Shown one piece after another: positions 1 through 64,000 of a stretch of 64,000 bases of DNA; the first letter of the stretch is position 1; each line of letters starts with the position of its first letter. Location: the NCBI RefSeq assembly GCF_003058225.1, contig NZ_QBUG01000002.1, positions 682,001-746,000 of the forward strand, in the 5' to 3' direction. Position numbers and translations under genes: made by a program. This DNA comes from Promicromonospora sp. AC04 (lineage in GTDB: Bacteria > Actinomycetota > Actinomycetes > Actinomycetales > Cellulomonadaceae). Below the pieces are notes generated by a model, which saw only the letters and a program-made list of their open reading frames with translations, was not told the origin of the DNA and made no database searches.

Positions 1-693
1 CAGGAAGAAGTTGTTCCAGGTGGCGACCGTTGTGAGCAGCAGCACAGTGACGATGGCCGGGCGCAGGAGCGGCAGCACCACCTGGACGAAGAGCCGGATC
101 TCACCCGCGCCGTCGACCCGCCCGGCGTCGAGGATCTCCTCCGGCACGGCGTCCTGCGCGTAGACCCGCACCAGGTAGACGCCGACCGGGCTGAGCAGCG
201 ACGGCAGGATCACCGCCCACATCGTGTTGAGCAGACCCATCCCGCTCAGCAGCACGAAGGTGGGGATCACGAGCGCCGTCATCGGCACCATCACCGAGCC
301 GAGGAGGAGCGCGAAGAACGCGCTCCGGCCCCGGAACCGGTACTTGGCAAGGCCGTAGCCGGCCAGCACCGACAGCACCGTCGCGCCCACGCCGCCCGCT
401 ATCGCGTACACGAACGAGTTGCGGAACCAGACCCAGTAGATGCCGCCCTGGTGGCTGAACAGCCCCGCGATGTTGTCGAACAGGGAGAAGTCGGAGCCGA
501 ACCAGAGCGCTGCCCCGGCGAACAGGCCCGCGTTCGTCTTGGTGGACGCCACCACGAGCCACCACAGCGGCACGACGAAGTAGAGCGCGAGGAGCACGAG
601 CACCACGTGCGAACCGATGCGGCGGCCCTGGCCCACCGGGGCACTGGTGTCCCGGTCCGCGCGGGTTCCGGAAAGAAGGGTCGAGGTCGCCAT
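1..693 (-). CDS. CUT1 sugar ABC transporter permease, MalG-type (3' part outside window)
   Basis: Inner-membrane permease of a carbohydrate ABC importer, MalG/AraQ side. Reading the reverse strand from the ATG at 693 gives about 231 codons with no stop before the window edge, so the last 40-50 residues of a usual 270-300 aa protein are missing. Visible are a first membrane helix near residues 30-50, the YGLAKYRFRGR segment, and the permease loop with an EAA-like motif (EEILDAGRVDGAGE) followed by LPLLRPAI, which contacts the ATPase. The start overlaps the upstream permease stop by one base (TGATG), indicating translational coupling. It is the last gene seen of a binding protein-permease-permease operon, and the substrate is probably an arabino-oligosaccharide given the neighbours. 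Confidence 0.9.
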   Translation of the reverse strand, partial: MATSTLLSGTRADRDTSAPVGQGRRIGSHVVLVLLALYFVVPLWWLVVASTKTNAGLFAGAALWFGSDFSLFDNIAGLFSHQGGIYWVWFRNSFVYAIAGGVGATVLSVLAGYGLAKYRFRGRSAFFALLLGSVMVPMTALVIPTFVLLSGMGLLNTMWAVILPSLLSPVGVYLVRVYAQDAVPEEILDAGRVDGAGEIRLFVQVVLPLLRPAIVTVLLLTTVATWNNFFL

Positions 694-1628
694 CACTTCA
701 GCCCGCTCTGCTTGCGCGTCAGGAACAGGAACACGTACGAGCCCACGAACACGAGGAAGCCGAGCGCGAACGCCAGCGTCGAGGCGTAGTTGAACTGGCT
801 GTAGTTGAACGCCGTCGCGAACGCGTACATGTTCGGGGTGTAGTCGGTCGGGATGGCGCCCATCGCGGAGGACCGCAGCACCTGCGGCTCCGTGAAGAAC
901 TGCAGGGTGCCGATGAGCGCGAAGACCACGATCATCACCATCGACGACGAGATCATCGGCACCTTGATCCGCAGCGCGATCTGCCGGCCGTCGGCGCCGT
1001 CGAGCACGGCGGCCTCGTAGATCGAGGGGTCGATCGAGCGGAGCGCGGCGTAGATGATGATCATGTAGTAGCCCACCCACTGCCAGGTCACGATGTTGAC
1101 CAGCGACCCGAAGACGTTGGCGGAGCTGAGGAAGTTCGGCGCCGTCAGGCCCACCAAGCCGAACAGGTCCCCGGCCGGACCGAACCGGGGGCTGTACAGG
1201 AAGCCCCACATCAGGGCGCCGATCACGGCCGGGATCGCGTACGGCACGAAGATCAGCAGGCGCGTGGCCTTGCTGAGCCGCGTCGCGAGCGTGTCGAGCA
1301 GGAGCGCCGCCACGAGCGCGACCACGATCTGCACCGGCACCATGACCAGCACGAACCGGAGCACCCGCCACAGCCCCTCCAGGAACACCGGGTCCGTGAA
1401 CGCCTTGACGTAGTTGTCGGCGCCCACGAACACGCTGCGCCCGGCCGTGGCGATGCCCTTGTTGTGCAGGCTCATCCACAGCGCGTAGCCGAGCGGAAGC
1501 ACCAGGAACACGGCGAACACCGCGGCGAACGGCGCCACGTACACGTATCCCCAGCGCTGCCGCCGGCTGGCGATCTTGCTGGTGGGCCGGCTCTTGCTCG
1601 GCGCGACGACGCTCTTGCTCTCGCTCAT
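693..1628 (-). CDS. CUT1 sugar ABC transporter permease, MalF-type
   Basis: Inner-membrane permease pairing with the MalG-type protein encoded next. About 311 aa with a basic cytoplasmic N-terminus (residues 1-25), a first helix rich in A/F/V/L near 30-50, and the ATPase-contact loop PSIYEAAVLDGADGRQ about two thirds along. The open frame continues further upstream, but the ATG at 1628 is chosen because it overlaps the stop of the binding-protein gene as ATGA, and the longer frame would only read antisense to that gene's 3' end. Probable heterodimer partner in import of arabinan-derived oligosaccharides. No ATPase gene is visible here. Confidence 0.92.
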   Translation of the reverse strand: MSESKSVVAPSKSRPTSKIASRRQRWGYVYVAPFAAVFAVFLVLPLGYALWMSLHNKGIATAGRSVFVGADNYVKAFTDPVFLEGLWRVLRFVLVMVPVQIVVALVAALLLDTLATRLSKATRLLIFVPYAIPAVIGALMWGFLYSPRFGPAGDLFGLVGLTAPNFLSSANVFGSLVNIVTWQWVGYYMIIIYAALRSIDPSIYEAAVLDGADGRQIALRIKVPMISSSMVMIVVFALIGTLQFFTEPQVLRSSAMGAIPTDYTPNMYAFATAFNYSQFNYASTLAFALGFLVFVGSYVFLFLTRKQSGLK

Positions 1629-2977
1629 TCCGTGACCGTGAAGCCCTGCTCGGTGGCGTACTGCACCAGGCCGTCCTGGACGGTGCTCAGCGCGGTGCCT
1701 GCGTCGGTGTCGTTCTCGACCATGTCGAACAGCGCCTGCGTCTGCTGGTCGTACGCGTAGACCTGGAACGGGCTGAACGAGAAGCCCTCGTACCCCTTCG
1801 CAGCGTCGAGGAACACGTCCTCGTTGATCTTCTGCCCGCCGAAGAACGGCGCCTCGAGGCCCGTGAACCAGTCCGACTCGAGCATCGGCTTCCACTGCGG
1901 CCACAGCGCCGCGTCCTCGACGCCGAGCTTCCACGCCTCGTCGGTGTTGAACAGCTCCTTGGCGACGGTCGCGGCGGCCTCCGGCTGCTCGGACTGCGTG
2001 GTCACGGCGAAGGTGGAGCCGCCCCAGTTCACCTGGACCGGGTTCTCCGGGTCCCACTGCGGCAGCGGAGCGGCGCGCCACTCGGCGTCGGCGTCCGCCT
2101 CCGAGAGGCCCTGCAGGTAGCCGGGGCCCCATGCGGCTGCGAGGTAGACGGCGTAGGTGCCGTCCACGAGCGCCGCGTTGTAGTCGGTGGTGAACGCGTC
2201 CTCGGTGGCCACCAGGTCGTCGTCGATCAGGCCCTTCCAGTAGGTGAGGACCTCCTCGGCCTCCGGGCTGTCGACGTTGATGCCCACCTCGGTCGGCTTC
2301 GCGGCGTCGTACTGGAACGGCTCCCAGCCGTTCTGCGCGAACAGCGCGTAGTTGAGGGCGGCGCCGTTGGTCGGGAAGTCGGTGATGCTCCCCTCGAAGC
2401 CGGCGTCGCGCAGGTCCTGGGCGGCCGTCGCGAACTCGTCCCAGGTGGTCGGCACGTCGACGCCGTACTCCTCGAAGATGTCGGCGCGGTAGAGCAGGCC
2501 CATGGGGCCGCCGTCGACCGGGATCGCGTAGACCGCGTCACCGTTGGAGACGTCGGACCAGGAGCCCGCGGTGTAGTCGCCCTCCAGCTCGGCGGCGCCG
2601 TACTCGGAGAGGTCCACGAGCGACTCGAGGATCGTGAAGGTGGGGAGCACCTCGGCCTCGAGCATGATCACGTCGGGCGCGCCGGTGCCCGCCTCGATGG
2701 CGGTCTGGAACTTGTTGTACTCGTCCGCGCCCTGACCCGCGTTGGTCCAGCAGACCTGCAGGTCGGTGTGGGTCTCGTTGAAGTTGTCCACGATCTTGTC
2801 GAACGCCGGGTACCACGCCCACACGGTCACCTGGGCTGCGTCGGGCTGCTTGATCTCGTTGGTGCAGGTCGCCTCCGCGGCGCCACCGCCACCACCGGAG
2901 CAGGCCGCGAGGCCGACGGCGGATACGGCCATTGCGGCCGCGGCAGCCACGCCTCGGCGTCGGGCTGAAGTACGCAT
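1625..2977 (-). CDS. Sugar-binding lipoprotein of CUT1 ABC importer (extracellular solute-binding family 1)
   Basis: Binding lipoprotein, 450 aa. N-terminal basic residues, a hydrophobic stretch, then lipobox GLAAC with Cys26 as the lipidation site, followed by a Gly-rich linker. The body is typical of family 1 solute-binding proteins: VWAWYPAFDK near the start of the mature chain, PDVIMLEAEVLP, and FFGGQKINEDVF near the C-terminus. The ATG at 2977 is preferred to an upstream in-frame start because AAGGAGGA lies about 6 bases before it. First gene of a three-gene operon with ATGA and TGATG overlaps. A palindromic site with core CAACGTTG lies about 75 bases upstream, so the divergently placed LacI regulator probably controls it. 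Arabino-oligosaccharide is the best guess for ligand, by context only. Confidence 0.92.
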   Translation of the reverse strand: MRTSARRRGVAAAAAMAVSAVGLAACSGGGGGAAEATCTNEIKQPDAAQVTVWAWYPAFDKIVDNFNETHTDLQVCWTNAGQGADEYNKFQTAIEAGTGAPDVIMLEAEVLPTFTILESLVDLSEYGAAELEGDYTAGSWSDVSNGDAVYAIPVDGGPMGLLYRADIFEEYGVDVPTTWDEFATAAQDLRDAGFEGSITDFPTNGAALNYALFAQNGWEPFQYDAAKPTEVGINVDSPEAEEVLTYWKGLIDDDLVATEDAFTTDYNAALVDGTYAVYLAAAWGPGYLQGLSEADADAEWRAAPLPQWDPENPVQVNWGGSTFAVTTQSEQPEAAATVAKELFNTDEAWKLGVEDAALWPQWKPMLESDWFTGLEAPFFGGQKINEDVFLDAAKGYEGFSFSPFQVYAYDQQTQALFDMVENDTDAGTALSTVQDGLVQYATEQGFTVTE

Positions 2978-3046
2978 CCGAGTCCTCCTTGATTCGGTGC
3001 CCACGGCCGGAGGGCCGAGGTGCGCCCGGCATCGTCACCGGGTTTC

Positions 3047-3064
3047 TTTTCAACGTTGTAGGAA
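3047..3064. promoter_or_regulatory. Putative LacI operator upstream of sugar-binding protein gene
   Basis: Contains TTCAACGTTGTAG, which recurs exactly at 4276-4288 in front of the GH51 gene. The centre is the 8-bp palindrome CAACGTTG at 3051-3058. It sits between the LacI stop (3110) and the binding-protein start (2977). Confidence 0.6.
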
Positions 3065-3109
3065 TGCCGGGCACCGTTCTACCGGCTACCCGCCTTCATG
3101 GCAAGAGGC

Positions 3110-4198
3110 TCAGCCGACGATGATCGGCGCGACCTCTTCCGTCCCGCCCTGCTGGACGTCCACCACCCGGCCCTGCTCGCCCGGCGCGACGTCGCCCGTC
3201 GACTCCCGGCCCACGATCCGCGAGTCCGGCACCACCTTGCGGAACGGCGCCGGGTCGCCGGTCGCGCCGATGCGCGCCAGCAGCAGCTCCACCGCGGTGT
3301 GCGCGATCTGGTCCCGGCCCGGGTCGACGGACGACAGCGTGGGAACGGAGTACTTCGCGTCGTCGACGTCGTCGAACCCGATGAGGGCCACCTTCCCCGG
3401 GACGTCGATCTGGTGCGCGTGCAGGGCGTGCAGCGCACCGAGCGCCAGCGCGTCGTTGAGCGCGAAGACCGCGTCGAGCTCGACCCCGTCGTCGAGCATG
3501 CGGCTCATCGTCTCGGCGCCGGTGGAGCGGTGCCACAGGCCCGCCTCGCCGACCAGCTCCGGGTCGAACGGCAGCCCGGCCTCGGCGAGCCCCGCGCGGT
3601 AGCCCTCGGTCCGTAGCGCCGCTGACCCGACCCGCTCCCCCTCGTGCGCCCCGATCAGCGCGATCCGACGGCGGCCGAGCGACGCCAGGTGGAGGGTCGC
3701 CGCCTTGGCCGCCGCTACGTTGTTCATCGTCACGTGGTCGGCCGGGGCGTCGAAGACGCGCTCGCCGAGGATCACTATCGGGAAGTCCACCGTGAACAGG
3801 TCGATGTCGTCCGGCCCGAGCGCCAGCGGGGAGAAGATCAGCCCGTCCGTAAGGTGCCGGCGCCGGCCCGAGAGCACCTCGGTCTCCCGCTCGCGGCTGG
3901 CGCTGGTCTGCTCGATGAGCACGGTCCAGCCGGCGGCGTCGGCGGCCGAGATGACGGCGTCGGCCAGCTCCGCGAAGTACGGGAGCGACAGCTCCGGGAC
4001 CGCGAGCGTGATCAGCCCGGTGCGCCGCGTGCGCAGGTTCCGCGCGGACATGTTGACGCGGTAGCCCAGCTCCTCGATCGCGGCCTCGACGCGTTCCTTG
4101 GTGGCGGCGCGGATGTACGGGTAGCCGTTCACCACGTTCGACACGGTCTTGATGGACACGCCGGCGCGCTGCGCCACGTCGTGCATGGTCACGGCCAC
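3110..4198 (-). CDS. LacI-family transcriptional regulator of arabinan-oligosaccharide genes
   Basis: DNA-binding repressor, 362 aa. The LacI helix-turn-helix occupies residues 4-30 (MHDVAQRAGVSIKTVSNVVN), followed by the hinge helix region and a periplasmic-binding-protein-like effector domain with the usual GFDDVDDAKY motif. GTG start at 4198 with a GGGGAAAGG element upstream. It is divergent from the GH51 arabinofuranosidase gene and precedes the CUT1 importer operon. Matching palindromes (TTCAACGTTGTAG) lie before both, so it most likely represses itself, the hydrolase and the importer until an arabinose-containing sugar binds. The effector is not identifiable from sequence. Confidence 0.9.
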   Translation of the reverse strand: MAVTMHDVAQRAGVSIKTVSNVVNGYPYIRAATKERVEAAIEELGYRVNMSARNLRTRRTGLITLAVPELSLPYFAELADAVISAADAAGWTVLIEQTSASRERETEVLSGRRRHLTDGLIFSPLALGPDDIDLFTVDFPIVILGERVFDAPADHVTMNNVAAAKAATLHLASLGRRRIALIGAHEGERVGSAALRTEGYRAGLAEAGLPFDPELVGEAGLWHRSTGAETMSRMLDDGVELDAVFALNDALALGALHALHAHQIDVPGKVALIGFDDVDDAKYSVPTLSSVDPGRDQIAHTAVELLLARIGATGDPAPFRKVVPDSRIVGRESTGDVAPGEQGRVVDVQQGGTEEVAPIIVG

Positions 4199-4274
4199 GC
4201 TGCCAGCCTTTCCCCGCCGAGTTTTCCCACAGGGTAGAGGACCGACGTCGCTCTCGCGTCGCCGATCCGCTACT

Positions 4275-4291
4275 GTTCAACGTTGTAGAAC
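4275..4291. promoter_or_regulatory. Putative LacI operator between regulator and arabinofuranosidase genes
   Basis: A 17-bp imperfect palindrome, GTTCAACGTTGTAGAAC, with GTTC/GAAC outer arms. It lies 25 bases before the GH51 ATG and about 77 bases before the divergent LacI start, a placement suited to control of both. Shares 13 consecutive bases with the site at 3047-3064. Confidence 0.65.
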
Positions 4292-4315
4292 CGTCGATCG
4301 ATCCAGCGAGGAACA

Positions 4316-5854
4316 ATGACGACCTCCCGCACGCGCGTGCTGCTGCACCCAGACTTCACCGTCGGCACCGTCGACCGCCGCCTGTTCGGCTCCTTCGTGG
4401 AGCACCTGGGCCGCGCGGTCTACACGGGCATCCACGAACCCGGCCACCCGGCCTCGGACAGCCACGGCTTCCGCCGCGACGTCGCCGACCTGACCCGCGA
4501 GCTCGGCGTGACGACCGTCCGCTACCCGGGCGGCAACTTCGTGTCGAACTACCGGTGGGAGGACGCCGTCGGGCCCGTGGAGCAGCGCAAGCCGTTCCTC
4601 GACCTGGCGTGGCGCACCGTGGAGCCCAACCTCGTGGGGACCGACGAGTTCCTCCAGTGGGCCGAGCGCGAGGGCATCCAGCCGATGATGGCCGTCAACC
4701 TCGGCACCCGCGGAGTCGAGGAGGCAGTGGCCCTGCTCGAGTACTGCAATGGTGAGGCCGGCACCCGCTGGGCCGACCTGCGCATCGCCAACGGCCGCGA
4801 GAAGCCCTACGGGGTCAAGCTCTGGTGCCTGGGCAACGAGATGGACGGCCCGTGGCAGATCGGGCACAAGGACGCGCACGAGTACGGCAAGCTGGCGCGC
4901 AACGCCGGCGCCGCCATGAAGCTCGTGGACCCGTCGATCGAGCTGGTGGTGTGCGGCTCGTCAGGCATGGGGATGGCGACGTTCGGCGAGTGGGAGCGCA
5001 CGGTCCTGGAGTACACGTACGACCTCGTGGACCACATCTCGATGCACGCCTACTACGAGGAGATCGACGGCGACCGCGCGTCGTTCCTCGGGTCCGGCAC
5101 CGCGATGGACCGGTTCATCGAGCGGGTAGTGGCATCGGCCGACGCCGTGGGCGCGCAGCGCCGCTCGGACAAGCGCATCACCATCTCGTTCGACGAGTGG
5201 AACGTCTGGTACCTGACGACCCGCTTCCACGGCGAGCAGAACCTGCCGATCCAGAAGGACGCGCCGCGCATCATCGAGGACGTCTACTCCGGGCTCGACG
5301 CCGTCGTGGTGGGCGACCTCCTGGTCACGCTGCTGAACCACGCCGACCGGGTGCCGGTCGCGTGCCTCGCCCAGCTCGTCAACGTGATCGCCCCGATCAT
5401 GACCGAGCCGGGCGGCGAGGCGTGGCGGCAGCCCACGTTCCACCCCTTCGCGACGACGGCGCGACTCGCCCAGGGCGACGCGCTCGACCTGCGCGTGTCC
5501 ACGCCGACCATCACGACCAAGGCCCACGGCGAGGTGCCGTCGGTGACGGCGGCGGCCACCCTCTCGCACGACGCCGTCGCACTGTTCCTGACCAACCGCT
5601 CCGCCGAGCCGGTCGAGGTCGAGCTGGCGCACCTGGGCGCGGCGCTCGACGTCACCGAGGGCTGGTCCATGAGCGCCGACCACGAGCCCGCCGTCGCCGG
5701 CCCCGAGCATGCCGAGAAGGTGGCGCAGGAGCACTGGGGCGCGTTCGACGTCGCCGGCCGGGTCGCTGCTGCAGGCGACGGCACGACGACGAGGGTGACC
5801 CTCGCCCCGGAGTCGTGGACAGCGCTATCGGGGACGCTCACGCAGCCGAAGTAG
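4316..5854 (+). CDS. abfA: Intracellular alpha-L-arabinofuranosidase, GH51
   Basis: Hydrolyses terminal alpha-L-arabinofuranosyl residues from arabino-oligosaccharides in the cytoplasm. 512 aa, the usual GH51 length, with no signal peptide. The TIM-barrel catalytic domain carries the acid/base in LGNEMDG (Glu175) and the nucleophile in ISFDEWNVWY (Glu294), the same numbering as well-studied Geobacillus enzymes. RYPGGNFVSNY near residue 70 is another family signature. The C-terminal ~130 residues form the expected beta-sandwich. ATG with a GAGGAA element 6 bases upstream. Divergent from the LacI regulator and probably repressed through the intervening palindrome. It would act on sugars brought in by the adjacent CUT1 importer. 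A large hairpin follows the stop. Confidence 0.96.
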   Translation: MTTSRTRVLLHPDFTVGTVDRRLFGSFVEHLGRAVYTGIHEPGHPASDSHGFRRDVADLTRELGVTTVRYPGGNFVSNYRWEDAVGPVEQRKPFLDLAWRTVEPNLVGTDEFLQWAEREGIQPMMAVNLGTRGVEEAVALLEYCNGEAGTRWADLRIANGREKPYGVKLWCLGNEMDGPWQIGHKDAHEYGKLARNAGAAMKLVDPSIELVVCGSSGMGMATFGEWERTVLEYTYDLVDHISMHAYYEEIDGDRASFLGSGTAMDRFIERVVASADAVGAQRRSDKRITISFDEWNVWYLTTRFHGEQNLPIQKDAPRIIEDVYSGLDAVVVGDLLVTLLNHADRVPVACLAQLVNVIAPIMTEPGGEAWRQPTFHPFATTARLAQGDALDLRVSTPTITTKAHGEVPSVTAAATLSHDAVALFLTNRSAEPVEVELAHLGAALDVTEGWSMSADHEPAVAGPEHAEKVAQEHWGAFDVAGRVAAAGDGTTTRVTLAPESWTALSGTLTQPK

Positions 5855-5865
5855 GGCGGGTTCAG

Positions 5866-5924
5866 TAGAACGCTGGCGAAGTAGAACGCCAGCCTTGCTG
5901 GGGTTCTATCTCGCCAGCGTTCTA
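5866..5924. terminator. Large hairpin between convergent abfA and relQ-like genes
   Basis: Outer arms 5866-5879 and 5911-5924 are perfectly complementary over 14 bp, and an inner stem (5881-5893 with 5897-5909) adds about 12 more pairs. There is no clear U-tract. It lies between convergent genes, so a bidirectional terminator is likely. It also contains 16-bp tandem units, described separately. Confidence 0.7.
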
Positions 5925-5950
5925 TCTCGCTGCAGTTCTGTCTCGGCGCA
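5903..5950. repeat. Three 16-bp tandem units starting GTTCTRTCTCG
   Basis: Units at 5903-5918, 5919-5934 and 5935-5950 each begin GTTCTATCTCG or GTTCTGTCTCG and then diverge over the last 4-5 bases. The left arm of the hairpin shows the same 16-base period with GTAGAACGC at 5865 and 5881. Related units occur at 19657-19669 and 47431-47462. Confidence 0.75.
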
Positions 5951-5951
5951 G

Positions 5952-6731
5952 TCAGTTGTCCGTGTCGAAGCCGAAGCCGCCGTCCGCCTCCGCCGAGCGC
6001 CAGAAGTCGCGCAGCATCTCCTCCGGCGTGTGCAGGTTGTGTCGGCTCGCCACGGGCTCCTCGTCGCCCGAGATCGCCTTGACCTCGTCGTGGATGCGTT
6101 CCATCGAGGTGTCGAGGGACCAGGCGACGTCCGAGGCGAGCTTCAGCGAGTCGGTGAGGTGCCGGGGCACGTCGCCGTCGTACTTGTAGTAGATCTTGTG
6201 CTCGAGGCTCGCCCAGAAGTCCATGGCGATGGTGCGCAGCTGGATCTCGACGATCACCTGCTCGACCCGGTCGGACAGGAACACCGGGATCTGCACGATG
6301 AGGTGCAGCGACTTGTACCCGGTCGCCTTCGGGTGCTTGATGTAGTCCCGCTCCTCCAGCAGCGTCATGTCCGACTGCTTCAGGATCATGTCGCGCACCA
6401 GGTAGATGTCGTTGACGAAGCTGCAGGTGATCCGCACCCCGGCGATGTCGAACATCTGCCCCCTGACGCCCTCCGGCGTCAGTGGGATGCCCTTGCGCCG
6501 GCACTTGGCGACTATCGACTCGAACGACTTGAGCCGCGACCCCACGTGCTCCACGGGGTTGTAGTTCTGCATGTGCCGGAACTCGTCCCGCAGGATCGAG
6601 ACCTTGGTCATGACCTCGTCGATCCCGAACTTGTAGGTCAGCACGAGCCGGCGCAGCTCGACCACCAGCTTGCGGAGCTCAGCAGGGTCAGGTACGGGGT
6701 GTTCCCGGACGTCCTCGGGCAACTTGCTCAC
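5952..6731 (-). CDS. Small alarmone synthetase, RelA/SpoT-type GTP pyrophosphokinase domain
   Basis: Single-domain (p)ppGpp synthetase of the RelQ/RelP type, 259 aa. The protein transfers pyrophosphate from ATP to GTP/GDP. The synthetase signatures are visible: FDIAGVRITC, the G-loop region HPKATGYKSLHLIV, and VEIQLRTIAMDFWASLEHK. No HD hydrolase domain and no TGS/ACT regulatory domains are present, and the length suits a stand-alone synthetase. GTG start at 6731. An 11-bp inverted repeat ends at the base next to the start codon. It sits inside the sugar island, downstream of the secreted arabinanase gene, but has no evident functional link to it. Confidence 0.92.
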   Translation of the reverse strand: MSKLPEDVREHPVPDPAELRKLVVELRRLVLTYKFGIDEVMTKVSILRDEFRHMQNYNPVEHVGSRLKSFESIVAKCRRKGIPLTPEGVRGQMFDIAGVRITCSFVNDIYLVRDMILKQSDMTLLEERDYIKHPKATGYKSLHLIVQIPVFLSDRVEQVIVEIQLRTIAMDFWASLEHKIYYKYDGDVPRHLTDSLKLASDVAWSLDTSMERIHDEVKAISGDEEPVASRHNLHTPEEMLRDFWRSAEADGGFGFDTDN

Positions 6732-6761
6732 GGGACCACCGTACGGGTTGACGGTGGTCCC
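6732..6761. terminator. Inverted repeat between secreted GH43/GH51 gene and alarmone synthetase start
   Basis: Arms GGGACCACCGT (6732-6742) and ACGGTGGTCCC (6751-6761) are perfect, with an 8-base loop. It follows the GH gene stop and directly abuts the synthetase GTG, so it may terminate the former, limit ribosome access to the latter, or act as an operator. Confidence 0.5.
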
Positions 6762-6776
6762 GTGGGCATGAATCGG

Positions 6777-9700
6777 CTAACGCTCCTCGAGGCGGAGGAA
6801 CGTGATCGAGTGGGCCGGGAAGTCGTACGTGAACTGAGAGCCATCACCCGAGGACGACACGTCGAGCGTCGTCGCCCCCTCCACTGGCACTACCCGTTCG
6901 GGCTGGGTCTTGGTGTTCCTGGCCGACGGCGCCCCGCTCATCTCGATGACGTCGGCATACCGAGCGACCGAGTAGCCGTCGACCGAGACCGCCGTGCGCG
7001 CCACGGCCTCGTACGGGTTGACGACCTTGAGCATCAGGTCACCCGTCCGCTCGTCCCGCGTGACCACCTGGTACAGCGACTCGGTGGTCGGCTCGGTGTA
7101 GGTCATCTGCAGCTCGCCGTCGAGGTACAGCTTGATGCTCCGCCCGGAGACCACCACCTTCACGTGGTAGTCCCGGCCGGTCTCCATGGAGTGGCCCTCC
7201 ACCGCCGCGACCTCGCCCGCCGAACCGCCGTCGGCCCGCTGCAGGGCCTGCCGGGTGTTGTTCCACCCGCCGAGGTTCCACCAGTAGAAGTCGTCCCGGC
7301 CGCCGGCCGCGAACCCGACGAGGAACGCCTCGCTGCCGCCCAGCTTCCGGGCGTCGAGCTCCAGGGTGTAGTTGTCCCAGTCCTTGCTGTAGGCGTCGGT
7401 GATGATCGAGCGGGCATCGGTGACGTTCCCGGCCGACTGCACGTACTCGCCGTCGGCCACGGCCCACGAACCGGACTGGGGGTCCCACTGCGACCCGTCG
7501 CCGAACGAGTCGGAGAAGAGCACCTCGCCGGACTCGTTGTCGGTGACCACCACGTCGTCGTACGCGGCCTGCGTGTTCCAGGTCGACAGGAAGACGCCGC
7601 CCGAGATGTCCGCGGGCGTCTCCTCGGGGCCGTCGTGCGTGGACGGGACTACCTGGTCGCCCGTGTTCGTCATGAACATCTGCTGCGTGTAGTACGACGT
7701 CGAGCCCCACGACTCGTCGTTGTCGAACCACATCATGTCCGGGGACCACTGGACGTAGTCCTCGTTGGCGAACATCGGTGCGTAGGAGGCGAGCTCCACC
7801 AGGTCGGAGTTGCGCTCGATCCCGGTCATGTACGCGGCCTCGGACAGCGCGTTCGACCACGCGTTGCCCCGCGAGGCGTACTCACCGAGAAAGACGTGCG
7901 GCCCCTCGCGGTCGTAGGAGTCGTACCGCTCGGTGTTCGACAGGAACCACGACGGGTCGTTGTAGTAGTGCTCGTCGACCATCGCGACGCCCTGCTCGCG
8001 GTTGAAGTCCCAGAGCTCGTCGAACCGGGCGCCGGTGTCGTCCGGGCCGGAGTTGGAGATCACCGTGACCTCCGGGTGGGCCGCCTCGACGGCGTCGCGG
8101 AACCGGGGGAAGTTGGCCTGGAAGGTGTCGGTGTTCTCCTCGTTGCCCAGCCCGATGTACTTCAGGTTGAACGGCTTCGGGTGCCCCAGCGCGGCGCGCA
8201 CCTTGCCCCACTTGCTGCGCACGGACCCGTTGGCGAACTCGATGAGGTCAACGGTGTCCTGCACCCAGCGGTCGATGCGGACGTCGTCAGTCATCTCGGG
8301 GATGTTGCTGCCGCAGCCGTTGGCGCCCACCGACAGCACGGGCAGCGGCGTGGCCCCGAGGTCCTCGGCGAACTCGAAGTACTCCAGGTAGCCCAGGCCG
8401 TAGGTCTGGTTGTAGCCCCAGAAGTTCCAGTTCGTGGGCCGCTTCTCGACCGGCCCGATGGTCTCCTTCCACTGGTACGTCCGACGGCGGTCGGCGCCGT
8501 CCGACTCCAGGTACGTGTCGAAGGTGCCCACGTTGGTGACGCAGCCCCCGGGGAAGCGCAGGAACGACGGCTCCAGCTCGGCGACCTTCTCCGCGAGGTC
8601 CGCGCGCAGCACCGAGCGCCCGTTGACCGGGCCGACCCACGTGTCGTGCGGGAAGAGCGAGACCATGTCCAGGCGCAGCGTGCCGGCCGCGCCGCCGGTC
8701 ACCACGAGCCGGGCGTCGTTGGCGGTGCCGCGCGGGGTGAGCCTGGCCGTGTGCTTCTTCCACCGGTCGGTGCCGTCGACGTCCACGGTGGTGGACGCGT
8801 ACGTCGTCGCGCCGTCGGGCGACTCCAGGCTGACCGTGAGGCGCTGCTTGCGCTCGGCGCGCGCGAACACGGAGAAGTCGTACTTCTCGCCCTGCTCGAT
8901 CGCGAAGCCCTCGTTGTAGCTCGCGTTGCGCACGCCCACACCCGGGCCGTCGGCCTCGACGGTCAGGTAGGCCCGGTTCGCGTCGTTGAGCCACTCCCCC
9001 CGTTCGGACTCGACCTGGGCGGTGCCGGTGGACCCGCGGCGCTGCACCACGTCCCACCCCGTCATGCCGGTGAAGTTCCGGTTGTCGGTCGCCGCGAACT
9101 CGAAGGACCGGTTGCGGACCAGCTCGGCGTACAGGCCGCCGTCGGCCGCGTAGTTGATGTCCTCGTAGAAGACGCCGTAGAGGTCGTCGCTCATCTCGGT
9201 GCCCGCCGCATCGGCGTCGACGTCCAGCGTGTGCTCCTGGACCGGGGTCTGCGCGGGCGGGTACGCGGCGAGCAGGCGGTCCCGCTCCTCGGCGGTGATC
9301 GGCAGCACGGTACCGTGCCGGGGGCTGGCCGGCAGGATCGCGTCGAGGTTGGCCGTCCACTCGCCGCTGCTCAGGTCGTCGGTCTCGAAGAGCATGTAGC
9401 CCTGGCCGCCGTGGTAGCTGGGCTGGTCCTGGAGCAGGAACCAGCGGTCGTCGGTGAGCGACGGGAACAGCGTGGGCCCCTCGCCGCCGGTGAACGTGCC
9501 GCCCCACGGGTTGGGCTGCCCGAACCCGACGCGCTCCTTGATCAGGTCCCAGCCGTCGCCCTCGGTCACGCCCTGGGTACGGCGCAGGTCGGTGGACGAC
9601 TCCTGCCGCATCCCCATGTACGACTCGTCCTTGGTGAGGCGGTAGTAGACGCCGTCCTCCTGCGCGACCGTGGAGTCGATCATGCCGAGGCCGTCGCCCT

Positions 9701-10430
9701 GCGGCTCGTCGATCCAGGGCTGCGGCTCCGAGAACGTCTCGAAGTCGGTGGTCGTCGCGTACAGCATGCGCTGGTAGGAGTCCCGGATGTCACGCTCGGC
9801 GGGCGGGACGTCGGCCGGGTACAGGGCGGAGGCCCAGTAGACGACGAACTCCCCCGCCGCCTCGTCCCAGTAGGCCTCGGGCGCCCACAGGTTGCCGGCG
9901 TTCTCGGGTGCCAGCTCGATCTCGCGCTGCGCGCCCCAGCTCACCAGGTCGGTGGACTCCCAGACCATGATCGACCGACTGCCGGTCTCCTGGGCGTCGC
10001 CGAAGTTGCCGCCGCCGTAGATCTGCAGGTCGGTGGCGAGCAGGTAGTAGGTGCCGTCGCCGCCGCGGATCAGGAACGGGTCGCGCAGGCCCTTGGTCCC
10101 GAGGTCGGAGGTGAGCACGGGCTCGCCGCCGTTCAGCGTGGTCCACTCCAGCGGGTCGGGCCCGTTCGAGACGGCGAACGAGATGGTCTCGCCGTCGGCG
10201 GTGGACTCGCCGGTGAAGTAGGGGAAGAAGTAGGCGGCGTACTCGCCGTCCGCGGTGGCCGACGGCGAGGCGGGCTGCGCCGAGGCTGCGCCTGACGCCA
10301 GGGGCGGCCCTGGCTGGGTACGGTCGGCCGCGCTGGGCGTCGCGGCCGCCGGTACCGCCAGGCCGAGCGTGAGCGCTGCCGCCACGAGGGCGGTCGTGCG
10401 TCTGGTCGAGGTCGTCATCGATCTCTTCAT
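6777..10430 (-). CDS. Secreted bifunctional arabinanase/arabinofuranosidase, GH43 + GH51
   Basis: Very large secreted enzyme, 1217 aa. Signal peptide within residues 1-40 (hydrophobic core then PAAATPSA). Residues ~50-400 are a GH43 five-bladed propeller, with LRDPFLI, NLWAPEAYWDE and MIDSTVAQEDG spanning the usual acidic catalytic positions. Residues ~430-600 contain RNRSFEF and a CBM4/9-like sandwich. The GH51-like barrel follows, with FLRFPGGC, acid/base GLGNEEN (Glu764) and a candidate nucleophile in FLGEYASRG (Glu850). A LamG-like ~150-residue domain near 960-1110 is inserted before the final sandwich. Start ATG 10430 has AAGGGAA upstream; a GTG 21 bases earlier is possible. It probably releases arabinose and arabino-oligosaccharides outside the cell. 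Confidence 0.88.
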   Translation of the reverse strand: MKRSMTTSTRRTTALVAAALTLGLAVPAAATPSAADRTQPGPPLASGAASAQPASPSATADGEYAAYFFPYFTGESTADGETISFAVSNGPDPLEWTTLNGGEPVLTSDLGTKGLRDPFLIRGGDGTYYLLATDLQIYGGGNFGDAQETGSRSIMVWESTDLVSWGAQREIELAPENAGNLWAPEAYWDEAAGEFVVYWASALYPADVPPAERDIRDSYQRMLYATTTDFETFSEPQPWIDEPQGDGLGMIDSTVAQEDGVYYRLTKDESYMGMRQESSTDLRRTQGVTEGDGWDLIKERVGFGQPNPWGGTFTGGEGPTLFPSLTDDRWFLLQDQPSYHGGQGYMLFETDDLSSGEWTANLDAILPASPRHGTVLPITAEERDRLLAAYPPAQTPVQEHTLDVDADAAGTEMSDDLYGVFYEDINYAADGGLYAELVRNRSFEFAATDNRNFTGMTGWDVVQRRGSTGTAQVESERGEWLNDANRAYLTVEADGPGVGVRNASYNEGFAIEQGEKYDFSVFARAERKQRLTVSLESPDGATTYASTTVDVDGTDRWKKHTARLTPRGTANDARLVVTGGAAGTLRLDMVSLFPHDTWVGPVNGRSVLRADLAEKVAELEPSFLRFPGGCVTNVGTFDTYLESDGADRRRTYQWKETIGPVEKRPTNWNFWGYNQTYGLGYLEYFEFAEDLGATPLPVLSVGANGCGSNIPEMTDDVRIDRWVQDTVDLIEFANGSVRSKWGKVRAALGHPKPFNLKYIGLGNEENTDTFQANFPRFRDAVEAAHPEVTVISNSGPDDTGARFDELWDFNREQGVAMVDEHYYNDPSWFLSNTERYDSYDREGPHVFLGEYASRGNAWSNALSEAAYMTGIERNSDLVELASYAPMFANEDYVQWSPDMMWFDNDESWGSTSYYTQQMFMTNTGDQVVPSTHDGPEETPADISGGVFLSTWNTQAAYDDVVVTDNESGEVLFSDSFGDGSQWDPQSGSWAVADGEYVQSAGNVTDARSIITDAYSKDWDNYTLELDARKLGGSEAFLVGFAAGGRDDFYWWNLGGWNNTRQALQRADGGSAGEVAAVEGHSMETGRDYHVKVVVSGRSIKLYLDGELQMTYTEPTTESLYQVVTRDERTGDLMLKVVNPYEAVARTAVSVDGYSVARYADVIEMSGAPSARNTKTQPERVVPVEGATTLDVSSSGDGSQFTYDFPAHSITFLRLEER

Positions 10431-10440
10431 CGTTGTAATT
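10426..10440. promoter_or_regulatory. Candidate CAACGTTG-like operator at the start of the secreted GH43/GH51 gene
   Basis: TTCATCGTTGTAATT matches TTCAACGTTGTAGAA (4276-4290) at 12 of 15 positions. It overlaps the start codon and the RBS-start spacer. Position and similarity suggest inclusion in the same LacI regulon, but the centre is no longer a perfect palindrome. Confidence 0.35.
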
Positions 10441-10476
10441 CCCTTCGTCACGTCGTTGTGCCAGGTGTTCGGTGGA

Positions 10477-10550
10477 GGTCCGCTTCGATCAAGCAGTTCG
10501 GCATGGATGTGGGGCCAGAACCATGCCGAACTGCTTGATCGAAGCGGACC
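10477..10550. terminator. 30-bp perfect inverted repeat after the ytf-type operon
   Basis: Arms 10477-10506 and 10521-10550 are exact complements with a 14-base loop. It lies 7 bases past the yjfF-like stop on the reverse strand and before the secreted hydrolase. No U-tract follows. Confidence 0.75.
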
Positions 10551-10556
10551 TTGGGG

Positions 10557-11564
10557 TCAGGTACGCCTGAGGGTCAGGATCCGCTGGAGGGCCACGAAGA
10601 TCAGCAGCAGCACGCCGATCACGATCTTGGTCCACCACGAGCTGAGAGTGCCCTCGAACGTGATGATGGTCTGGATCAGGCCGAGCACCAGCACGCCCAG
10701 CACGGAGCCGAGCACAAAACCGGTGCCGCCCGTCAGCAGCGTGCCACCGATGACGACCGCCGCGATGGCGTCGAGCTCCATCGCGACGCCGGTCAGCGAG
10801 TAGCCGGACCGGGAGAACATCGCGAACAAAAGGCCGCCGAGCCCGGCGCACGTGCCGCTCACCACGTAGGCGAGCACCTTGGTGCGGGCCACGGGCAGGC
10901 CCATGAGCAGGGCGGACTGCTCGCCGCCGCCGATCGCGTAGACCGTGCGGCCGAACCGCGTGAAGTGCAGCACGAGGAAGCCGAGGCCCACCACTATCAG
11001 CGCGATGAGCACGCTGGAGGTCATGCGCCACTCGCCGAAGATCTGCACCCAGCTCGCGAGCGAGACGAACGACGCGTTGTCGATGGCTATCGACTCCGGC
11101 GCGATGAGGAAGCACAGCCCGCGCGCGAAGAACATGCCGGCCAGCGTCGCCACGAATGGCTGCACCTGGAAGTAGTGGATCATCACGCCGTGCGCCAGGC
11201 CGATCACCGTCCCGGCGAGCACGGCGAGCGGGATCACCACGGCCACCGGCCAGCCGGCCTGGAGCAGGGCCGCGGTGACCACCGTGGACAGCGCCAGGAC
11301 CGACCCGACCGACAGGTCGATGCCGCCGGTGAGGATCACGAACGTCATGCCCACCGCGAGCACGATGAGGTGCGCGTTGTTGATGAACAGGTTGGAGATC
11401 ACGGCGGGCGTCAGGAAGTTCTCGTACCGGGTGCCGCCCACGATCAGCATGAGCGCGAGCACCACGAACGTACCCAGCACCGGCAGGTAGCGCCGGTCCA
11501 GCCGGGTGGGGATCTGCAGCGCGCGGCGCTTGCGCGGCGCGCTGGCGGGGGCCGACGTCGTCAT
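10557..11564 (-). CDS. yjfF: CUT2 sugar ABC transporter permease, YjfF-type
   Basis: Membrane permease of a monosaccharide ABC importer, 335 aa, with about nine hydrophobic segments and the family signature GMTFVILTGGIDLSVGSV near residue 75. The second half carries YAIGGGEQSALLMGLPV and ELDAIAAVVIGGTLLTGG, typical of RbsC/YjfF permeases. Its ATG overlaps the stop of the YtfT-like permease (ATGA). It is the last gene of a four-gene operon and is followed by a 30-bp perfect hairpin. In E. coli the system takes up galactofuranose; here the nearby araBDA operon makes L-arabinose an equally likely substrate. Confidence 0.9.
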   Translation of the reverse strand: MTTSAPASAPRKRRALQIPTRLDRRYLPVLGTFVVLALMLIVGGTRYENFLTPAVISNLFINNAHLIVLAVGMTFVILTGGIDLSVGSVLALSTVVTAALLQAGWPVAVVIPLAVLAGTVIGLAHGVMIHYFQVQPFVATLAGMFFARGLCFLIAPESIAIDNASFVSLASWVQIFGEWRMTSSVLIALIVVGLGFLVLHFTRFGRTVYAIGGGEQSALLMGLPVARTKVLAYVVSGTCAGLGGLLFAMFSRSGYSLTGVAMELDAIAAVVIGGTLLTGGTGFVLGSVLGVLVLGLIQTIITFEGTLSSWWTKIVIGVLLLIFVALQRILTLRRT

Positions 11565-12625
11565 CGGGCCTTCACCTCCGTCGAGTCAGGGCTCGCAGCG
11601 GGCTGCGGCTCGGGCGGTACGGCGATCTGGCGGCGGCGCGCGGCCGTGAGCCGCTCCCGCATCCTGGGCGACTGCAGCAGGGTCACGGCGATGACGACGA
11701 GGGCCATGAACAGCGGCGTGACCAGCGGCGAGATGCCGAGCACGGTGACGGTCCGCTCCAGGGTGGCGATGACCAGCGCGCCGACCAGGGTGCCGGACAA
11801 GTTGAACTTGCCGCCCGAGAGCGCCGTCCCGCCGATTACCACCGCGAGGATCGCGTCGAGCTCGATGAACAGGCCGGCGTTGTTGGCGTCGGCGGCCATG
11901 GTGTCGGCGCTGATCAGCAGGCCGGCCAACCCGGCGAACAGGCCCGACGCCGTGTACACGGTCCAGGTAAGGGTCTTGGACCGCACGCCGGAGAGCCGGC
12001 TCGCGGCGGGGTTGATGCCCGTCGCCTCCAGCAGCATGCCGAGCGCGGTACGCCGCACGACGAACGCGACCACGGCGAACACGCCGAACGCGATGACCGC
12101 CGCCACGGGCAGGCCGAGCCAGAACCCGGAGCCCAGCACCTTGAACGGCGCGCTGTTGACGGTGGTGATCATGCCGCCCGTGATGAGCATGGCCACACCG
12201 CGGCCCGCCGTCATGAGGATCAGCGTGGCGATGATCGGCTGGATGCCCAGCACGGACACCAGGAACCCGTTCCACACCCCCAGCACCACGCACAGCGCCA
12301 GGGCCAGGCCGATGGCGGTGAGCACGGTGACGGGCGACTCGGGATCCGGCGACGACGCGATGTGCGACAGCGCCACTGCCCCCGAGACCGCTACCACCGC
12401 GCCGACCGACAGGTCGATGCCGCGCGTCGCGATGACCAGCGTCATGCCGAGGGCGACCAGCAGCAGGGGCCCGGTGATCCGCAGGATGTCGATCGGGGCG
12501 CCGAACAGGTGGCCGTCCCGGACGGTGATCGCGAGGAAGCTGGGCCGGGCGACGGTATTGGCGACCAGCAGGGCGACCAGGGCGGCCACCGGCCAGAACA
12601 GGTGGTGGCGAAGCACGTCCCTCAC
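11561..12625 (-). CDS. ytfT: CUT2 sugar ABC transporter permease, YtfT-type
   Basis: Membrane permease, 354 aa, with hydrophobic segments throughout and the signature GMTLVIATRGIDLSVGAVVA near residue 60. ELDAILAVVIGGTALSGGKF marks the C-terminal half. The open frame extends 5' antisense to the ATPase gene end, so GTG at 12625 is chosen because it forms a GTGA overlap with the ATPase stop. It partners with the YjfF-like protein downstream in one importer. The C-terminus is a short Pro/Ala-rich cytoplasmic tail. Confidence 0.9.
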   Translation of the reverse strand: MRDVLRHHLFWPVAALVALLVANTVARPSFLAITVRDGHLFGAPIDILRITGPLLLVALGMTLVIATRGIDLSVGAVVAVSGAVALSHIASSPDPESPVTVLTAIGLALALCVVLGVWNGFLVSVLGIQPIIATLILMTAGRGVAMLITGGMITTVNSAPFKVLGSGFWLGLPVAAVIAFGVFAVVAFVVRRTALGMLLEATGINPAASRLSGVRSKTLTWTVYTASGLFAGLAGLLISADTMAADANNAGLFIELDAILAVVIGGTALSGGKFNLSGTLVGALVIATLERTVTVLGISPLVTPLFMALVVIAVTLLQSPRMRERLTAARRRQIAVPPEPQPAASPDSTEVKAR

Positions 12626-14148
12626 GCTGCCCCACCCCCGGCGATGAGGTCGACCACCTGGTCCATCGTGGCTCCTCCTCCGTCGATCTCCGCCACCTTG
12701 CGGCGGTCCCGCATCACGGCGATGCGGTGCGATATGCGCAGCACTTCCTCGAGCTCCGCGGAGATGAAGACGACGGACATGCCGTCGGCGGCCAGCTCGG
12801 CCACGAGCTTCTGGATCTCCGCCTTGGCGCCGACGTCGATGCCGCGGGTGGGCTCGTCCAGCACGAGGAGCTTCGGGGCGGTGGCGAGCCACCGCGCGAG
12901 CACCACCTTCTGCTGGTTGCCGCCGGACAGGTTGCGCAGCAGCGCCTCCGGGTTCGCGGGCCGGATGCCGAGCTGCTCGATGTACTTCGCGACCAGCTCG
13001 TCCACCTGCTTACGGGGCAGCGGCCGCATCCAGCCGCGCTCCGCCTGAAGCGCGAGCACGATGTTCTCCCGCACGGTGAGGCCGTCCACGACGCCCTCGC
13101 CCTTGCGGTCCTCGGACGTGTAGGCGATGCCGTGGCCCATGGCCGCGCGCGGGGTCCGCAGGCGGGTCGCCTTCCCGGCCACGCGGGCCTGTCCGACGTC
13201 GGCCCGGTCGGCGCCGGTGAGCAGGCGCGCCAGCTCCGTGCGGCCCGAGCCGAGCAGGCCGGCCAGGCCCACCACCTCGCCCTCGTAGAGGTCGAGGTCG
13301 AACGGCTGCACCGAGCCCTTGCGGCCCAGGCCCACCACCTGCAGCAACGGGGTGGCGCCCGCGGGCCGCTCGGCCTGCTCGGCCACCTCCTCGGCGGCCT
13401 CCAGCACCTCCATGGAGCGGCCGATCATGTGCTGCACCAGCTTTGCGGCCGGCAGGTCCGCGGTGACGAACTCACCCACGAGAGCGCCGTTGCGCAGCAC
13501 GGTCATGCGGTCGGACACCTCGTACACCTGGTCCAGGAAGTGGCTCACGAACAGGATCGCGACGCCGTCGTCGCGCAGCGCGCGCATGACGGTGAACAGG
13601 TGCGCCACCTCGTCGGTGTCCAGGCTGGAGGTGGGCTCGTCGAGGATGAGCACCTTGCAGTCGCCCACCGTGGCGCGGCAGATCGCGACGAGCTGCTGCA
13701 CGGCCAGCGAGTGCGACCCCAGGGACGACCCCGGGTCGATGCGCAGGCCCATCCGCTCGAGGTGGACCGCCGCCTGCCGGCGCATCGCCCGCCAGTTCAG
13801 GCCGCCCAGCAGCCGCGGCTCCGCGCCGAGCATGATGTTCTCCGCGACCGTGAGGTTCTCGCAGAGATTGACCTCCTGGTACACGGTGCTGACGCCGTGC
13901 GCCCGGGCGTCGGCGGGACCGGTGAACCGGCGCTCGACGCCGTCGACCCGGATCGTTCCCGCCGTCGGCGTGTGGATCCCGGTGAGGGCCTTGATCAGGG
14001 TGGACTTGCCCGCGCCGTTCTCGCCCATGAGGGCGTGGATCTCGCCGGGGCGCAGGCTGAAGTCGACCCCGTCGAGGGCCTTAACCGGCGGGAACTCGAC
14101 GCTGATCCCGGTCATCTCGACGACGGGTGGTGCTGTCTGGTGGGTCAT
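12622..14148 (-). CDS. ytfR: CUT2 sugar ABC transporter ATPase with two nucleotide-binding domains, YtfR-type
   Basis: Cytoplasmic ATPase energising the YtfT/YjfF permeases. 508 aa with tandem ABC domains. The first has Walker A GENGAGKST (~residue 43) and Walker B LILDEPTSSLD. The second has the degenerate loop GLLGSGRTEL and signature LSGGNQQKVVLARWL with LLVLDEPTRGIDVG. The asymmetric second Walker A is normal for this family. The signature region of the first domain reads LAVQQLVAICRA. Start ATG 14148 is chosen over an upstream in-frame start because the extra residues would come from the intergenic hairpin, and AGAAGG precedes it. Confidence 0.94.
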   Translation of the reverse strand: MTHQTAPPVVEMTGISVEFPPVKALDGVDFSLRPGEIHALMGENGAGKSTLIKALTGIHTPTAGTIRVDGVERRFTGPADARAHGVSTVYQEVNLCENLTVAENIMLGAEPRLLGGLNWRAMRRQAAVHLERMGLRIDPGSSLGSHSLAVQQLVAICRATVGDCKVLILDEPTSSLDTDEVAHLFTVMRALRDDGVAILFVSHFLDQVYEVSDRMTVLRNGALVGEFVTADLPAAKLVQHMIGRSMEVLEAAEEVAEQAERPAGATPLLQVVGLGRKGSVQPFDLDLYEGEVVGLAGLLGSGRTELARLLTGADRADVGQARVAGKATRLRTPRAAMGHGIAYTSEDRKGEGVVDGLTVRENIVLALQAERGWMRPLPRKQVDELVAKYIEQLGIRPANPEALLRNLSGGNQQKVVLARWLATAPKLLVLDEPTRGIDVGAKAEIQKLVAELAADGMSVVFISAELEEVLRISHRIAVMRDRRKVAEIDGGGATMDQVVDLIAGGGAA

Positions 14149-14169
14149 CCTCGACCTTCTTACTCGGTC

Positions 14170-14238
14170 CTTGGCCGTGGGCGTGATCGTTGCGCCCATG
14201 ACGGGCACGTAGTCGCAACGATCACGCCCACGGCCAAG
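14170..14238. terminator. 25-bp perfect inverted repeat between ytfQ- and ytfR-like genes
   Basis: Arms 14170-14194 and 14214-14238 are exact complements around a 19-base loop. Being inside an operon, it could be a processing or partial-termination element giving more binding protein than ATPase, as is common in ABC operons. Confidence 0.7.
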
Positions 14239-14257
14239 AGAGGCACGGCGGTAGGGA

Positions 14258-15262
14258 TCAGTACTCGCGCGTGGGCAGCGCTTCCTTGGCCGCTTCCTGG
14301 TCGAACGCCTCGTCCTTGACGACGATGCGCTTCTCGACCTCTTCGCCGGCGATGACCGCCTTGGCGATGTCCGCCAGGTCCGGCCCGAGCAGCGGGTTGC
14401 ACTCGACGATGTAGTTGATCTTGCCGTCGGCGAGGGCCTGCATGCCGTCCTTGACGGCGTCGATCGTGATGATCTTGATGTCCTCGCCCGGCGTCATGCC
14501 CGCGGCCTCGATGGCCTCGATGGCGCCGAGCCCCATGTCGTCGTTGTGCGCGAAGACGAGGTCGATGTCGTCGTGCTTGTTGAGGAAGCCCTCCATGACC
14601 GTCTTGCCCTCGGCGCGCGTGAAGTTGCCGGTCTGGCTGTCGATGATCTCGATGTCGGAGCCCTCGATGGCGGACTCGAAGCCCTCCTTGCGGTCGATCG
14701 CCGGGGCCGCGCCCGTGGTGCCCTGCAGCTCGACGGCCTTGTAGCCCTCGCCGTCGTACTGCTCCACGGCCCACTCGCCGGCCGTGACGCCCTCCTTGAC
14801 GAAGTCCGAGCCGATGAACGACTCGTAGAGGGACTCGTCGTCCGAGTCGACGGCGCGGTCCGTGAGGATCACGGGGATGCCTGCCGCCTTGGCCTCCTGG
14901 AGGACGGCGTCCCAGCCGGTCTCGACCACCGGGGAGAACGCGATGACGTCCACACCCTGCGTGATGTAGGAGCGGATGGCCTGGATCTGGTTCTCCTGCT
15001 TCTGCTGCGCGTCGGAGAACTTGAGGTCGAAGCCGTTCTCCGCGGTGAGCGTGTCCTGGATGGACTTGGTGTTCGCGGCGCGCCACCCGGACTCGGCGCC
15101 CACCTGCGAGAAACCGAGGGTGATGACGCCGTCGTCGGCGCCACCGGTCTCGCCTCCGCCCCCGGTCTCAGTGCCTGCGTCCGAGCTGCACGCGCCGAGC
15201 GCGAACAGTGCGGCTGCCGACACTGCGGCCAGAACGGTACGGGTCAGGGTAGTGCGTGCCAT
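14258..15262 (-). CDS. ytfQ: Sugar-binding lipoprotein of CUT2 ABC importer, YtfQ-type
   Basis: Periplasmic-binding-protein-like lipoprotein, 334 aa, anchored outside the membrane. Lipobox ALGAC with Cys25, then a Gly/Glu-rich linker. The mature part shows GFSQVGAESGWRAANTKS, matching galactofuranose/arabinose-binding YtfQ proteins, plus GVDVIAFSPVVETGWD and ILTDRAVD for sugar contacts. An ideal AAGGAGGA lies before the ATG. First gene of the ytfQ-R-T-yjfF operon. An ATGTTAGCGCTCACAT palindrome lies 64 bases upstream and recurs before araB, so importer and arabinose pathway are probably co-regulated. The ligand is L-arabinose or galactofuranose. Confidence 0.92.
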   Translation of the reverse strand: MARTTLTRTVLAAVSAAALFALGACSSDAGTETGGGGETGGADDGVITLGFSQVGAESGWRAANTKSIQDTLTAENGFDLKFSDAQQKQENQIQAIRSYITQGVDVIAFSPVVETGWDAVLQEAKAAGIPVILTDRAVDSDDESLYESFIGSDFVKEGVTAGEWAVEQYDGEGYKAVELQGTTGAAPAIDRKEGFESAIEGSDIEIIDSQTGNFTRAEGKTVMEGFLNKHDDIDLVFAHNDDMGLGAIEAIEAAGMTPGEDIKIITIDAVKDGMQALADGKINYIVECNPLLGPDLADIAKAVIAGEEVEKRIVVKDEAFDQEAAKEALPTREY

Positions 15263-15325
15263 GTCTCCTCCTTGAGATCCCGCACGACTGCGTGCGGGGG
15301 TTAGCGGCGTATTTGCCCGAGTTGA

Positions 15326-15341
15326 ATGTTAGCGCTCACAT
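15326..15341. promoter_or_regulatory. Putative arabinose-regulon LacI-type operator upstream of ytfQ
   Basis: ATGTTAGCGCTCACAT, a 16-bp palindrome with one mismatched pair and the central GC typical of LacI-family sites. Fifteen of its bases recur exactly at 19543-19557 upstream of araB. Confidence 0.65.
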
Positions 15342-15445
15342 CGGACTGGCAGGTAGTGGGTGGCGTCACATTCCAGTAACGAGTCTGCCGCGTTTCCTAT
15401 GGAATAGGAATATATCTAATAGATCCTGATGTTCCCGGCGTCAGT

Positions 15446-15498
15446 AGTGCGGGCTGTCTGTTGCCTCGGACGGCCTGAGGCAACGGACAGCCCGCACT
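15446..15498. terminator. 22-bp near-perfect hairpin after araA
   Basis: Arms 15446-15467 and 15477-15498 pair over 22 bp with a single T/C difference. It lies just past the araA stop on the reverse strand. No U-tract. Confidence 0.75.
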
Positions 15499-15514
15499 CG
15501 ACGGACGGGGTCGG

Positions 15515-17029
15515 TCAGAGGCCCTGGGCCACTCGGTAGTAGACCTGGTTCCAGCGGACCTGGTCGGCGAAGCCGCGACGCGTCGTGTCCTCGTCGATGA
15601 CCAGCAGCTCCGTGCGCGCGATGTTCGCGAACACCTCGAACGCCTCGATGCCCGCGGCGGTCGACATGACGGTGTGGTGGGCACCGCCCGCCGTCAGCCA
15701 GGACTCGGCCGAGACCTCGAACGACGGCCGCGGCGCCCACATCGCGCGGGCGACCGGCAGCTTGGGCAGGTCGCGCGGCGGGGTGACGACGTCGACCACG
15801 TTGGCCGTCAGCCGGAACCGGTCCCGCATGTCGGCGAGCGACACCACGACGGCGCCCTCGACGGCGTCCGCGGAGAACACCATGCGGACCGGGTCCTCCT
15901 TGCCGCCGATGCCGAGCGGGTGGATCTCGATGCGCGGCTTGGCGGTGGTCAGCGACGGGCAGACCTCCAGCATGTGCGCGCCGAGGATGAGCTCGGAGCC
16001 CGGGGTGAGGTCGTAGGTGTAGTCCTCCATCAGGGAGGCGCCACCGGGCAGCCCCTCGCCCATCACCTTGGCTGCCCGCACGAGCACCGCCGTCTTCCAG
16101 TCGCCCTCGGCGCCGAAGCCGTAGCCCTTCTCCATGAGGCGCTGTACCGCCAGGCCGGGGAGCTGGCGCAGGGCGCCCAGGTCCTCGAAGTTGGTGGTGA
16201 ACGCCTTGGCGCCGGCCGCCTCGAGGAACCCGAGCAGGGCGAGCTCCTGGCGCGCCGCGTAGCGCAGGGAGTCGTGCCGCTCGCCGTCCGCCCGGAGCTC
16301 CGGGGCGACGTCGTACTTCTCCTCGTACTCCGCGACCACCTTGTCGATGGCGGTCTCCTCGACGGCGTCCACAGCCGCGACCAGGTCGTTCACGCCGTGC
16401 GTGTTCACCGAGACGCCGAACCGCAGCTCGGCCTCGGTCTTGTCGCCCTCGGTGACCGCGACGTTGCGCATGTTGTCACCGAACCGGACCAGCTTGAGCT
16501 CGTGCGTCGCGGCCCAGCCGGCCGCGCCGCGCACCCAGGTCCCCACCCGGCGGGTGACGGCCGGGTTGGAGACGTGCCCCACCACCGTCGTCCGCGCGAC
16601 GCCGAGCCGCGTGGCGATGTACGCGTACTCGCGGTCGCCGTGCGCGGCCTGGTTGAGGTTCATGAAGTCCATGTCGATGTCGTCCCACGGGAGCTCGACA
16701 TTCGCCTGCGTGTGCAGGTGCAGCAGCGGCTTGCGCAGCACGTCCAGGCCCGCGATCCACATCTTCGCGGGGCTGAACGTGTGCATCCAGGTCACGACGC
16801 CCAGCACCTTGTCGTCGCTGTTCGCGTCGAGCATGGCGCGGCGGATGGCCACCGAGTCCTTGAGGACGGGCTTCCACACGACCTTGACGGGCACGTCCGA
16901 CGACGCGTCCAGCGCGCGGGCGACCTCCTGGGACTGCTCCGCGACCTGGGCCAGGGTCTCCTCGCCGTAGAGGTCCTGGCTCCCGGTGAAGAACCAGACC
17001 TCGCGGTCCGCGTAGGGCTTGGTGCTCAT
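15515..17029 (-). CDS. araA: L-arabinose isomerase
   Basis: Converts L-arabinose to L-ribulose in the cytoplasm using Mn2+. 504 aa, full family length. Recognisable segments are [14 protein letters not shown] at the N-terminus, [16 protein letters not shown] near residue 90, [48 protein letters not shown] with a metal-ligand Glu, and [22 protein letters not shown]. The ATG at 17029 overlaps the araD stop (ATGA); the longer frame merely reads through araD. It is the last gene of araB-araD-araA, followed by a 22-bp hairpin. Confidence 0.97.
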
Positions 17030-17787
17030 GCCTTTCCTTCCGTGTTCTCTGCGGCGGTGCCCGACGTCGTCGCGGGCTGGCCGTAGACGTTCTGATAGCG
17101 GTCGTAGAGCGAGTCGATATGCTGCTGCTCGATCGGCACGGGCTCGCCGAGCTGGCGGGAGACGTGCACCGTGCGCGCGACCTCCTCGACCATCACGGCC
17201 GCCTTCACGGCGGCGCGCGCGTCCTTGCCGATGGTGAACGGGCCGTGGTTGCGCATCAGCACGGCGGGGCTGCGGTGGCCGCTGAGGGTCTCGACGATGC
17301 CCCGGCCGATCGAGTCGTCGCCGATGATCGCGAACGGTCCCACGGGGACAGGGCCGCCGAACTCGTCGGCCATCATCGTCAGCACGCACGGCACCTCCTC
17401 GCCGCGCGCGGCCCAGGCCGTCGCGTAGGTGGAGTGCGTGTGCACCACGCCGCCCACCTCGGGCATGTGCCGGTACACGTAGGCGTGCGCGGCGGTGTCC
17501 GACGACGGCGAGCGGGTCCCGTCCACGAGGTTGCCGTCCAGGTCGCACACCACCATGCCGGCCGGGGTGAGGTCGTCGTAGGAGACGCCCGACGGCTTGA
17601 TGACGAACAGGTCGGCACTGCCGCCCGGCACCTCGGTGTTCGGCACGCGCTGCGAAACGTTGCCCGCGGTCCAGACCACCAGGTCCCAGCGCGGCAGCTC
17701 GGCGTGCAGGTCCGAGACGACGGCGCGCACGCGCGCCACCTCGTCCTGGACCGCCCGCGAGTAGTCGGTCAGGGCTTTCGCGGTCAT
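17026..17787 (-). CDS. araD: L-ribulose-5-phosphate 4-epimerase (class II aldolase family)
   Basis: Converts L-ribulose 5-phosphate to D-xylulose 5-phosphate. 253 aa. Class II aldolase/epimerase features: TAGNVSQR (phosphate-binding), [12 protein letters not shown], and zinc ligands in [16 protein letters not shown] plus a downstream RNHGPFTIG. Its ATG at 17787 overlaps the araB stop and its own stop overlaps the araA start, so the three pathway enzymes are translationally coupled. Slightly longer than E. coli AraD through a polar C-terminal tail. Confidence 0.95.
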
Positions 17788-19451
17788 CCGTCTGCCTCCT
17801 GCGTCGTGTTTCTGGTCCGGAGCGCGGCGACGGCGGCGCGCTCGATCGCCAGGCCCGCGCTGTAGCGCTCCAGAAAGGCGGAGAAGCCCGCCACGTCGTC
17901 GGCGTCGGGCTCGACGACGTCGAGCGCGGCGTCCGCGAACACCTCGGCGCCCAGGTAGGCGCCCAGGTCCTGCTCGGGGGCGGCCGCGCCGTGCGCGGAA
18001 GCCCGGTAGGCGGCGAGCACCGCAATGCCCCAGGCACCGCCCTCGCCCGCCGTCCGGCCCACGGCCACCGGCGCGCCGAGCGCGGCGGCCAGCAGGCGCT
18101 GGGCCACGCCCTCGGTCTTGAACAGACCGCCGTGCGCGAACATCGCGTCCAGCTCGACCCGCTCCTCGGCCAGCACGCGCATGCCGAGGCTCAGGGTGCC
18201 GAACGCGCTGTAGACCTGGGTGCGCGCGAAGTTGGCCAGCGTGAGCCGGCTGTCCGGGGTGCGGGTGAACAGCGGGCGCCCGGCCTCCAGGCCGGTGATG
18301 GGCTCGCCGGACAGGTAGTTGTAGGCGAGCAGGCCGCCGCCGTCGGCGTCGCCGTCCAGGGCGGACCGCAGGAACGCCTCGAAGACCGCGCCCGGCTCGG
18401 CCGGCTGCCCCAGGGCCGCCGCGAACTGGCCGAACACCTCGGCCCAGGCGCCCAGCTCGCTGGCCCCGTTGTTGCAGTGCACCATCGCCACGAGATCACC
18501 GGCCGGGGTGGTGACGAGGTCCAGCTCCTCGTGCACCCGCTCCAGCGGCTGCTCCAGGACGACCATCGCGAAGATGCTGGTCCCGGCGCTGACGTTGCCG
18601 GTGCGCGGCGCGACGGAGTTGGTCGCGACCATGCCGGTACCGGCGTCGCCCTCGGGCGGGCACAGCGGGATGCCGGGCCGGAGCGTGCCGGTCGGGTCCA
18701 GCAGGGCGGCGCCCTCCTCGGTGAGCGCGCCCGCGTCCGCGCCGGCCGGCAGGACGCGCGGCAGCAGGTCCGCGATGCCCTGGCCGGGGCCCCGGTCGCC
18801 CACGAGCTCGTCGAACTGGGCCAGCATCCGCCGGTCGTAGTCCTTCGTCGCCGCGTCGATCGGGAACATGCCGGAGGCGTCGCCGACGCCGAGCACCTGC
18901 TGCCCGGTCAGCCGCCAGTGCACGTACCCGGCCAGCGTGGTGAAGTGCCGCACCCGTGCCACGTGCGGCTCGTCGTCGAGGATCGCCTGGTGGAGGTGGG
19001 CGACCGACCAGCGCAGCGGGATGTTGTGCCCGAACAGGCCGGTCAGCTCGGCGGAGGCCCGCTCGGTGGTGGTGTTGCGCCAGGTGCGGAACGGCACGAG
19101 CAGCTCGTCCGCCCCGTCGAACGCCAGGTAGCCGTGCATCATCGCCGAGACGCCGATCGCGCCGACGGTGGCGGGCCGCACGCCGTACTGCGCCTCGACG
19201 TCGGCCAGCAGAGCGGCCACCGAGTCCTGCAGGCCGGACCAGACGGCGTCCAGCGAGTAGGTCCAGATGCCGTCGACGAGCTGGTTCTCCCAGTCGTGGC
19301 TGCCGCTCGCCAGCGGCGCGTTGTCCGGGCCGACGAGGCACGCCTTGATCCGGGTGGAGCCGAGCTCGATACCGAGAGCGGTCCGACCCTGCTCGATCGC
19401 CTCCCGGAGACCGGCGAGCCGCCCCACTCCTTCGTCCTGCCGCTCCACCAT
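17784..19451 (-). CDS. araB: L-ribulokinase-like FGGY carbohydrate kinase
   Basis: Phosphorylates L-ribulose with ATP. 555 aa. The N-terminal FGGY motif is [17 protein letters not shown]. Later come DASGMFPID, the ATP-binding segment [15 protein letters not shown], and [22 protein letters not shown] followed by [14 protein letters not shown]. This resembles the actinobacterial AraB branch rather than E. coli AraB, with function fixed by its place ahead of araD and araA. ATG 19451 is chosen over upstream in-frame starts because GGACGGAGCGG precedes it and because the operator at 19543-19557 would otherwise lie in the coding region. Confidence 0.92.
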
Positions 19452-19542
19452 CGTGGACCGCTCCGTCCTGCCCGCACCGTCGCGAGGCGTAGCTCGTGTA
19501 ACCGTCGTCCGACCGTCGGCCGTCGACTTGCCGTCAACGGCG

Positions 19543-19557
19543 ATGTTAGCGCTCACA
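19543..19557. promoter_or_regulatory. Putative arabinose-regulon operator upstream of araBDA
   Basis: ATGTTAGCGCTCACA, identical over 15 bases to the site before ytfQ. It lies about 90 bases before the araB start. The regulator is a LacI-family protein, but none of the three LacI genes in the window is adjacent to either copy. Confidence 0.65.
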
Positions 19558-19625
19558 CGATACGTTACGACAACTTGCGTGCTCAACGAGCCGGCGCCTG
19601 CCATCCGCCGTCTACCGATGCCTGC

Positions 19626-19669
19626 GCCGAGGTAGAACTGTGGCGAAGTAGCCACAGTTCTACCTCGGC
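19626..19669. terminator. 19-bp perfect hairpin after the galactanase-like gene
   Basis: Arms 19626-19644 and 19651-19669 are exact complements with loop GAAGTA. It follows the stop of the GH43 gene at 19715 on the reverse strand. The arm contains GTTCTACCTCGG, a member of the CTAYCTCG repeat family found at 5903 and 47431. Confidence 0.75.
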
Positions 19670-19714
19670 GGGAGCCAGTGGATGCCGGATGCGGTCAGGG
19701 CTGGGTGCCGCCGC

Positions 19715-21118
19715 TCAGCCCCGGGTCCACTGCTGGTTGGTGCCACCGTTGCAGGCGTAGGTGATCAGGGCGGCACCGTTCGCCGTCGAACCGCCGTTGA
19801 CGTCCAAGCACTCGCCGGTCGCCCGCGACCGGATGGTCACATAGCTGCCGGACGCCACGACCACGGACCACTGCTGGTTCGTGCCCGTCCCGCAGCTCTC
19901 CTGGGTCACGGTCGTCGAGTTCTCCTGCACGCAGAGCGAGCTGTGCCGGGCCATGAGGTTGTAGTAGCCGCTGCCCGCATTCCGGAACCAGAACCGCTGG
20001 TTCCCGCCGCCGTTGCAGTCGTACTGCTTGAGCTGTGCCCCCGCGGCGTAGGACTGGCTGGTCACGTCGGCGCACTTGCCGGAGTGCCGCGCGGTGAGGG
20101 TCTCGAACGGCCCGCCCTGCCCGGTGATCGTGCCGGCCGCCGCGTCGATCACGAGCTCCGGGTAGTAGCTGAACGACATCGACGTCGAGGTGGGGAACGT
20201 GATCGGCGCCCACACGTACCTCGAGCCGTTCACGTTGGTCCCGATGGAGTTGCCCCAGCGGTCGCCCAGGTACAGGTAGGACGTGCCCGAGGTGCCCTGC
20301 ACGGGCAGCACGAACGTCGTCTGCGAGCCGTACGCAGTGGCGTCGCCGGCGTTCTGCATTGCCGACCAGCCGGACGCCAGGTTGCTGGTGGTCGCGTACT
20401 TCTGCTGGTTCGGGCTCCAGCCCGTGGCGCCGGAGGTCAGCATGAAGTACGTGCTGCCCCGCTTGAACAGCGCGGGCGCCTCGCGGTGGCCGCCGGGCCA
20501 CGGGTTGGCGACGAGCGACTGGATGCCCGTGTAGTCGGCGGTGAGCCGGTAGATGTGCAGGTCGTAGTTCTCGTTCGCGGCCGAGTACATGTAGCCCGCG
20601 CCGTCGGTGTCGACGAAGACGCCGATGTCGCGGGACATGTGCCCGAGCGGCCGGAAGCTCCCGCGATAGTCGTAGTCGCCGTCCACCGTGCTGCTCACGG
20701 CTACCGCGGCGCGCGCCTCGCTGTAGTCGGTGCTGTTCTCCTTGTGCATCCACATGACGAACTGCCCGGTGGACGCGTTGTACATCACCTTGGGCCGCTC
20801 GATGTTGGCCGTCGCCAGCTCGGGGTCGCTCGCCTCGGTGAGCACGTGGTTGCGGAACTCCCAGTGCACCAGGTCGGTGGACCGGTAGGCCGACACGTAC
20901 CGGAACGTGTTGTCCGCGTTCCGGTTCTCGCCGAACCAGTAGTAGTACGAACCCACCTTGACCACCCCGCCGCCGTGCGCGTGCAGCGGGTTGCCCGACG
21001 TGTCGGTGAACTGGGTTGCGTTCACCACCGTCTCGGGAGATGCCTGGGCGGAGACCGCGCCGGCGGCTGTCGCCAGGACGCAGGCAAGGACAGCGAGGGC
21101 AGCATGAAGACGCCTCAC
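19715..21118 (-). CDS. Secreted GH43 (subfamily-24-like) exo-beta-1,3-galactanase with ricin-type CBM13
   Basis: Secreted enzyme, 467 aa, predicted to trim beta-1,3-galactan backbones of arabinogalactan. Signal peptide MRRLHAALAVLACVLATAAG. The GH43 propeller starts with LHAHGGGVVKVGSYYYWFGE, matching exo-galactanases that bypass side chains, and includes WAPITFPTSTSMSFSYYPEL. Residues ~320-467 are a ricin/CBM13 trefoil with repeated QxW-like motifs (GGGNQRFWF, GTNQQWSV, GTNQQWTRG). GTG 21118 is preferred because AAGGAG lies 9 bases before it and it starts exactly at the signal peptide; an ATG at 21136 lacks an RBS. Substrate assignment is family inference. Confidence 0.82.
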   Translation of the reverse strand: MRRLHAALAVLACVLATAAGAVSAQASPETVVNATQFTDTSGNPLHAHGGGVVKVGSYYYWFGENRNADNTFRYVSAYRSTDLVHWEFRNHVLTEASDPELATANIERPKVMYNASTGQFVMWMHKENSTDYSEARAAVAVSSTVDGDYDYRGSFRPLGHMSRDIGVFVDTDGAGYMYSAANENYDLHIYRLTADYTGIQSLVANPWPGGHREAPALFKRGSTYFMLTSGATGWSPNQQKYATTSNLASGWSAMQNAGDATAYGSQTTFVLPVQGTSGTSYLYLGDRWGNSIGTNVNGSRYVWAPITFPTSTSMSFSYYPELVIDAAAGTITGQGGPFETLTARHSGKCADVTSQSYAAGAQLKQYDCNGGGNQRFWFRNAGSGYYNLMARHSSLCVQENSTTVTQESCGTGTNQQWSVVVASGSYVTIRSRATGECLDVNGGSTANGAALITYACNGGTNQQWTRG

Positions 21119-21138
21119 GGGACCACACTCCTTCATCG

Positions 21139-21270
21139 CAGTGCAGGACTCAGTGCAGGACTTGGTGCAGGTACGGGTGATGCGGGGCGGTGCAGGTGAT
21201 GCGGGGCGGTGCAGGTGATGCGGGGCAGTGCAGGTGATGCGGGGCAGTGCAGGTGATGCAGGGCGAGCGG
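21139..21270. repeat. Tandem repeats upstream of galactanase gene (five 19-bp units plus two 12-bp units)
   Basis: Units of 19 bp beginning GGTGATGCGGGGC start at 21176, 21195, 21214, 21233 and 21252. The first four are nearly identical (one A/G change) and the last is degenerate. CAGTGCAGGACT occurs twice at 21140-21163. No spacers separate the units. The run fills the promoter region of the galactanase gene. Confidence 0.85.
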
Positions 21271-21297
21271 GGACCCCGTGGCTCGGGATCCCCGCTC
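21265..21297. terminator. Hairpin after second CUT1 binding-protein gene
   Basis: Arms 21265-21277 and 21285-21297 (GAGCGGGGA ... TCCCCGCTC plus three more pairs, one mismatch). It starts 22 bases past the binding-protein stop on the reverse strand. Confidence 0.65.
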
Positions 21298-21318
21298 GGT
21301 AAGGGTTGGCGAGCGGCG

Positions 21319-22668
21319 TCAGCCGTTCACGTTGAACCCCTGTTCCGTGCCGTAGGAGACGTTCTCGTCCTGCCAGGCGGCGAGGCCGTCCAGCAGGGAC
21401 GACTTGTCGAGGTACGCCTGGCCCACCGTGTCCGCGTAGATGCTGTTCGCGTACGACTGCCACGGCAGGTACTGCCAGCCCTCGTTGACGTCGCTGGCGC
21501 CCGCTGCGAGCACCTCGTTGATCTTCTGCCCGCCGAAGTACTCGGACTCGTAGCCCAGGAAGTCCGCCGACTCCAGGTCCTTGACGGTGGCCGGGAAGCC
21601 GCCGGTGTCCATGAACGCCTTGATGGACTCGTCGCTCGAGTTGAGCCACTTCAGGAACCCGGCCGCGAGCAGCTTGTTCTCCGACGCCTCCGGGATGGAC
21701 TCCGTGCTGCCGCCGTTCTCCGCGTTCGTCGGCGTGCCGTCGTACGTCGGCATCGGGGCGACGCGCCACTTGCCCTTGCCGTCGGGCACGCCGTCCTCGA
21801 GGACGCCCGGCATCCACGCGCCGAGCGCGACGGACGCGATGGTGCCGTCACCGAGGGCCTGGTACCACTCGTCGCTCCAGCCCGGGAGCTGGCAGAGCAG
21901 CTCGTCGTCGATGAGGGGCTGGTACATCTCGGCCCACTTCGTCGCGCCCTCGTCGGCCAGGTCGATGGTGACCGCGTCGCCGTCGGTCTGGAACGGGGTG
22001 CCACCGGCCTGCCAGATCATGCTGGTGGTGAAGCCGGGGTCGCCCGAGTCGTTGGCGAGGCACGTGTCAGGGTCGTTCTTCTTGATCGTGCGCGCGGCCT
22101 CGACGTACTCGTCCCAGGTCGTCGGCACCTCGACGCCCGCGGCGTCGAACGCCTCCTGGTTGTAGAAGAACGCCATCGGGCCCGAGTCCTGGGGCAGGCC
22201 CCAGATGCCACCGTTCTGCGAGACCGCACCCCAGGTGGACGGCGTGTAGAGGCTCTCCAGCTCGTCGAACCCGTACTCGGTGAGGTCGGCCAGCTGGCCC
22301 GGGAGCTGGAACTGCGGAACGGACTGGTACTCGATCTGCACGACGTCGGGCACGCCGGTGCCGGCGGCGAGCGTGTTCTGCAGCTTGGTGTTGGCGTCGC
22401 CGGCGCCCGTGGTGTCCACGAGCGTGACGTCGACGTTCGGGTACGCCTTCTCGAACGCGTCGACCTGGGTCTGGGCCTGCGGGGTCCACGTCCAGTAGGT
22501 GATGCTGCCGCCCTCCTGGAGCGCGGCCTCGATCTCGTCGGCGCTCGCGCCCTCGGCTCCGCCACCACCGCCGTCGTCGTCCCCGCCGCCAGAGCAGGCG
22601 GTGAGAGAGACGGCCAGCAGCGTGGCCACGGCCCCGACAGCGACTCGTCGGTTACGGGTGATGGTCAT
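21319..22668 (-). CDS. Sugar-binding lipoprotein of second CUT1 ABC importer
   Basis: Binding lipoprotein, 449 aa. Basic N-terminus, hydrophobic core and lipobox SLTAC with Cys25, then an Asp/Gly-rich linker. Family 1 features: ITYWTWTPQAQTQVDAFEK, PDVVQIEYQSVPQF, VPTTWDEYVEAA, and a C-terminal EYFGGQKINEVLAAGAS. It is related to the other binding protein at 1625-2977, which has the same FGGQKIN motif. ATG 22668 has GGAAAG upstream. It lies third in a permease-permease-binding protein operon, an uncommon order. The substrate is probably a galactan or arabinogalactan oligosaccharide because of the adjacent galactanase gene, which is inference. Confidence 0.92.
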   Translation of the reverse strand: MTITRNRRVAVGAVATLLAVSLTACSGGGDDDGGGGGAEGASADEIEAALQEGGSITYWTWTPQAQTQVDAFEKAYPNVDVTLVDTTGAGDANTKLQNTLAAGTGVPDVVQIEYQSVPQFQLPGQLADLTEYGFDELESLYTPSTWGAVSQNGGIWGLPQDSGPMAFFYNQEAFDAAGVEVPTTWDEYVEAARTIKKNDPDTCLANDSGDPGFTTSMIWQAGGTPFQTDGDAVTIDLADEGATKWAEMYQPLIDDELLCQLPGWSDEWYQALGDGTIASVALGAWMPGVLEDGVPDGKGKWRVAPMPTYDGTPTNAENGGSTESIPEASENKLLAAGFLKWLNSSDESIKAFMDTGGFPATVKDLESADFLGYESEYFGGQKINEVLAAGASDVNEGWQYLPWQSYANSIYADTVGQAYLDKSSLLDGLAAWQDENVSYGTEQGFNVNG

Positions 22669-22717
22669 GATCTTTCCTTCTTCCACGTCGTCGTAGTTCA
22701 GGTCTTGCAGCACTTCG

Positions 22718-23581
22718 TTATGCCTTCACGCCACCGGCGCTCAGGCCGGACTGCCAATACCGCTGAAGCAGCAGGAATGCGATGACGATCGGCACGACCG
22801 TCAGGAACGAACCCGTGATAACCAAGTTGAACACTGGCTGGGCCCCGATGCCGGACGCGTCCGCCAGCCACTGGTACAGGCCCAGCGTCAGGGGGTAGAG
22901 GTTCGGGTCGTTGAGCATGATCAGGGGGAGGAAGTAGTTGTTCCACGTGGCGACGATCGCGAAGAGCGCCACGGTCACGATGCCCGGCGCCAGCAGGCGG
23001 AGCGAGATCGTGAAGAACGTGCGCCACTCGCCCGCGCCGTCGACCCGCGCCGCCTCCAAGATCTCGCTGGGCACCGCCTCCGCCGCGAACACCCACATGA
23101 GGTAGAGCCCGAACGGCGACACCAGCGACGGCAGGATGATCGCCCACATGGTGTTGGTCAGGCCCACCTGGCTGAACAGCAGGAAGGTGGGAACGGCCAG
23201 CGCGGTGCCGGGCACCGCGATCGCCCCGAGGATCGTCGCGAACACCGCGTTGCGGCCGCGGAACCGGTACTTGGCCAGCCCGTACCCGGCGGCGGTCGCG
23301 AGCAGCGTTGCACCGCCGGCGCCCACCACCACATAGACCAGCGTGTTGGCGAACCAGCGCACGAAGATGCCGTCGTCGTGGGTGACGACCTGCTGGAGGT
23401 TGTCGAACAGCGCGAACGGACCGGAGAACCAGAGGCCGAACGAGCTGAGCAGCTCGGGCTGCGTCTTGGTGATGCTGAACAGCATCCAGGCCAGCGGCAG
23501 GACCGAGTAGACGATCAGGGCGCCCAGCAGGACGGTGAGCGTGACCGACTTGCGCGGCCGGAGGTAGGAGTAGCCGGCCAT
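22718..23581 (-). CDS. CUT1 sugar ABC transporter permease, MalG-type
   Basis: Inner-membrane permease, 287 aa, with about six hydrophobic segments. AAGYGLAKYRFRGRNAVFA and the ATPase-contact loop PSEILEAARVDGAGEWRTF are diagnostic, as is the C-terminal RYWQSGLSAGGVKA. The start overlaps the MalF-type stop by one base (TGATG). It closely resembles the partial MalG permease at 1-693, suggesting the two importers are paralogous. A 49-base gap separates it from the binding-protein gene. Confidence 0.93.
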   Translation of the reverse strand: MAGYSYLRPRKSVTLTVLLGALIVYSVLPLAWMLFSITKTQPELLSSFGLWFSGPFALFDNLQQVVTHDDGIFVRWFANTLVYVVVGAGGATLLATAAGYGLAKYRFRGRNAVFATILGAIAVPGTALAVPTFLLFSQVGLTNTMWAIILPSLVSPFGLYLMWVFAAEAVPSEILEAARVDGAGEWRTFFTISLRLLAPGIVTVALFAIVATWNNYFLPLIMLNDPNLYPLTLGLYQWLADASGIGAQPVFNLVITGSFLTVVPIVIAFLLLQRYWQSGLSAGGVKA

Positions 23582-24468
23582 CACACATCCCTCCGGGTCC
23601 CACGAAGCTGCACCACGTACGCGATGACGGCGGTCACGAGACCCATCACGATCGCGACCGTGGCGGCGTAGCTCACCTGGTTGCCGGTGAAGCTCAGGTT
23701 GTAGGCGTAGATGTTCGGCGTGTAGTACGTCGAGATCAGGGCCGGCTGGATCTGCTTGAGGATGTTCGGCTCGTTGAAGAGCTGGAAGCTGCCCAGGATC
23801 GAGAAGATCGTCGCGATCAGCAGGGCCCCTCGGACGGCGGGCAGCTTGATGGACCGGACGATGCGGAACTGGTTGGCGCCGTCGATGGACGCAGCCTCGT
23901 AGATCTCGACCGGCACCGTCTTGAGCGCCGAGTACAGGATCAGCATGTTGTAGCCCACGAACTCCCAGGTCACGATATTGCCGATCGCCGTGAGGATCCA
24001 CTGCTTCGTGTACGGATCGACGAGCGGGAAGCCCACCAGGTCGTTGAGGCTCCCGGTGAGGCCCAGGCGGTCGTCGTACATGAAGCCCCACATGAGCACC
24101 GCCACGACGCCGGGGACGGCGTACGGCAGGAACAGCGCCACACGGAAGAAGCTCTTGCCGTGCAGCCGACCGCTGTCGATCGCGAGCGCGGCGATCAGCG
24201 ACAGCCCCAGCATGATCGGGACCTGCACCAGAAAGAACAGCCCGACGCGGCCGGCGCCGTCCCACAGCTTGGGGTCGGTGAATGCGGTCACGTAGTTGTC
24301 GAACCCGGCGAACGTGGTCCCACCCATGAGCTGGTTGCGAAACAGGCTCAGATACATGGAATAGACCAGCGGGGTCACGATGAACAGCGCGAACACCACC
24401 AGGAAGGGCGTCACGAAACTCCAGCCCGCCGCGGATACGCGGAGGCTCGGTGGGCGGCGACCAGCCAC
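23581..24468 (-). CDS. CUT1 sugar ABC transporter permease, MalF-type
   Basis: Inner-membrane permease, 295 aa. Basic N-terminus, first helix near residues 18-38, ATPase-contact loop VEIYEAASIDGANQF near 190-205, and YYTPNIYAYNLSF before the last helix. GTG start at 24468 with GGAAAGGGG upstream. First gene of the second CUT1 operon. A palindrome at 24534-24551 with core CAACGTTG lies in its upstream region, just after the LacI gene that probably controls it. Confidence 0.93.
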   Translation of the reverse strand: MAGRRPPSLRVSAAGWSFVTPFLVVFALFIVTPLVYSMYLSLFRNQLMGGTTFAGFDNYVTAFTDPKLWDGAGRVGLFFLVQVPIMLGLSLIAALAIDSGRLHGKSFFRVALFLPYAVPGVVAVLMWGFMYDDRLGLTGSLNDLVGFPLVDPYTKQWILTAIGNIVTWEFVGYNMLILYSALKTVPVEIYEAASIDGANQFRIVRSIKLPAVRGALLIATIFSILGSFQLFNEPNILKQIQPALISTYYTPNIYAYNLSFTGNQVSYAATVAIVMGLVTAVIAYVVQLRGTRRDV

Positions 24469-24533
24469 TGGCGCACCCCTTTCCCCGGACGACGACGTCC
24501 GGACTCACCTGGACGTCAAGGTCCTGGAACATG

Positions 24534-24551
24534 CCGGACAACGTTGCCCGG
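24534..24551. promoter_or_regulatory. Putative LacI operator upstream of second CUT1 operon
   Basis: CCGGACAACGTTGCCCGG, an 18-bp palindrome with one mismatched pair. It shares the CAACGTTG core with the sites at 3051 and 4278 but has GC-rich flanks, so it may be read by the LacI protein encoded immediately upstream rather than by the one at 3110-4198. Confidence 0.6.
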
Positions 24552-24634
24552 CGACAGAATGTGAACGTGAACATCCTCGTTGCGCGGTGACTCTGCCACT
24601 GCATTGCGGACGTGTCAACGCTCCTTGACCGTAC

Positions 24635-24676
24635 TGTGACGGTCGGTGACGCGACTGTGACGGTCAGTGACGCGGC
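24635..24676. repeat. Two 21-bp direct repeats at the 3' end of the LacI gene
   Basis: Copies at 24635-24655 and 24656-24676 begin TGTGACGGTC and continue RGTGACGCGRC. The second copy covers the LacI stop codon. A small inverted repeat GACCGT/ACGGTC overlaps the first copy. Confidence 0.7.
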
Positions 24677-25704
24677 GCCGCCGCACTCCTGCGTACCACG
24701 AGCTCCGGCGCGATCAGCTCGGCGGCCGGTTTGCCGCCGTCGACCGCCGCGAGCAGCAGGGCCACGCTCCGCCTGCCCAGATCGACGAAGGGCTGACGAA
24801 CAGTGGTCAGCGGGGGGATGAAGTGGCCGGAACCGTCGACGTCGTCGAAGCCGACCACTGACACGTCGTCGGGCACCGACACGCCGCACTCCCAGAAGGC
24901 GCGCAGCAGGCCGAGGGCGAGCTGGTCGTTGGCGGCGAAGACCGCCGTCGGGCCGCCGCCGGCCTTGACCCGCTGGGCGAGGTCGAGACCCACCATGTAG
25001 CCTCCGTCGGCGGTCCAGCCCGCGACCACCGGCTCGGCGACGGGAAGGCCGTGCTCGGTGAGCACCGCGCGCCAGGCCTCCTCGCGCTCGACGGCGTCCA
25101 GCCAGTCCGGCGGCCCCGCGACGTGCAGGATCCGCCTGTGCCCCAGCTCGATCAGGTGCTCGACGGCGAGCCGCGCCCCCGCCCGCTGGTCCACGGCGAG
25201 CGGGATGGTCGGCACGTCGGGCTGGAGCTCGCGCGCCGCGATGAGGACCACGGGAACGGGGGCCCGGAACGACTCCACGGCGTCGGCCACGTCGGTGTGC
25301 GGCGCGATGACCACGATGCCCTCGACGGCCTGGTCCAAGAAGTGCTCCAGGGCCTTGTGCATGGTGGCGGCGTCGTACTGCCGCAGCGTCGCGACGCTGA
25401 CGTACCAGCCCTGCTCGCGCGCCGCCTCCTCGACGGCGATCAGCGTGCTCGACGGACCGAACAGCGGCGACCCGGTGGTCACCACGCCGACGGTGGTCGA
25501 CCGGGCCGTGACCAGGGCACGCGCAGCGCTGTTGCGGCGGTAGCCGAGCTCGGCGATCGCCTCCAGCACCTTCTCCCGCGTCGCCGGGCGCACGCTCGGG
25601 TGACCGTTCAGCACGCGCGAGACGGTCTGGTGGGACACGCCGGCGAGAGCGGCGACGTCAGCCATGGCCGGCGGCCGCGCCGTTGCGGGTCGAGAGATGG
25701 TCAC
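24664..25704 (-). CDS. LacI-family transcriptional regulator of second CUT1 importer
   Basis: Repressor of about 346 aa. The helix-turn-helix is near residues 14-40 (MADVAALAGVSHQTVSRVLN), followed by the hinge LGYRRNSAARAL and a ribose-binding-like effector domain with VVGFDDVDGSGHFIPPLTTV. Start uncertain: GTG 25704 has GGGTGGA upstream and lies 8 bases past the proC stop. The ATG at 25665 would begin exactly at the HTH, and longer frames run into proC. It lies directly upstream of the second CUT1 operon, with a matching palindrome between. It probably responds to a galactan-derived sugar. Confidence 0.87.
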   Translation of the reverse strand: MTISRPATARPPAMADVAALAGVSHQTVSRVLNGHPSVRPATREKVLEAIAELGYRRNSAARALVTARSTTVGVVTTGSPLFGPSSTLIAVEEAAREQGWYVSVATLRQYDAATMHKALEHFLDQAVEGIVVIAPHTDVADAVESFRAPVPVVLIAARELQPDVPTIPLAVDQRAGARLAVEHLIELGHRRILHVAGPPDWLDAVEREEAWRAVLTEHGLPVAEPVVAGWTADGGYMVGLDLAQRVKAGGGPTAVFAANDQLALGLLRAFWECGVSVPDDVSVVGFDDVDGSGHFIPPLTTVRQPFVDLGRRSVALLLAAVDGGKPAAELIAPELVVRRSAAAPRH

Positions 25705-25711
25705 GAAGGAA

Positions 25712-26515
25712 TCATCCACCCAGCGCGCGGGCGCGGTCACGCGCGGCGGTCGCGGCGGTAAGGAACGAGGCGCGGACACCGCCGTCGTCCAGCGCCCGCA
25801 GGGCGGCCGCCGTGGTACCGCCGGGCGAGGTGACCTTCTCGCGCAGGATGACTGGATGCTCCCCCGACTCGTCCATGAGGCGGGACGCGCCGAGCAGGGT
25901 CTGGGTCGCGAGGCGGCGCGCGACGTCGCGCGTCAGGCCGAGCAGGACGCCCGCCTCGGCGAGTGCGTCGGCGACGTAGAAGATGTAGGCGGGGCCGGAG
26001 CCGGAGATCGCACTCACCGCATCGAGGTCCTTCTCCGCGGCGCGCACCACCGCGCCCGTGCCGGCGAGCAGGTGCTCGACCGCCTCGAGGTGCGCCTCCG
26101 TGGCGGCCGCGCCTGGCGCGATCGCCGTGATGCCCGCCCCGATCGCGGCGGGTGTGTTGGGCACGGTCCGCACGACGGCGGTGCCGGCGGGCAGCCGCTC
26201 CTCGTAGTACGCGGTGGGGTGGCCGGCCGCGACGGTGACCACCACGGCGGCGGGGTCGACCGCGGGCGCGATCTCGTCGAGCAGCGCGCCGACATCCTTC
26301 GGCTTCACCCCCACGAGGACGAGGCCCGCGCCCTGGACCGCTGCCACGTTGTCGCTGGTCGTGGCCACCTGGTAGGTCTCACGCAGATGCTGGGCCTTGG
26401 CCTCGGTCCGCACGGTGGCCACGACGTCCGACGCCGCCCACCCCGCGGAGAGCGCGCCGGCGAGCACCGCCTCGCCCATGTTTCCGGCCCCGAGCACTGC
26501 AAGTCGCTGGTTCAC
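25712..26515 (-). CDS. proC: Pyrroline-5-carboxylate reductase
   Basis: Last step of proline synthesis: reduces 1-pyrroline-5-carboxylate to L-proline with NAD(P)H in the cytoplasm. 267 aa, normal length. Rossmann motif LAVLGAGNMGEAVLAG at residues 5-20, then VGVKPKDV, VRTVPNTPAAIGAGITAI, and the dimer/substrate signature SAISGSGPAYIFYVADALAEAGVLLGL. GTG start at 26515 with GACAAT six bases before it, so translation may be leaderless. The LacI gene follows after only 8 bases. Confidence 0.96.
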   Translation of the reverse strand: MNQRLAVLGAGNMGEAVLAGALSAGWAASDVVATVRTEAKAQHLRETYQVATTSDNVAAVQGAGLVLVGVKPKDVGALLDEIAPAVDPAAVVVTVAAGHPTAYYEERLPAGTAVVRTVPNTPAAIGAGITAIAPGAAATEAHLEAVEHLLAGTGAVVRAAEKDLDAVSAISGSGPAYIFYVADALAEAGVLLGLTRDVARRLATQTLLGASRLMDESGEHPVILREKVTSPGGTTAAALRALDDGGVRASFLTAATAARDRARALGG

Positions 26516-26570
26516 GGCGCCATTGTCCCCCGGGTCGCCGCACCCGCCGATCGAGCCCGTCGAGGACCCG

Positions 26571-27224
26571 TCACAGGGGGAACGCCGCGTAGAAGTCCTC
26601 CATGACGTCGGCCGGACCGGTCGCCTGCATCACGGCGGTCCCGTTCTGCCAGACCACGACGGCCTTCCCGCCGTCGGCCGGCACTACCGCGTACTGCCCG
26701 ACGACCTTCTTGCCTACCTTCACGTCGCCTTCGCGGTCCACTTCGCCCGCGGCCGCGGTCCAGGCCGCGGCAGCCTCGGCCGCCTCGTCCGACGTCGCCC
26801 ACTGGCCGGCCACGAGCGCCACCTCACCGGTGTCGCCGTCGGCGTACTCCGCGTTCCACGCCTCCAGCGCGCCCTGACCCTTCGGCTCCTTGGCCTCGGC
26901 GAGCGAGCCCAGCGCGAACTGCAGCACCGTCGACGGCAGCGCCTTCTGGAAGGCGGTCTCGTCGCCGCTGCGATCCATCGCCTTGACCGTGGGCGTCGGC
27001 ACCGGGGCCGTGACGGTCACCGTGGGGACGGGCTGCGGCGTCGCCTCGGCGCGCCAGAAACCCGGCCACACGAAGCCGCCCACGAGGATCAGGGCGAGCA
27101 CGATGACGAGCGCCCCCACCGCCACCACGAGCCGACGACGGCGGTACACGGCTGGCGAAGCCTTCCTCGCGGCGACCGATGCTGTTGCGCCGGTGCGCGG
27201 TGAGTTCACGCGCTGGTCGGTCAT
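26571..27224 (-). CDS. Membrane-anchored protein of unknown function, predicted DNA-damage inducible
   Basis: Not recognised. 217 aa with a basic cytoplasmic N-terminus (to ~residue 30), one transmembrane helix (VVAVGALVIVLALILVGGF), a Pro/Thr/Val-rich linker (about 58-80), and an external domain of about 135 residues ending VMEDFYAAFPL. ATG 27224 is preferred because GGGGGAG precedes it; GTG 27263 and ATG 27260 are in frame upstream. A perfect RecA-NDp/PafBC-type promoter (27279-27301) points at it. This fits with its position near radA, disA and mutY, although proC and a phosphatase flank it. No catalytic motif seen. Confidence 0.75.
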   Translation of the reverse strand: MTDQRVNSPRTGATASVAARKASPAVYRRRRLVVAVGALVIVLALILVGGFVWPGFWRAEATPQPVPTVTVTAPVPTPTVKAMDRSGDETAFQKALPSTVLQFALGSLAEAKEPKGQGALEAWNAEYADGDTGEVALVAGQWATSDEAAEAAAAWTAAAGEVDREGDVKVGKKVVGQYAVVPADGGKAVVVWQNGTAVMQATGPADVMEDFYAAFPL

Positions 27225-27278
27225 GTCCTGGCTCCCCCGTGCTCCGTCCACCGGATACATCACGGTGGCTCAGCCGAA

Positions 27279-27301
27279 ACCCTATGTCGCGCCACTGACA
27301 A
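27279..27301 (-). promoter_or_regulatory. RecA-NDp / PafBC-type DNA-damage promoter for membrane protein gene
   Basis: On the reverse strand TTGTCAGTG (27301-27293), eight bases, then TAGGGT (27284-27279). This matches the actinobacterial consensus tTGTCRgtg-N8-TAnnnT at every specified position. It directs transcription toward 27224. Confidence 0.75.
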
Positions 27302-27374
27302 TGGCGCGTAGGCACGCCCGGCGGGGGTCGCGTTGCGCGGCGGGCACAACGGAGCGCGTGCCCGAACGAGGGCG

Positions 27375-28325
27375 CTATGCCACCCCCGGCCGCGCCGTCG
27401 CCTGGCGCAGGGGCAGCAGCACCGCGAACGCCGCCGCCGAGATCGCGCAGGCGGCAAGCAGGCCCCCGGCATAGGCGGTGAGGCCGCCGTCCCACGGCAG
27501 GCCCGCCCAGGCGCGGCCCTCCGTCGCGGCGGCGGCCAGTACGGACAGCGCGGCCGCCGGCACCGCGATGACGCCGAGGAGCGCGGCGACCATGCCGGTC
27601 GCGGCGCCGGAGCGGGCGGGCGAGTCGTCGTCGGGCCGGTCTGCCCACCTCGCCGGTGTCAGGGCGCACACCACCGCCGCCCAGGCCACGACGACGAGGA
27701 CGGCCGCGACGACGTCGGACGGGCGATGCCAGCGGTCGGCCACCGTCGCGAGGCCCATGGCGCACGTCGCGACAGCTCCCGCGAGCGCGGTCGGGGGCCG
27801 CCACCTGCGCGGGGCGACGAACAGGAGCGCCGCCCAGGCCGCGGCCAGCACCGTGACGTGGCCGCTCGGCAGCGTGTTGATGTCGCGGTTCCAGTCCCCG
27901 ACGAGGCCCGTACGGAAGAACACCCCGTCCTTGATCACCTGCGTGGTCAGGTTCGAGCCGATGATCACGACGGCGGCCATGCCGGTGGCGCCCCACCTCC
28001 GGCGCACCAGCCCGAGCCCGCACACCACGAGCAGCCCCACCACGAGCCACGGCGGCGAGCCGAGCAGCAGCACCGGCTCGACCACGCGGTTGACGACGTC
28101 CTGGAACCGGTCGGCCGTCTCGAAGACGCGCTCCTCGACGCGCTGCCCGGGCCAGGTGGTCACCATCGCCCACCAGACGAGCCAGGTCCCGGTCGCCGCT
28201 GCCAGTGCGACCACGAGCGCGGCCGTACGCGCCACGGAACGGCTCGTGGCGCGTGCGGGTGTCTTGGGATCCGGGCCGGTGCGCGATCCCTCGTGGTGCG
28301 CCAGGCGCCCGTCTGAGGCCAGCAT
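27375..28325 (-). CDS. PAP2-family membrane phosphatase
   Basis: Integral membrane lipid phosphatase-like protein, about 316 aa, with several hydrophobic helices. The PAP2 signature is visible in parts: KDGVFFR (first motif, with Arg not followed by Pro), LPSGHVT (second motif) and RWHRPSDVVA (third motif with the His-x3-Asp pair). The substrate could be undecaprenyl pyrophosphate or phosphatidic acid. The start is uncertain: ATG 28325 leaves a promoter gap to the divergent radA, while ATG 28391 would add 22 residues and overlap the radA promoter. A further C-terminal membrane region of about 120 aa follows the catalytic core. Confidence 0.82.
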   Translation of the reverse strand: MLASDGRLAHHEGSRTGPDPKTPARATSRSVARTAALVVALAAATGTWLVWWAMVTTWPGQRVEERVFETADRFQDVVNRVVEPVLLLGSPPWLVVGLLVVCGLGLVRRRWGATGMAAVVIIGSNLTTQVIKDGVFFRTGLVGDWNRDINTLPSGHVTVLAAAWAALLFVAPRRWRPPTALAGAVATCAMGLATVADRWHRPSDVVAAVLVVVAWAAVVCALTPARWADRPDDDSPARSGAATGMVAALLGVIAVPAAALSVLAAAATEGRAWAGLPWDGGLTAYAGGLLAACAISAAAFAVLLPLRQATARPGVA

Positions 28326-28413
28326 GTAGGCAAAGTACCTGCCCTGGGACGCCTGTCGCGGCCACCTCTGCTGCGCGGCACGGATGATCATCGAGCGCGC
28401 TCCACCCGGGCCG

Positions 28414-28436
28414 GTGTCAGTGGTGGCACGTACGGT
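28414..28436 (+). promoter_or_regulatory. RecA-NDp / PafBC-type promoter of radA
   Basis: GTGTCAGTG (28414-28422), eight bases, then TACGGT (28431-28436), which matches tTGTCRgtg-N8-TAnnnT except for the first base. The -10 box ends 7 bases before the radA GTG, implying a leaderless mRNA. Confidence 0.7.
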
Positions 28437-28443
28437 GGCGCTC

Positions 28444-29877
28444 GTGACCTCATCGACCTCCAAGCGGGCCCGGCCCGCGTACCGCTGCGCCGAGTGCGGC
28501 TGGACCACCGTCAAGTGGGTCGGCCGCTGCGGGGAGTGCCAGGCTTGGGGCACCGTGTCCGAGGACGGGCCTGCCCAGTCCGGCCCGCGCACGGCCACCG
28601 TGTCCCCCGCGCGCGAGCCCGCCCGGCCCATCGCGGACATCGACGTGGAGTCCGCGCGCGCGAACCCGACCGGCGTCAGCGAGTTCGACCGGGTGCTCGG
28701 CGGCGGGCTGGTGCCCGGAGCGGTGATCCTGCTCGCGGGCGAGCCGGGTGTGGGTAAGTCGACCCTGCTGCTCGCGGTGGCGAGCAACGTGGCCGACGGC
28801 GCCCTGGGGCCCGACGGGTTCGAGTCGCCCCGCACCGTGCTGTACGTGACCGGCGAGGAGTCCGCCGCCCAGGTCCGGCTGCGGGCCGAGCGGATCGGGG
28901 CGCTCTCTCCGACGCTGCTGCTCGCCGCGGAGACCGACCTGGGGACGGTCCTCGGCCACCTGGAGGCGAACCAGCCGGACATGCTCGTCGTGGACTCGGT
29001 GCAGACCGTCTCGTCCGCTCAGGTCGACGGCGCCCCGGGCGGTGTCTCGCAGGTCCGGGAGGTCGCCGCGGCGCTGATCGCCGTGGCCAAGGAGCGGCAG
29101 ATCCCCACGATCCTCGTGGGGCACGTGACCAAGGACGGCTCGGTCGCCGGTCCCCGCACGCTCGAGCACCTGGTGGACGTGGTCTGCCAGTTCGAGGGCG
29201 ACCGGCATTCCCGCCTGCGCATGATCCGCGCGGTGAAGAACCGGTACGGCCCGACGGACGAGGTGGGCTGCTTCGACCTGTCGGAGAGCGGGATCGTCGG
29301 GCTGCCCGACCCGTCCGGCCTGTTCCTGTCGCACGCCGGATCGGGAGTGGCCGGGTCGTGCATCACCGTCACTCTGGAGGGACGGCGCCCGCTTGCCGTC
29401 GAGGTGCAGGGCCTCGTGGCGCCGAGCCCGCTGAACAACCCGCGCCGCGCGACGAGCGGCGTCGACTCCAGCCGACTTGCGATGATCCTCGCCGTGCTGC
29501 AGCGGCACGGCGGGCTGCGGCTCGCCGACCAGGACGTCTACGCCTCGACGGTGGGCGGCGCCCGGATCACCGAACCGGCGTCGGACCTCGCGGCCGCACT
29601 CGCCCTCGTGTCCGCCCGCACGGGCAGGCCGCTGCCCGGCGCCACCGTCGCCGTCGGCGAGGTGGGCCTGGCCGGGGACCTGCGCCCGGTCGCCGGACTG
29701 GATCGCCGCCTGGGCGAGGCCGCCCGCCTGGGGTTCGCGCACGCCGTCGTGCCGCACGGGACCGGGGTCAAAGCGCCCGACGGGCTCCAGCTTGTCGAGG
29801 CGGCCCACATCCGCGATGCCGTGGAGTGGGCACAGTCCCAGGGCCGTGGATCTGACATCGAGATGGACGGCCGGTGA
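28444..29877 (+). CDS. radA: DNA repair protein RadA (Sms)
   Basis: ATPase/helicase that helps process recombination intermediates. 477 aa. N-terminal C4 zinc finger YRCAECGWTTVKWVGRCGEC, a RecA-like ATPase core with Walker A GEPGVGKST, and the RadA-specific KNRYGPTDEVG motif (KNRFG class). The C-terminal Lon-protease-like domain includes ASDLAAALALVSARTGRPLP and GEVGLAGDLRPV. GTG 28444 is chosen because the zinc finger begins shortly after it and a -10 box ends 7 bases before. A DNA-damage type promoter lies upstream. disA follows after 53 bases, a partnership seen across Gram-positive bacteria. Confidence 0.96.
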   Translation: MTSSTSKRARPAYRCAECGWTTVKWVGRCGECQAWGTVSEDGPAQSGPRTATVSPAREPARPIADIDVESARANPTGVSEFDRVLGGGLVPGAVILLAGEPGVGKSTLLLAVASNVADGALGPDGFESPRTVLYVTGEESAAQVRLRAERIGALSPTLLLAAETDLGTVLGHLEANQPDMLVVDSVQTVSSAQVDGAPGGVSQVREVAAALIAVAKERQIPTILVGHVTKDGSVAGPRTLEHLVDVVCQFEGDRHSRLRMIRAVKNRYGPTDEVGCFDLSESGIVGLPDPSGLFLSHAGSGVAGSCITVTLEGRRPLAVEVQGLVAPSPLNNPRRATSGVDSSRLAMILAVLQRHGGLRLADQDVYASTVGGARITEPASDLAAALALVSARTGRPLPGATVAVGEVGLAGDLRPVAGLDRRLGEAARLGFAHAVVPHGTGVKAPDGLQLVEAAHIRDAVEWAQSQGRGSDIEMDGR

Positions 29878-29880
29878 CCG

Positions 29881-29924
29881 GTTCGTGAAACGAACTGCTT
29901 GTGACCCGGCGCACAGCGTAGGAT
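29881..29924 (+). promoter_or_regulatory. Inverted repeat and -10 box before disA
   Basis: GTTCGTGAAACGAAC (29881-29895) is a perfect 6-bp-arm palindrome. TAGGAT (29919-29924) ends 6 bases before the disA GTG, suggesting a leaderless transcript separate from radA. Confidence 0.4.
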
Positions 29925-29930
29925 TTCTTC

Positions 29931-31013
29931 GTGGCCACGACCTCCTCGCACACTGACGAGCTGCTCCGTGAGACCCTGGCCGCCGTCGCGCCTGGGACCG
30001 AACTCCGCGACGGACTCGAACGCATCCTGCGCGGACGCACCGGCGCGCTCATCGTGCTCGGCCTCGATCCGACGGTCGAGCAGATCTGCTCCGGCGGTTT
30101 CTCCCTCGACGTCGACTTCTCGGCCACCCGCCTGCGCGAGCTGTCAAAGATGGACGGCGCCGTGGTGCTCGACCGGCACGCCACCCGCATCCGCAAGGCC
30201 GCCGTGCAGCTGCTGCCCGACCCGACCATAGAGACCACCGAGTCCGGCACGCGCCACCGCACGGCCGAGCGCGTCGCCAAGCAGACCGGGTTCCCCGTCA
30301 TCTCGGTGAGCCAGTCCATGCGGATCGTCGCCCTCTACGTCGGCGGGCAGCGGCACGTGCTGGAGGACTCGGACACGATCCTCGGCCGCGCCAACCAGGC
30401 GCTCGCGACGCTCGAGCGCTACCGCGCCCGCCTCGACGAGGTGTCCGGCACGCTGTCGGCGCTGGAGATCGAGGACCTGGTCACGGTGCGCGACGTGTGC
30501 TCGGTGGTGCAGCGGCTCGAGATGGTGGGCCGCATCTCCGACGAGATCGCGGGCTACGTGATCGAGCTCGGCGTCGACGGCCGCCTGCTGGCGCTCCAGC
30601 TCGACGAGCTGATCGGCGACGTCGGCTCCGACCGCGAGTTCGTGATCCGCGACTACGTGCTGGGCCGCAAGGAACGTACGCTCCCCGAGGTGCAGGCCGA
30701 GCTGTCCGCGCTCACGTCACAGCAGCTGCTCGACATGAGCCAGATCGGCCGGATCCTCGACCTGCCCGGCGGCGGGGACGCGCTCGACGCCGCCGTCGCG
30801 CCGCACGGCTACCGGCTCCTGTCCAAGGTGCCGCGCCTGCCGAACACGACGATCGAGCTGCTCGTGGGGCACTTCAGCAGCCTGCAGAAGCTTCTCGCCG
30901 CGAGCGTCGACGACCTCATGTCGGTCGAGGGCGTCGGTGAACAGCGGGCCCGGACGATCCGTGAGGGTCTCTCCCGGCTGGCGGAGTCGAGCATCCTCGA
31001 GCGGTACGTCTGA
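29931..31013 (+). CDS. disA: Diadenylate cyclase and DNA-scanning protein DisA
   Basis: Makes c-di-AMP from two ATP and scans DNA for branched structures. 360 aa, full length. The DAC domain (residues ~10-150) has the catalytic [10 protein letters not shown] and the ATP-binding [11 protein letters not shown] motif. A helical linker follows, then C-terminal helix-hairpin-helix motifs ([20 protein letters not shown]) for Holliday-junction-like DNA. GTG start at 29931. In Bacillus RadA modulates DisA on recombination intermediates, and the order here supports the same pairing. Confidence 0.97.
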
Positions 31014-31146
31014 CCGCAGGCTCGGACGTCGATCGGCGGAGCCCGACCCTCCCGTCGGCCGGGTCACACGCTCGGATCACTCGGGTGACCTGGGTGTTGA
31101 GCCTCAGGACATCGGAGCTCGGATGACCTGAGCCGCTGAACCCGCG

Positions 31147-31890
31147 TCAGGACTCGTCGCTCGCGCCGTCCGACGCGCTCGGGTCGGCCGACGCGCTCCC
31201 GGACGGGCTGGCAGCCGCGCTCCCCGAGGACGACGGCGACGGCGACCCGGTCGGCTCCGGCACCGTGTACGTCATCCGCACGACGTCGCTGGACACCCCG
31301 TCGACGCCCGCGAGCGTGACGTGCGCCGTGTACTCGCCGGCGGCAGGCTTGGGCTGGCCCGGTTCGCAGCCGGGCGCGGACCGGGAGTCGGACCACCTGA
31401 CGTTCGTGACGTCGACGTCGCCGGGCCCGAGGAGCAGCAGCCGCTCCTCGTCCGGGTCGGCACAGTCCGCGGACGACCAGGCCCGCTCCGCCGTCGGCTC
31501 GCCGACCTCGCCCTGGTACACGGTCACGGCGAGGCTGTGCCTGGGGCCGTCGACCAGGCACTGCACCTGGCTCGTGTTCCGCACCGACACCGTGAACCGG
31601 ACCGGCACGCCGGGTGTGATCGTCAGGCGGTCCGCCGCGAGCCCGACGTCGAGATCCTCGGATGCGCACGGCGCCGCGGCGGCGTTCGGGTCCACCGGCT
31701 CGGGTGGGTCGATCTTGTCCGACACGATCGGCGTGTCTGCCTCCGGCCACGTCACCGCGACCCCGATGCCGCCCAGTGCCAGCACGACCAGCACCGCTAT
31801 CGCGCGTCCCACCCGACGACGCCGGCCGACGGGCGGCCGCCCCGCTTCCCTACCCGAAGGCCGCCCGACCTGCTCCGGCGCACTGACCAC
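31147..31890 (-). CDS. Membrane-anchored extracytoplasmic protein of unknown function
   Basis: Not recognised. About 247 aa: a short basic N-terminus (GRRRRVGR), one membrane helix (AIAVLVVLALGGIGVAVTW), then an external beta-rich domain with four cysteines (CASED, VQCLV, ADCADP, PGCEPG) likely forming disulfides, including VTNVRW and GEYTAHVTLAG. The C-terminal ~40 residues are Ser/Pro/Ala/Asp low-complexity. GTG 31890 is preferred because GGAGGGG lies 9 bases upstream; a TTG 45 bases earlier is in frame. The domain order resembles secreted DUF4232-like or intracellular-protease-inhibitor-like folds, but I cannot assign it. It converges with disA. Confidence 0.7.
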   Translation of the reverse strand: MVSAPEQVGRPSGREAGRPPVGRRRRVGRAIAVLVVLALGGIGVAVTWPEADTPIVSDKIDPPEPVDPNAAAAPCASEDLDVGLAADRLTITPGVPVRFTVSVRNTSQVQCLVDGPRHSLAVTVYQGEVGEPTAERAWSSADCADPDEERLLLLGPGDVDVTNVRWSDSRSAPGCEPGQPKPAAGEYTAHVTLAGVDGVSSDVVRMTYTVPEPTGSPSPSSSGSAAASPSGSASADPSASDGASDES

Positions 31891-32191
31891 CTGCTCGACC
31901 CCTCCACTGAAATCCGCGGCCTGGACCTGCCGCAATTCCTACGGCCTGACGTGCGGTGACACCCCGCGACACCAAAGTACGACGCAACGCACGAGCCCGG
32001 CCGCAGCCGCGCCGCCCAGTCGGTCACGTGTCCTACTTCACCGCCGCTCAGCCGCCGAACGACCCCACCGCTCGGCCACCAAGCGATCCCTTGACCATGC
32101 ATCTGCATCTATCTGCCGCCGGAACCAACCCCGGCCCGCCAGCAGCCAGATGGTCAGCCCGAACCAGGCCGGTGCGGCAGGATGAGTCCCC
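31891..32191. other. Divergent intergenic region before mutY, no further feature seen
   Basis: About 300 bases between the divergent membrane-protein and mutY starts. It should hold both promoters. I see a TTGACC near 32092 but no convincing -10 at the right distance, no long inverted repeat and no small ORF with an RBS. Confidence 0.5.
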
Positions 32192-33088
32192 GTGACAGTA
32201 CGGGAGGCGACGCGACGCACCGAGGTGCGCTCCGGCGTCGTGCAGTGGTTCGACGGCGCAGCGCGCGACCTGCCCTGGCGCGCACCGGACCGCACCGCGT
32301 GGGGCGTGCTCGTCAGCGAGGTCATGCTGCAGCAGACCCCCGTGGTGCGGGTCGAGCCCGCCTGGCGCGCGTGGCTGGAGCAGTGGCCCACCCCCGCCGA
32401 CCTGGCGGTGGCCCCGACCGCCGACGTGTTGCGCGCCTGGGGCCGCCTCGGCTACCCGCGCCGCGCGCTGCGGCTGCAGGAATGCGCCCGGGCAGTCGTC
32501 GAACGGCACGACGGCGTCGTGCCGAGCACCGAGCCCGAGCTGCGCGACCTGCCCGGCATCGGTGAGTACACGGCCGCCGCGGTGCTGGCGTTCGCCTACG
32601 GGAAGCGGTCCGTCGTGGTCGACACCAACGTGCGCCGGGTGCTGGCGCGGGCGGTGGGCGGTTCCGCGCTGCCCGCGCCGTCGTACACGGCCGCGGAACG
32701 CGCGCTGGCGACGGCGCTCGCCCCGGACGGCGACGCCGAGGCCGCCCGCTGGGCCGCGGCCTCGATGGAGCTGGGCGCGCTGGTCTGCACGGCGAAGGCG
32801 CCGAAGTGCGGCGCCTGCCCGGTCGCCGGGCTGTGCGCGTGGCGCAGGGCGGGCTCGCCCCCGGACGCCCACGCCGCCCGACGCCGCACGCAAGCCTGGG
32901 CCGGTACCGACCGGCAGGCGCGCGGGCGCGTCATGGCGGAGCTGCGGCAGGCCGCCGAGCCGGTGGACCGGGCCCTGCTCGCGAGCCTGTGGCACGACCC
33001 GCAGCAGCTCGACCGCGCCATCGCCGGCCTGGTCGAGGACGGCCTGGCCGAGCAGGACGAAGCAAGCCGCCTCCACCTGCCGAAGTAG
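32192..33088 (+). CDS. mutY: A/G-specific adenine DNA glycosylase
   Basis: Removes adenine mispaired with 8-oxoguanine. 298 aa. Helix-hairpin-helix LPGIGEYTAAAVLAFAYG with the catalytic Asp just after it in VVVDTNVRRVLARA, and an iron-sulfur loop with Cys spacing C-x6-C-x2-C-x5-C (CTAKAPKCGACPVAGLC). It is about 50 residues shorter than E. coli MutY and lacks most of the C-terminal NUDIX-like 8-oxoG-recognition domain, as usual for short actinobacterial forms. A winged-helix-like tail (VDRALLASLW ... LVEDGLAEQD) replaces it. GTG 32192 with GGATGAG upstream. Its neighbours radA and disA make this a repair-rich segment. Confidence 0.94.
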   Translation: MTVREATRRTEVRSGVVQWFDGAARDLPWRAPDRTAWGVLVSEVMLQQTPVVRVEPAWRAWLEQWPTPADLAVAPTADVLRAWGRLGYPRRALRLQECARAVVERHDGVVPSTEPELRDLPGIGEYTAAAVLAFAYGKRSVVVDTNVRRVLARAVGGSALPAPSYTAAERALATALAPDGDAEAARWAAASMELGALVCTAKAPKCGACPVAGLCAWRRAGSPPDAHAARRRTQAWAGTDRQARGRVMAELRQAAEPVDRALLASLWHDPQQLDRAIAGLVEDGLAEQDEASRLHLPK

Positions 33089-33622
33089 TCAGAGCTCCAG
33101 GAGCATCCGCGAGTTGCCCAGGGTGTTGGGCTTCACGCGGGCCAGGTCGAGAAACTCGGCCACGCCCTCGTCGTAGGAGCGCAGGAGCTCGGTGTACACC
33201 TCGGGCGTCACGGGCGTGCCGTCGATCTCGCGGAACCCGTGCGCCGCGAAGAAGCCGACCTCGAAGGTCAGGCAGAACACGCGGCGCAGCCCCAGCGCAC
33301 GCGCCCGCTCGACCAGCGCAGCAAGCAGCGCGTGCCCCACCTTGCGGCCGCGCCAGTCGCGGTGCACGGCCAGCGTGCGTACCTCGGCGAGGTCGTCCCA
33401 CATCACATGGAGCGCCCCGCAGCCGATGGCGGGGTCCCCGGCCGCTCCGGCGGGATCAGTCGCGACCAGGAACTCCTGGACCGCCTCGTAGTACCCGACC
33501 ATCTCGTACGGCCGGAGGATGCGCTCCTGGCTGAGCGGCTCGACGAGGTCGCGGATCGTGCGCACGTCGGCGGGGAGGGCGGGTCGGATCACGGGCGCGG
33601 CCGGCGCGTCGGGTGTCGTCAC
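33089..33622 (-). CDS. argA: Amino-acid N-acetyltransferase (ArgA-like N-acetylglutamate synthase), GNAT fold
   Basis: Predicted to acetylate L-glutamate with acetyl-CoA as the first step of arginine synthesis. 177 aa, stand-alone GNAT domain without an amino-acid-kinase domain, as in Mycobacterium tuberculosis Rv2747. Motifs: EVRTLAVHRDWRGRKVGHAL (acetyl-CoA loop R-x-x-G-x-G/A), RVFCLTFEVGFFAAHGFREI. GTG 33622 is chosen because the GNAT fold begins soon after it and TAGGGT ends 7 bases before it, so it may be leaderless; the longer open frame upstream covers the glpD promoter region. It converges with mutY with no gap. Confidence 0.88.
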   Translation of the reverse strand: MTTPDAPAAPVIRPALPADVRTIRDLVEPLSQERILRPYEMVGYYEAVQEFLVATDPAGAAGDPAIGCGALHVMWDDLAEVRTLAVHRDWRGRKVGHALLAALVERARALGLRRVFCLTFEVGFFAAHGFREIDGTPVTPEVYTELLRSYDEGVAEFLDLARVKPNTLGNSRMLLEL

Positions 33623-33837
33623 GGCGATCACCCTACGGCCGGGCGCCGACGCCGCGCCCGCCGCGCCCGCCAGGCGAACGGCTGGGCCGGCCAGGGGCCG
33701 ACCCGACGCGCGAATCGAGCCGCAGACCAGACGAATCGAATGGCAAACCGGAAAGTGAGCGAGAGAACATCCCAACACACCCTCACGAAGAGGGCAAAGG
33801 TCTTGCCAAGTCACGGAATGCGTGGTGAGTTTGGCGC

Positions 33838-35583
33838 ATGGCCTCAACACGCCTGACCGCAGAAGCGAGGACCCAGGCGCTGGCTGCGCTCGAAGCCAGT
33901 GTCAGCCCCTCCGCAGAGCTCGACGTACTGGTGATCGGAGGCGGCGTCACCGGCGCCGGTATCGCCCTGGACGCGGTCACGCGCGGGTTGTCGACAGCCG
34001 TAGTCGAGGCACAGGACTGGGCGCAGGGCACCTCCAGCCGGAGCAGCAAGCTGGTCCACGGCGGCCTGCGCTATCTACAGATGCTCGACTTCGAGCTGGT
34101 GCACGAGGCCCTCACCGAGCGCGACCTCCTCCTACGGGACCTGGCCCCCCACCTGGTGCGGCCGGTCCCGTTCCTGTATCCGCTGGAGCACCGCGTCTGG
34201 GAGCGCGCCTACGTGGGTGCGGGCATCCTGATGTACGACGTCCTCGCGACGCTCACGCCCGGCCGACGCCCCATGCCGTTCCACCGCCACCTGAGCAGGA
34301 ACCAGATGGAGGCCAAGTTCCCGGACCTGGCGCACGACGCCGCCGTCGGCGCCGTCCAGTACTGGGACGCGTCGGTCGACGACGCCCGCCTGGTCGCGAC
34401 CCTGGTCCGCACCGCCGCGAGCTACGGCGCGCACGCCGCGAGCCGCACCCAGGTGGTCGACCTGACGCAGGGGGCGACCGGCGCCGTGAACGGCGCCGTC
34501 GTCGTGGACCTGGAGACCGGCAAGGAGATCACCGTCCGCGCCCGGTCGGTCATCAACGCGACCGGCGTCTGGACCGAGGATACCGAGTCGCTGGCGGGCT
34601 CCGAGGGCGGGCTGCGGGTCCTCGCCAGCAAGGGCGTGCACCTCGTCGTGCCGCGTGAGCGCATCCGCGGCCACGCCGGGCTGATCCTGCAGACGGAGAA
34701 GTCCGTGCTGTTCGTCATCCCGTGGAGCCGGTACTGGATCATCGGCACCACGGACACGCCGTGGAACCTGGACCCGACGCACCCGGTCGCCACGAGCGCC
34801 GACATCGACTACGTGCTGGACCATGCCAACGCCGTCCTGGCGCACCCGCTGACCAGGGAAGACATCATCGGCACCTACGCGGGCCTGCGCCCGCTGCTCC
34901 AGCCGGGCACCAAGGCCGGCACGAGCAGCGCGAAGGTCAGCCGCGAGCACACCGTCGCCTCGCCGACGCCAGGCCTCACCGTGATCGCGGGCGGCAAGTT
35001 CACGACGTACCGGATCATGGCCAAGGACGCCGTCGACTTCGCGATCGGCCAGCGCGCCACGGCTCTCCAGTCGATCACGCACCAGATCCCGCTCACGGGC
35101 GCCGTCGGGCTGCGGGCCGTCCAGCGGCAGGCGCGCACGTGGGGCAAGCGGTTCGGGTGGTCGCCCCCGCTGCTGGACCACCTGCTGCACCGGTACGGCG
35201 CGAACCTCGCCGAGATCGTCGAGCTGTGCGACGCCGACCCGTCGCTCGCCAAGCCGCTCGAGCACGCTCCCGCCTATCTGCGCGCCGAGGTGCACTACGC
35301 GGTGAGCCATGAGGGCGCCCTCCACCTGGAGGACGTGCTCGCGCACCGCACGCGGCTGGTCTACGAGGTCGCCGACCGCGGCACGAAAGCTGCCGAGGAG
35401 GTCGCGGCCGTCGTCGGCCCGCTGCTCGGCTGGGACGCGTCGGACGCGGAACGCGAGGTCCGGGCATGGCTGTCGCGGATCGACGCGGAACGCCACGCCG
35501 AGGAAGCGCCCGACGACGAGGCCGCCGAGCGGGCTCGCCTGACCACACAGGACGTAGCGGCTATGCAGCCGCTCCGAAACTAG
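33838..35583 (+). CDS. glpD: Aerobic glycerol-3-phosphate dehydrogenase
   Basis: FAD enzyme oxidising sn-glycerol 3-phosphate to dihydroxyacetone phosphate at the membrane, feeding electrons to quinone. 581 aa. FAD-binding motif DVLVIGGGVTGAGIALDA near residue 30, the signature SSRSSKLVHGGLRYL, GLRPLLQPG, and the C-terminal GGKFTTYRIMAKDAVD plus the DAO C-terminal domain. ATG 33838 with GGTGAG upstream. A weak TTGCCA-N17-TGAGTT promoter ends 6 bases before the start. First gene of glpD-glpF-glpK, so the operon covers uptake, phosphorylation and oxidation of glycerol. Confidence 0.96.
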   Translation: MASTRLTAEARTQALAALEASVSPSAELDVLVIGGGVTGAGIALDAVTRGLSTAVVEAQDWAQGTSSRSSKLVHGGLRYLQMLDFELVHEALTERDLLLRDLAPHLVRPVPFLYPLEHRVWERAYVGAGILMYDVLATLTPGRRPMPFHRHLSRNQMEAKFPDLAHDAAVGAVQYWDASVDDARLVATLVRTAASYGAHAASRTQVVDLTQGATGAVNGAVVVDLETGKEITVRARSVINATGVWTEDTESLAGSEGGLRVLASKGVHLVVPRERIRGHAGLILQTEKSVLFVIPWSRYWIIGTTDTPWNLDPTHPVATSADIDYVLDHANAVLAHPLTREDIIGTYAGLRPLLQPGTKAGTSSAKVSREHTVASPTPGLTVIAGGKFTTYRIMAKDAVDFAIGQRATALQSITHQIPLTGAVGLRAVQRQARTWGKRFGWSPPLLDHLLHRYGANLAEIVELCDADPSLAKPLEHAPAYLRAEVHYAVSHEGALHLEDVLAHRTRLVYEVADRGTKAAEEVAAVVGPLLGWDASDAEREVRAWLSRIDAERHAEEAPDDEAAERARLTTQDVAAMQPLRN

Positions 35584-35685
35584 ACGAAGGACACCAACTA
35601 CTAGACAGCCGACGGGCTACCCCAGAGGAGCCGCCGGGTTTACCTCCGTACGCCGACAGAGTGGTCGGCAGAAAGCGAGTCAGCG

Positions 35686-36417
35686 ATGAACGCATTCACG
35701 GACATCATGGTGCCGGAGTTCCTCGGCACGATGATCCTGATCCTGGCCGGTGCCGGCGTTGTGGCCAACGCTATCCTCCCCAAGAACAAGGGGTTCAACG
35801 GCGGCTGGCTGATGATCAACTTCGGGTGGGGTCTGGCGGTCTTCGCCGGTGTGTTCGTGTCCTTGAAGTCCGGCGCGCACATCAACCCGGCCGTGACGCT
35901 CGGCATCCTCGCCAGCGGGGCCGAGGAGTTCGCTCCGGGCGTCGCCGCCAACTTCGGCAACATGCTCGTGTACTGGGTGGCCCAGCTGATCGGCGCCTTC
36001 GTGGGCGCCATCCTCGCGTACCTGACGTACAAGCAGCACTTCGACGAGGAAGCCGAACCGGGGATCAAGCTCGCCGTCTTCTCCACCGGCCCGGCGATCC
36101 GCTCGTACTGGTGGAACTTCGTCACCGAGGTCATCGGCACGTTCATGCTGGTCTTCGTCATCCTGTCGTTCGGGAACTGGCCGGGCGACATGGGGCCGCT
36201 GGCCGCCGCGCTCCTCGTGACCGGTATCGGCGCGAGCCTCGGTGGTCCTACGGGATACGCCATCAACCCGGCTCGTGACTTCGGCCCGCGCATCGCGCAC
36301 TTCGTCCTGCCCATCCCGGGCAAGGGCTCCAGCGACTGGGCTTACTCGTGGGTCCCGGTGGTGGGACCGCTGGTGGGTGGCGCGCTCGGCGGCCTGCTCG
36401 CCGCGGGCGTCGCCTGA
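35686..36417 (+). CDS. glpF: Glycerol uptake facilitator (aquaglyceroporin)
   Basis: MIP-family channel passing glycerol across the membrane. 243 aa with six predicted helices and the two half-helix NPA boxes: HINPAVTLG (Asn67) and YAINPARDFGPR (Asn194). The residue after the second NPA is Arg-Asp, the Asp being typical of glycerol-conducting members. It sits between glpD and glpK, 102 bases after the former and 65 before the latter, each with its own RBS. Confidence 0.96.
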   Translation: MNAFTDIMVPEFLGTMILILAGAGVVANAILPKNKGFNGGWLMINFGWGLAVFAGVFVSLKSGAHINPAVTLGILASGAEEFAPGVAANFGNMLVYWVAQLIGAFVGAILAYLTYKQHFDEEAEPGIKLAVFSTGPAIRSYWWNFVTEVIGTFMLVFVILSFGNWPGDMGPLAAALLVTGIGASLGGPTGYAINPARDFGPRIAHFVLPIPGKGSSDWAYSWVPVVGPLVGGALGGLLAAGVA

Positions 36418-36482
36418 CCCGAAGCGGAGCCGCAGGCTCAGGCGACAAACAAGCAGTGTGACAGACAAGGGAGTCAATACCG

Positions 36483-37997
36483 ATGGCTGACTACGTACTC
36501 GCGATCGACCAGGGCACTACGAGCACCAGGGCGATCGTCTTCAACCACGCCGGGACCATCGTGTCCTCCGGCCAGATCGAGCACGACCAGGTCTTCCCGA
36601 GGGCGGGATGGGTCGAGCACCGGCCGGAACAGATCTGGGACAACACCCGCGAGGTCGTGGGCCTCGCGCTGACCAGGGCGAACATCAACTACAGCGATCT
36701 CGCCGCCGTCGGCATCACCAACCAGCGTGAGACCACGGTGGTGTGGGACAAGACGACCGGCAAGCCGGTCTACAACGCGATCGTCTGGCAGGACACCCGC
36801 ACGCAGGCGATAGTCGACGAGCTCGGCGGGTCCGAGGGCGCGGACAAGTACAAGGCGATAGTGGGTCTGCCGCTCGCCACCTACTTCTCCGGCCCCAAGG
36901 TCAAGTGGATCCTCGACAACGTCGAGGGCGCGCGCGCGGCCGCCGACCGCGGCGACCTGCTGTTCGGCAACACCGACGCGTGGGTCCTGTGGAACATGAC
37001 CGGCGGGGTCGACGGCGGCGTGCACGTCACCGACGTCACCAACGCGTCCCGCACCATGCTCATGGACCTCGACACGCTGTCCTGGCGCGAGGACATCGCC
37101 GCGGACATGACCATCCCGCTGTCGATGCTCCCCGAGATCCGCTCCTCCTCGGAGGTGTACGGGGAAGGGCGCACCAAGGGCATGGTGCCCGGCGTGCCTA
37201 TCGCGGGCATCCTCGGCGACCAGCAGGCGGCGACGTTCGGGCAGGCGTGCTTCGAGGTGGGTACCGCGAAGAACACGTACGGCACCGGCAACTTCATGCT
37301 GCTCAACACCGGCACGGAGAAGGTGCCGTCCGAGAACGGCCTGCTCACCACGGTCTGCTACAAGATCGGCGACGCCGACGCCATCTACGCGCTCGAGGGC
37401 TCCATCGCCGTCACGGGGTCACTGGTCCAATGGCTCCGCGACAACCTGGGCATGTTCACCGACTCGCCCGACGTCGAATGGCTCGCCCGCAAGGTCGAGG
37501 ACAACGGCGGCGCGTACTTCGTGCCGGCCTTCTCCGGCCTGTTCGCGCCGTACTGGCGGCCCGACGCGCGGGGTGCGCTCGTGGGCCTGACCCGGTTCGT
37601 CAACCGGAACCACATAGCGCGGGCCGCGCTGGAGGCTACGGCGTTCCAGACCCGCGAGGTCATGGACGCCATGCGGGCCGACTCCGGCGTGGAGCTCACC
37701 GAGCTCAAGGTCGACGGCGGCATGGTCGCCAACGAGCTGCTCATGCAGTTCCAGGCCGACCAGCTCGGGGTTCCCGTCGTCCGGCCCGTGGTCGCGGAGA
37801 CCACGGCGCTCGGCGCGGCGTACGCCGCGGGTATCGCCGTCGGCTTCTGGAAGGGCGAGTCCGACGTCACCGCCAACTGGGCCGAGGACCGGCGGTGGAC
37901 GCCCGATGTGGAGGAGAGCGAGCGGGACCGGCTGTACCGGAGCTGGAAGAAGGCCGTGACGAAGACGTTCGACTGGGTCGACTCGGACGTCTCCTAG
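36483..37997 (+). CDS. glpK: Glycerol kinase
   Basis: Phosphorylates glycerol with ATP. 504 aa, full length. FGGY family: N-terminal [21 protein letters not shown]-equivalent VWQDTRTQ, the ATP/phosphate segment [19 protein letters not shown], and the C-terminal [22 protein letters not shown] His in the activation loop of Firmicute enzymes that is phosphorylated by HPr is not obvious here. Last gene of the glp operon, followed by a 17-bp hairpin. Confidence 0.97.
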
Positions 37998-38010
37998 GTC
38001 TTACCTCCGT

Positions 38011-38051
38011 GGCTCGCCCTGCCAACCCTGACGAGGTTGGCAGGGCGAGTC
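38011..38051. terminator. 17-bp hairpin after glpK
   Basis: Arms 38011-38027 (GGCTCGCCCTGCCAACC) and 38035-38051 pair over 17 bp with one G-T and a 7-base loop. It lies between the convergent glpK and SUKH-like genes. No U-tract. Confidence 0.75.
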
Positions 38052-38090
38052 ATGGCGCGAGCCTTCTCCAACCAGGCATACCGGGCGAGC

Positions 38091-38672
38091 TCAGGCCAGC
38101 TGCTGCTCTTGCTCCGCACGTGCCCGCTCCGCGCCCGACTGCTCCGTGAGGGTCGACAGCAACCGCGACCACCAGGTGTCGGGCTTGCGAAACGCGAACG
38201 TGTCACGCTCCTGGAGAAGACGGGAGAGCTCCTCCGCGGCCAGCGCCTGTTCGTCGGCGCTCCTGCCGTCGGTGTGACAGAAGGCCCCGATGCGATGAAC
38301 GAAGTCGACAAAGTCGCTGAACGTGCCGTTGACGACCTCGATGGCGGGACCGGCGTCGTCCAACGAGCACACCACGACCACGCTGTTCTTCACGTCGAGG
38401 AAGTAGCGCATCGTCTGATCCTGTCCTGGCGCCCCCAGGAATAGTGCCGCGCTGGTGCTGCCGTCCGGGGAGTCGAGCATCTGAACTCTGAACAGGCCGG
38501 GCTCGCCGTCGAGCTCCGTGGTGAACGCCACTCCGGCATCACTGGGCAGCCCGACGTGGGACAGCAGCAGCGCGTCGAGCTCCGAGCACCCGAGACCCAC
38601 GGCGTCGTCGAAGTCGAGAGCAATGATGTTCTCCTCGCCGAAGATGTCGGAGAGGTCGTCGCGTGTAAGCAT
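38091..38672 (-). CDS. SUKH-4-like immunity protein
   Basis: 193 aa cytoplasmic protein. The layout MLTRDDLSDIFGEENI, then SHVGLPSDAGVAF, a middle beta-rich segment with LFLGAPGQDQTMRYFLD, and VVNGTFSDFVDFVHRIGAF resembles the SUKH-4 family, which neutralises nuclease and other polymorphic toxins. ATG 38672 has AAAGGAACC upstream; the longer frame adds unrelated residues. No toxin, WXG100 or secretion gene lies next to it, so it is an orphan here and could protect against toxins of kin strains. Assignment is from remembered family pattern, not a search. Confidence 0.6.
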   Translation of the reverse strand: MLTRDDLSDIFGEENIIALDFDDAVGLGCSELDALLLSHVGLPSDAGVAFTTELDGEPGLFRVQMLDSPDGSTSAALFLGAPGQDQTMRYFLDVKNSVVVVCSLDDAGPAIEVVNGTFSDFVDFVHRIGAFCHTDGRSADEQALAAEELSRLLQERDTFAFRKPDTWWSRLLSTLTEQSGAERARAEQEQQLA

Positions 38673-38788
38673 GCGGGTCGGTTCCTTTACGAGGAGTTTC
38701 CTGGAGGGCCGGACGCGCATACCACCACAATTTGTACCAGCGATCAATGCCCGCGCGAGCCGCGGGGCCTGACCGATAGCGTGGCCCC

Positions 38789-40087
38789 GTGCCCATCAGC
38801 TACACCCTTCCCGGCGTCCACGTCACCGACCACTCCATCGACGTCCCGCTCGACTGGTCCCAGCCCGACGGCTCGCCCACGATCTCGGTGTTCGCCCGCG
38901 AGCTCGTGGACCCCACGCGCCGCACCGAGGACCTGCCGCTCCTCGTGTTCCTGCAGGGCGGCCCCGGCGGCAAGGGCCCGCGGCCCACCGGCCCGGACGG
39001 CTGGGTCGGCTCGGCCCTGAGCCGGTTCCGCGTGGTGCTGCTGGACCAGCGCGGCACCGGGCGGTCCAGCGCCGTCCGGGCGGCCACGCTCACCGCCCTC
39101 GGCACCCCGGAGCAGCAGGCCGAGTACCTCACGCACTTCCGCGCCGACAACATCGTGCACGACGCCGAGCACGTCCGGAAGACGCTCTTCGACGGCCGGC
39201 GCTGGACGTCGCTGGGGCAGTCCTACGGCGGCTTCATCACGATGACCTACCTGTCGTTCGCCTCAGAGGGCCTGAACGCGAGCATCGTGACCGGCGGCCT
39301 GCCGGGTCTCACGGCGTCGGCCCGGGAGGTCTACGAGCGCACCCAGCCGCGCGTGGTGGCCAGGAACGAGCAGTTCCGAGCGCGCTACCCGCACGTTACG
39401 AAAGCCCTCGGGCGCATCGCCGACCGCCTCACGACGGGCGACGTGACGGAGCCCGGCGGCGACACGCTGACCACCCGACGGTTCCAGATGCTCGGCAACG
39501 ACTTCGGCATGAAGCCCGGCTTCGAGCGCGTGCACTGGATCATCGACGAGGCGTTCGACTCCCCGCACGGCGGTCCCCTCAGCGACACGTTCCGCGCCAC
39601 TGTCGCGGCCGAGACGTCGTTCGCGACCAACCCGCTGTACGCGCTCCTGCACGAGTCGATCTACGCCCAGTCCCACACCGGCCCGACGGCGTGGGCGGCC
39701 CAGTCGGTGCGCGACGCCGACCCGGCGTTCAGCGAGAAGGCCCGACCCCTGCTGATGACCGGCGAGATGATCTACCCCTGGATGTTCTCCGAGATCAGCG
39801 CGCTGCGGCCGTTCGAGGCCGCGGCGAACACGCTCGCGGAGCGGCAGGACTGGGGCGACCTGTACGACCTGCACCGTCTCGCGGACAACGAGGTTCCGGT
39901 GGAGGCAGCCGTCTACTTCGACGACATGTTCGTCGACTCGTCCCTCTCCTTGGAGACGGCCGCGCACGTGGGCAACGTCGCGCCGTGGGTGACCAACGAG
40001 TTCGAGCACGACGGCCTGCGCCTCGGCGACGTCCTGCCCAGGCTCCTGGACCGCCTGGACGCCCGAGGCGGCCCCCTCCGCGACTGA
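38789..40087 (+). CDS. Alpha/beta-hydrolase, proline iminopeptidase-like
   Basis: Serine hydrolase, 432 aa, likely removing N-terminal proline or other residues from peptides. LLVFLQGGPGGKGPRP forms the oxyanion region, VVLLDQRGTGRSS follows, and the nucleophile elbow is LGQSYGG (Ser). A C-terminal His is in the AAHVGNVAPWVTNEFEHDGL region. Length and order match prolyl aminopeptidases of family S33. No signal peptide, so cytoplasmic. GTG start; TAGCGT ends 6 bases before it, suggesting a leaderless transcript. Confidence 0.88.
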   Translation: MPISYTLPGVHVTDHSIDVPLDWSQPDGSPTISVFARELVDPTRRTEDLPLLVFLQGGPGGKGPRPTGPDGWVGSALSRFRVVLLDQRGTGRSSAVRAATLTALGTPEQQAEYLTHFRADNIVHDAEHVRKTLFDGRRWTSLGQSYGGFITMTYLSFASEGLNASIVTGGLPGLTASAREVYERTQPRVVARNEQFRARYPHVTKALGRIADRLTTGDVTEPGGDTLTTRRFQMLGNDFGMKPGFERVHWIIDEAFDSPHGGPLSDTFRATVAAETSFATNPLYALLHESIYAQSHTGPTAWAAQSVRDADPAFSEKARPLLMTGEMIYPWMFSEISALRPFEAAANTLAERQDWGDLYDLHRLADNEVPVEAAVYFDDMFVDSSLSLETAAHVGNVAPWVTNEFEHDGLRLGDVLPRLLDRLDARGGPLRD

Positions 40088-40102
40088 CTCGTGAACGGCG
40101 GG

Positions 40103-41488
40103 TCAGTACGTGTACGTGTTCAGCGTCGTCAACGCCGCGGCAGGGTTGCCGATGTCGTAGCGGTCGACCGCCACGAAAGTCGGCTTCTTGCGGGCGGCCG
40201 GCTGGCAGAACCGCTGGGCGCGGTTGAGCAGCCGCTCGTTGTCGGTCCGGGCCGTCGCCTCGATCGGGGTGTCCCGGAAGTGGTTCATCACGAACAGCGG
40301 CCGGAAACCGCTCCCGGTCTGCGTCAGCGGGATGTTCGTGCCGGCGTCGTACCAACGGCTGTAGCAGGACCAGTCCGACTCGCCGACGCCGGAGCCCATG
40401 GACCAGTAGTTCTCCACGGTCCACTCACGCTGGTACAGCACGCCGAAGCTCTCCCGGGTCAGGCCGGCGGCCTCGTCGTCGGACCGGCTGTGGTCGCTGA
40501 AGATCAGCAGGCGGTCGTTGTCCGCGATCAGCCGGGCCATCGTGGGCCACCCGTTCTCGCGGACGCCGGTCCGGTCGGGGCGGTAGAGCACGTCCGACAG
40601 CCCCGCGACGCGGTCGAGCTCGCTCCGCAGCACGCCCGGTTCCACGTAGTCCTCGAGGAACACGGTGACGAACTGGTCGGGGTGGGCGTCCAGGAAGTCG
40701 ACCATCCGCTGGAGGTCGACCCACAGGGCGACCGGGCTGCTCACCAGCGTGCAGCTGTTGTGGCAGAGGATCGCGCCGTCGCCGGTCTGGTGGATGTCCA
40801 GCTGGAAGCCGCGCACGCCGTCGGCGAGCTGCTGCTCGATGCCGCGGACCTGGTTGGGCACGAGGTTGACGAACGGCGGTGCGAAGCCGCCGTCCACCCC
40901 GTTCGCGTAGGCGTTGTGCGCGGTGAGGAACGACATCTGGTCGAGGGTGCGCTCGTCGGCGGGCGGCATCGGGTCGGTCACCGGACCGACCGGGGTGAGG
41001 TACCACTCGGCGAGCGCCCCTCTGCCGCCGACCACGAGCTGCGCCGGGTAGTTCGCGCCGCCCGGCTTGGCACCGACGGTGAGGTAGCTCTCGGCGCCTG
41101 GCGCCTTGAGGCCGTACCGGTCGCCACCGACGTCGACGACCTCCCAGGCGGCGTCCGACCCCGCGCAACCGACGGTCCGGGCCTGGCCGCCGGAGCGGCC
41201 CAGGCAGCTGCCCGCCGCGTCGACGCTCTCCAGGACGTAGGCGGACCCGACGGCCCGGAGGGTCCACTGCTGGCGGTCCTCGTTGCCCTTCGGCCGGTGC
41301 TGCTCGACGGCGCCCGCGGCGTCGGACGCGTTGAGCCCGGTGGTCGCGCTCTGCAGGTAGTAGACCCCGCCGGGCGGGGCCGCCTCGGCGGCCTGCGCCG
41401 GGGCCACGAGCACCTGCGCCGGCGGCGCGACGACGGCGGTGACTGCCAGGGCCGCGACGACGGCGAGCAGAGCTCGGGAGGTTCTCAT
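40103..41488 (-). CDS. Secreted PI-PLC-like protein with ricin-type N-terminal domain
   Basis: Exported protein, 461 aa. Signal peptide MRTSRALLAVVAALAVTAVV then PAQAAEA. Residues ~40-160 resemble a beta-trefoil/ricin domain (YYLQSATTGLNASD, RQQWTLRAVG, GSCLGRSGG). Residues ~175-461 resemble phosphatidylinositol-specific phospholipase C: QMSFLTAHNAYAN carries one catalytic His and GVRGFQLDIHQTGDGAILCHN the second His region. Length and order fit secreted PLC-like phosphodiesterases. The substrate is not clear. ATG 41488 has GGAAGGG upstream. Confidence 0.83.
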   Translation of the reverse strand: MRTSRALLAVVAALAVTAVVAPPAQVLVAPAQAAEAAPPGGVYYLQSATTGLNASDAAGAVEQHRPKGNEDRQQWTLRAVGSAYVLESVDAAGSCLGRSGGQARTVGCAGSDAAWEVVDVGGDRYGLKAPGAESYLTVGAKPGGANYPAQLVVGGRGALAEWYLTPVGPVTDPMPPADERTLDQMSFLTAHNAYANGVDGGFAPPFVNLVPNQVRGIEQQLADGVRGFQLDIHQTGDGAILCHNSCTLVSSPVALWVDLQRMVDFLDAHPDQFVTVFLEDYVEPGVLRSELDRVAGLSDVLYRPDRTGVRENGWPTMARLIADNDRLLIFSDHSRSDDEAAGLTRESFGVLYQREWTVENYWSMGSGVGESDWSCYSRWYDAGTNIPLTQTGSGFRPLFVMNHFRDTPIEATARTDNERLLNRAQRFCQPAARKKPTFVAVDRYDIGNPAAALTTLNTYTY

Positions 41489-41552
41489 CGGGTGGGACCC
41501 TTCCTCGGGACTGCGATCCGAAGACCGGCCGGGCAGACGCCGACCGGGTGAA

Positions 41553-42272
41553 TCACACCAGGCGGGAACGCCCGCTGTCATCAGTGATTCCCCCAACGCC
41601 GCGCAGCGTCGGGAGCGACGCGACCAGGTATCCGTCCACCTCGACGACGTCGCCGGCGGCGAGCGGCGGTTCTTCGGCCGGGAAGCAGAGGGTTACCTGG
41701 AAGCCGTCGGTCTGCACGCGCGCGGCGATGAAGGCCTGGCCGGTGCGGGAGACGGCGCGCTGCTCGACCGCCAGCACGACGCCGGTCAGGTGCGCGACGG
41801 CGTCGGTCGACGCGGCGTACGCGCCGGTCGGCTCGAAGACCAGGCCGGACACGGCGCCGTCGGCCCGCCCGATCACCTGGACGGAGTTGCCGAGCACGAC
41901 TATCGATACCGGGCCCGTGATCGGGTGCTCCGCGGCACCGAGCAGGGCTAGCTCCTCGAGCTGGCAGGCGATCTCGGTGATGACCTCGTCGTGCTGGTTC
42001 ACGAGCTCGGCGAGCACGAGCCCGCCGTCGACCGCCTGCGGCTCGGACATGATGGCGCCGGGCGCCGCGTAGAAGGTGGGCGTGACCACCCGCACGAGGT
42101 CGCCCTCGGTGGTGATGATCAGGCGGGCGCCGGACGCGTCGGTCCAGATGTGCACACCGACCTCGCCGTCCTTGGCGATCGTCTCTGCCTCGGAGCGAGC
42201 AGAGGCCACCATGTCGCGAAAGTCGCTACGTCGCCAGACGTCCAGTCCGATGCAAGCCAGGTTCGATGCCAC
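41553..42272 (-). CDS. Conserved hypothetical protein
   Basis: Not recognised. 239 aa, no signal peptide and no membrane helix. N-terminal ~35 residues include WRRSDFRDMVASARSEAETI, then alternating beta-rich segments (VGVHIWTDASGARLIITTEGDLVRVVTPTF) and a C-terminal VAAGDVVEVDGYLVASLPTL. The repeated short beta pattern suggests a soluble beta-sandwich. GTG start at 42272. It lies between the RamB-like regulator and the PI-PLC-like gene, all on the reverse strand, with small gaps. Confidence 0.72.
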   Translation of the reverse strand: MASNLACIGLDVWRRSDFRDMVASARSEAETIAKDGEVGVHIWTDASGARLIITTEGDLVRVVTPTFYAAPGAIMSEPQAVDGGLVLAELVNQHDEVITEIACQLEELALLGAAEHPITGPVSIVVLGNSVQVIGRADGAVSGLVFEPTGAYAASTDAVAHLTGVVLAVEQRAVSRTGQAFIAARVQTDGFQVTLCFPAEEPPLAAGDVVEVDGYLVASLPTLRGVGGITDDSGRSRLV

Positions 42273-42328
42273 GGTTGCCTACGCTAACCCGGCAGCGCGC
42301 GGAGGACCCGCCAGAAACTACATGCCCG

Positions 42329-43816
42329 TCATTCGGGCGAGTGCTTGTCCAGGAACGAGTACACCTCGGCGTCGTCGACACCAGGGAACGCGCCGCGCGG
42401 CAGGGCCGCCAGGATCTGCTGGTGCATACGCCCTGACGGCCAGGCCTCGCCGGACCACCGCTCGGTGAGCTCCGGCGCCGGCCGCTGGCAGCAGGCCGGG
42501 TCCGGGCAGGTGGAGACGCGCCGCACCTGCGTGTCCCGCCCACGGAACCACTTGGCGTGCGCGTACGGCACGCCAACCGTGATGGAGAAGGCGCCCGACC
42601 CGCCGTCGGGCCCGCCGGCGGGCGACATCGATCCCGTCTGGGTGGAGCACCAGAACGTCCCGGCAGGGGTGTCGGTGTACTGGTAGAACTCGGTGGCCCG
42701 GTCGCGCCGCTCGAACGCCTCCCGTGCCGCCCACCGCCGGCAGATCAGCTGCCCCTCGATGGCGCCCGTGACGTCCTGCGGGAACGGCAGGCCGTCGTTC
42801 GCGTAGCCGCGGAACAGGGCGCCGTCGGGCCCCACCCGCAGGAAGTGCAGCGGGATGCCGAGGTGGTGCGTCGCGAGGTTGGTGAGCCGCATCGCGGCGG
42901 CCTCGTGCGTGACGCCGAAGGCGTCGCGGAAGTCCTCGACCGCGAGGTCGCGCTCCCGCTTGCGCGCCTCCAGGAACGGCACGGCCACGAACTGCGGCGC
43001 GAGGCACGCAGAGGCGAAGTAGGTGATCTCCACGCGCTGGCGCAGGAACTCGCCGTAGGAGCGGGGCCGGTCGTGCTCCAGCACCCGGTGCGCGAGCGCC
43101 TGCAGCGCGAGCGACCGGAGGCCGTGGCCGCCCGGGGTCGACGCCGGAGGCAGGTAGATGCGTCCGTTGCGCAGGTCGGTCACGGACCGCGCGGACCGCG
43201 GCAGGTCGTCGACGTGCAGCAGCGTGAAGCCCATCTGCTCCGCCATCCGCGCCACCGTGCGGTGCGTCAGCGCACCGCCGGTGTATCCGGCGGCCTTGAC
43301 CAGCTGTTCCGCGACGGCCTCGAACTGCGGGTAGTGGTTGTTGCGGGCCTCCCGCTCCAGGCGCAGGTCGGTATTGGCCCGCCGCGCCTCCTCGGGTGTG
43401 GCGATCGCCATCTGCTCGCGCCGGGCCAGCTCGTCGTGCAGACCCACGAGCTGCTCCAGCACGGGCATCGGCAGCTTCTGGCTGGGCTTGACGGCGGGCA
43501 CGCCGAGCGTGGTGAACAGCGGCCCGCGCTGCGCCCGGTCGAGCGCGATCTCCAGGGCCGCGCGGCGCGACGGCGGCTCCGCGCTGAGCAGCTCGCTCAT
43601 CGGCACGCCGAGCGCCTCCGCGATCGACCGGAGGAGTCCCAGCCGAGGTTCGCGCCGCCCGTTCTCCACGAGCGACAGCAGGCTCGGGGCCGAGCCCACC
43701 TTCTCGCCGAGCGCGTCCAGCGTGAGCCCCTGCGCGGTGCGCAGGTGCCGGATCCGGCGCCCCAGCGTGATGAGGTCTGTCTCCGTGCCCGACGTCGCCT
43801 CGCTTGGGTTCGGCAC
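42329..43816 (-). CDS. RamB/ScfR-type XRE transcriptional regulator of carbon metabolism
   Basis: DNA-binding regulator, 495 aa. N-terminal XRE helix-turn-helix (IRHLRTAQGLTLDALGEKVGSAPSLLSLVENGRR), an IrrE/ImmA-like middle (ALAHRVLEHDRPRSYGEFLRQRVEITYFASACL), and the C-terminal short-chain fatty-acyl-regulator domain with a cysteine cluster (STCPDPACCQRP). This is the RamB/PrpR architecture that controls acetate, glyoxylate and propionate genes in Corynebacterium and Mycobacterium. GTG 43816 is chosen because GGAGGG lies 4 bases before it; a GTG at 43870 is in frame. It is divergent from pckG, a fitting target. Confidence 0.88.
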   Translation of the reverse strand: MPNPSEATSGTETDLITLGRRIRHLRTAQGLTLDALGEKVGSAPSLLSLVENGRREPRLGLLRSIAEALGVPMSELLSAEPPSRRAALEIALDRAQRGPLFTTLGVPAVKPSQKLPMPVLEQLVGLHDELARREQMAIATPEEARRANTDLRLEREARNNHYPQFEAVAEQLVKAAGYTGGALTHRTVARMAEQMGFTLLHVDDLPRSARSVTDLRNGRIYLPPASTPGGHGLRSLALQALAHRVLEHDRPRSYGEFLRQRVEITYFASACLAPQFVAVPFLEARKRERDLAVEDFRDAFGVTHEAAAMRLTNLATHHLGIPLHFLRVGPDGALFRGYANDGLPFPQDVTGAIEGQLICRRWAAREAFERRDRATEFYQYTDTPAGTFWCSTQTGSMSPAGGPDGGSGAFSITVGVPYAHAKWFRGRDTQVRRVSTCPDPACCQRPAPELTERWSGEAWPSGRMHQQILAALPRGAFPGVDDAEVYSFLDKHSPE

Positions 43817-43908
43817 GTCGCCCTCCGTCCAGTCGTGTCCGGTCGCGTCCAGTCGTGTGACGCCCGTCACCCGAGATGCACCCGGGACAGGCCAACAGGA
43901 ACCCGCTC

Positions 43909-43925
43909 CTTCACACTACGTGAAG
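43909..43925. promoter_or_regulatory. Inverted repeat between RamB-like regulator and pckG
   Basis: CTTCAC-ACTAC-GTGAAG in the 214-base divergent region. A TTGACA follows at 43937. Could be an operator for the regulator, but the dyad is short. Confidence 0.35.
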
Positions 43926-44030
43926 ATCGGCGATTCTTGACAGGCTGGGGACTGGAATTCCGGGCGATCCGCACGTGAGAGTGGAAACAAGCCCGCCACC
44001 GTGGCCCGCCGCATGACGATCGGAGAGCAC

Positions 44031-45944
<1,914 letters not shown>

Positions 45945-45952
45945 TCTCGGGC

Positions 45953-45999
45953 GGCTGACGGCGCGACTTCTCGGGTGGCTACCCGTCGCGCCGTCGGCC
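45953..45999. terminator. 15-bp hairpin after pckG
   Basis: Arms 45953-45967 and 45985-45999 (GGCTGACGGCGCGAC / GTCGCGCCGTCGGCC), one mismatch, begins 9 bases past the pckG stop. Confidence 0.7.
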
Positions 46000-46013
46000 G
46001 TCCGGACAAGCGT

Positions 46014-46047
46014 CCCCGGCCGGGTTATTGAGGCATCCCGGCCGGGG
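46014..46047. terminator. 11-bp perfect inverted repeat between pckG and trpS
   Basis: CCCCGGCCGGG (46014-46024) and CCCGGCCGGGG (46037-46047) with a 12-base loop containing TTATTGAGG. Second of three stacked dyads. Confidence 0.6.
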
Positions 46048-46055
46048 ATCTCCCT

Positions 46056-46077
46056 TGTCCACAGGGCCCTGTGGACA
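46056..46077. terminator. 22-bp perfect palindrome near trpS 3' end
   Basis: TGTCCACAGGG followed directly by CCCTGTGGACA. With no loop, it may be a protein site rather than a terminator. It lies 17 bases from the trpS stop. Confidence 0.55.
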
Positions 46078-46093
46078 GGGCCTCGCCCAGGTT

Positions 46094-47227
46094 TCAGTAC
46101 CGCATCCCCATCAGCCCGCGGACGTCGTCCAGGGTGCGGTCCGCTATCTCGTTCGCTCGCGCGTTGCCCCGGGCGAGCACCTCGTCGAGGTGACGCGGTC
46201 CGGCGGAGGCGAGCTCCCGGCGTCGGGTACGGAGGGGTCGTAGGCCCTCCACCACTGCCTCGGTGACCACCGCCTTGAGCCGCCCGGCGCCCGCCGAGCC
46301 AATCTCCTCGGCCAGCGCCTCCGGCGACATCTTGGTGAAGTATGCGCCGATCTGGAGCAGGTTCGCGATCTCGGGCCGCCGCTCCGGCTCGAAGGTGATC
46401 ACGCGCTCGGCGTCGGTCTTCGCCCGTCTGAAGAACGCGACGGTGTCGTCGTCGGAGGCGCGGAGCTCCAGCGCGTTCCCCCGGGACTTGGACATCCTGC
46501 GGCCGTCGTCGCCGAGGACGGTGGTCGACGGCGCGATGAGAGCGTCGGGCTCCGGGAAGTACGGCCGGGCAGCCGCGTACCGCTGGTTGAACCGGCGGGC
46601 CACGGTACGGGTGATCTCGAGGTGCGGCAGCTGGTCCACTCCGACGGGCACGAGGTTGCCGTGGCAGAACAGGATGTCGGCGGCCTGGTGCACCGGGTAG
46701 GTGAGGAGCAGGCCGGAGATGCCGCGCTTCTGGCGCAGCAGGGCTGCTTCCGCCTCGGCCTTCACCGTGGGGTTGCGCTCCAGCTCGGCGACCGTGACCA
46801 GCGACAGGAACGGCAGCAGCAGCTGGTTCAGGGCGGGCACCGCCGAGTGCGTGAAGACGGTGCTGCGCTCGGGGTCGAGCCCCGCCGCGAGATAGTCGAG
46901 CAGCACCTCGCGGACGGTCGCGGGCAGGTCGCCGGCGTCGTCCCGGTCGGTGATGACCTGGTAGTCGGCGACGATGAGGAACATCTCGACGCCCAGGTCC
47001 TGCAGGCGCACGCGGTTCGCGACGGTCCCGAGCAGGTGACCCAGGTGCAGGGCGCCCGTGGGGCGGTCCCCGGTCAGGACGCGGTACTCCCCCGGGTTGC
47101 GGGCGATCTGGCCCTCCAGGACGGCGGTGCGCTCGCGCGCCGCGGCGGCGGAGCGGGTGATGCCGCCCGGCTCACGCGGTGTGGCCGACGGCGGCGTGGT
47201 CGCCTCGGGCGGTGTGGTGACGGACAT
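46094..47227 (-). CDS. trpS: Tryptophanyl-tRNA synthetase, auxiliary (TrpRS II-like) type
   Basis: Charges tRNA-Trp. 377 aa. Class I signatures: TGALHLGHLLGT (HIGH motif, ~residue 60) and GRRMSKSRGNAL (KMSKS). The stretch VLTGDRPTGALHLGH...NRVRLQD and the C-terminal RTRRRELA...GNARANEIADRTLDDVRGLM resemble Deinococcus TrpRS II and the indolmycin-resistant auxiliary TrpRS1 of Streptomyces rather than the standard enzyme. An N-terminal extension of ~45 polar residues precedes the catalytic core. AAGGAGACCCAAC lies before the ATG. A Trp-codon leader peptide and terminator hairpin upstream indicate attenuation control by Trp-tRNA charging. Confidence 0.93.
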   Translation of the reverse strand: MSVTTPPEATTPPSATPREPGGITRSAAAARERTAVLEGQIARNPGEYRVLTGDRPTGALHLGHLLGTVANRVRLQDLGVEMFLIVADYQVITDRDDAGDLPATVREVLLDYLAAGLDPERSTVFTHSAVPALNQLLLPFLSLVTVAELERNPTVKAEAEAALLRQKRGISGLLLTYPVHQAADILFCHGNLVPVGVDQLPHLEITRTVARRFNQRYAAARPYFPEPDALIAPSTTVLGDDGRRMSKSRGNALELRASDDDTVAFFRRAKTDAERVITFEPERRPEIANLLQIGAYFTKMSPEALAEEIGSAGAGRLKAVVTEAVVEGLRPLRTRRRELASAGPRHLDEVLARGNARANEIADRTLDDVRGLMGMRY

Positions 47228-47271
47228 GTTGGGTCTCCTTGTTCAGGGAGCCGCCCGCGCACGACGTCGGG

Positions 47272-47316
47272 CACAGAAAAGTCCCGGGCTGCGGCGAGCA
47301 GCTCGGGACTTCTGTG
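47272..47316 (-). terminator. Attenuator terminator hairpin in the trpS leader
   Basis: On the reverse strand the arm at 47316-47298 (CACAGAAGTCCCG.GCTGC) pairs with 47292-47272, and the 3' side runs into CTTTTCTGT, a U-rich tail. It lies between the leader peptide stop and the trpS RBS. Confidence 0.8.
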
Positions 47317-47333
47317 CGGGTGGGCGCGTCAGG

Positions 47334-47378
47334 TCACGGCTGCGGGTGCAGCCGCCACCAGTTCAGCCCGTGCGTCAT
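47334..47378 (-). CDS. trpS leader peptide with tandem Trp codons
   Basis: Fourteen-codon ORF, product MTHGLNWWRLHPQP, with adjacent TGG TGG codons at positions 7-8. The following codons form a hairpin (GGCTGC/GCAGCC) just after the Trp codons. A ribosome stalled at WW would mask this and favour an alternative pairing that prevents the terminator at 47272-47316. No Shine-Dalgarno; a good promoter places the transcription start at its ATG, so it is probably translated leaderlessly. Confidence 0.82.
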   Translation of the reverse strand: MTHGLNWWRLHPQP

Positions 47379-47384
47379 GGGCCC

Positions 47385-47413
47385 AGGGTAGGCGGGCGCC
47401 CGACGCCGGGCAA
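47385..47413 (-). promoter_or_regulatory. Promoter of trpS leader transcript
   Basis: Reverse strand TTGCCC (47413-47408), 17-base spacer, TACCCT (47390-47385). The expected start point, 7 bases beyond, is the A of the leader peptide ATG. Confidence 0.65.
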
Positions 47414-47430
47414 GAACTCAGTCGGCCCTG

Positions 47431-47462
47431 GTTCTACCTCGGCCTGGCGCTATCTCGGCTCG
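47431..47462. repeat. Two 16-bp units of the CTAYCTCG repeat family
   Basis: Units 47431-47446 (GTTCTACCTCGGCCTG) and 47447-47462 (GCGCTATCTCGGCTCG). The TAG stop of the small membrane protein gene (47450-47452) is read from the second unit. Same 16-base period as 5903-5950. Confidence 0.7.
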
Positions 47463-47719
47463 GCCCGAGCCTGGTGCCGCGCTCGGCGCTGGCCCCACGC
47501 CGCCAGAAAGAGCACCGGCCCGAGGACAGGGACTCCGACGATGACAACAAGCACCAGGAGTCCCTCCCACAACCTGTCCCACCTGGTTCTGAACCAGACA
47601 GCTAGCGCCGTGACCATCAGCGCGAGCACCACGACCACGACGCCGAGCCAGGCAACGTCGTACTGGGGCCCCAGGAACAGGTAGATCCCAGCGGGCTCGG
47701 TCGAATCCGTACCTACCAT
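47450..47719 (-). CDS. Small two-helix membrane protein, PLDc_N-like
   Basis: 89 aa. Two hydrophobic helices: WLGVVVVVLALMVTALAVWF and LLVLVVIVGVPVLGPVLFLAAW, then a basic tail. The second helix with VPVLGPVLF resembles the PLDc_N domain found alone or ahead of cardiolipin synthases, a weak similarity. Function unknown. Its stop lies in a CTAYCTCG repeat unit. It is divergent from trmL. Confidence 0.72.
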   Translation of the reverse strand: MVGTDSTEPAGIYLFLGPQYDVAWLGVVVVVLALMVTALAVWFRTRWDRLWEGLLVLVVIVGVPVLGPVLFLAAWGQRRARHQARAEPR

Positions 47720-47801
47720 CAGCGCTCCTCCGTGTCACCAGGACCTCCGTACTCTGTCACAGCGGGACGACGCCCCGCCGTCGGGCAGCGAGAATGGACC
47801 C

Positions 47802-48308
47802 GTGCCGCATCTGTCTGACGCCTCCGCGCTGCCCGAGTCACCGCTCGCCCACGTCGTGTACTTCGAGCCACGGATCCCCGGCAATACCGGCTCCGCGATC
47901 CGGCTCGCGGCCGTCACCGGCGCTCGGCTGCACCTGGTGGAGCCGCTCGGCTTCGACCTGTCGGAGGCCAAGCTGAAGCGCGCGGGCCTCGACTACCACG
48001 ACCTCGCCGTCATGGACGTGCACCCGTCGCTCGACGTGGCGCTCGACGCCCTGCCGGACGCGCGGGTCTTCGCGTTCACCACCCGCGCGACGACCCGCTA
48101 CACCGACGTCGCGTACCGGCCGGGCGACGTCCTGCTGTTCGGGCCGGAGCCCACCGGTCTGCCGCCAGAGGCCCTGTCCCACCCGCGCGTCACCGACGAG
48201 CTCCGGATCCCGATGCTGCCGGGGCGCCGGTCGCTCAACCTGACGAACGCGGCGTCGATAGCGGTGTACGAGGTGTGGAGGCAGACGGGTTTCGCCGAGG
48301 GGGCGTGA
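47802..48308 (+). CDS. trmL: tRNA (cytidine(34)-2'-O)-methyltransferase, TrmL-type SPOUT enzyme
   Basis: Methylates the 2'-O of the wobble base in certain leucine tRNAs using S-adenosylmethionine. 168 aa. SpoU/SPOUT features: HVVYFEPRIPGNTGSAIRLAA at the N-terminus, LHLVEPLGFDLSEAKLKRAGLDY, DVLLFGPEPTGLPPEAL (motif 2), and the knot-forming IPMLPGRRSLNLTNAASIAVYEVWRQTGF (motif 3). Length is typical for a minimal TrmL. GTG start with GAGAAT 6 bases before, possibly leaderless. Confidence 0.93.
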   Translation: MPHLSDASALPESPLAHVVYFEPRIPGNTGSAIRLAAVTGARLHLVEPLGFDLSEAKLKRAGLDYHDLAVMDVHPSLDVALDALPDARVFAFTTRATTRYTDVAYRPGDVLLFGPEPTGLPPEALSHPRVTDELRIPMLPGRRSLNLTNAASIAVYEVWRQTGFAEGA

Positions 48309-48914
48309 TCAAGGCTTGTGCACGTCGTACACCACGTGCGTGACCCGCTTGCCCTGGACGGTCCGCGACGGGTCCCCGAGGAGCACCTTCTCGCCCGGGC
48401 CCATGGCGCCGAAGAACGGACGGCCGGACCCGAACACGACGGGCACCACGTTCATCACCACCTGGTCCACCAGGCCGAGCCGCAGCGCCTGCCCGCCGAT
48501 CTCGCCGGGCATCACGGAGACGTCCCGGTCCGGGCCGGCGAGCTCCCGCGCCTGTGCGATCGCCGACGCGACGCCGTCGGTCACGAACGTGAACGGCGCC
48601 GCGTCCGCGTACTCCCAGTCGGTGGGCGCCTGGTGCGTGACGACGAAGACGTGCTCGCTGTCGGCCGGCACGCCGTTCCAACCATTGGTGAGGTCGAACA
48701 GGCGGCGCCCGATCACCTCGCACGCGCTGCGGCCGGACAGCTCGCGCATGAAGTCGACCGAGGCCTGCGCCGAGCGGAACGGCCGGGCAGTGTCGCCGAG
48801 CGTCCACTCGACGTCGCCGTTGCCGAACCAGTCGAACAGCGGGCCGACGCCGTCGTCGTCGTCCGCGATGTACCCGTCGAGCGACACCACCGCCGACATC
48901 ACCGTGCGTCCCAT
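48309..48914 (-). CDS. RibD C-terminal / dihydrofolate-reductase-like family protein
   Basis: NAD(P)H-dependent reductase-like fold, 201 aa. MSAVVSLDGYIADDDDGVG is the typical opening, IGRRLFDLTNGWNG and VMPGEIGGQALRLGLVDQV follow, with the usual VPVVFGSGRPFFG near the C-terminus. Members range from flavin-pathway reductases to uncharacterised proteins, so the substrate is open. AGGAGACAGCTC precedes the ATG. It converges with trmL with no gap and is separate from the VOC gene. Confidence 0.85.
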   Translation of the reverse strand: MGRTVMSAVVSLDGYIADDDDGVGPLFDWFGNGDVEWTLGDTARPFRSAQASVDFMRELSGRSACEVIGRRLFDLTNGWNGVPADSEHVFVVTHQAPTDWEYADAAPFTFVTDGVASAIAQARELAGPDRDVSVMPGEIGGQALRLGLVDQVVMNVVPVVFGSGRPFFGAMGPGEKVLLGDPSRTVQGKRVTHVVYDVHKP

Positions 48915-49016
48915 GAGCTGTCTCCTCGTCGCTGGTCGTCATGGGTCTGACGACCGCCGCCGACGCAACTCATCGGACCTGACGGCCTGGCCGCCCCCGA
49001 CCGCGAGCGCGGCAGC

Positions 49017-49766
49017 TCAGGCGGCCACGACGATCAGCTTCCGGCCGGGGGCCAGCTCATAGGTTCCCGGCACGACGGCGCCCGTCCCCTTGCGTGGGGC
49101 GGTGGCCATGACCGTGACTGGCGGCTCGCCCACCACGCGGTCCGACGTCGGGAACCACGTGCGGCCCCGGCTGACCAGGATGAGCATTCCGTCGATGTGC
49201 CCCGCCGGGCTGAATGTCGCCGAGCCGTCCGGATAGCGGCCGATGCCGACGTCGGTGAGGCGGTCGGCGGCGCCGACGACGTCGGGCACCGCGATGCCCA
49301 CCTCGCTCACGGACAGCAGGTCGCCCGGCCCGAACGGGGCTGACTGGGTGCCGGGCACGTGCGGGCTTGAGGCCTTCGCACCCGGCACGTGCCCGGCACC
49401 CAGGTTCGAGGGGAGATCACGGCGCGCGATGACTTCCAGGACCGATCGGTCCGGTCCGGGGAAGTAGAGCGACCGCGCGTTCCAGGCTTCCTGCGCCTCG
49501 AACTCCGTACGGTCGCCGTCGCTCAGCAGCCCGGGGCCCGCCTCGAGGAAGGCGCGGGCCGCGTCGAACCGCGTGTCGTCGACGAGGAACGCGTAGTGCT
49601 GGTCCCCTTCGGCGGCCGGGTCCTCGCGGAAGCGGATGACTGACCGTCCGACGGCGACCTCCACCGCCCCGATCTCCTTCTGGACCGGGAGGCCGAGGAC
49701 CGTCTCGTAGTAGGCAGCGGTCTCCGCCGTCGAGCGGGTCACCGTGTCGACGCTGATGATCTCCAT
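49017..49766 (-). CDS. VOC-family (glyoxalase/dioxygenase-like) protein
   Basis: 249 aa with two betaalphabetabetabeta modules. The first starts MEIISVDTVTRSTAETAAYYETVLGLP, the second around GDLLSVSEVGIAVPDVVGAADRL. ENGxGV-like metal motifs are not fully conserved; RSVLEVIAR provides one acidic residue at the end of the first module. The final ~70 residues (GMLILVSRGRTWFPTSDR) add another half. Could be a glyoxalase-like, bleomycin-resistance-like or dioxygenase-like protein. A MerR/SoxR-type promoter directly precedes it, suggesting induction by a redox or small-molecule signal. Confidence 0.82.
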   Translation of the reverse strand: MEIISVDTVTRSTAETAAYYETVLGLPVQKEIGAVEVAVGRSVIRFREDPAAEGDQHYAFLVDDTRFDAARAFLEAGPGLLSDGDRTEFEAQEAWNARSLYFPGPDRSVLEVIARRDLPSNLGAGHVPGAKASSPHVPGTQSAPFGPGDLLSVSEVGIAVPDVVGAADRLTDVGIGRYPDGSATFSPAGHIDGMLILVSRGRTWFPTSDRVVGEPPVTVMATAPRKGTGAVVPGTYELAPGRKLIVVAA

Positions 49767-49773
49767 GTGACCC

Positions 49774-49804
49774 AGCCAACAACCTCAATCATGGTTGAGG
49801 TCAA
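49774..49804 (-). promoter_or_regulatory. MerR/SoxR-type promoter with CCTCAA-N6-TTGAGG dyad
   Basis: The dyad ACCTCAA-N6-TTGAGGT (49782-49801) has the half-sites and spacing of SoxR/MerR boxes. It lies between TTGACC (reverse strand 49804-49799) and TTGGCT (49779-49774) separated by 19 bases, the stretched spacing these activators need. The -10 ends 7 bases before the VOC ATG. Confidence 0.6.
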
Positions 49805-49820
49805 GCCCGCGTCAGCGGGG

Positions 49821-50498
49821 TCAGGACAGCAGCCAGGACGCCGATCGGCGCAGGAGCTCCCGGTGGCCCTCCGAGGCGAACGAGCGGACGTCGTGGCCCA
49901 GTGCCGAGTACACGCTGCGGCCGCCGTGCGCCTCGTTGACCCACAGGACCGGGTGCGCGGCGCCGTCGTCGTCCAAGGTTGTGCCCAGTACACGGGCGCC
50001 TGGGGAGACTCGGAGGTGGCAGTACCGCTCGTCGAACGCTTCGACAGCGCCCAGACCGTCCGTGACCGGGTGGCCCTCTGCCAGCTCGAAGCGCGCCGTG
50101 TCGATCGGCGGGTGCATCGACTCGCCGGGAACCCATCGCCCGCCGAGGACGTCGGCCCAGCCGGGTGCGTCGTAGAAGGTGTTCGCGGCCTGGTGCAGGC
50201 CGAGCACCGCGCCCCCGGCCCGCGCCCAGCCGGCCAGCCGGGCGTGGAAGGCGAGCCAGTCGTCGTCAGACCCGTCGAAGTCGGTGTCCCGGCGGCCCGA
50301 GCCGCCGTTGACGACCAGGAGGTCCACGGAGTCCAGGTCGTCCAGCGCGTCGCGGAAGAGCCCGCGCACCTCGATGGTGCCCAGGTCACTGACGATGCCA
50401 GCCACCGCGTGCGACGTCGCCGCGTGATCGTGCCAGGGGTCCTCGTAGCGTCCGCGGCCGGAAAGGATGAGGATGCGCGTCGTCGTCACGATGCGCAT
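49821..50498 (-). CDS. ThuA-like (glutamine-amidotransferase fold) protein
   Basis: 225 aa. Fold of the ThuA family: ILILSGRGRYEDPWHDHAATS at the N-terminus, DLLVVNGGSGRRD, GGAVLGLHQAANTFYDAPGWADVLGG (a His replaces the usual catalytic Cys), and AHGGRSVYSALGHDVRSF. In rhizobia ThuA acts in trehalose utilisation, but most relatives are uncharacterised. ATG 50498 is chosen over the longer frame because the family begins right after it. A short gap separates it from the VOC gene. Confidence 0.82.
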   Translation of the reverse strand: MRIVTTTRILILSGRGRYEDPWHDHAATSHAVAGIVSDLGTIEVRGLFRDALDDLDSVDLLVVNGGSGRRDTDFDGSDDDWLAFHARLAGWARAGGAVLGLHQAANTFYDAPGWADVLGGRWVPGESMHPPIDTARFELAEGHPVTDGLGAVEAFDERYCHLRVSPGARVLGTTLDDDGAAHPVLWVNEAHGGRSVYSALGHDVRSFASEGHRELLRRSASWLLS

Positions 50499-50520
50499 CC
50501 TGCCACGGCGCCCGGCCGCC

Positions 50521-50865
50521 TCAGCCGGCGTCGCGAAGATAGTGATCGAGCGCCTCGCGGACAAGGGAGCTCCGGCTGACGCCACGCTCCTTCTCGAGCG
50601 CATCCAGAAGCAGGTCGAGGTTCTCGCTGATCGCGACGTTGAGCCGAGGCGACCGTGTCCCCTTTTGCCCCTCACCGAGCCGCGGGCGGCCACCGACGTT
50701 GCGCTCTACCTGTTCGACGTCAACGCCAGCGGCCTCGAGCAGCGCACGACCGGCAGCAGCCGCGTCCTTGCCCTGCCGCGCCCGACGCGGCTTGAGCTCA
50801 GCGTTCTCTGCCCACTCGACGAGCGAGTCTTCGGTCTGCTGGTGCTTGTCAGTCATCGTCGTCAC
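50521..50865 (-). CDS. RHH/CopG-like antitoxin of BrnTA-like module
   Basis: 114 aa. The last ~45 residues (RLNVAISENLDLLLDALEKE...SLVREALDHYL) form a ribbon-helix-helix DNA-binding domain; the N-terminal ~65 residues are charged and probably wrap the toxin. GTG 50865 overlaps the toxin stop by GTGA; an ATG 9 bases in is an alternative. The gene order, toxin first then RHH antitoxin, is that of brnT-brnA modules. It is expected to repress the operon through the dyad at 51141-51165. Confidence 0.75.
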   Translation of the reverse strand: MTTMTDKHQQTEDSLVEWAENAELKPRRARQGKDAAAAGRALLEAAGVDVEQVERNVGGRPRLGEGQKGTRSPRLNVAISENLDLLLDALEKERGVSRSSLVREALDHYLRDAG

Positions 50866-51140
50866 TTCCCCGTCTCCCCGTCGAACCCGACACTCAGGCG
50901 CGTGCTCTCACGCAGCCGCATCACATGAAAGACGCTGACATCGCTCGGCGGCGTCACCGTCACCATCACTTTCAAGATCCCAAATCTGCTTGGACCGATA
51001 TAGAGCGTCGGACTGGTTTGAAAGCCCTCCCTTGGAGGTTCGAAGTCTTCGTAGACCGCCTCAGCATGAAGCATCGCGTAGAGCGCTTCGTCGTGGGGGA
51101 TCCCATGCTTGTCGGCGCTCGGCGCCCAGGTCACTGCCAC
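50862..51140 (-). CDS. BrnT-like toxin of a type II toxin-antitoxin module
   Basis: 92 aa. The opening TWAPSADKHGIPHDEALYAM resembles BrnT-type W-(D)-x-x-K-x-x-K-H-G-I patterns, followed by beta-strands (TLYIGPSRFGILKVMVTVTP) and VFHVMRLREST, consistent with a small RelE/BrnT-like ribonuclease fold. GTG start at 51140 lies directly against the operator dyad, so the message is probably leaderless. Overlaps the antitoxin gene by 4 bases. Base composition is less GC-rich than the surroundings, suggesting transfer. Toxicity is inferred, not shown. Confidence 0.65.
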   Translation of the reverse strand: MAVTWAPSADKHGIPHDEALYAMLHAEAVYEDFEPPREGFQTSPTLYIGPSRFGILKVMVTVTPPSDVSVFHVMRLRESTRLSVGFDGETGK

Positions 51141-51165
51141 CTAGGTATTGTCATACTAAACCTAG
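51141..51165. promoter_or_regulatory. Nested dyad operator of the toxin-antitoxin operon
   Basis: Outer arms CTAGGT/ACCTAG and an inner GTAT-N4-ATAC. The region is AT-rich for this window and abuts the toxin start, suiting autorepression by the antitoxin. Confidence 0.55.
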
Positions 51166-51225
51166 ATGGCCGCACGGGGAACCCACGTCGCGCCACGGCG
51201 TCGCGGCACCCGCAGAGGGGACGGC

Positions 51226-52197
51226 CTACGGCACCACCAGGACCTTGCCTCGGGCCGCGCCCGACTCCAGCCGGCGGAACGCCTCGACCGCGTCGTCGAG
51301 CCCGTAGCGACTGTCGATCCGCGGCCGGACGTCTCCCGAGGCGAGAAGGCCACCCAGCTCGTCCAGGTCGGCTCGCTGGTTCGGGCGCCAGAAGAAGGTG
51401 CCCAGCCTGGTCCCGGTCGCCCTGCCGACCATCGGGCCCAGCAGCGCCGTCCCCGCGAACGAGCCGACCCCCGCTGCGATCAGCACGTACCGGCCGCCCG
51501 GGGCGAGGCAGCGGCGGAGCGCCAGCAGGGACCGGGTGTCGGCGATGTCCAGGACGACGTCGAACCGCCGGTCGCCGCGCGCGACGTCCTCCCGCGTGTA
51601 GTCGATCACCTCGTCCGCCCCGAGCTCGCGGAGGAAGTCGAGCTTGTCGCCGTGGTCGACGGCCGCGACCTGAGCTCCCCGGGCCTTCGCCATCTGCACC
51701 GCGAATGGCCCCACACAGCCGCCCGCACCGTTGATCAGCACGTTCGTCCCCGGCCGGATCGGCTCGAGGGCTCGCAGACTCTGCAGGGCGAGCGACCCGG
51801 AGTGCGGCACGGTCGCGGCGTCGTCGAACGACACGGCGTCGGGCAGGGGCGACAGGGCCGACGCCGGTACGCACACCCGGTCCGCGAGCGAACCGTGCCC
51901 CAGGTCGAACAGGTCGGCCCAGACCCGGTCACCCGGCCGGGGCCGGTCGACGTCCGGCCCGACCTGCTCGACGGTCCCCGCGACGTCGACCCCGACACCG
52001 CGGTTCTTCGGGTGCGCCAGGCCCGTCGCGATCCGGGAGGCTCTCGGCCGGCCCAGCAGGTGGTCGAGGTCGGCCATGTTCAGCGAGGCCGCCCGGACCC
52101 GGACCACCACCTCGCCCGGACCCGGGACCGGCGGCTCTACCGTGGCGACCCGCAGGACGTCGACCGGACCGTACTCGTCCCGGCGGACGGCCCTCAC
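51226..52197 (-). CDS. Zinc-free medium-chain NADP-dependent oxidoreductase (quinone oxidoreductase-like)
   Basis: 323 aa. GroES-like N-terminal domain (PVPGPGEVVVRVRAASLNMAD) and Rossmann domain with ALEPIRPGTNVLINGAGGCVGPFAVQMAK; the structural/catalytic zinc cysteines of alcohol dehydrogenases are absent. Likely an NADP(H)-dependent quinone or enone reductase, with a role in redox detoxification. GTG 52197 overlaps the stop of the nitroreductase-like gene (GTGA). Second gene of a two-gene operon divergent from a TetR regulator. Confidence 0.88.
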   Translation of the reverse strand: MRAVRRDEYGPVDVLRVATVEPPVPGPGEVVVRVRAASLNMADLDHLLGRPRASRIATGLAHPKNRGVGVDVAGTVEQVGPDVDRPRPGDRVWADLFDLGHGSLADRVCVPASALSPLPDAVSFDDAATVPHSGSLALQSLRALEPIRPGTNVLINGAGGCVGPFAVQMAKARGAQVAAVDHGDKLDFLRELGADEVIDYTREDVARGDRRFDVVLDIADTRSLLALRRCLAPGGRYVLIAAGVGSFAGTALLGPMVGRATGTRLGTFFWRPNQRADLDELGGLLASGDVRPRIDSRYGLDDAVEAFRRLESGAARGKVLVVP

Positions 52198-52679
52198 GCG
52201 CCACCGCCCGCGGCGACCGGGGCACGCTGCAGCACGAGAAATTCGGTGACACCGAAGATGCGGGCGACCCAGCGATCGCCGGTGGACAGATAGGGCCACG
52301 CCGCGGCCGGCTCGACGACCTGCGGAGCGACCACATCGTACGAGCGCCCCTTGACCACCAGCTCCGCGGAACCGGCCGCGCGGACGTTGCGCACCCAGTC
52401 CGCGCCGGTGCCGTACGGGAGGAAGGCGACGTAGCCGTCGTCCATCGGGTACACGTCGATCCGCGTCGTGTACGGCTTGCCCGACCTGCGCCCGACGTGC
52501 CGGACATACGTCGCGCCCTCGCCCGGCTCTCCCGCCCGCCGACTGGCCCACCGAGAGAACCTGCGGATGACGGTGAGCCCTCGCTGGTTCTTCGTGCGCA
52601 TGGCCAGCACGAGCGCCAGAAGCGCGACGACGCCCAGTGCCACCAGCCCGACGACCGTCCAGAGGATCCAGTCCCACAT
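52194..52679 (-). CDS. Deazaflavin-dependent nitroreductase-like membrane-anchored protein
   Basis: 161 aa. One N-terminal membrane helix (WTVVGLVALGVVALLALVLAM), then a split beta-barrel resembling F420-dependent Ddn-type reductases: YVRHVGRRSGKPYTTRIDVY, GYVAFLPYGTGADWVRNVRAAG. The family uses F420H2 or FMN to reduce quinones and nitro compounds. ATG 52679 follows GGAAGGCGGG. First gene of an operon with the zinc-free oxidoreductase. TetR operators lie upstream. Confidence 0.83.
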   Translation of the reverse strand: MWDWILWTVVGLVALGVVALLALVLAMRTKNQRGLTVIRRFSRWASRRAGEPGEGATYVRHVGRRSGKPYTTRIDVYPMDDGYVAFLPYGTGADWVRNVRAAGSAELVVKGRSYDVVAPQVVEPAAAWPYLSTGDRWVARIFGVTEFLVLQRAPVAAGGGA

Positions 52680-52701
52680 GACATCCCGCCTTCCGTAGAG
52701 A

Positions 52702-52729
52702 CTTACGGCGTAAGCCTTACGTTGTAAGG
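52702..52729. promoter_or_regulatory. Two adjacent TetR-type palindromes
   Basis: CTTACGGCGTAAG (52702-52714) followed directly by CCTTACGTTGTAAGG (52715-52729). Four CTTAC/GTAAG half-sites in 28 bases lie between the divergent redox operon and the TetR gene, fitting a cooperative pair of dimers that controls both. Confidence 0.75.
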
Positions 52730-52783
52730 TAGGACCGTGAGCCGATCCCGTCAAGAGATCGGCCGACGTAGGATCGCGAGATC

Positions 52784-53536
52784 ATGACTTCACCCGAGAC
52801 GACACGCACGGCGCCCCGCAGCGCGCTGACCCGCGCCCGCGTCCTGAGGTCGGCGGTCGCGCTGGCGGACCGGGACGGCCTCGGGGCGCTCACCATGCGC
52901 AGCCTGGCCCGCGAGCTCGGGATCGAGGCGATGTCCCTCTATCACCACGTCGCCAACAAGGAAGACCTGCTGGACGGCGTGGTCGACGTGATCGCCGCGG
53001 AGATCCAGGACGCCGTCGGCCGGCTGGAACCCATTGCCGAAGACGCACCCCAGTCCGAATGGAAGCCGGCGATGCGCCGACAGATCCTCACGGCACGCGC
53101 AGTGCTGCTCCGCCACCCTTGGGCGACGACGGTGCTGGAGTCCCGGACCAGCTTCAGCGTGCACATCGTCCGGTACTTCGACTCGCTCCTCGGGCTGATG
53201 CGCCGCGGCGGCTTCTCCTACGACCTTGTCCACCACGCGATGCACACCCTGGGCAGTCGTGCGCTCGGCTTCTCGCAGGAGCTCTTCGAGCCCGACGGCG
53301 CCACGGCCGGCTCGGCGGCGGGCGGTGGCGCCGAAGAGGGCGCCGACGCCGCCGCCACCGCGATGCTCGCGCAGATGGCCGATCAGGTGCCCCACATGAT
53401 CGAGATGCTGGCCGAGGTGGCTCACGAGGATCCCGACTCCACGCTCGGCTGGTGCGACGACCAGACCGAGTTCGAGTTCGGCCTCGATCTCCTGCTCGAC
53501 GGGCTCGACCGGCTGGCCGAGCGCGAGGCGCGCTGA
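52784..53536 (+). CDS. TetR-family transcriptional regulator
   Basis: 250 aa repressor. N-terminal TetR helix-turn-helix at residues ~12-60 (LTRARVLRSAVALADRDG ... LARELGIEAMSLYHHVANKEDLLDG), then a tetracycline-repressor-type C-terminal ligand domain, with an Ala/Gly-rich loop (GSAAGGGAEEGADAAAT) near 190. Divergent from the nitroreductase/oxidoreductase operon with two palindromes between, so it probably represses both. The inducer would be a toxic quinone or similar. Confidence 0.92.
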   Translation: MTSPETTRTAPRSALTRARVLRSAVALADRDGLGALTMRSLARELGIEAMSLYHHVANKEDLLDGVVDVIAAEIQDAVGRLEPIAEDAPQSEWKPAMRRQILTARAVLLRHPWATTVLESRTSFSVHIVRYFDSLLGLMRRGGFSYDLVHHAMHTLGSRALGFSQELFEPDGATAGSAAGGGAEEGADAAATAMLAQMADQVPHMIEMLAEVAHEDPDSTLGWCDDQTEFEFGLDLLLDGLDRLAEREAR

Positions 53537-53543
53537 CCCGACG

Positions 53544-54779
53544 TCAGCGCAGCGGGTCGAACGGCCGGATCTCCTCCGGCGTCTGCCCCGTCGTGATCAG
53601 CGTCGCCAGCGCCCGGCCGGTCGCCGGGCCCAGCACCATTCCCCACATGCCGTGACCACCGGCCACGTAGACGCCGGGCGCGGCGGTCCGGCCCACGAGC
53701 GGCAGCCCGTCCGGCGTCACGGGCCGGGAGCCCACCCACTCGTCCTCGCGGGAGTCCAGGTCGACCCCCTCGAACAGCCCACGGACCGAGTTCACGATGG
53801 CCTCGACCCGCCTGGGCTGGAAGGGCTCGTCGGGCCCGCGGAACTCCATGGTCCCGGCGATCCGCAGCCGCCCCTGGTACGGGGTGCAGGCCACGCGCCG
53901 CGCCGGGAAGTAGACGGGGTGGTCGATCGGCGAGCCTGCCACGGGCGCGCTGAACGAGTAGCCCCGCCCGGCCTGCACCCGGGTCCGCACGCCGAACTGC
54001 CGCGCCAGGTCCGGGAGCCAGGCACCGGTGGCGATCACCACGACGTCGGACGTCATCGTGTCGTGGCCACTTACGGCGACCTCGGTCCCGCCCGCCACCC
54101 GCCGGACGCCCGTGACCTGGGCGTCCGTCAGCACCTTCGCGCCCCGCGCGCTGACCGACGTCGCGAGGGCCTCCGCGTACGGGCCCGGCTCGATGAACCG
54201 CTGGCCCTCCAGCGTCCAGATCGACCGTACGGCCGGGGAGAGGTGCGGCACGCGGACGCCGTCGGGCAGCCGGGACAGCGGGACCTCCTGGCCCGCCCGG
54301 GCCACACCGCGCAGCTCGTGGACGAACGGGCGGGACTCCCGCTCCCGCTCGAACCCGATCACCCAGGGGCTGGCGTACGACGTCGCGTGCACGCCGCCGG
54401 CCTCGAGCTCGTCGTACGCCTCGAGCGCGAGCCGGTCGATCGGGGTGAGGGCCGCCATCGCGCGCCGCCACGCGCCGGGTGTCGCGTGCGCCATGAAGCG
54501 GGCGACGAATCCCCAGAGGGCGCTGTCGAACCGGAAGGGGACGCTGAGGGCGGCGTCGGGGTCGAGCATCGCCTTCGGGCCGTAGGTCCAGAGCGACGGG
54601 TCGGCCAGCGGCATCGCCATGCCCGGGGTGAGCCAGCCGGCGTTGCCCCAGGAGGATCCGGAGGCGACGCCGTGCCGGTCGAGGACCGTCACCTCGACGC
54701 CACGTTCTTGCAGGTGCCATGCCGTCGCGAGGCCGACCATGCCGGCCCCTACGACGATCGCGGACTTGGTCTCGGCCAC
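53544..54779 (-). CDS. FAD-dependent D-amino-acid dehydrogenase-like oxidoreductase
   Basis: 411 aa DAO-family flavoprotein. N-terminal FAD motif AIVVGAGMVGLATAWHL, GNAGWLTPGMAMPLADP typical of DadA, and the C-terminal GSRPVTPDGLPLVGRTAAPGVYVAGGHGMWGMVLGP. DadA oxidises D-amino acids to keto acids at the membrane; related enzymes take glycine or proline derivatives, so substrate is open. GTG 54779 with AAGGAGCAC upstream. It converges with the TetR gene and has no operon partner. Confidence 0.9.
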   Translation of the reverse strand: MAETKSAIVVGAGMVGLATAWHLQERGVEVTVLDRHGVASGSSWGNAGWLTPGMAMPLADPSLWTYGPKAMLDPDAALSVPFRFDSALWGFVARFMAHATPGAWRRAMAALTPIDRLALEAYDELEAGGVHATSYASPWVIGFERERESRPFVHELRGVARAGQEVPLSRLPDGVRVPHLSPAVRSIWTLEGQRFIEPGPYAEALATSVSARGAKVLTDAQVTGVRRVAGGTEVAVSGHDTMTSDVVVIATGAWLPDLARQFGVRTRVQAGRGYSFSAPVAGSPIDHPVYFPARRVACTPYQGRLRIAGTMEFRGPDEPFQPRRVEAIVNSVRGLFEGVDLDSREDEWVGSRPVTPDGLPLVGRTAAPGVYVAGGHGMWGMVLGPATGRALATLITTGQTPEEIRPFDPLR

Positions 54780-54989
54780 GGTCGTGCTCCTTCGAGTGCG
54801 GTACTTCCCAGTACCCCTCCCCGTCGAGCGGCTGACCTCCCCATTTTCCGCCCGCTGGGTCGATTCGGCGCAACGGACCGGTGAAGTGCGGTGGAACGGG
54901 TGGTGTGGGTTTCCTGGTGTGCTCCGGTTCCGCCCGGCCGGGCCGGTGAGGCCCCGCCGGGCGGTCGGGTTCGGCCCGGCTGTGCCGGC

Positions 54990-56045
54990 TCAGCCGAGCG
55001 GCTGCGCCAGCGGCTCGATCGCCGCGATCTCGTCGTCGGTCAGGGGGCCTGCCGCGAGCGCCGTCACGTTGTCCTCGAGCTGCGCCACCGACGACGCGCC
55101 GATCAGCGCCGAGGTCACGCGCGCGTCCCGCAGCACCCAGGCGAGCGCGAGCTGCGCGAGAGTCTGGCCGCGGCCGGCGGCGATCTCGTTGAGGGCCTTG
55201 GCGCGGCCGAGGTAGTGACCGGTGAGCGCGCTGGAGGAGAGGAACGGCGAGTCCGTGCGAGCGGCTCGGGACCCGGCCGGTGCCGTGCCCGCGAGGTACT
55301 TGCTGGTCAGCAGGCCCTGCTGCAGCGGGGAGAAGACGATGGTCCCGACGCCGAGCTCCCCGACGACGTCGAGCAGCGACTCGGTCTGCGGGCCGTCGTA
55401 GCCGTCCTCGTGCGCCGGGTTCTCGATGTGGCGGTTGAACATCGAGTAGGACGGCTGGTGGATGAGCAGCCGGACGCCGAGGTCGTCGAGGATGCGTGCG
55501 GCGTCGCGCGTGCGCTCCGGGGAGTAGTTGGAGACGCCCACGTACAGCGCCTTGCCCTGCTGGACGGCCGAGGCGAGCGCGCCCATGGTCTCCTCGAGCG
55601 GCGTCGAGGGGTCCGGCCGGTGGTGGTAGAAGACGTCGACGTAGTCGACGCCCATCCGGGTGAGGGACTGGTCGAGGCTGGCCAGCAGGTACTTGCGCGA
55701 TCCGTGGTCCCCGTAGGGGCCGGGCCACATGTCGTAGCCGGCCTTCGTGGAGAGGATCAGCTCGTCGCGGTACGGCTTCAGGTCGGCCGCGAGGTGCCGC
55801 CCGAAGTTCTCCTCCGCCGACCCGTGCGGCGGGCCGTAGTTGTTCGCGAGGTCGAAGTGCGTCACGCCGAGGTCGAGCGCCCGGCGCAGGATGGCCCGCT
55901 GGGTGTCGAACGGGCTGGTGTCGCCGAAGTTGTGCCAGAGCCCCAGGGACAGCGCGGGAAGGTCGAGCCCGGAGCGGCCGGTGCGGCGGTACTGCATGGT
56001 TTCGTAACGGTCCTCGGCTGCGAGGTACCGGGATGCGAGGGGCAT
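54990..56045 (-). CDS. Aldo/keto reductase, YghZ/L-glyceraldehyde-3-phosphate-reductase type
   Basis: 351 aa (beta/alpha)8 NADPH-dependent reductase. Catalytic tetrad visible: FDLANNYG (Asp, Tyr), STKAGYDMW (Lys), and DVFYHHRPDPSTPLEETMGAL (His). YVGVSNYSPERT and the C-terminal LAWVLRDARVTSALIGASS form the cofactor pocket. YghZ relatives reduce L-glyceraldehyde 3-phosphate and methylglyoxal. ATG 56045 gives a 23-residue lead before MQYRRTGRSGLDL; the ATG at that M is an alternative. A dyad (56052-56069) abuts the start. Confidence 0.91.
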   Translation of the reverse strand: MPLASRYLAAEDRYETMQYRRTGRSGLDLPALSLGLWHNFGDTSPFDTQRAILRRALDLGVTHFDLANNYGPPHGSAEENFGRHLAADLKPYRDELILSTKAGYDMWPGPYGDHGSRKYLLASLDQSLTRMGVDYVDVFYHHRPDPSTPLEETMGALASAVQQGKALYVGVSNYSPERTRDAARILDDLGVRLLIHQPSYSMFNRHIENPAHEDGYDGPQTESLLDVVGELGVGTIVFSPLQQGLLTSKYLAGTAPAGSRAARTDSPFLSSSALTGHYLGRAKALNEIAAGRGQTLAQLALAWVLRDARVTSALIGASSVAQLEDNVTALAAGPLTDDEIAAIEPLAQPLG

Positions 56046-56051
56046 ACGACA

Positions 56052-56069
56052 ATCGTGGCACGCCACGAT
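56052..56069. promoter_or_regulatory. Palindrome next to aldo/keto reductase start
   Basis: ATCGTGGC-AC-GCCACGAT, perfect 8-bp arms, 7 bases before the ATG at 56045. Possible operator. Confidence 0.4.
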
Positions 56070-56090
56070 CCCGCCCCCGGGCCTTCCTCA

Positions 56091-56153
56091 CGTTGAGCAC
56101 AGCACTTGCTGCCGGTTTGGCCGTGCTCCTGGCAGCAAGCGCTGTGCTCAACG
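56091..56153. terminator. 23-bp near-perfect hairpin after chitinase gene
   Basis: Arms 56091-56113 and 56131-56153 pair with one A/G difference around a 17-base loop. Lies between the chitinase stop (56181) and the aldo/keto reductase on the reverse strand. No U-tract. Confidence 0.7.
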
Positions 56154-56180
56154 AGGGTCAGCCCGACGACGGCGGCCGGG

Positions 56181-57098
56181 TCAGCAGTAGAGGTTGCCGC
56201 CCGGGTCCACGCCCAGCGCGCTGGTGAAGCGGAGATAGTTGTCGACCCGGCTCTGCACCTGAGCCGGGTTGCCGCCGTTGCACTCGATGCTGCCGTTGAT
56301 GCTGCGGATGGTCTCGCCGAACCCGCGGTCGTTCACGATCGCCGCGTGCGGCGTCATCGTGCCCGGCCCGCTCTGGGTGTTCCAGTACCAGAGCCCGGTC
56401 TTCCAGGCCACTGCCGAGTCGGTCTGCACGAGGCGCGGGTTGTTCAGCAGGTCGATGCCGAGCGCGTCACCCGCTGCCTTGTAGTTGAAGTTCCAGCTGA
56501 GCTGGATGGGACCGCGACCGTAGTACTGGTCGTTGCCCGCCGGGCAGCCGTACGGCTGGGAGGTGTCGCAGTAGTGCGGGTAGTTCGCGGTGTTCTGCTC
56601 CACCACGTAGACCAGGCCGCCGGTCTCGTGCGAGACGTTGGCGAGGAACGCGGCGGCCTCCCGCCGCTGGATGGTCTCGCTGCCGGAGTTGGCGAACCCC
56701 GGGTATGCGCTGAGCGCTGCGACGAGCCCGGAGTAGGTGTAGAACGAGTTCCGGTTGGGGAAGAACTGGTTGAACTGGGCCTCGCTGACGGGGAACGCGT
56801 CAGTGCCAGGGGGATCGGTCGGCGGATCCCCGCCGTCGCAGGTCCCGATCCGCTCCCAGACACCCCACTCGCCCGTGGTGCCGGGCGTCTCACCCTGGGT
56901 CCACCACTTGGCGCGCCAGGCGGCGCCGCCGTGGGTGACCAGGTTGCCGCCGACGTAGACCGAGCTGCTGCTCCAGGCGGGCGCGCTGCAGTCCGCCACC
57001 ACGGCTTGGGCTGCCGGGCCGACGACGGCGGCAGCTCCTGTCGTCAGGAGCGCAGCGACAAGAGCTGCGATCAGGAATGGTGCGCGACGAGATCTCAC
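56181..57098 (-). CDS. Secreted GH19 chitinase with carbohydrate-binding domain
   Basis: 305 aa. Signal peptide VRSRRAPFLIAALVAALLTT. Residues ~35-80 are a CBM5/12 chitin-binding domain (SSSVYVGGNLVTHGGAAWRA, WWTQGETPG), then a Pro/Asp linker. Residues ~100-305 are the GH19 domain: FLANVSHETGGL with catalytic Glu, YYGRGPIQLSWNFNY with the second Glu-equivalent region, and CNGGNPAQVQSRVDNYLRF. GTG 57098 is chosen because GAGGTGG precedes it and the signal peptide starts there. Acts on chitin outside the cell. A repeat array lies upstream. Confidence 0.93.
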   Translation of the reverse strand: MRSRRAPFLIAALVAALLTTGAAAVVGPAAQAVVADCSAPAWSSSSVYVGGNLVTHGGAAWRAKWWTQGETPGTTGEWGVWERIGTCDGGDPPTDPPGTDAFPVSEAQFNQFFPNRNSFYTYSGLVAALSAYPGFANSGSETIQRREAAAFLANVSHETGGLVYVVEQNTANYPHYCDTSQPYGCPAGNDQYYGRGPIQLSWNFNYKAAGDALGIDLLNNPRLVQTDSAVAWKTGLWYWNTQSGPGTMTPHAAIVNDRGFGETIRSINGSIECNGGNPAQVQSRVDNYLRFTSALGVDPGGNLYC

Positions 57099-57234
57099 GG
57101 GGAACCACCTCGCTTCGGGTCCTAGGCCGTCGCGGACGTCGACGACCGATTTGTTCAGGAACCTAGCAAGATGCCGGTAGCGCGGTCGTGAGGGATTCCC
57201 ACACGAACGACCCGTACGGGTGAGCACAGCGGGA

Positions 57235-57322
57235 CGTGTTAAGTTTCGGCCCGTTTTTTAACACGTTCTCGCGACGTGTTAAGTTTCGGCCCGATTTTTA
57301 ACACGTTCTCGCGACGTGTTAA
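57235..57322. repeat. Alternating inverted-repeat array, 40-bp period
   Basis: CGTGTTAA at 57235, 57275 and 57315 alternates with its complement TTAACACG at 57258 and 57298. The spacers are also repeated: a 15-base GTTTCGGCCCG segment and the 9-base TTCTCGCGA. It sits between the LacI stop (57350) and the chitinase promoter. Confidence 0.85.
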
Positions 57323-57349
57323 GTCATCGAACATGTGGGGCCGGGTCGC

Positions 57350-58396
57350 TCACGCCGAGTCGCGGACCACCAGGGCCGGCTCGAAGATCGCCGACCGCAC
57401 GGCCGGCTCGTCGGCGTCGATCTGCTCCAGCAGCATCCGCGCCATCTCCTCCGCCATCTTCTCCACGGGCTGCCGTACCGTCGTGAGCCGGGGGCGGGTC
57501 TGCACGGCCACGGGGCTGTCGTCAAACCCGACTATCGCGACGTCCTCGGGCACCCGCCGCCCCTGCGTCTGCAGCACGTGGATCGCGCCCTGTGCCATGA
57601 GGTCGTTCGAGACGAAGACCCCGTCGAGGTCCGGGGCAGCGGCGAGGAGCTCCGTCATCGCGGCCTCCCCGCTCTCGAAGGTGAAGGACCCCTCGACGCT
57701 CGGGACGAACGCGTGCCCACGCCGAGCCGCGGCGTCGCGGAAGCCGTCGAGCCGGTCCCGTGCGGACGGGACGTCGACCGGCCCGGAGATCACCCCGAGC
57801 TTGCCGCAGCCCCGGTCGAGCAGGTGATTGGCGGCCAGGCGGGCGCCGTCGGCGTTGGCGAGGTCGACGTAGCTGGCCGGGATCGCGTGGCCGGGCCTGG
57901 CGAAGAGCACTATCGGACGGCCGGTTCCCAGCAGCTCCTCCGGGAGCGGGTCGTCGGCATACGTGGACACGAGCAAGGCCCCGTCCGCGTTCCCGAACCG
58001 CAGGTAGGAGACCACCTGGCTCCTGGTCTGGTCGTTGTCGGCGAACATCAGCACCGGGTGCACGTCGTGCGGCCGGAGAGTGCGCACGAGGGATCCGACC
58101 ACCCGGCCGAAGAACGGGTCGGAGAAGACGCCCGACAGGTCGAGCTCGCTGTCGGGGTCGGCGTCGGCACCCGAGATGACGACGGCCACCGTGCCCGTCC
58201 GGCGGGTGACCAGGGACCGCGCGGCCCGGTTGGGGACGTAGCCCGTCTCGGCCACCGCCTCGAGAACGACCTCCTGCACAGCGGGAGCCACCTTGCGCTT
58301 GCCGTTGATCACGCGGGACACGGTCGCGCGGGAGACGCCGGCGACCTTCGCCACGTCCTCCAGGGTCGGCGCCGCACGCCGCAGATCCTTGCTCAC
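57350..58396 (-). CDS. LacI-family transcriptional regulator of discoidin-domain hydrolase cluster
   Basis: 348 aa repressor. HTH near residues 11-37 (LEDVAKVAGVSRATVSRVIN), hinge YVPNRAARSLV, and an effector domain with GFDDSPVAVQTRPRLTTVRQPVEKMAEEMARMLL. GTG start 58396. Two copies of GTAAGAGCGCTCTCCCA, one 18 bases before its own start and one 99 bases before the divergent hydrolase gene, indicate autoregulation plus repression of the cluster. The site resembles CebR/CelR boxes of other actinobacteria (TGGGAGCGCTCCCA), so a glucan-derived oligosaccharide effector is plausible. Confidence 0.9.
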   Translation of the reverse strand: MSKDLRRAAPTLEDVAKVAGVSRATVSRVINGKRKVAPAVQEVVLEAVAETGYVPNRAARSLVTRRTGTVAVVISGADADPDSELDLSGVFSDPFFGRVVGSLVRTLRPHDVHPVLMFADNDQTRSQVVSYLRFGNADGALLVSTYADDPLPEELLGTGRPIVLFARPGHAIPASYVDLANADGARLAANHLLDRGCGKLGVISGPVDVPSARDRLDGFRDAAARRGHAFVPSVEGSFTFESGEAAMTELLAAAPDLDGVFVSNDLMAQGAIHVLQTQGRRVPEDVAIVGFDDSPVAVQTRPRLTTVRQPVEKMAEEMARMLLEQIDADEPAVRSAIFEPALVVRDSA

Positions 58397-58413
58397 AGGC
58401 CGACGGTAACAGA

Positions 58414-58430
58414 GTAAGAGCGCTCTCCCA
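58414..58430. promoter_or_regulatory. LacI (CebR-like) operator, copy 1
   Basis: GTAAGAGCGCTCTCCCA, centre AGAGCGCTCT. 18 bases upstream of the LacI start. Confidence 0.7.
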
Positions 58431-58592
58431 TGGACCCCGTGCGGGTGACATGCCGTAGATCCACGCCGCCTCGGCGTCGTTGTGAAACGACGTCTTCAAG
58501 TGCGAAACAGAACCCATTGACGTTAATCGGCAGAAGAAGCGCCGGGCTCCAACCCTTGACGGTCTGCCAAATGCGGGTCAAAGATTGGCGTC

Positions 58593-58609
58593 GTAAGAGC
58601 GCTCTCCCA
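58593..58609. promoter_or_regulatory. LacI (CebR-like) operator, copy 2
   Basis: Identical over 17 bases to copy 1, centre 179 bases away. A possible TTGACG-N18-AAAGAT promoter (58556-58585) would start transcription inside it, suiting repression of the downstream hydrolase genes. The remaining ~310 bases between the divergent genes show no ORF. Confidence 0.7.
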
Positions 58610-58707
58610 ACTCGCGGCGCATCGGAGCGACGCGAAGGCAGGCTCAACGACGAACCGCGCCACCGGCCGCCGCACCTGGCCGACGAGCGGACGGAGAGGA
58701 AGACCTC

Positions 58708-60948
58708 ATGACCACCACCGGATCACCCGGCACGCACGCAGCCTGGCTAAGGCATCGCCTACGCGCCGGAGCCGCCGCCCTGGCGACCGGCCTGCTGGCC
58801 GCGACGGCACTCGTCGTGCCCGCCACCTCGGCGCAGGCCGAACCGGTCCTGCTGTCACAGGGCCGGACCGCCACCGCCTCCTCCGTGGAGAACCCCGACT
58901 ACACGCCCGCGAGCGCCGCAGTTGACGGCGATCTCGGCACGCGCTGGGCCAGCGAGTTCAGCGACCCGCAGTGGATCCGGGTCGACCTGGGCCGGTCCGC
59001 CGACCTCGACCGCGTGGAGCTGGTCTGGGAGTCGGCGTACTCGACCACGTATCAGTTCCAGGTCTCCGCCGACGGATCCTCCTGGTCCACGGTGTACTCG
59101 ACCAGCTCGGGCGACGGCGGCACCGACACGTTCGACGTCGACGGGACCGCCCGCCACGTGCGGCTGCTGTCCACCGCGCGCTCGGGCGGGTACGGCAACT
59201 CGCTGTGGGAGCTGCGTGTCTTCGGCGAGGCCGGCACCACTGATCCCGGCGACCCCGACCCGAACTACGTCGATCCGGGCCACCCGAACGTCCCCGTGCG
59301 GGACTCGGGGCCGAGCAACGTCGAGGTCGTGGGCGGCAACGGTGCCTGGGACCTGCGGGTAGACGGCCAGCCGTACACCGTCCGCGGCTTCACGTGGGGC
59401 CCGGCGTTCAGCACGGCCGACCACTACATGCCGACCCTTACCGCCATGGGCGCGAACACGATCCGCACCTGGGGCACGGGCGCCGACACGCGCCAGCTCC
59501 TCGACTCGGCGGCCGCGCACGACGTCCGGGTGGTGATGGGCTTCTGGCTCCTGCCCGGCGGCGGTCCCGGTTCCGGCGGGTGCATCGACTACCGCAGCGA
59601 CGCCACCTACAAGGCGACCACGAAGGCCGACATCCTCAACCAGGTCGCGGCCTACAAGAACCACCCCGGCGTGCTCATGTGGAACATCGGCAACGAGTCG
59701 CTCCTCGGCCTGCAGAACTGCTACTCGGGTGCCGAGCTGGAGGCGATCCGCAACGCGTACGCGGCCTTCGTCAACGAGGTGAGCGTCGCCGTGCACCAGG
59801 CCGACCCGAGCCACCCGACCACCAGCACCGACGCGTGGGTCGGCGCCTGGCCGTACCTCGAGCGCAACGCCCCGGACCTGGACCTGCTCTCGGTCAACGC
59901 GTACGGCGACCTGTGCAACGTGCCCGCGGCCTGGGAGGCCGGCGGCTACGACCGGCCGTACATCATCACCGAGGGCGGCGCGGCCGGTGAGTGGGAGGTG
60001 CCGGACGACGCGAACGGCGTACCCGACGAGCCCACCGACCTGGAGAAGGAGCAGGCGTACGTCGACTCCTGGCGCTGCCTGCGGGAGCACGACGGCGTCG
60101 CGCTGGGCGCCACGTTCTTCCACTACGGCATCGAGGGCGACTTCGGCGGCGTGTGGTTCAACGTGCTGCCGGGCGACAACAAGCGCCTCGGCTACTACTC
60201 GATCGCGCGGGCCTGGGGCGTCGACACCTCGGGGATGAACACCCCGCCGCGCATCACCGCCATGTCCGTCCCCGGGGCGACAGCGGTCGCCGCGGGCGAG
60301 CAGTTCACGGTCAACGTTGACGTCACCGACCCGGACGGCGATCCGATCGACGCCAACGTGATGCTGAACAGCAAGTACGTCAACAACGCGGGCGGCATCG
60401 CGCAGGCGCAGTTCACACAGACGGCGCCCGGCACGTTCCGGGTCACGGCACCCGAGATGCTCGGCGTCTGGAAGGTCTACGTGTTCGCCGAGGACGGCCA
60501 CGGCAACGTGGGCGTGGAGACCCGGTCGTTCCGCGTCGTCGCGCCCCCGGTGGACGGGACGAACATCGCGCGGGGCAAGACCGCCACGGCGTCGAGCTTC
60601 GACCCGTGGAACGGCGACTGGACGCCCGGCCGCGCCGTCGACGGCGACGCCACCACACGCTGGGCCAGCGAGTGGGGCCCGACCGCCTGGTACCAGGTGG
60701 ACCTCGGCTCGGTGCAGTCGTTCGACCACGTGCAGCTCGTCTGGGAGACGGCCTACGGCAAGTCCTACCAGGTGCAGACGTCGAACGACGGCAACACCTG
60801 GACCACGGTCCGCACGGTGACGGGCGGCAACGGCGGCGTCGACAGCCTGGACGTGGCCGGGACGGGCCGGTACGTGCGGCTCAACCTCACCGAGCGCGGC
60901 ACGGAGTGGGGCTACTCCCTGTACGAGGTCGGCGTCTACCAGCAGTGA
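58708..60948 (+). CDS. Secreted clan-A glycoside hydrolase with two F5/8-type C domains
   Basis: 746 aa secreted enzyme. Signal peptide in residues 1-50 (long basic n-region, then LLAATALVVPATSAQA). Residues ~52-180 are a first F5/8C (discoidin) domain (RWASEFSDPQWIRVDLG). Residues ~205-510 are a TIM barrel like GH2/GH5 beta-glycosidases: TIRTWGTGADTR, acid/base Glu in LMWNIGNESLL, nucleophile Glu in IITEGGAAGEW. A beta-sandwich (~515-620) precedes a second F5/8C domain to the end. GAGAGGAAG lies before the ATG. The exact GH family and substrate need a database search; the operator suggests a glucan. Confidence 0.85.
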   Translation: MTTTGSPGTHAAWLRHRLRAGAAALATGLLAATALVVPATSAQAEPVLLSQGRTATASSVENPDYTPASAAVDGDLGTRWASEFSDPQWIRVDLGRSADLDRVELVWESAYSTTYQFQVSADGSSWSTVYSTSSGDGGTDTFDVDGTARHVRLLSTARSGGYGNSLWELRVFGEAGTTDPGDPDPNYVDPGHPNVPVRDSGPSNVEVVGGNGAWDLRVDGQPYTVRGFTWGPAFSTADHYMPTLTAMGANTIRTWGTGADTRQLLDSAAAHDVRVVMGFWLLPGGGPGSGGCIDYRSDATYKATTKADILNQVAAYKNHPGVLMWNIGNESLLGLQNCYSGAELEAIRNAYAAFVNEVSVAVHQADPSHPTTSTDAWVGAWPYLERNAPDLDLLSVNAYGDLCNVPAAWEAGGYDRPYIITEGGAAGEWEVPDDANGVPDEPTDLEKEQAYVDSWRCLREHDGVALGATFFHYGIEGDFGGVWFNVLPGDNKRLGYYSIARAWGVDTSGMNTPPRITAMSVPGATAVAAGEQFTVNVDVTDPDGDPIDANVMLNSKYVNNAGGIAQAQFTQTAPGTFRVTAPEMLGVWKVYVFAEDGHGNVGVETRSFRVVAPPVDGTNIARGKTATASSFDPWNGDWTPGRAVDGDATTRWASEWGPTAWYQVDLGSVQSFDHVQLVWETAYGKSYQVQTSNDGNTWTTVRTVTGGNGGVDSLDVAGTGRYVRLNLTERGTEWGYSLYEVGVYQQ

Positions 60949-60992
60949 GCAGTGACGGGTCAGCAAGGCACACCACCACCAAAGGAGGAACC

Positions 60993-62443
60993 ATGCGCAC
61001 AGCACTCAGCACGCCACACCGCTCCACGTCCCGCGGCCGCACACCCGGCGGCCTCAGACCTCGCCTACTGGGCGGCCTGGCCGCCACCGCACTGCTCGCC
61101 TCGACCCTGAGCGCGGCGGGCGCCATCGGCGCCACCACCGCCGTCGCCGAGCCGAACACGCTCCTCTCGCAGGGTGCGCTCACGGCGGCGTCCAGCTCGG
61201 AGTCCGGTGGCCTCGGGCCGCGGTTCGCGGTCGACGGCGACCGCACCACCCGCTGGGCCAGCGCCCCGACGGACGATGAGTGGATCCGGATCGACCTGGG
61301 CCGGTCGTACGCGCTGGACCACGTCGCCCTGGAGTGGGAGGCCGCCTACGGCGCGGCGTTCACGCTCCAGGTCTCCGCCGATGCCCAGACCTGGACCACG
61401 GTCGTGACCGAGGGCGCCGGGACCGGCGGCACCGAGGTCTACGACATCACCGCGACCGGCCGCTACGTGCAGCTCGTCGGCACGGCCCGCGGCACCGGCT
61501 ACGGCTACTCGCTCCTGGAGTTCCAGGTGTTCGGCGACGGCGAGGCCGGCGGGCCGGAGGACCCGCCGCCGTTCCCCGGTGACGAGGTGACGCACCACGA
61601 GTTCCAGGCGAACTGCGAGTTCTCGCACTTCCTGCCCGACGACTCGATCGTGTACCCGAACCAGCCGGGCCGGTCGCACCTGCACACGTTCATCGGCAAC
61701 CGGTCGACGGACGCGTTCACCACGCCGACGAGCCTGAACGCGATGCCGGAGAGCACCTGCACGGTGCCGCAGGACCACTCGGCCTACTGGTTCCCCGCCA
61801 TCACCAAGGGCGGCGTGCCGGTCGAGCCGAACATCCCGATGACCGTCTACTACAAGTCGGGCATCGACGACTACCAGGACGTGGTGCCGTTCCCGGAGGG
61901 ACTCCAGTTCGTGACCGGCGACATGATGGCCACGGTCGAGGAGTTCCGCACCGCGCCGGGTGCCGTCGAGGGCTGGGAGTGCGGCGACATCTCCAAGAGC
62001 TGGGAGATCCCGGCGTACTGCCCCGAGGGCACCCAGCTCAACATCCGGTACCAGGCTCCGAGCTGCTGGGACGGGATGCACCTGACCCCGGAGGAGTCCG
62101 CCCACATGGGCCACGGCTCGCACATGGCGTACCCCGAGGCCGGGCAGTGCCCCATGAGCCACCCCGTCGCGGTCCCGATGCTGGAGTTCAAGATCGCCTG
62201 GCCCGTCAGCGGTGACATGTCCGACGTCGCGCTGGTGAGCGGGTCCGACCAGTCGTGGCACTACGACTTCGTGAACGCCTGGGACCCCGAGGTGCTCCGC
62301 CGGCTCGTGGAGCACTGCATCAACGGCGGCCTGCAGTGCAACCCGCGGGGCTACGACCTCTACAAGCCGCACCGCGGCACCGTGCTCGACGAGAACTACG
62401 AGCTCGTGCCCGAGACCACGGCCGCACGCGAGGAGGTGGCCTC

Positions 62444-62447
<4 letters not shown>
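60993..62447 (+). CDS. Secreted DUF1996 protein with F5/8-type C domain
   Basis: 484 aa. Basic N-terminus, then a hydrophobic stretch LLGGLAATALLASTLSAAGA and an Ala-x-Ala-like cleavage region near AVAEP. Residues ~50-185 form an F5/8C domain (RWASAPTDDEWIRIDLGRSY). Residues ~205-475 match DUF1996: SHLHTFIGNRST, AYWFPAI, CWDGMHL, SHMAYPEAGQCPMSHPV, ending with LNxxxY-like text. The family has no settled function but is found in fungi and actinobacteria with carbohydrate-active proteins. AAAGGAGGAA precedes the ATG. Its stop overlaps the next gene's GTG. Confidence 0.85.

Positions 62448-64000
<1,553 letters not shown>

Follow-up and report, generated by a model that had tools for sequence, protein, structure and literature searches.

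A predicted tryptophan attenuator with a covarying long-range helix upstream of an auxiliary trpS in Promicromonospora

What governs a second tryptophanyl-tRNA synthetase (TrpRS) in a genome that already carries one? The question is raised by a 64,000-nucleotide stretch of the 6.85-Mb Promicromonospora sp. AC04 genome (hereafter the window), whose minus strand holds an auxiliary trpS gene behind a short open reading frame (ORF) with tandem Trp codons. We propose that a ribosome-mediated attenuator induces this spare TrpRS when charged tRNA-Trp is short and that a second, translational gate is added to it, a reading to which we give a probability of roughly 80%. The first layer is very likely a classical ribosome-mediated attenuator of a known kind. 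The added gate would probably act on translation at the trpS Shine-Dalgarno (SD) sequence, through a long-range helix. A preliminary description of this DNA had proposed charging-controlled attenuation of an auxiliary TrpRS. Comparison with relatives supports both its attenuator anatomy and its TrpRS II-like enzyme, and supplies what it had overlooked: helix 3:6, whose two sides covary, and the masking of the SD.

The window trpS (46094..47227, minus strand) encodes an auxiliary, TrpRS II-type synthetase of 377 amino acids that matches PF00579 and scores above the cut-off of TIGR00233 (2.5e-66). Its suspected likeness to Deinococcus TrpRS II is borne out, in that Deinococcus TrpRS II chains are its closest solved relatives (PDB 1yi8, 2.6e-59). 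The source genome holds not one trpS but two, 34–35% identical to each other, the window gene being the divergent copy beside what looks like the housekeeping one. The best solved match of that other copy is a 7el8 chain (436 bits), and our script found no Trp-Trp leader upstream of it. Tolerance of TrpRS inhibitors such as indolmycin, raised in the preliminary description, would be a speculative property of this enzyme. Two differences near the Trp pocket, at positions we take to be inhibitor contacts, separate the copies: R in the window copy for Q in the other (GDRPT/GMQPT, by alignment), and Q for H (ADYQVIT/VDLHALT, anchored by eye). A role with a nitric oxide (NO) synthase, as in Deinococcus, was rejected: PF02898 had no match in this genome (2 of 14 control genomes match), and nothing therefore points to nitration of the Deinococcus kind.

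Upstream of trpS lies a promoter (47385..47413, minus) with a −35 box TTGCCC (47413-47408), a 17-nt spacer and a −10 box TACCCT (47390-47385). Six nucleotides separate the −10 box from the ATG of the leader ORF, whose A (47378) is the predicted +1 of the transcript. The ORF, MTHGLNWWRLHPQP (47334..47378, minus), carries tandem codons for the regulating amino acid, Trp. Both the promoter and a leader ORF at the predicted 5' end had been described before; both are present, and the peptide recurs in relatives. Taking one candidate leader from each locus and merging regions that were identical left 75 distinct leaders. In 73 of them a TAnnnT box ends 6–7 nt upstream of the leader start, compared with 0.8% of mononucleotide shuffles, a count in which the script favoured the start having a box among starts sharing one stop. 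The two box-less leaders (L066, L124) resemble chance ORFs. Because the box is so placed in 73 of 75, leaderless translation is, on this geometry, predicted to be the rule among these Trp leaders and no peculiarity of the window. The preliminary description had singled it out as notable; the S. lividans trpL2 leader before trpS is also reported as leaderless in the part of PMC8079986 available to us (Table 4).

The whole leader folds far better than shuffles (z −5.6) and offers three mutually exclusive helices. Hairpin 1:2 (47332..47359, minus; −22.5 kcal/mol, z −5.2) joins arm 1, CGGCTGC (47354-47348), right after the Trp codons, to arm 2, GCAGCCG (47343-47337), which reaches the stop codon. 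Antiterminator 2:3 (47298..47343, minus; −18.5 kcal/mol, z −2.6, equalled by 3 of 200 shuffles) is built from the pairs GCAGC:GCUGC, CG:CG, GAC:GUC, CUG:CAG and GCG:CGC. Terminator hairpin 3:4 (47271..47317, minus; −33.7 kcal/mol, z −6.7) is followed by a U-rich stretch (TTTTCTG from 47280). The short hairpin after the Trp codons and the terminator with its U-rich tail are therefore as first described. Consensus scans listed neither attenuator site (promoter-like sites, 0; terminator-like, 1, elsewhere), probably because the hexamers match the E. coli consensus poorly and the terminator stem has a mismatch.

These alternatives extend beyond the window. Across 70 loci that differ in their arm sequences, the 2:3 and 3:4 arms share 4 nt or more in 29 (shuffles, 14%), as counted by a crude helix finder that misses the two-part stems of most leaders of the type ending in QP or QS. 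Among 34 relatives of that type, 91.5% of the counted 2:3 cells are paired; both 2:3 and 3:4 are nearly invariant there, and a covariation signal is absent from them.

Does the leader go with the possession of a spare synthetase? Counting repeats and the source genome itself, our searches covered 59 close genomes, 296 from the phylum and 198 from the order, which amount to 514 distinct genomes. This type of trpS occurred with a second trpS in 47 genomes, of which 46 were examined (G418 lies at a contig edge), giving 47 loci since one genome has two copies. A second trpS was not found in 87 genomes with this type; the 50 with fetched stretches were examined. The phylum and order searches scored only part of their first-look candidates, the latter at E 1e-30, so a weak second trpS such as that of G047 would be missed. 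By script, a short Trp-Trp ORF precedes trpS in 41 of the 47 two-trpS loci versus 3 of the 50 one-trpS genomes (Fisher p 2.6e-17, with species that are not independent), and the three latter hits, all of which stop 284 nt or more upstream, appear to be chance occurrences. The total rises to 46 of 47 with L141, which the script overlooked, and with four leaders that have a single Trp and were chosen by eye (L023, L027, L169, L171). The exception is G047 itself, counted as two-trpS on a weak second match (2.7e-25); G381 and G487 belong to the same genus.

The leaderless Trp leader thus accompanies a spare TrpRS in several actinobacterial families, and for that reason should predict which copy is inducible. 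The same contrast is seen within families. In family f12, G507 has two trpS genes and the leader, and none of the ten one-trpS members examined carries a leader nearby; in family f1, G020 has one trpS and no leader was found. A TAnnnT box stands 6–8 nt before an in-frame trpS start in 22 of 50 one-trpS genomes versus 1 of 47 two-trpS loci, and the sole trpS of such genomes may, by this spacing, be translated leaderless. The genome with two auxiliary-type copies (G036; loci L012 and L166) has a Trp-Trp leader before each, MALRRDWWRLHPQP and MTLRRSWWRLPSQP, and also a third, more distant trpS.

A further helix connects the terminator to the stretch next to the trpS ribosome-binding site. The 5' arm and loop of the terminator, GAGCTGCTCGC (47294..47304, minus), are complementary to a segment just upstream of the trpS SD, GCGGGCGGCTC (47248..47258, minus; hereafter element 6), giving helix 3:6, in which GAGCUGCUCGC (47304-47294) pairs with GCGGGCGGCUC (47258-47248). 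Element 6 overlaps an anti-SD motif, CTCC (47250-47247). This pairing could be a by-product, for instance if element 6 were a copy of arm 4 and the classical transcription attenuator acted alone. The classical parts by themselves account for Trp control, and element 6 does resemble arm 4, because both are complementary to arm 3. We looked at how the two sides of 3:6 change among relatives, and at whether each arm and loop fits its own partner.

We aligned 34 of the 36 leaders whose peptide ends in QP or QS (L061 and L067 were excluded). In this alignment 88.9% of 3:6 cells pair, 15 cells have changed on both sides compared with 3.9 (sd 1.8) in shuffles, and the covariation score is 0.222 compared with 0.124 (sd 0.012). 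For paired cells, both-side changes and covariation alike, the observed value was matched by 0 of 500 shuffles, and slid versions of the helix score at most 0.087. On the other side, the number of pairs with a double change, 3, hardly differs from the 2.1 of shuffles and is reached by 155 of 500; in addition, 10 of the 34 leaders lack the A80:U175 pair. Because kinship alone can lift related sequences above shuffles, we mapped the changes on the TrpRS tree (midpoint root, unit costs). For terminator-loop columns 86–89 the tree implies 33 changes, of which 25 arrive at a standard pair (in columns 86–88, 22 of 26). Pair 86:169 went from C-G to G-C in the Cellulosimicrobium group and to U-A in L018, 89:166 from C-G to U-A in L053, and 88:167 is U-A in Oerskovia, inferred to have passed through a C.C mismatch. 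In two cases a double change leaves the position without a pair (80:175 in L050; 89:166 in L019 and L144).

A further test needed no alignment. The arm and loop find a partner just upstream of the SD at p ≤0.05 in 46 of 68 testable loci, where about 3 are expected; of the 32 loci that are not of the QP/QS type, 20 reach this level. Among the 22 loci above p 0.05 are two from the same genus as the window, L004 and L008, each with a single mismatched position, and two from Nonomuraea, L065 and L104. When partners were exchanged among 51 representatives, own partners scored 22.8 and exchanged ones 17.65 (sd 0.52), a difference reached by 0 of 5000 permutations. The halves taken separately, 26 representatives of the QP/QS type and the 25 others, each gave 0 of 5000 again. 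The control regions were null (trpS coding start, 1987 of 3000; promoter, 885 of 3000); the leader ORF was positive (0 of 3000), as expected from 2:3. Helix 3:6 itself is well supported by these comparisons. Two of the results speak directly against a by-product: loop columns 86–89, which are unpaired in 3:4 and lie outside the counted 2:3 pairs, covary with element 6, and the exchange test is positive also outside the QP/QS type, where sequences differ.

Over the 34 loci the 3:6 duplex has a median energy of −21 kcal/mol. The inner 3:4 helix has −6.4, and the local SD hairpin, which 3:6 would displace, has −5.2; on these modelled energies, with the cost of a pseudoknot uncounted, a pseudoknot of the outer 3:4 stem and 3:6 is conceivable. 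The alternatives 4:6 and 2:6, inspected by eye in a few species, are mismatched in most of these.

The SD is also masked to an unusual degree. In the predicted fold of the window, CTCC pairs with the SD AAGGAG (47235..47240, minus), which has a probability of being unpaired of 0.07. The median for the SD core is 0.14 in 70 leader-bearing loci, compared with 0.44 for 62 control genes from the fetched loci and 0.32 for shuffles, with automatic start codons that were available in 70 of 73 loci and are probably wrong in some (L021, L173). In the one-trpS genomes the median is 0.45 (34 of 50 with an SD-like motif), and masking is not seen. No covariation was seen in the SD hairpin, and shuffled sequence folds as well as the short local stretch around the window's SD (z 0.6). 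Nested folding led us to reject a simple translational switch: masking is the same with or without a free arm 4 (medians 0.10 and 0.14, p 0.21, 36 loci). This independence of SD access from the state of the leader is what a by-product would give, and taken with the covariation above it leaves us regarding a by-product as somewhat unlikely.

The two-gate reading can be set out as an order of events. The first nucleotide of the leader AUG would be the transcription start. As long as tRNA-Trp is charged, the ribosome would reach the stop codon and cover arm 2, and arms 3 and 4 would form the terminator. A ribosome halted at the Trp codons would have a footprint reaching to about leader base 33–36; stalled at UGG-UGG, it would cover arm 1 (bases 25–31) and leave arm 2 (bases 36–42) largely free, arms 2 and 3 would form the antiterminator, and polymerase would enter trpS. 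As 3:4 is much stronger than 2:3, the antiterminator would have to act by forming first. Arm 3 is held by arm 2 during the stall, so 3:6 would act on completed transcripts; and since 2:3 blocks arm 3 from element 6, the two gates need a temporal order.

Once a transcript is complete, element 6 could take arm 3 and the terminator loop as its partners, perhaps in a pseudoknot that retains the outer terminator stem. Free of arm 3, element 6 could mask the SD, and it is because it would do so unless held by arm 3 that we propose a second, translational gate. Helix 3:6 would open the SD, and transcripts leaking past a formed terminator would, in the order we infer, stay masked, the second gate keeping leaky read-through silent. 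The fullest form of this model, in which arm 3 serves three ways, pairing with arm 2 for antitermination, with arm 4 for termination and, through a loop pseudoknot, with element 6 for SD unmasking, is a tentative and rather doubtful one. If true, one RNA segment would gate both transcription and translation of a spare synthetase, and a class of double-gated attenuators would exist in many Actinobacteria with duplicated trpS. Covarying 3:6 in any case offers a defined element for asking whether classical attenuators also control translation.

The termination step bears on a further alternative, in which control is mainly translational or Rho-dependent, and not by intrinsic termination, in the relatives without a U-tract and partly in the window too. 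The masked SD would suit such control. Of the 23 aligned loci from other genera, 20 carry no more than 3 U among the 8 nt that follow the stem, counted by eye, and PMC8079986, in the part available, reports S. lividans trpL2 without a U-rich stretch. With the U-rich tail so often missing outside Promicromonospora, the mode of termination may differ there. Against this stand the strong terminator hairpin, the 5–7 U within 8 nt of the stem in 11 of 11 same-genus loci, and the UUU(U) of the Nonomuraea loci L065 and L104; we think the alternative unlikely. E. coli ThrRS represses itself by binding near its own SD, and the conserved long-range helix near the SD of a synthetase gene might suggest that TrpRS does the same by binding that structure, which we consider highly improbable given that a tRNA-Trp-like loop was not recognised by eye and that the loop sequence varies among species.

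How does the two-gate reading relate to described systems? Vecchione and Sello reportedly described in 2010 a Streptomyces auxiliary, antibiotic-resistant trpRS gene under ribosome-mediated transcriptional attenuation, and Lopatovskaya (2010) and Korolev (2015) may already include actinobacterial trpS attenuators. The Streptomyces system of 2010, known to us by its title, resembles ours in the auxiliary TrpRS gene and the ribosome-mediated attenuation; ours differs in its lineage and in the covarying 3:6 and masked SD found here. S. lividans trpL2-trpS likewise has a leaderless Trp leader peptide ahead of trpS, but with a single Trp (MMTRTCTQLWRAA), and the available part of PMC8079986 neither reports a U-rich stretch nor mentions 3:6. 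For S. avermitilis trpS2, a classical attenuator ahead of trpS is likewise predicted (PMC1262725), in one genome and, in the part of that paper available, with no mention of an SD element for trpS.

The LEU element of actinobacterial leuA, in the same part of PMC1262725, also combines a leader peptide, a candidate pseudoknot and SD pairing. In that element the partner of the SD is the run of codons, and a biosynthesis gene lies downstream; here, in contrast, the gene encodes a synthetase, and the terminator arm and loop find their partner upstream of its SD. Helix 3:6 goes unmentioned in the available parts of PMC1262725, PMC8079986, PMC9437257, PMC6804068, PMC4833913 and PMC4787780. The attenuator is thus of a known type, and the conserved extra pairing beside the trpS ribosome-binding site is the added feature.

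Some observations concern neighbouring sequence. Leaders of the Oerskovia type (L016, L040, L042; L040 was folded) have an extra hairpin, GCCCTC...GAGGGC, between terminator and SD, which could compete for element 6. Upstream of the window promoter, on the same strand, a small ORF (47450-47719, minus) encodes a hydrophobic product of 89 amino acids without a Pfam match above cut-off and stops 36 nt before the −35 box; any transcripts coming from it would give the Trp leader a 5' UTR and cost it the leaderless start. An Rfam search of a 2-kb stretch returned 12 matches up to E 10, none reaching its own family's gathering score. At 45990-46090, where two Streptomyces sRNA families match far under their gathering scores, strong inverted repeats lie between the convergent trpS and pckA genes and are perhaps a two-way terminator.
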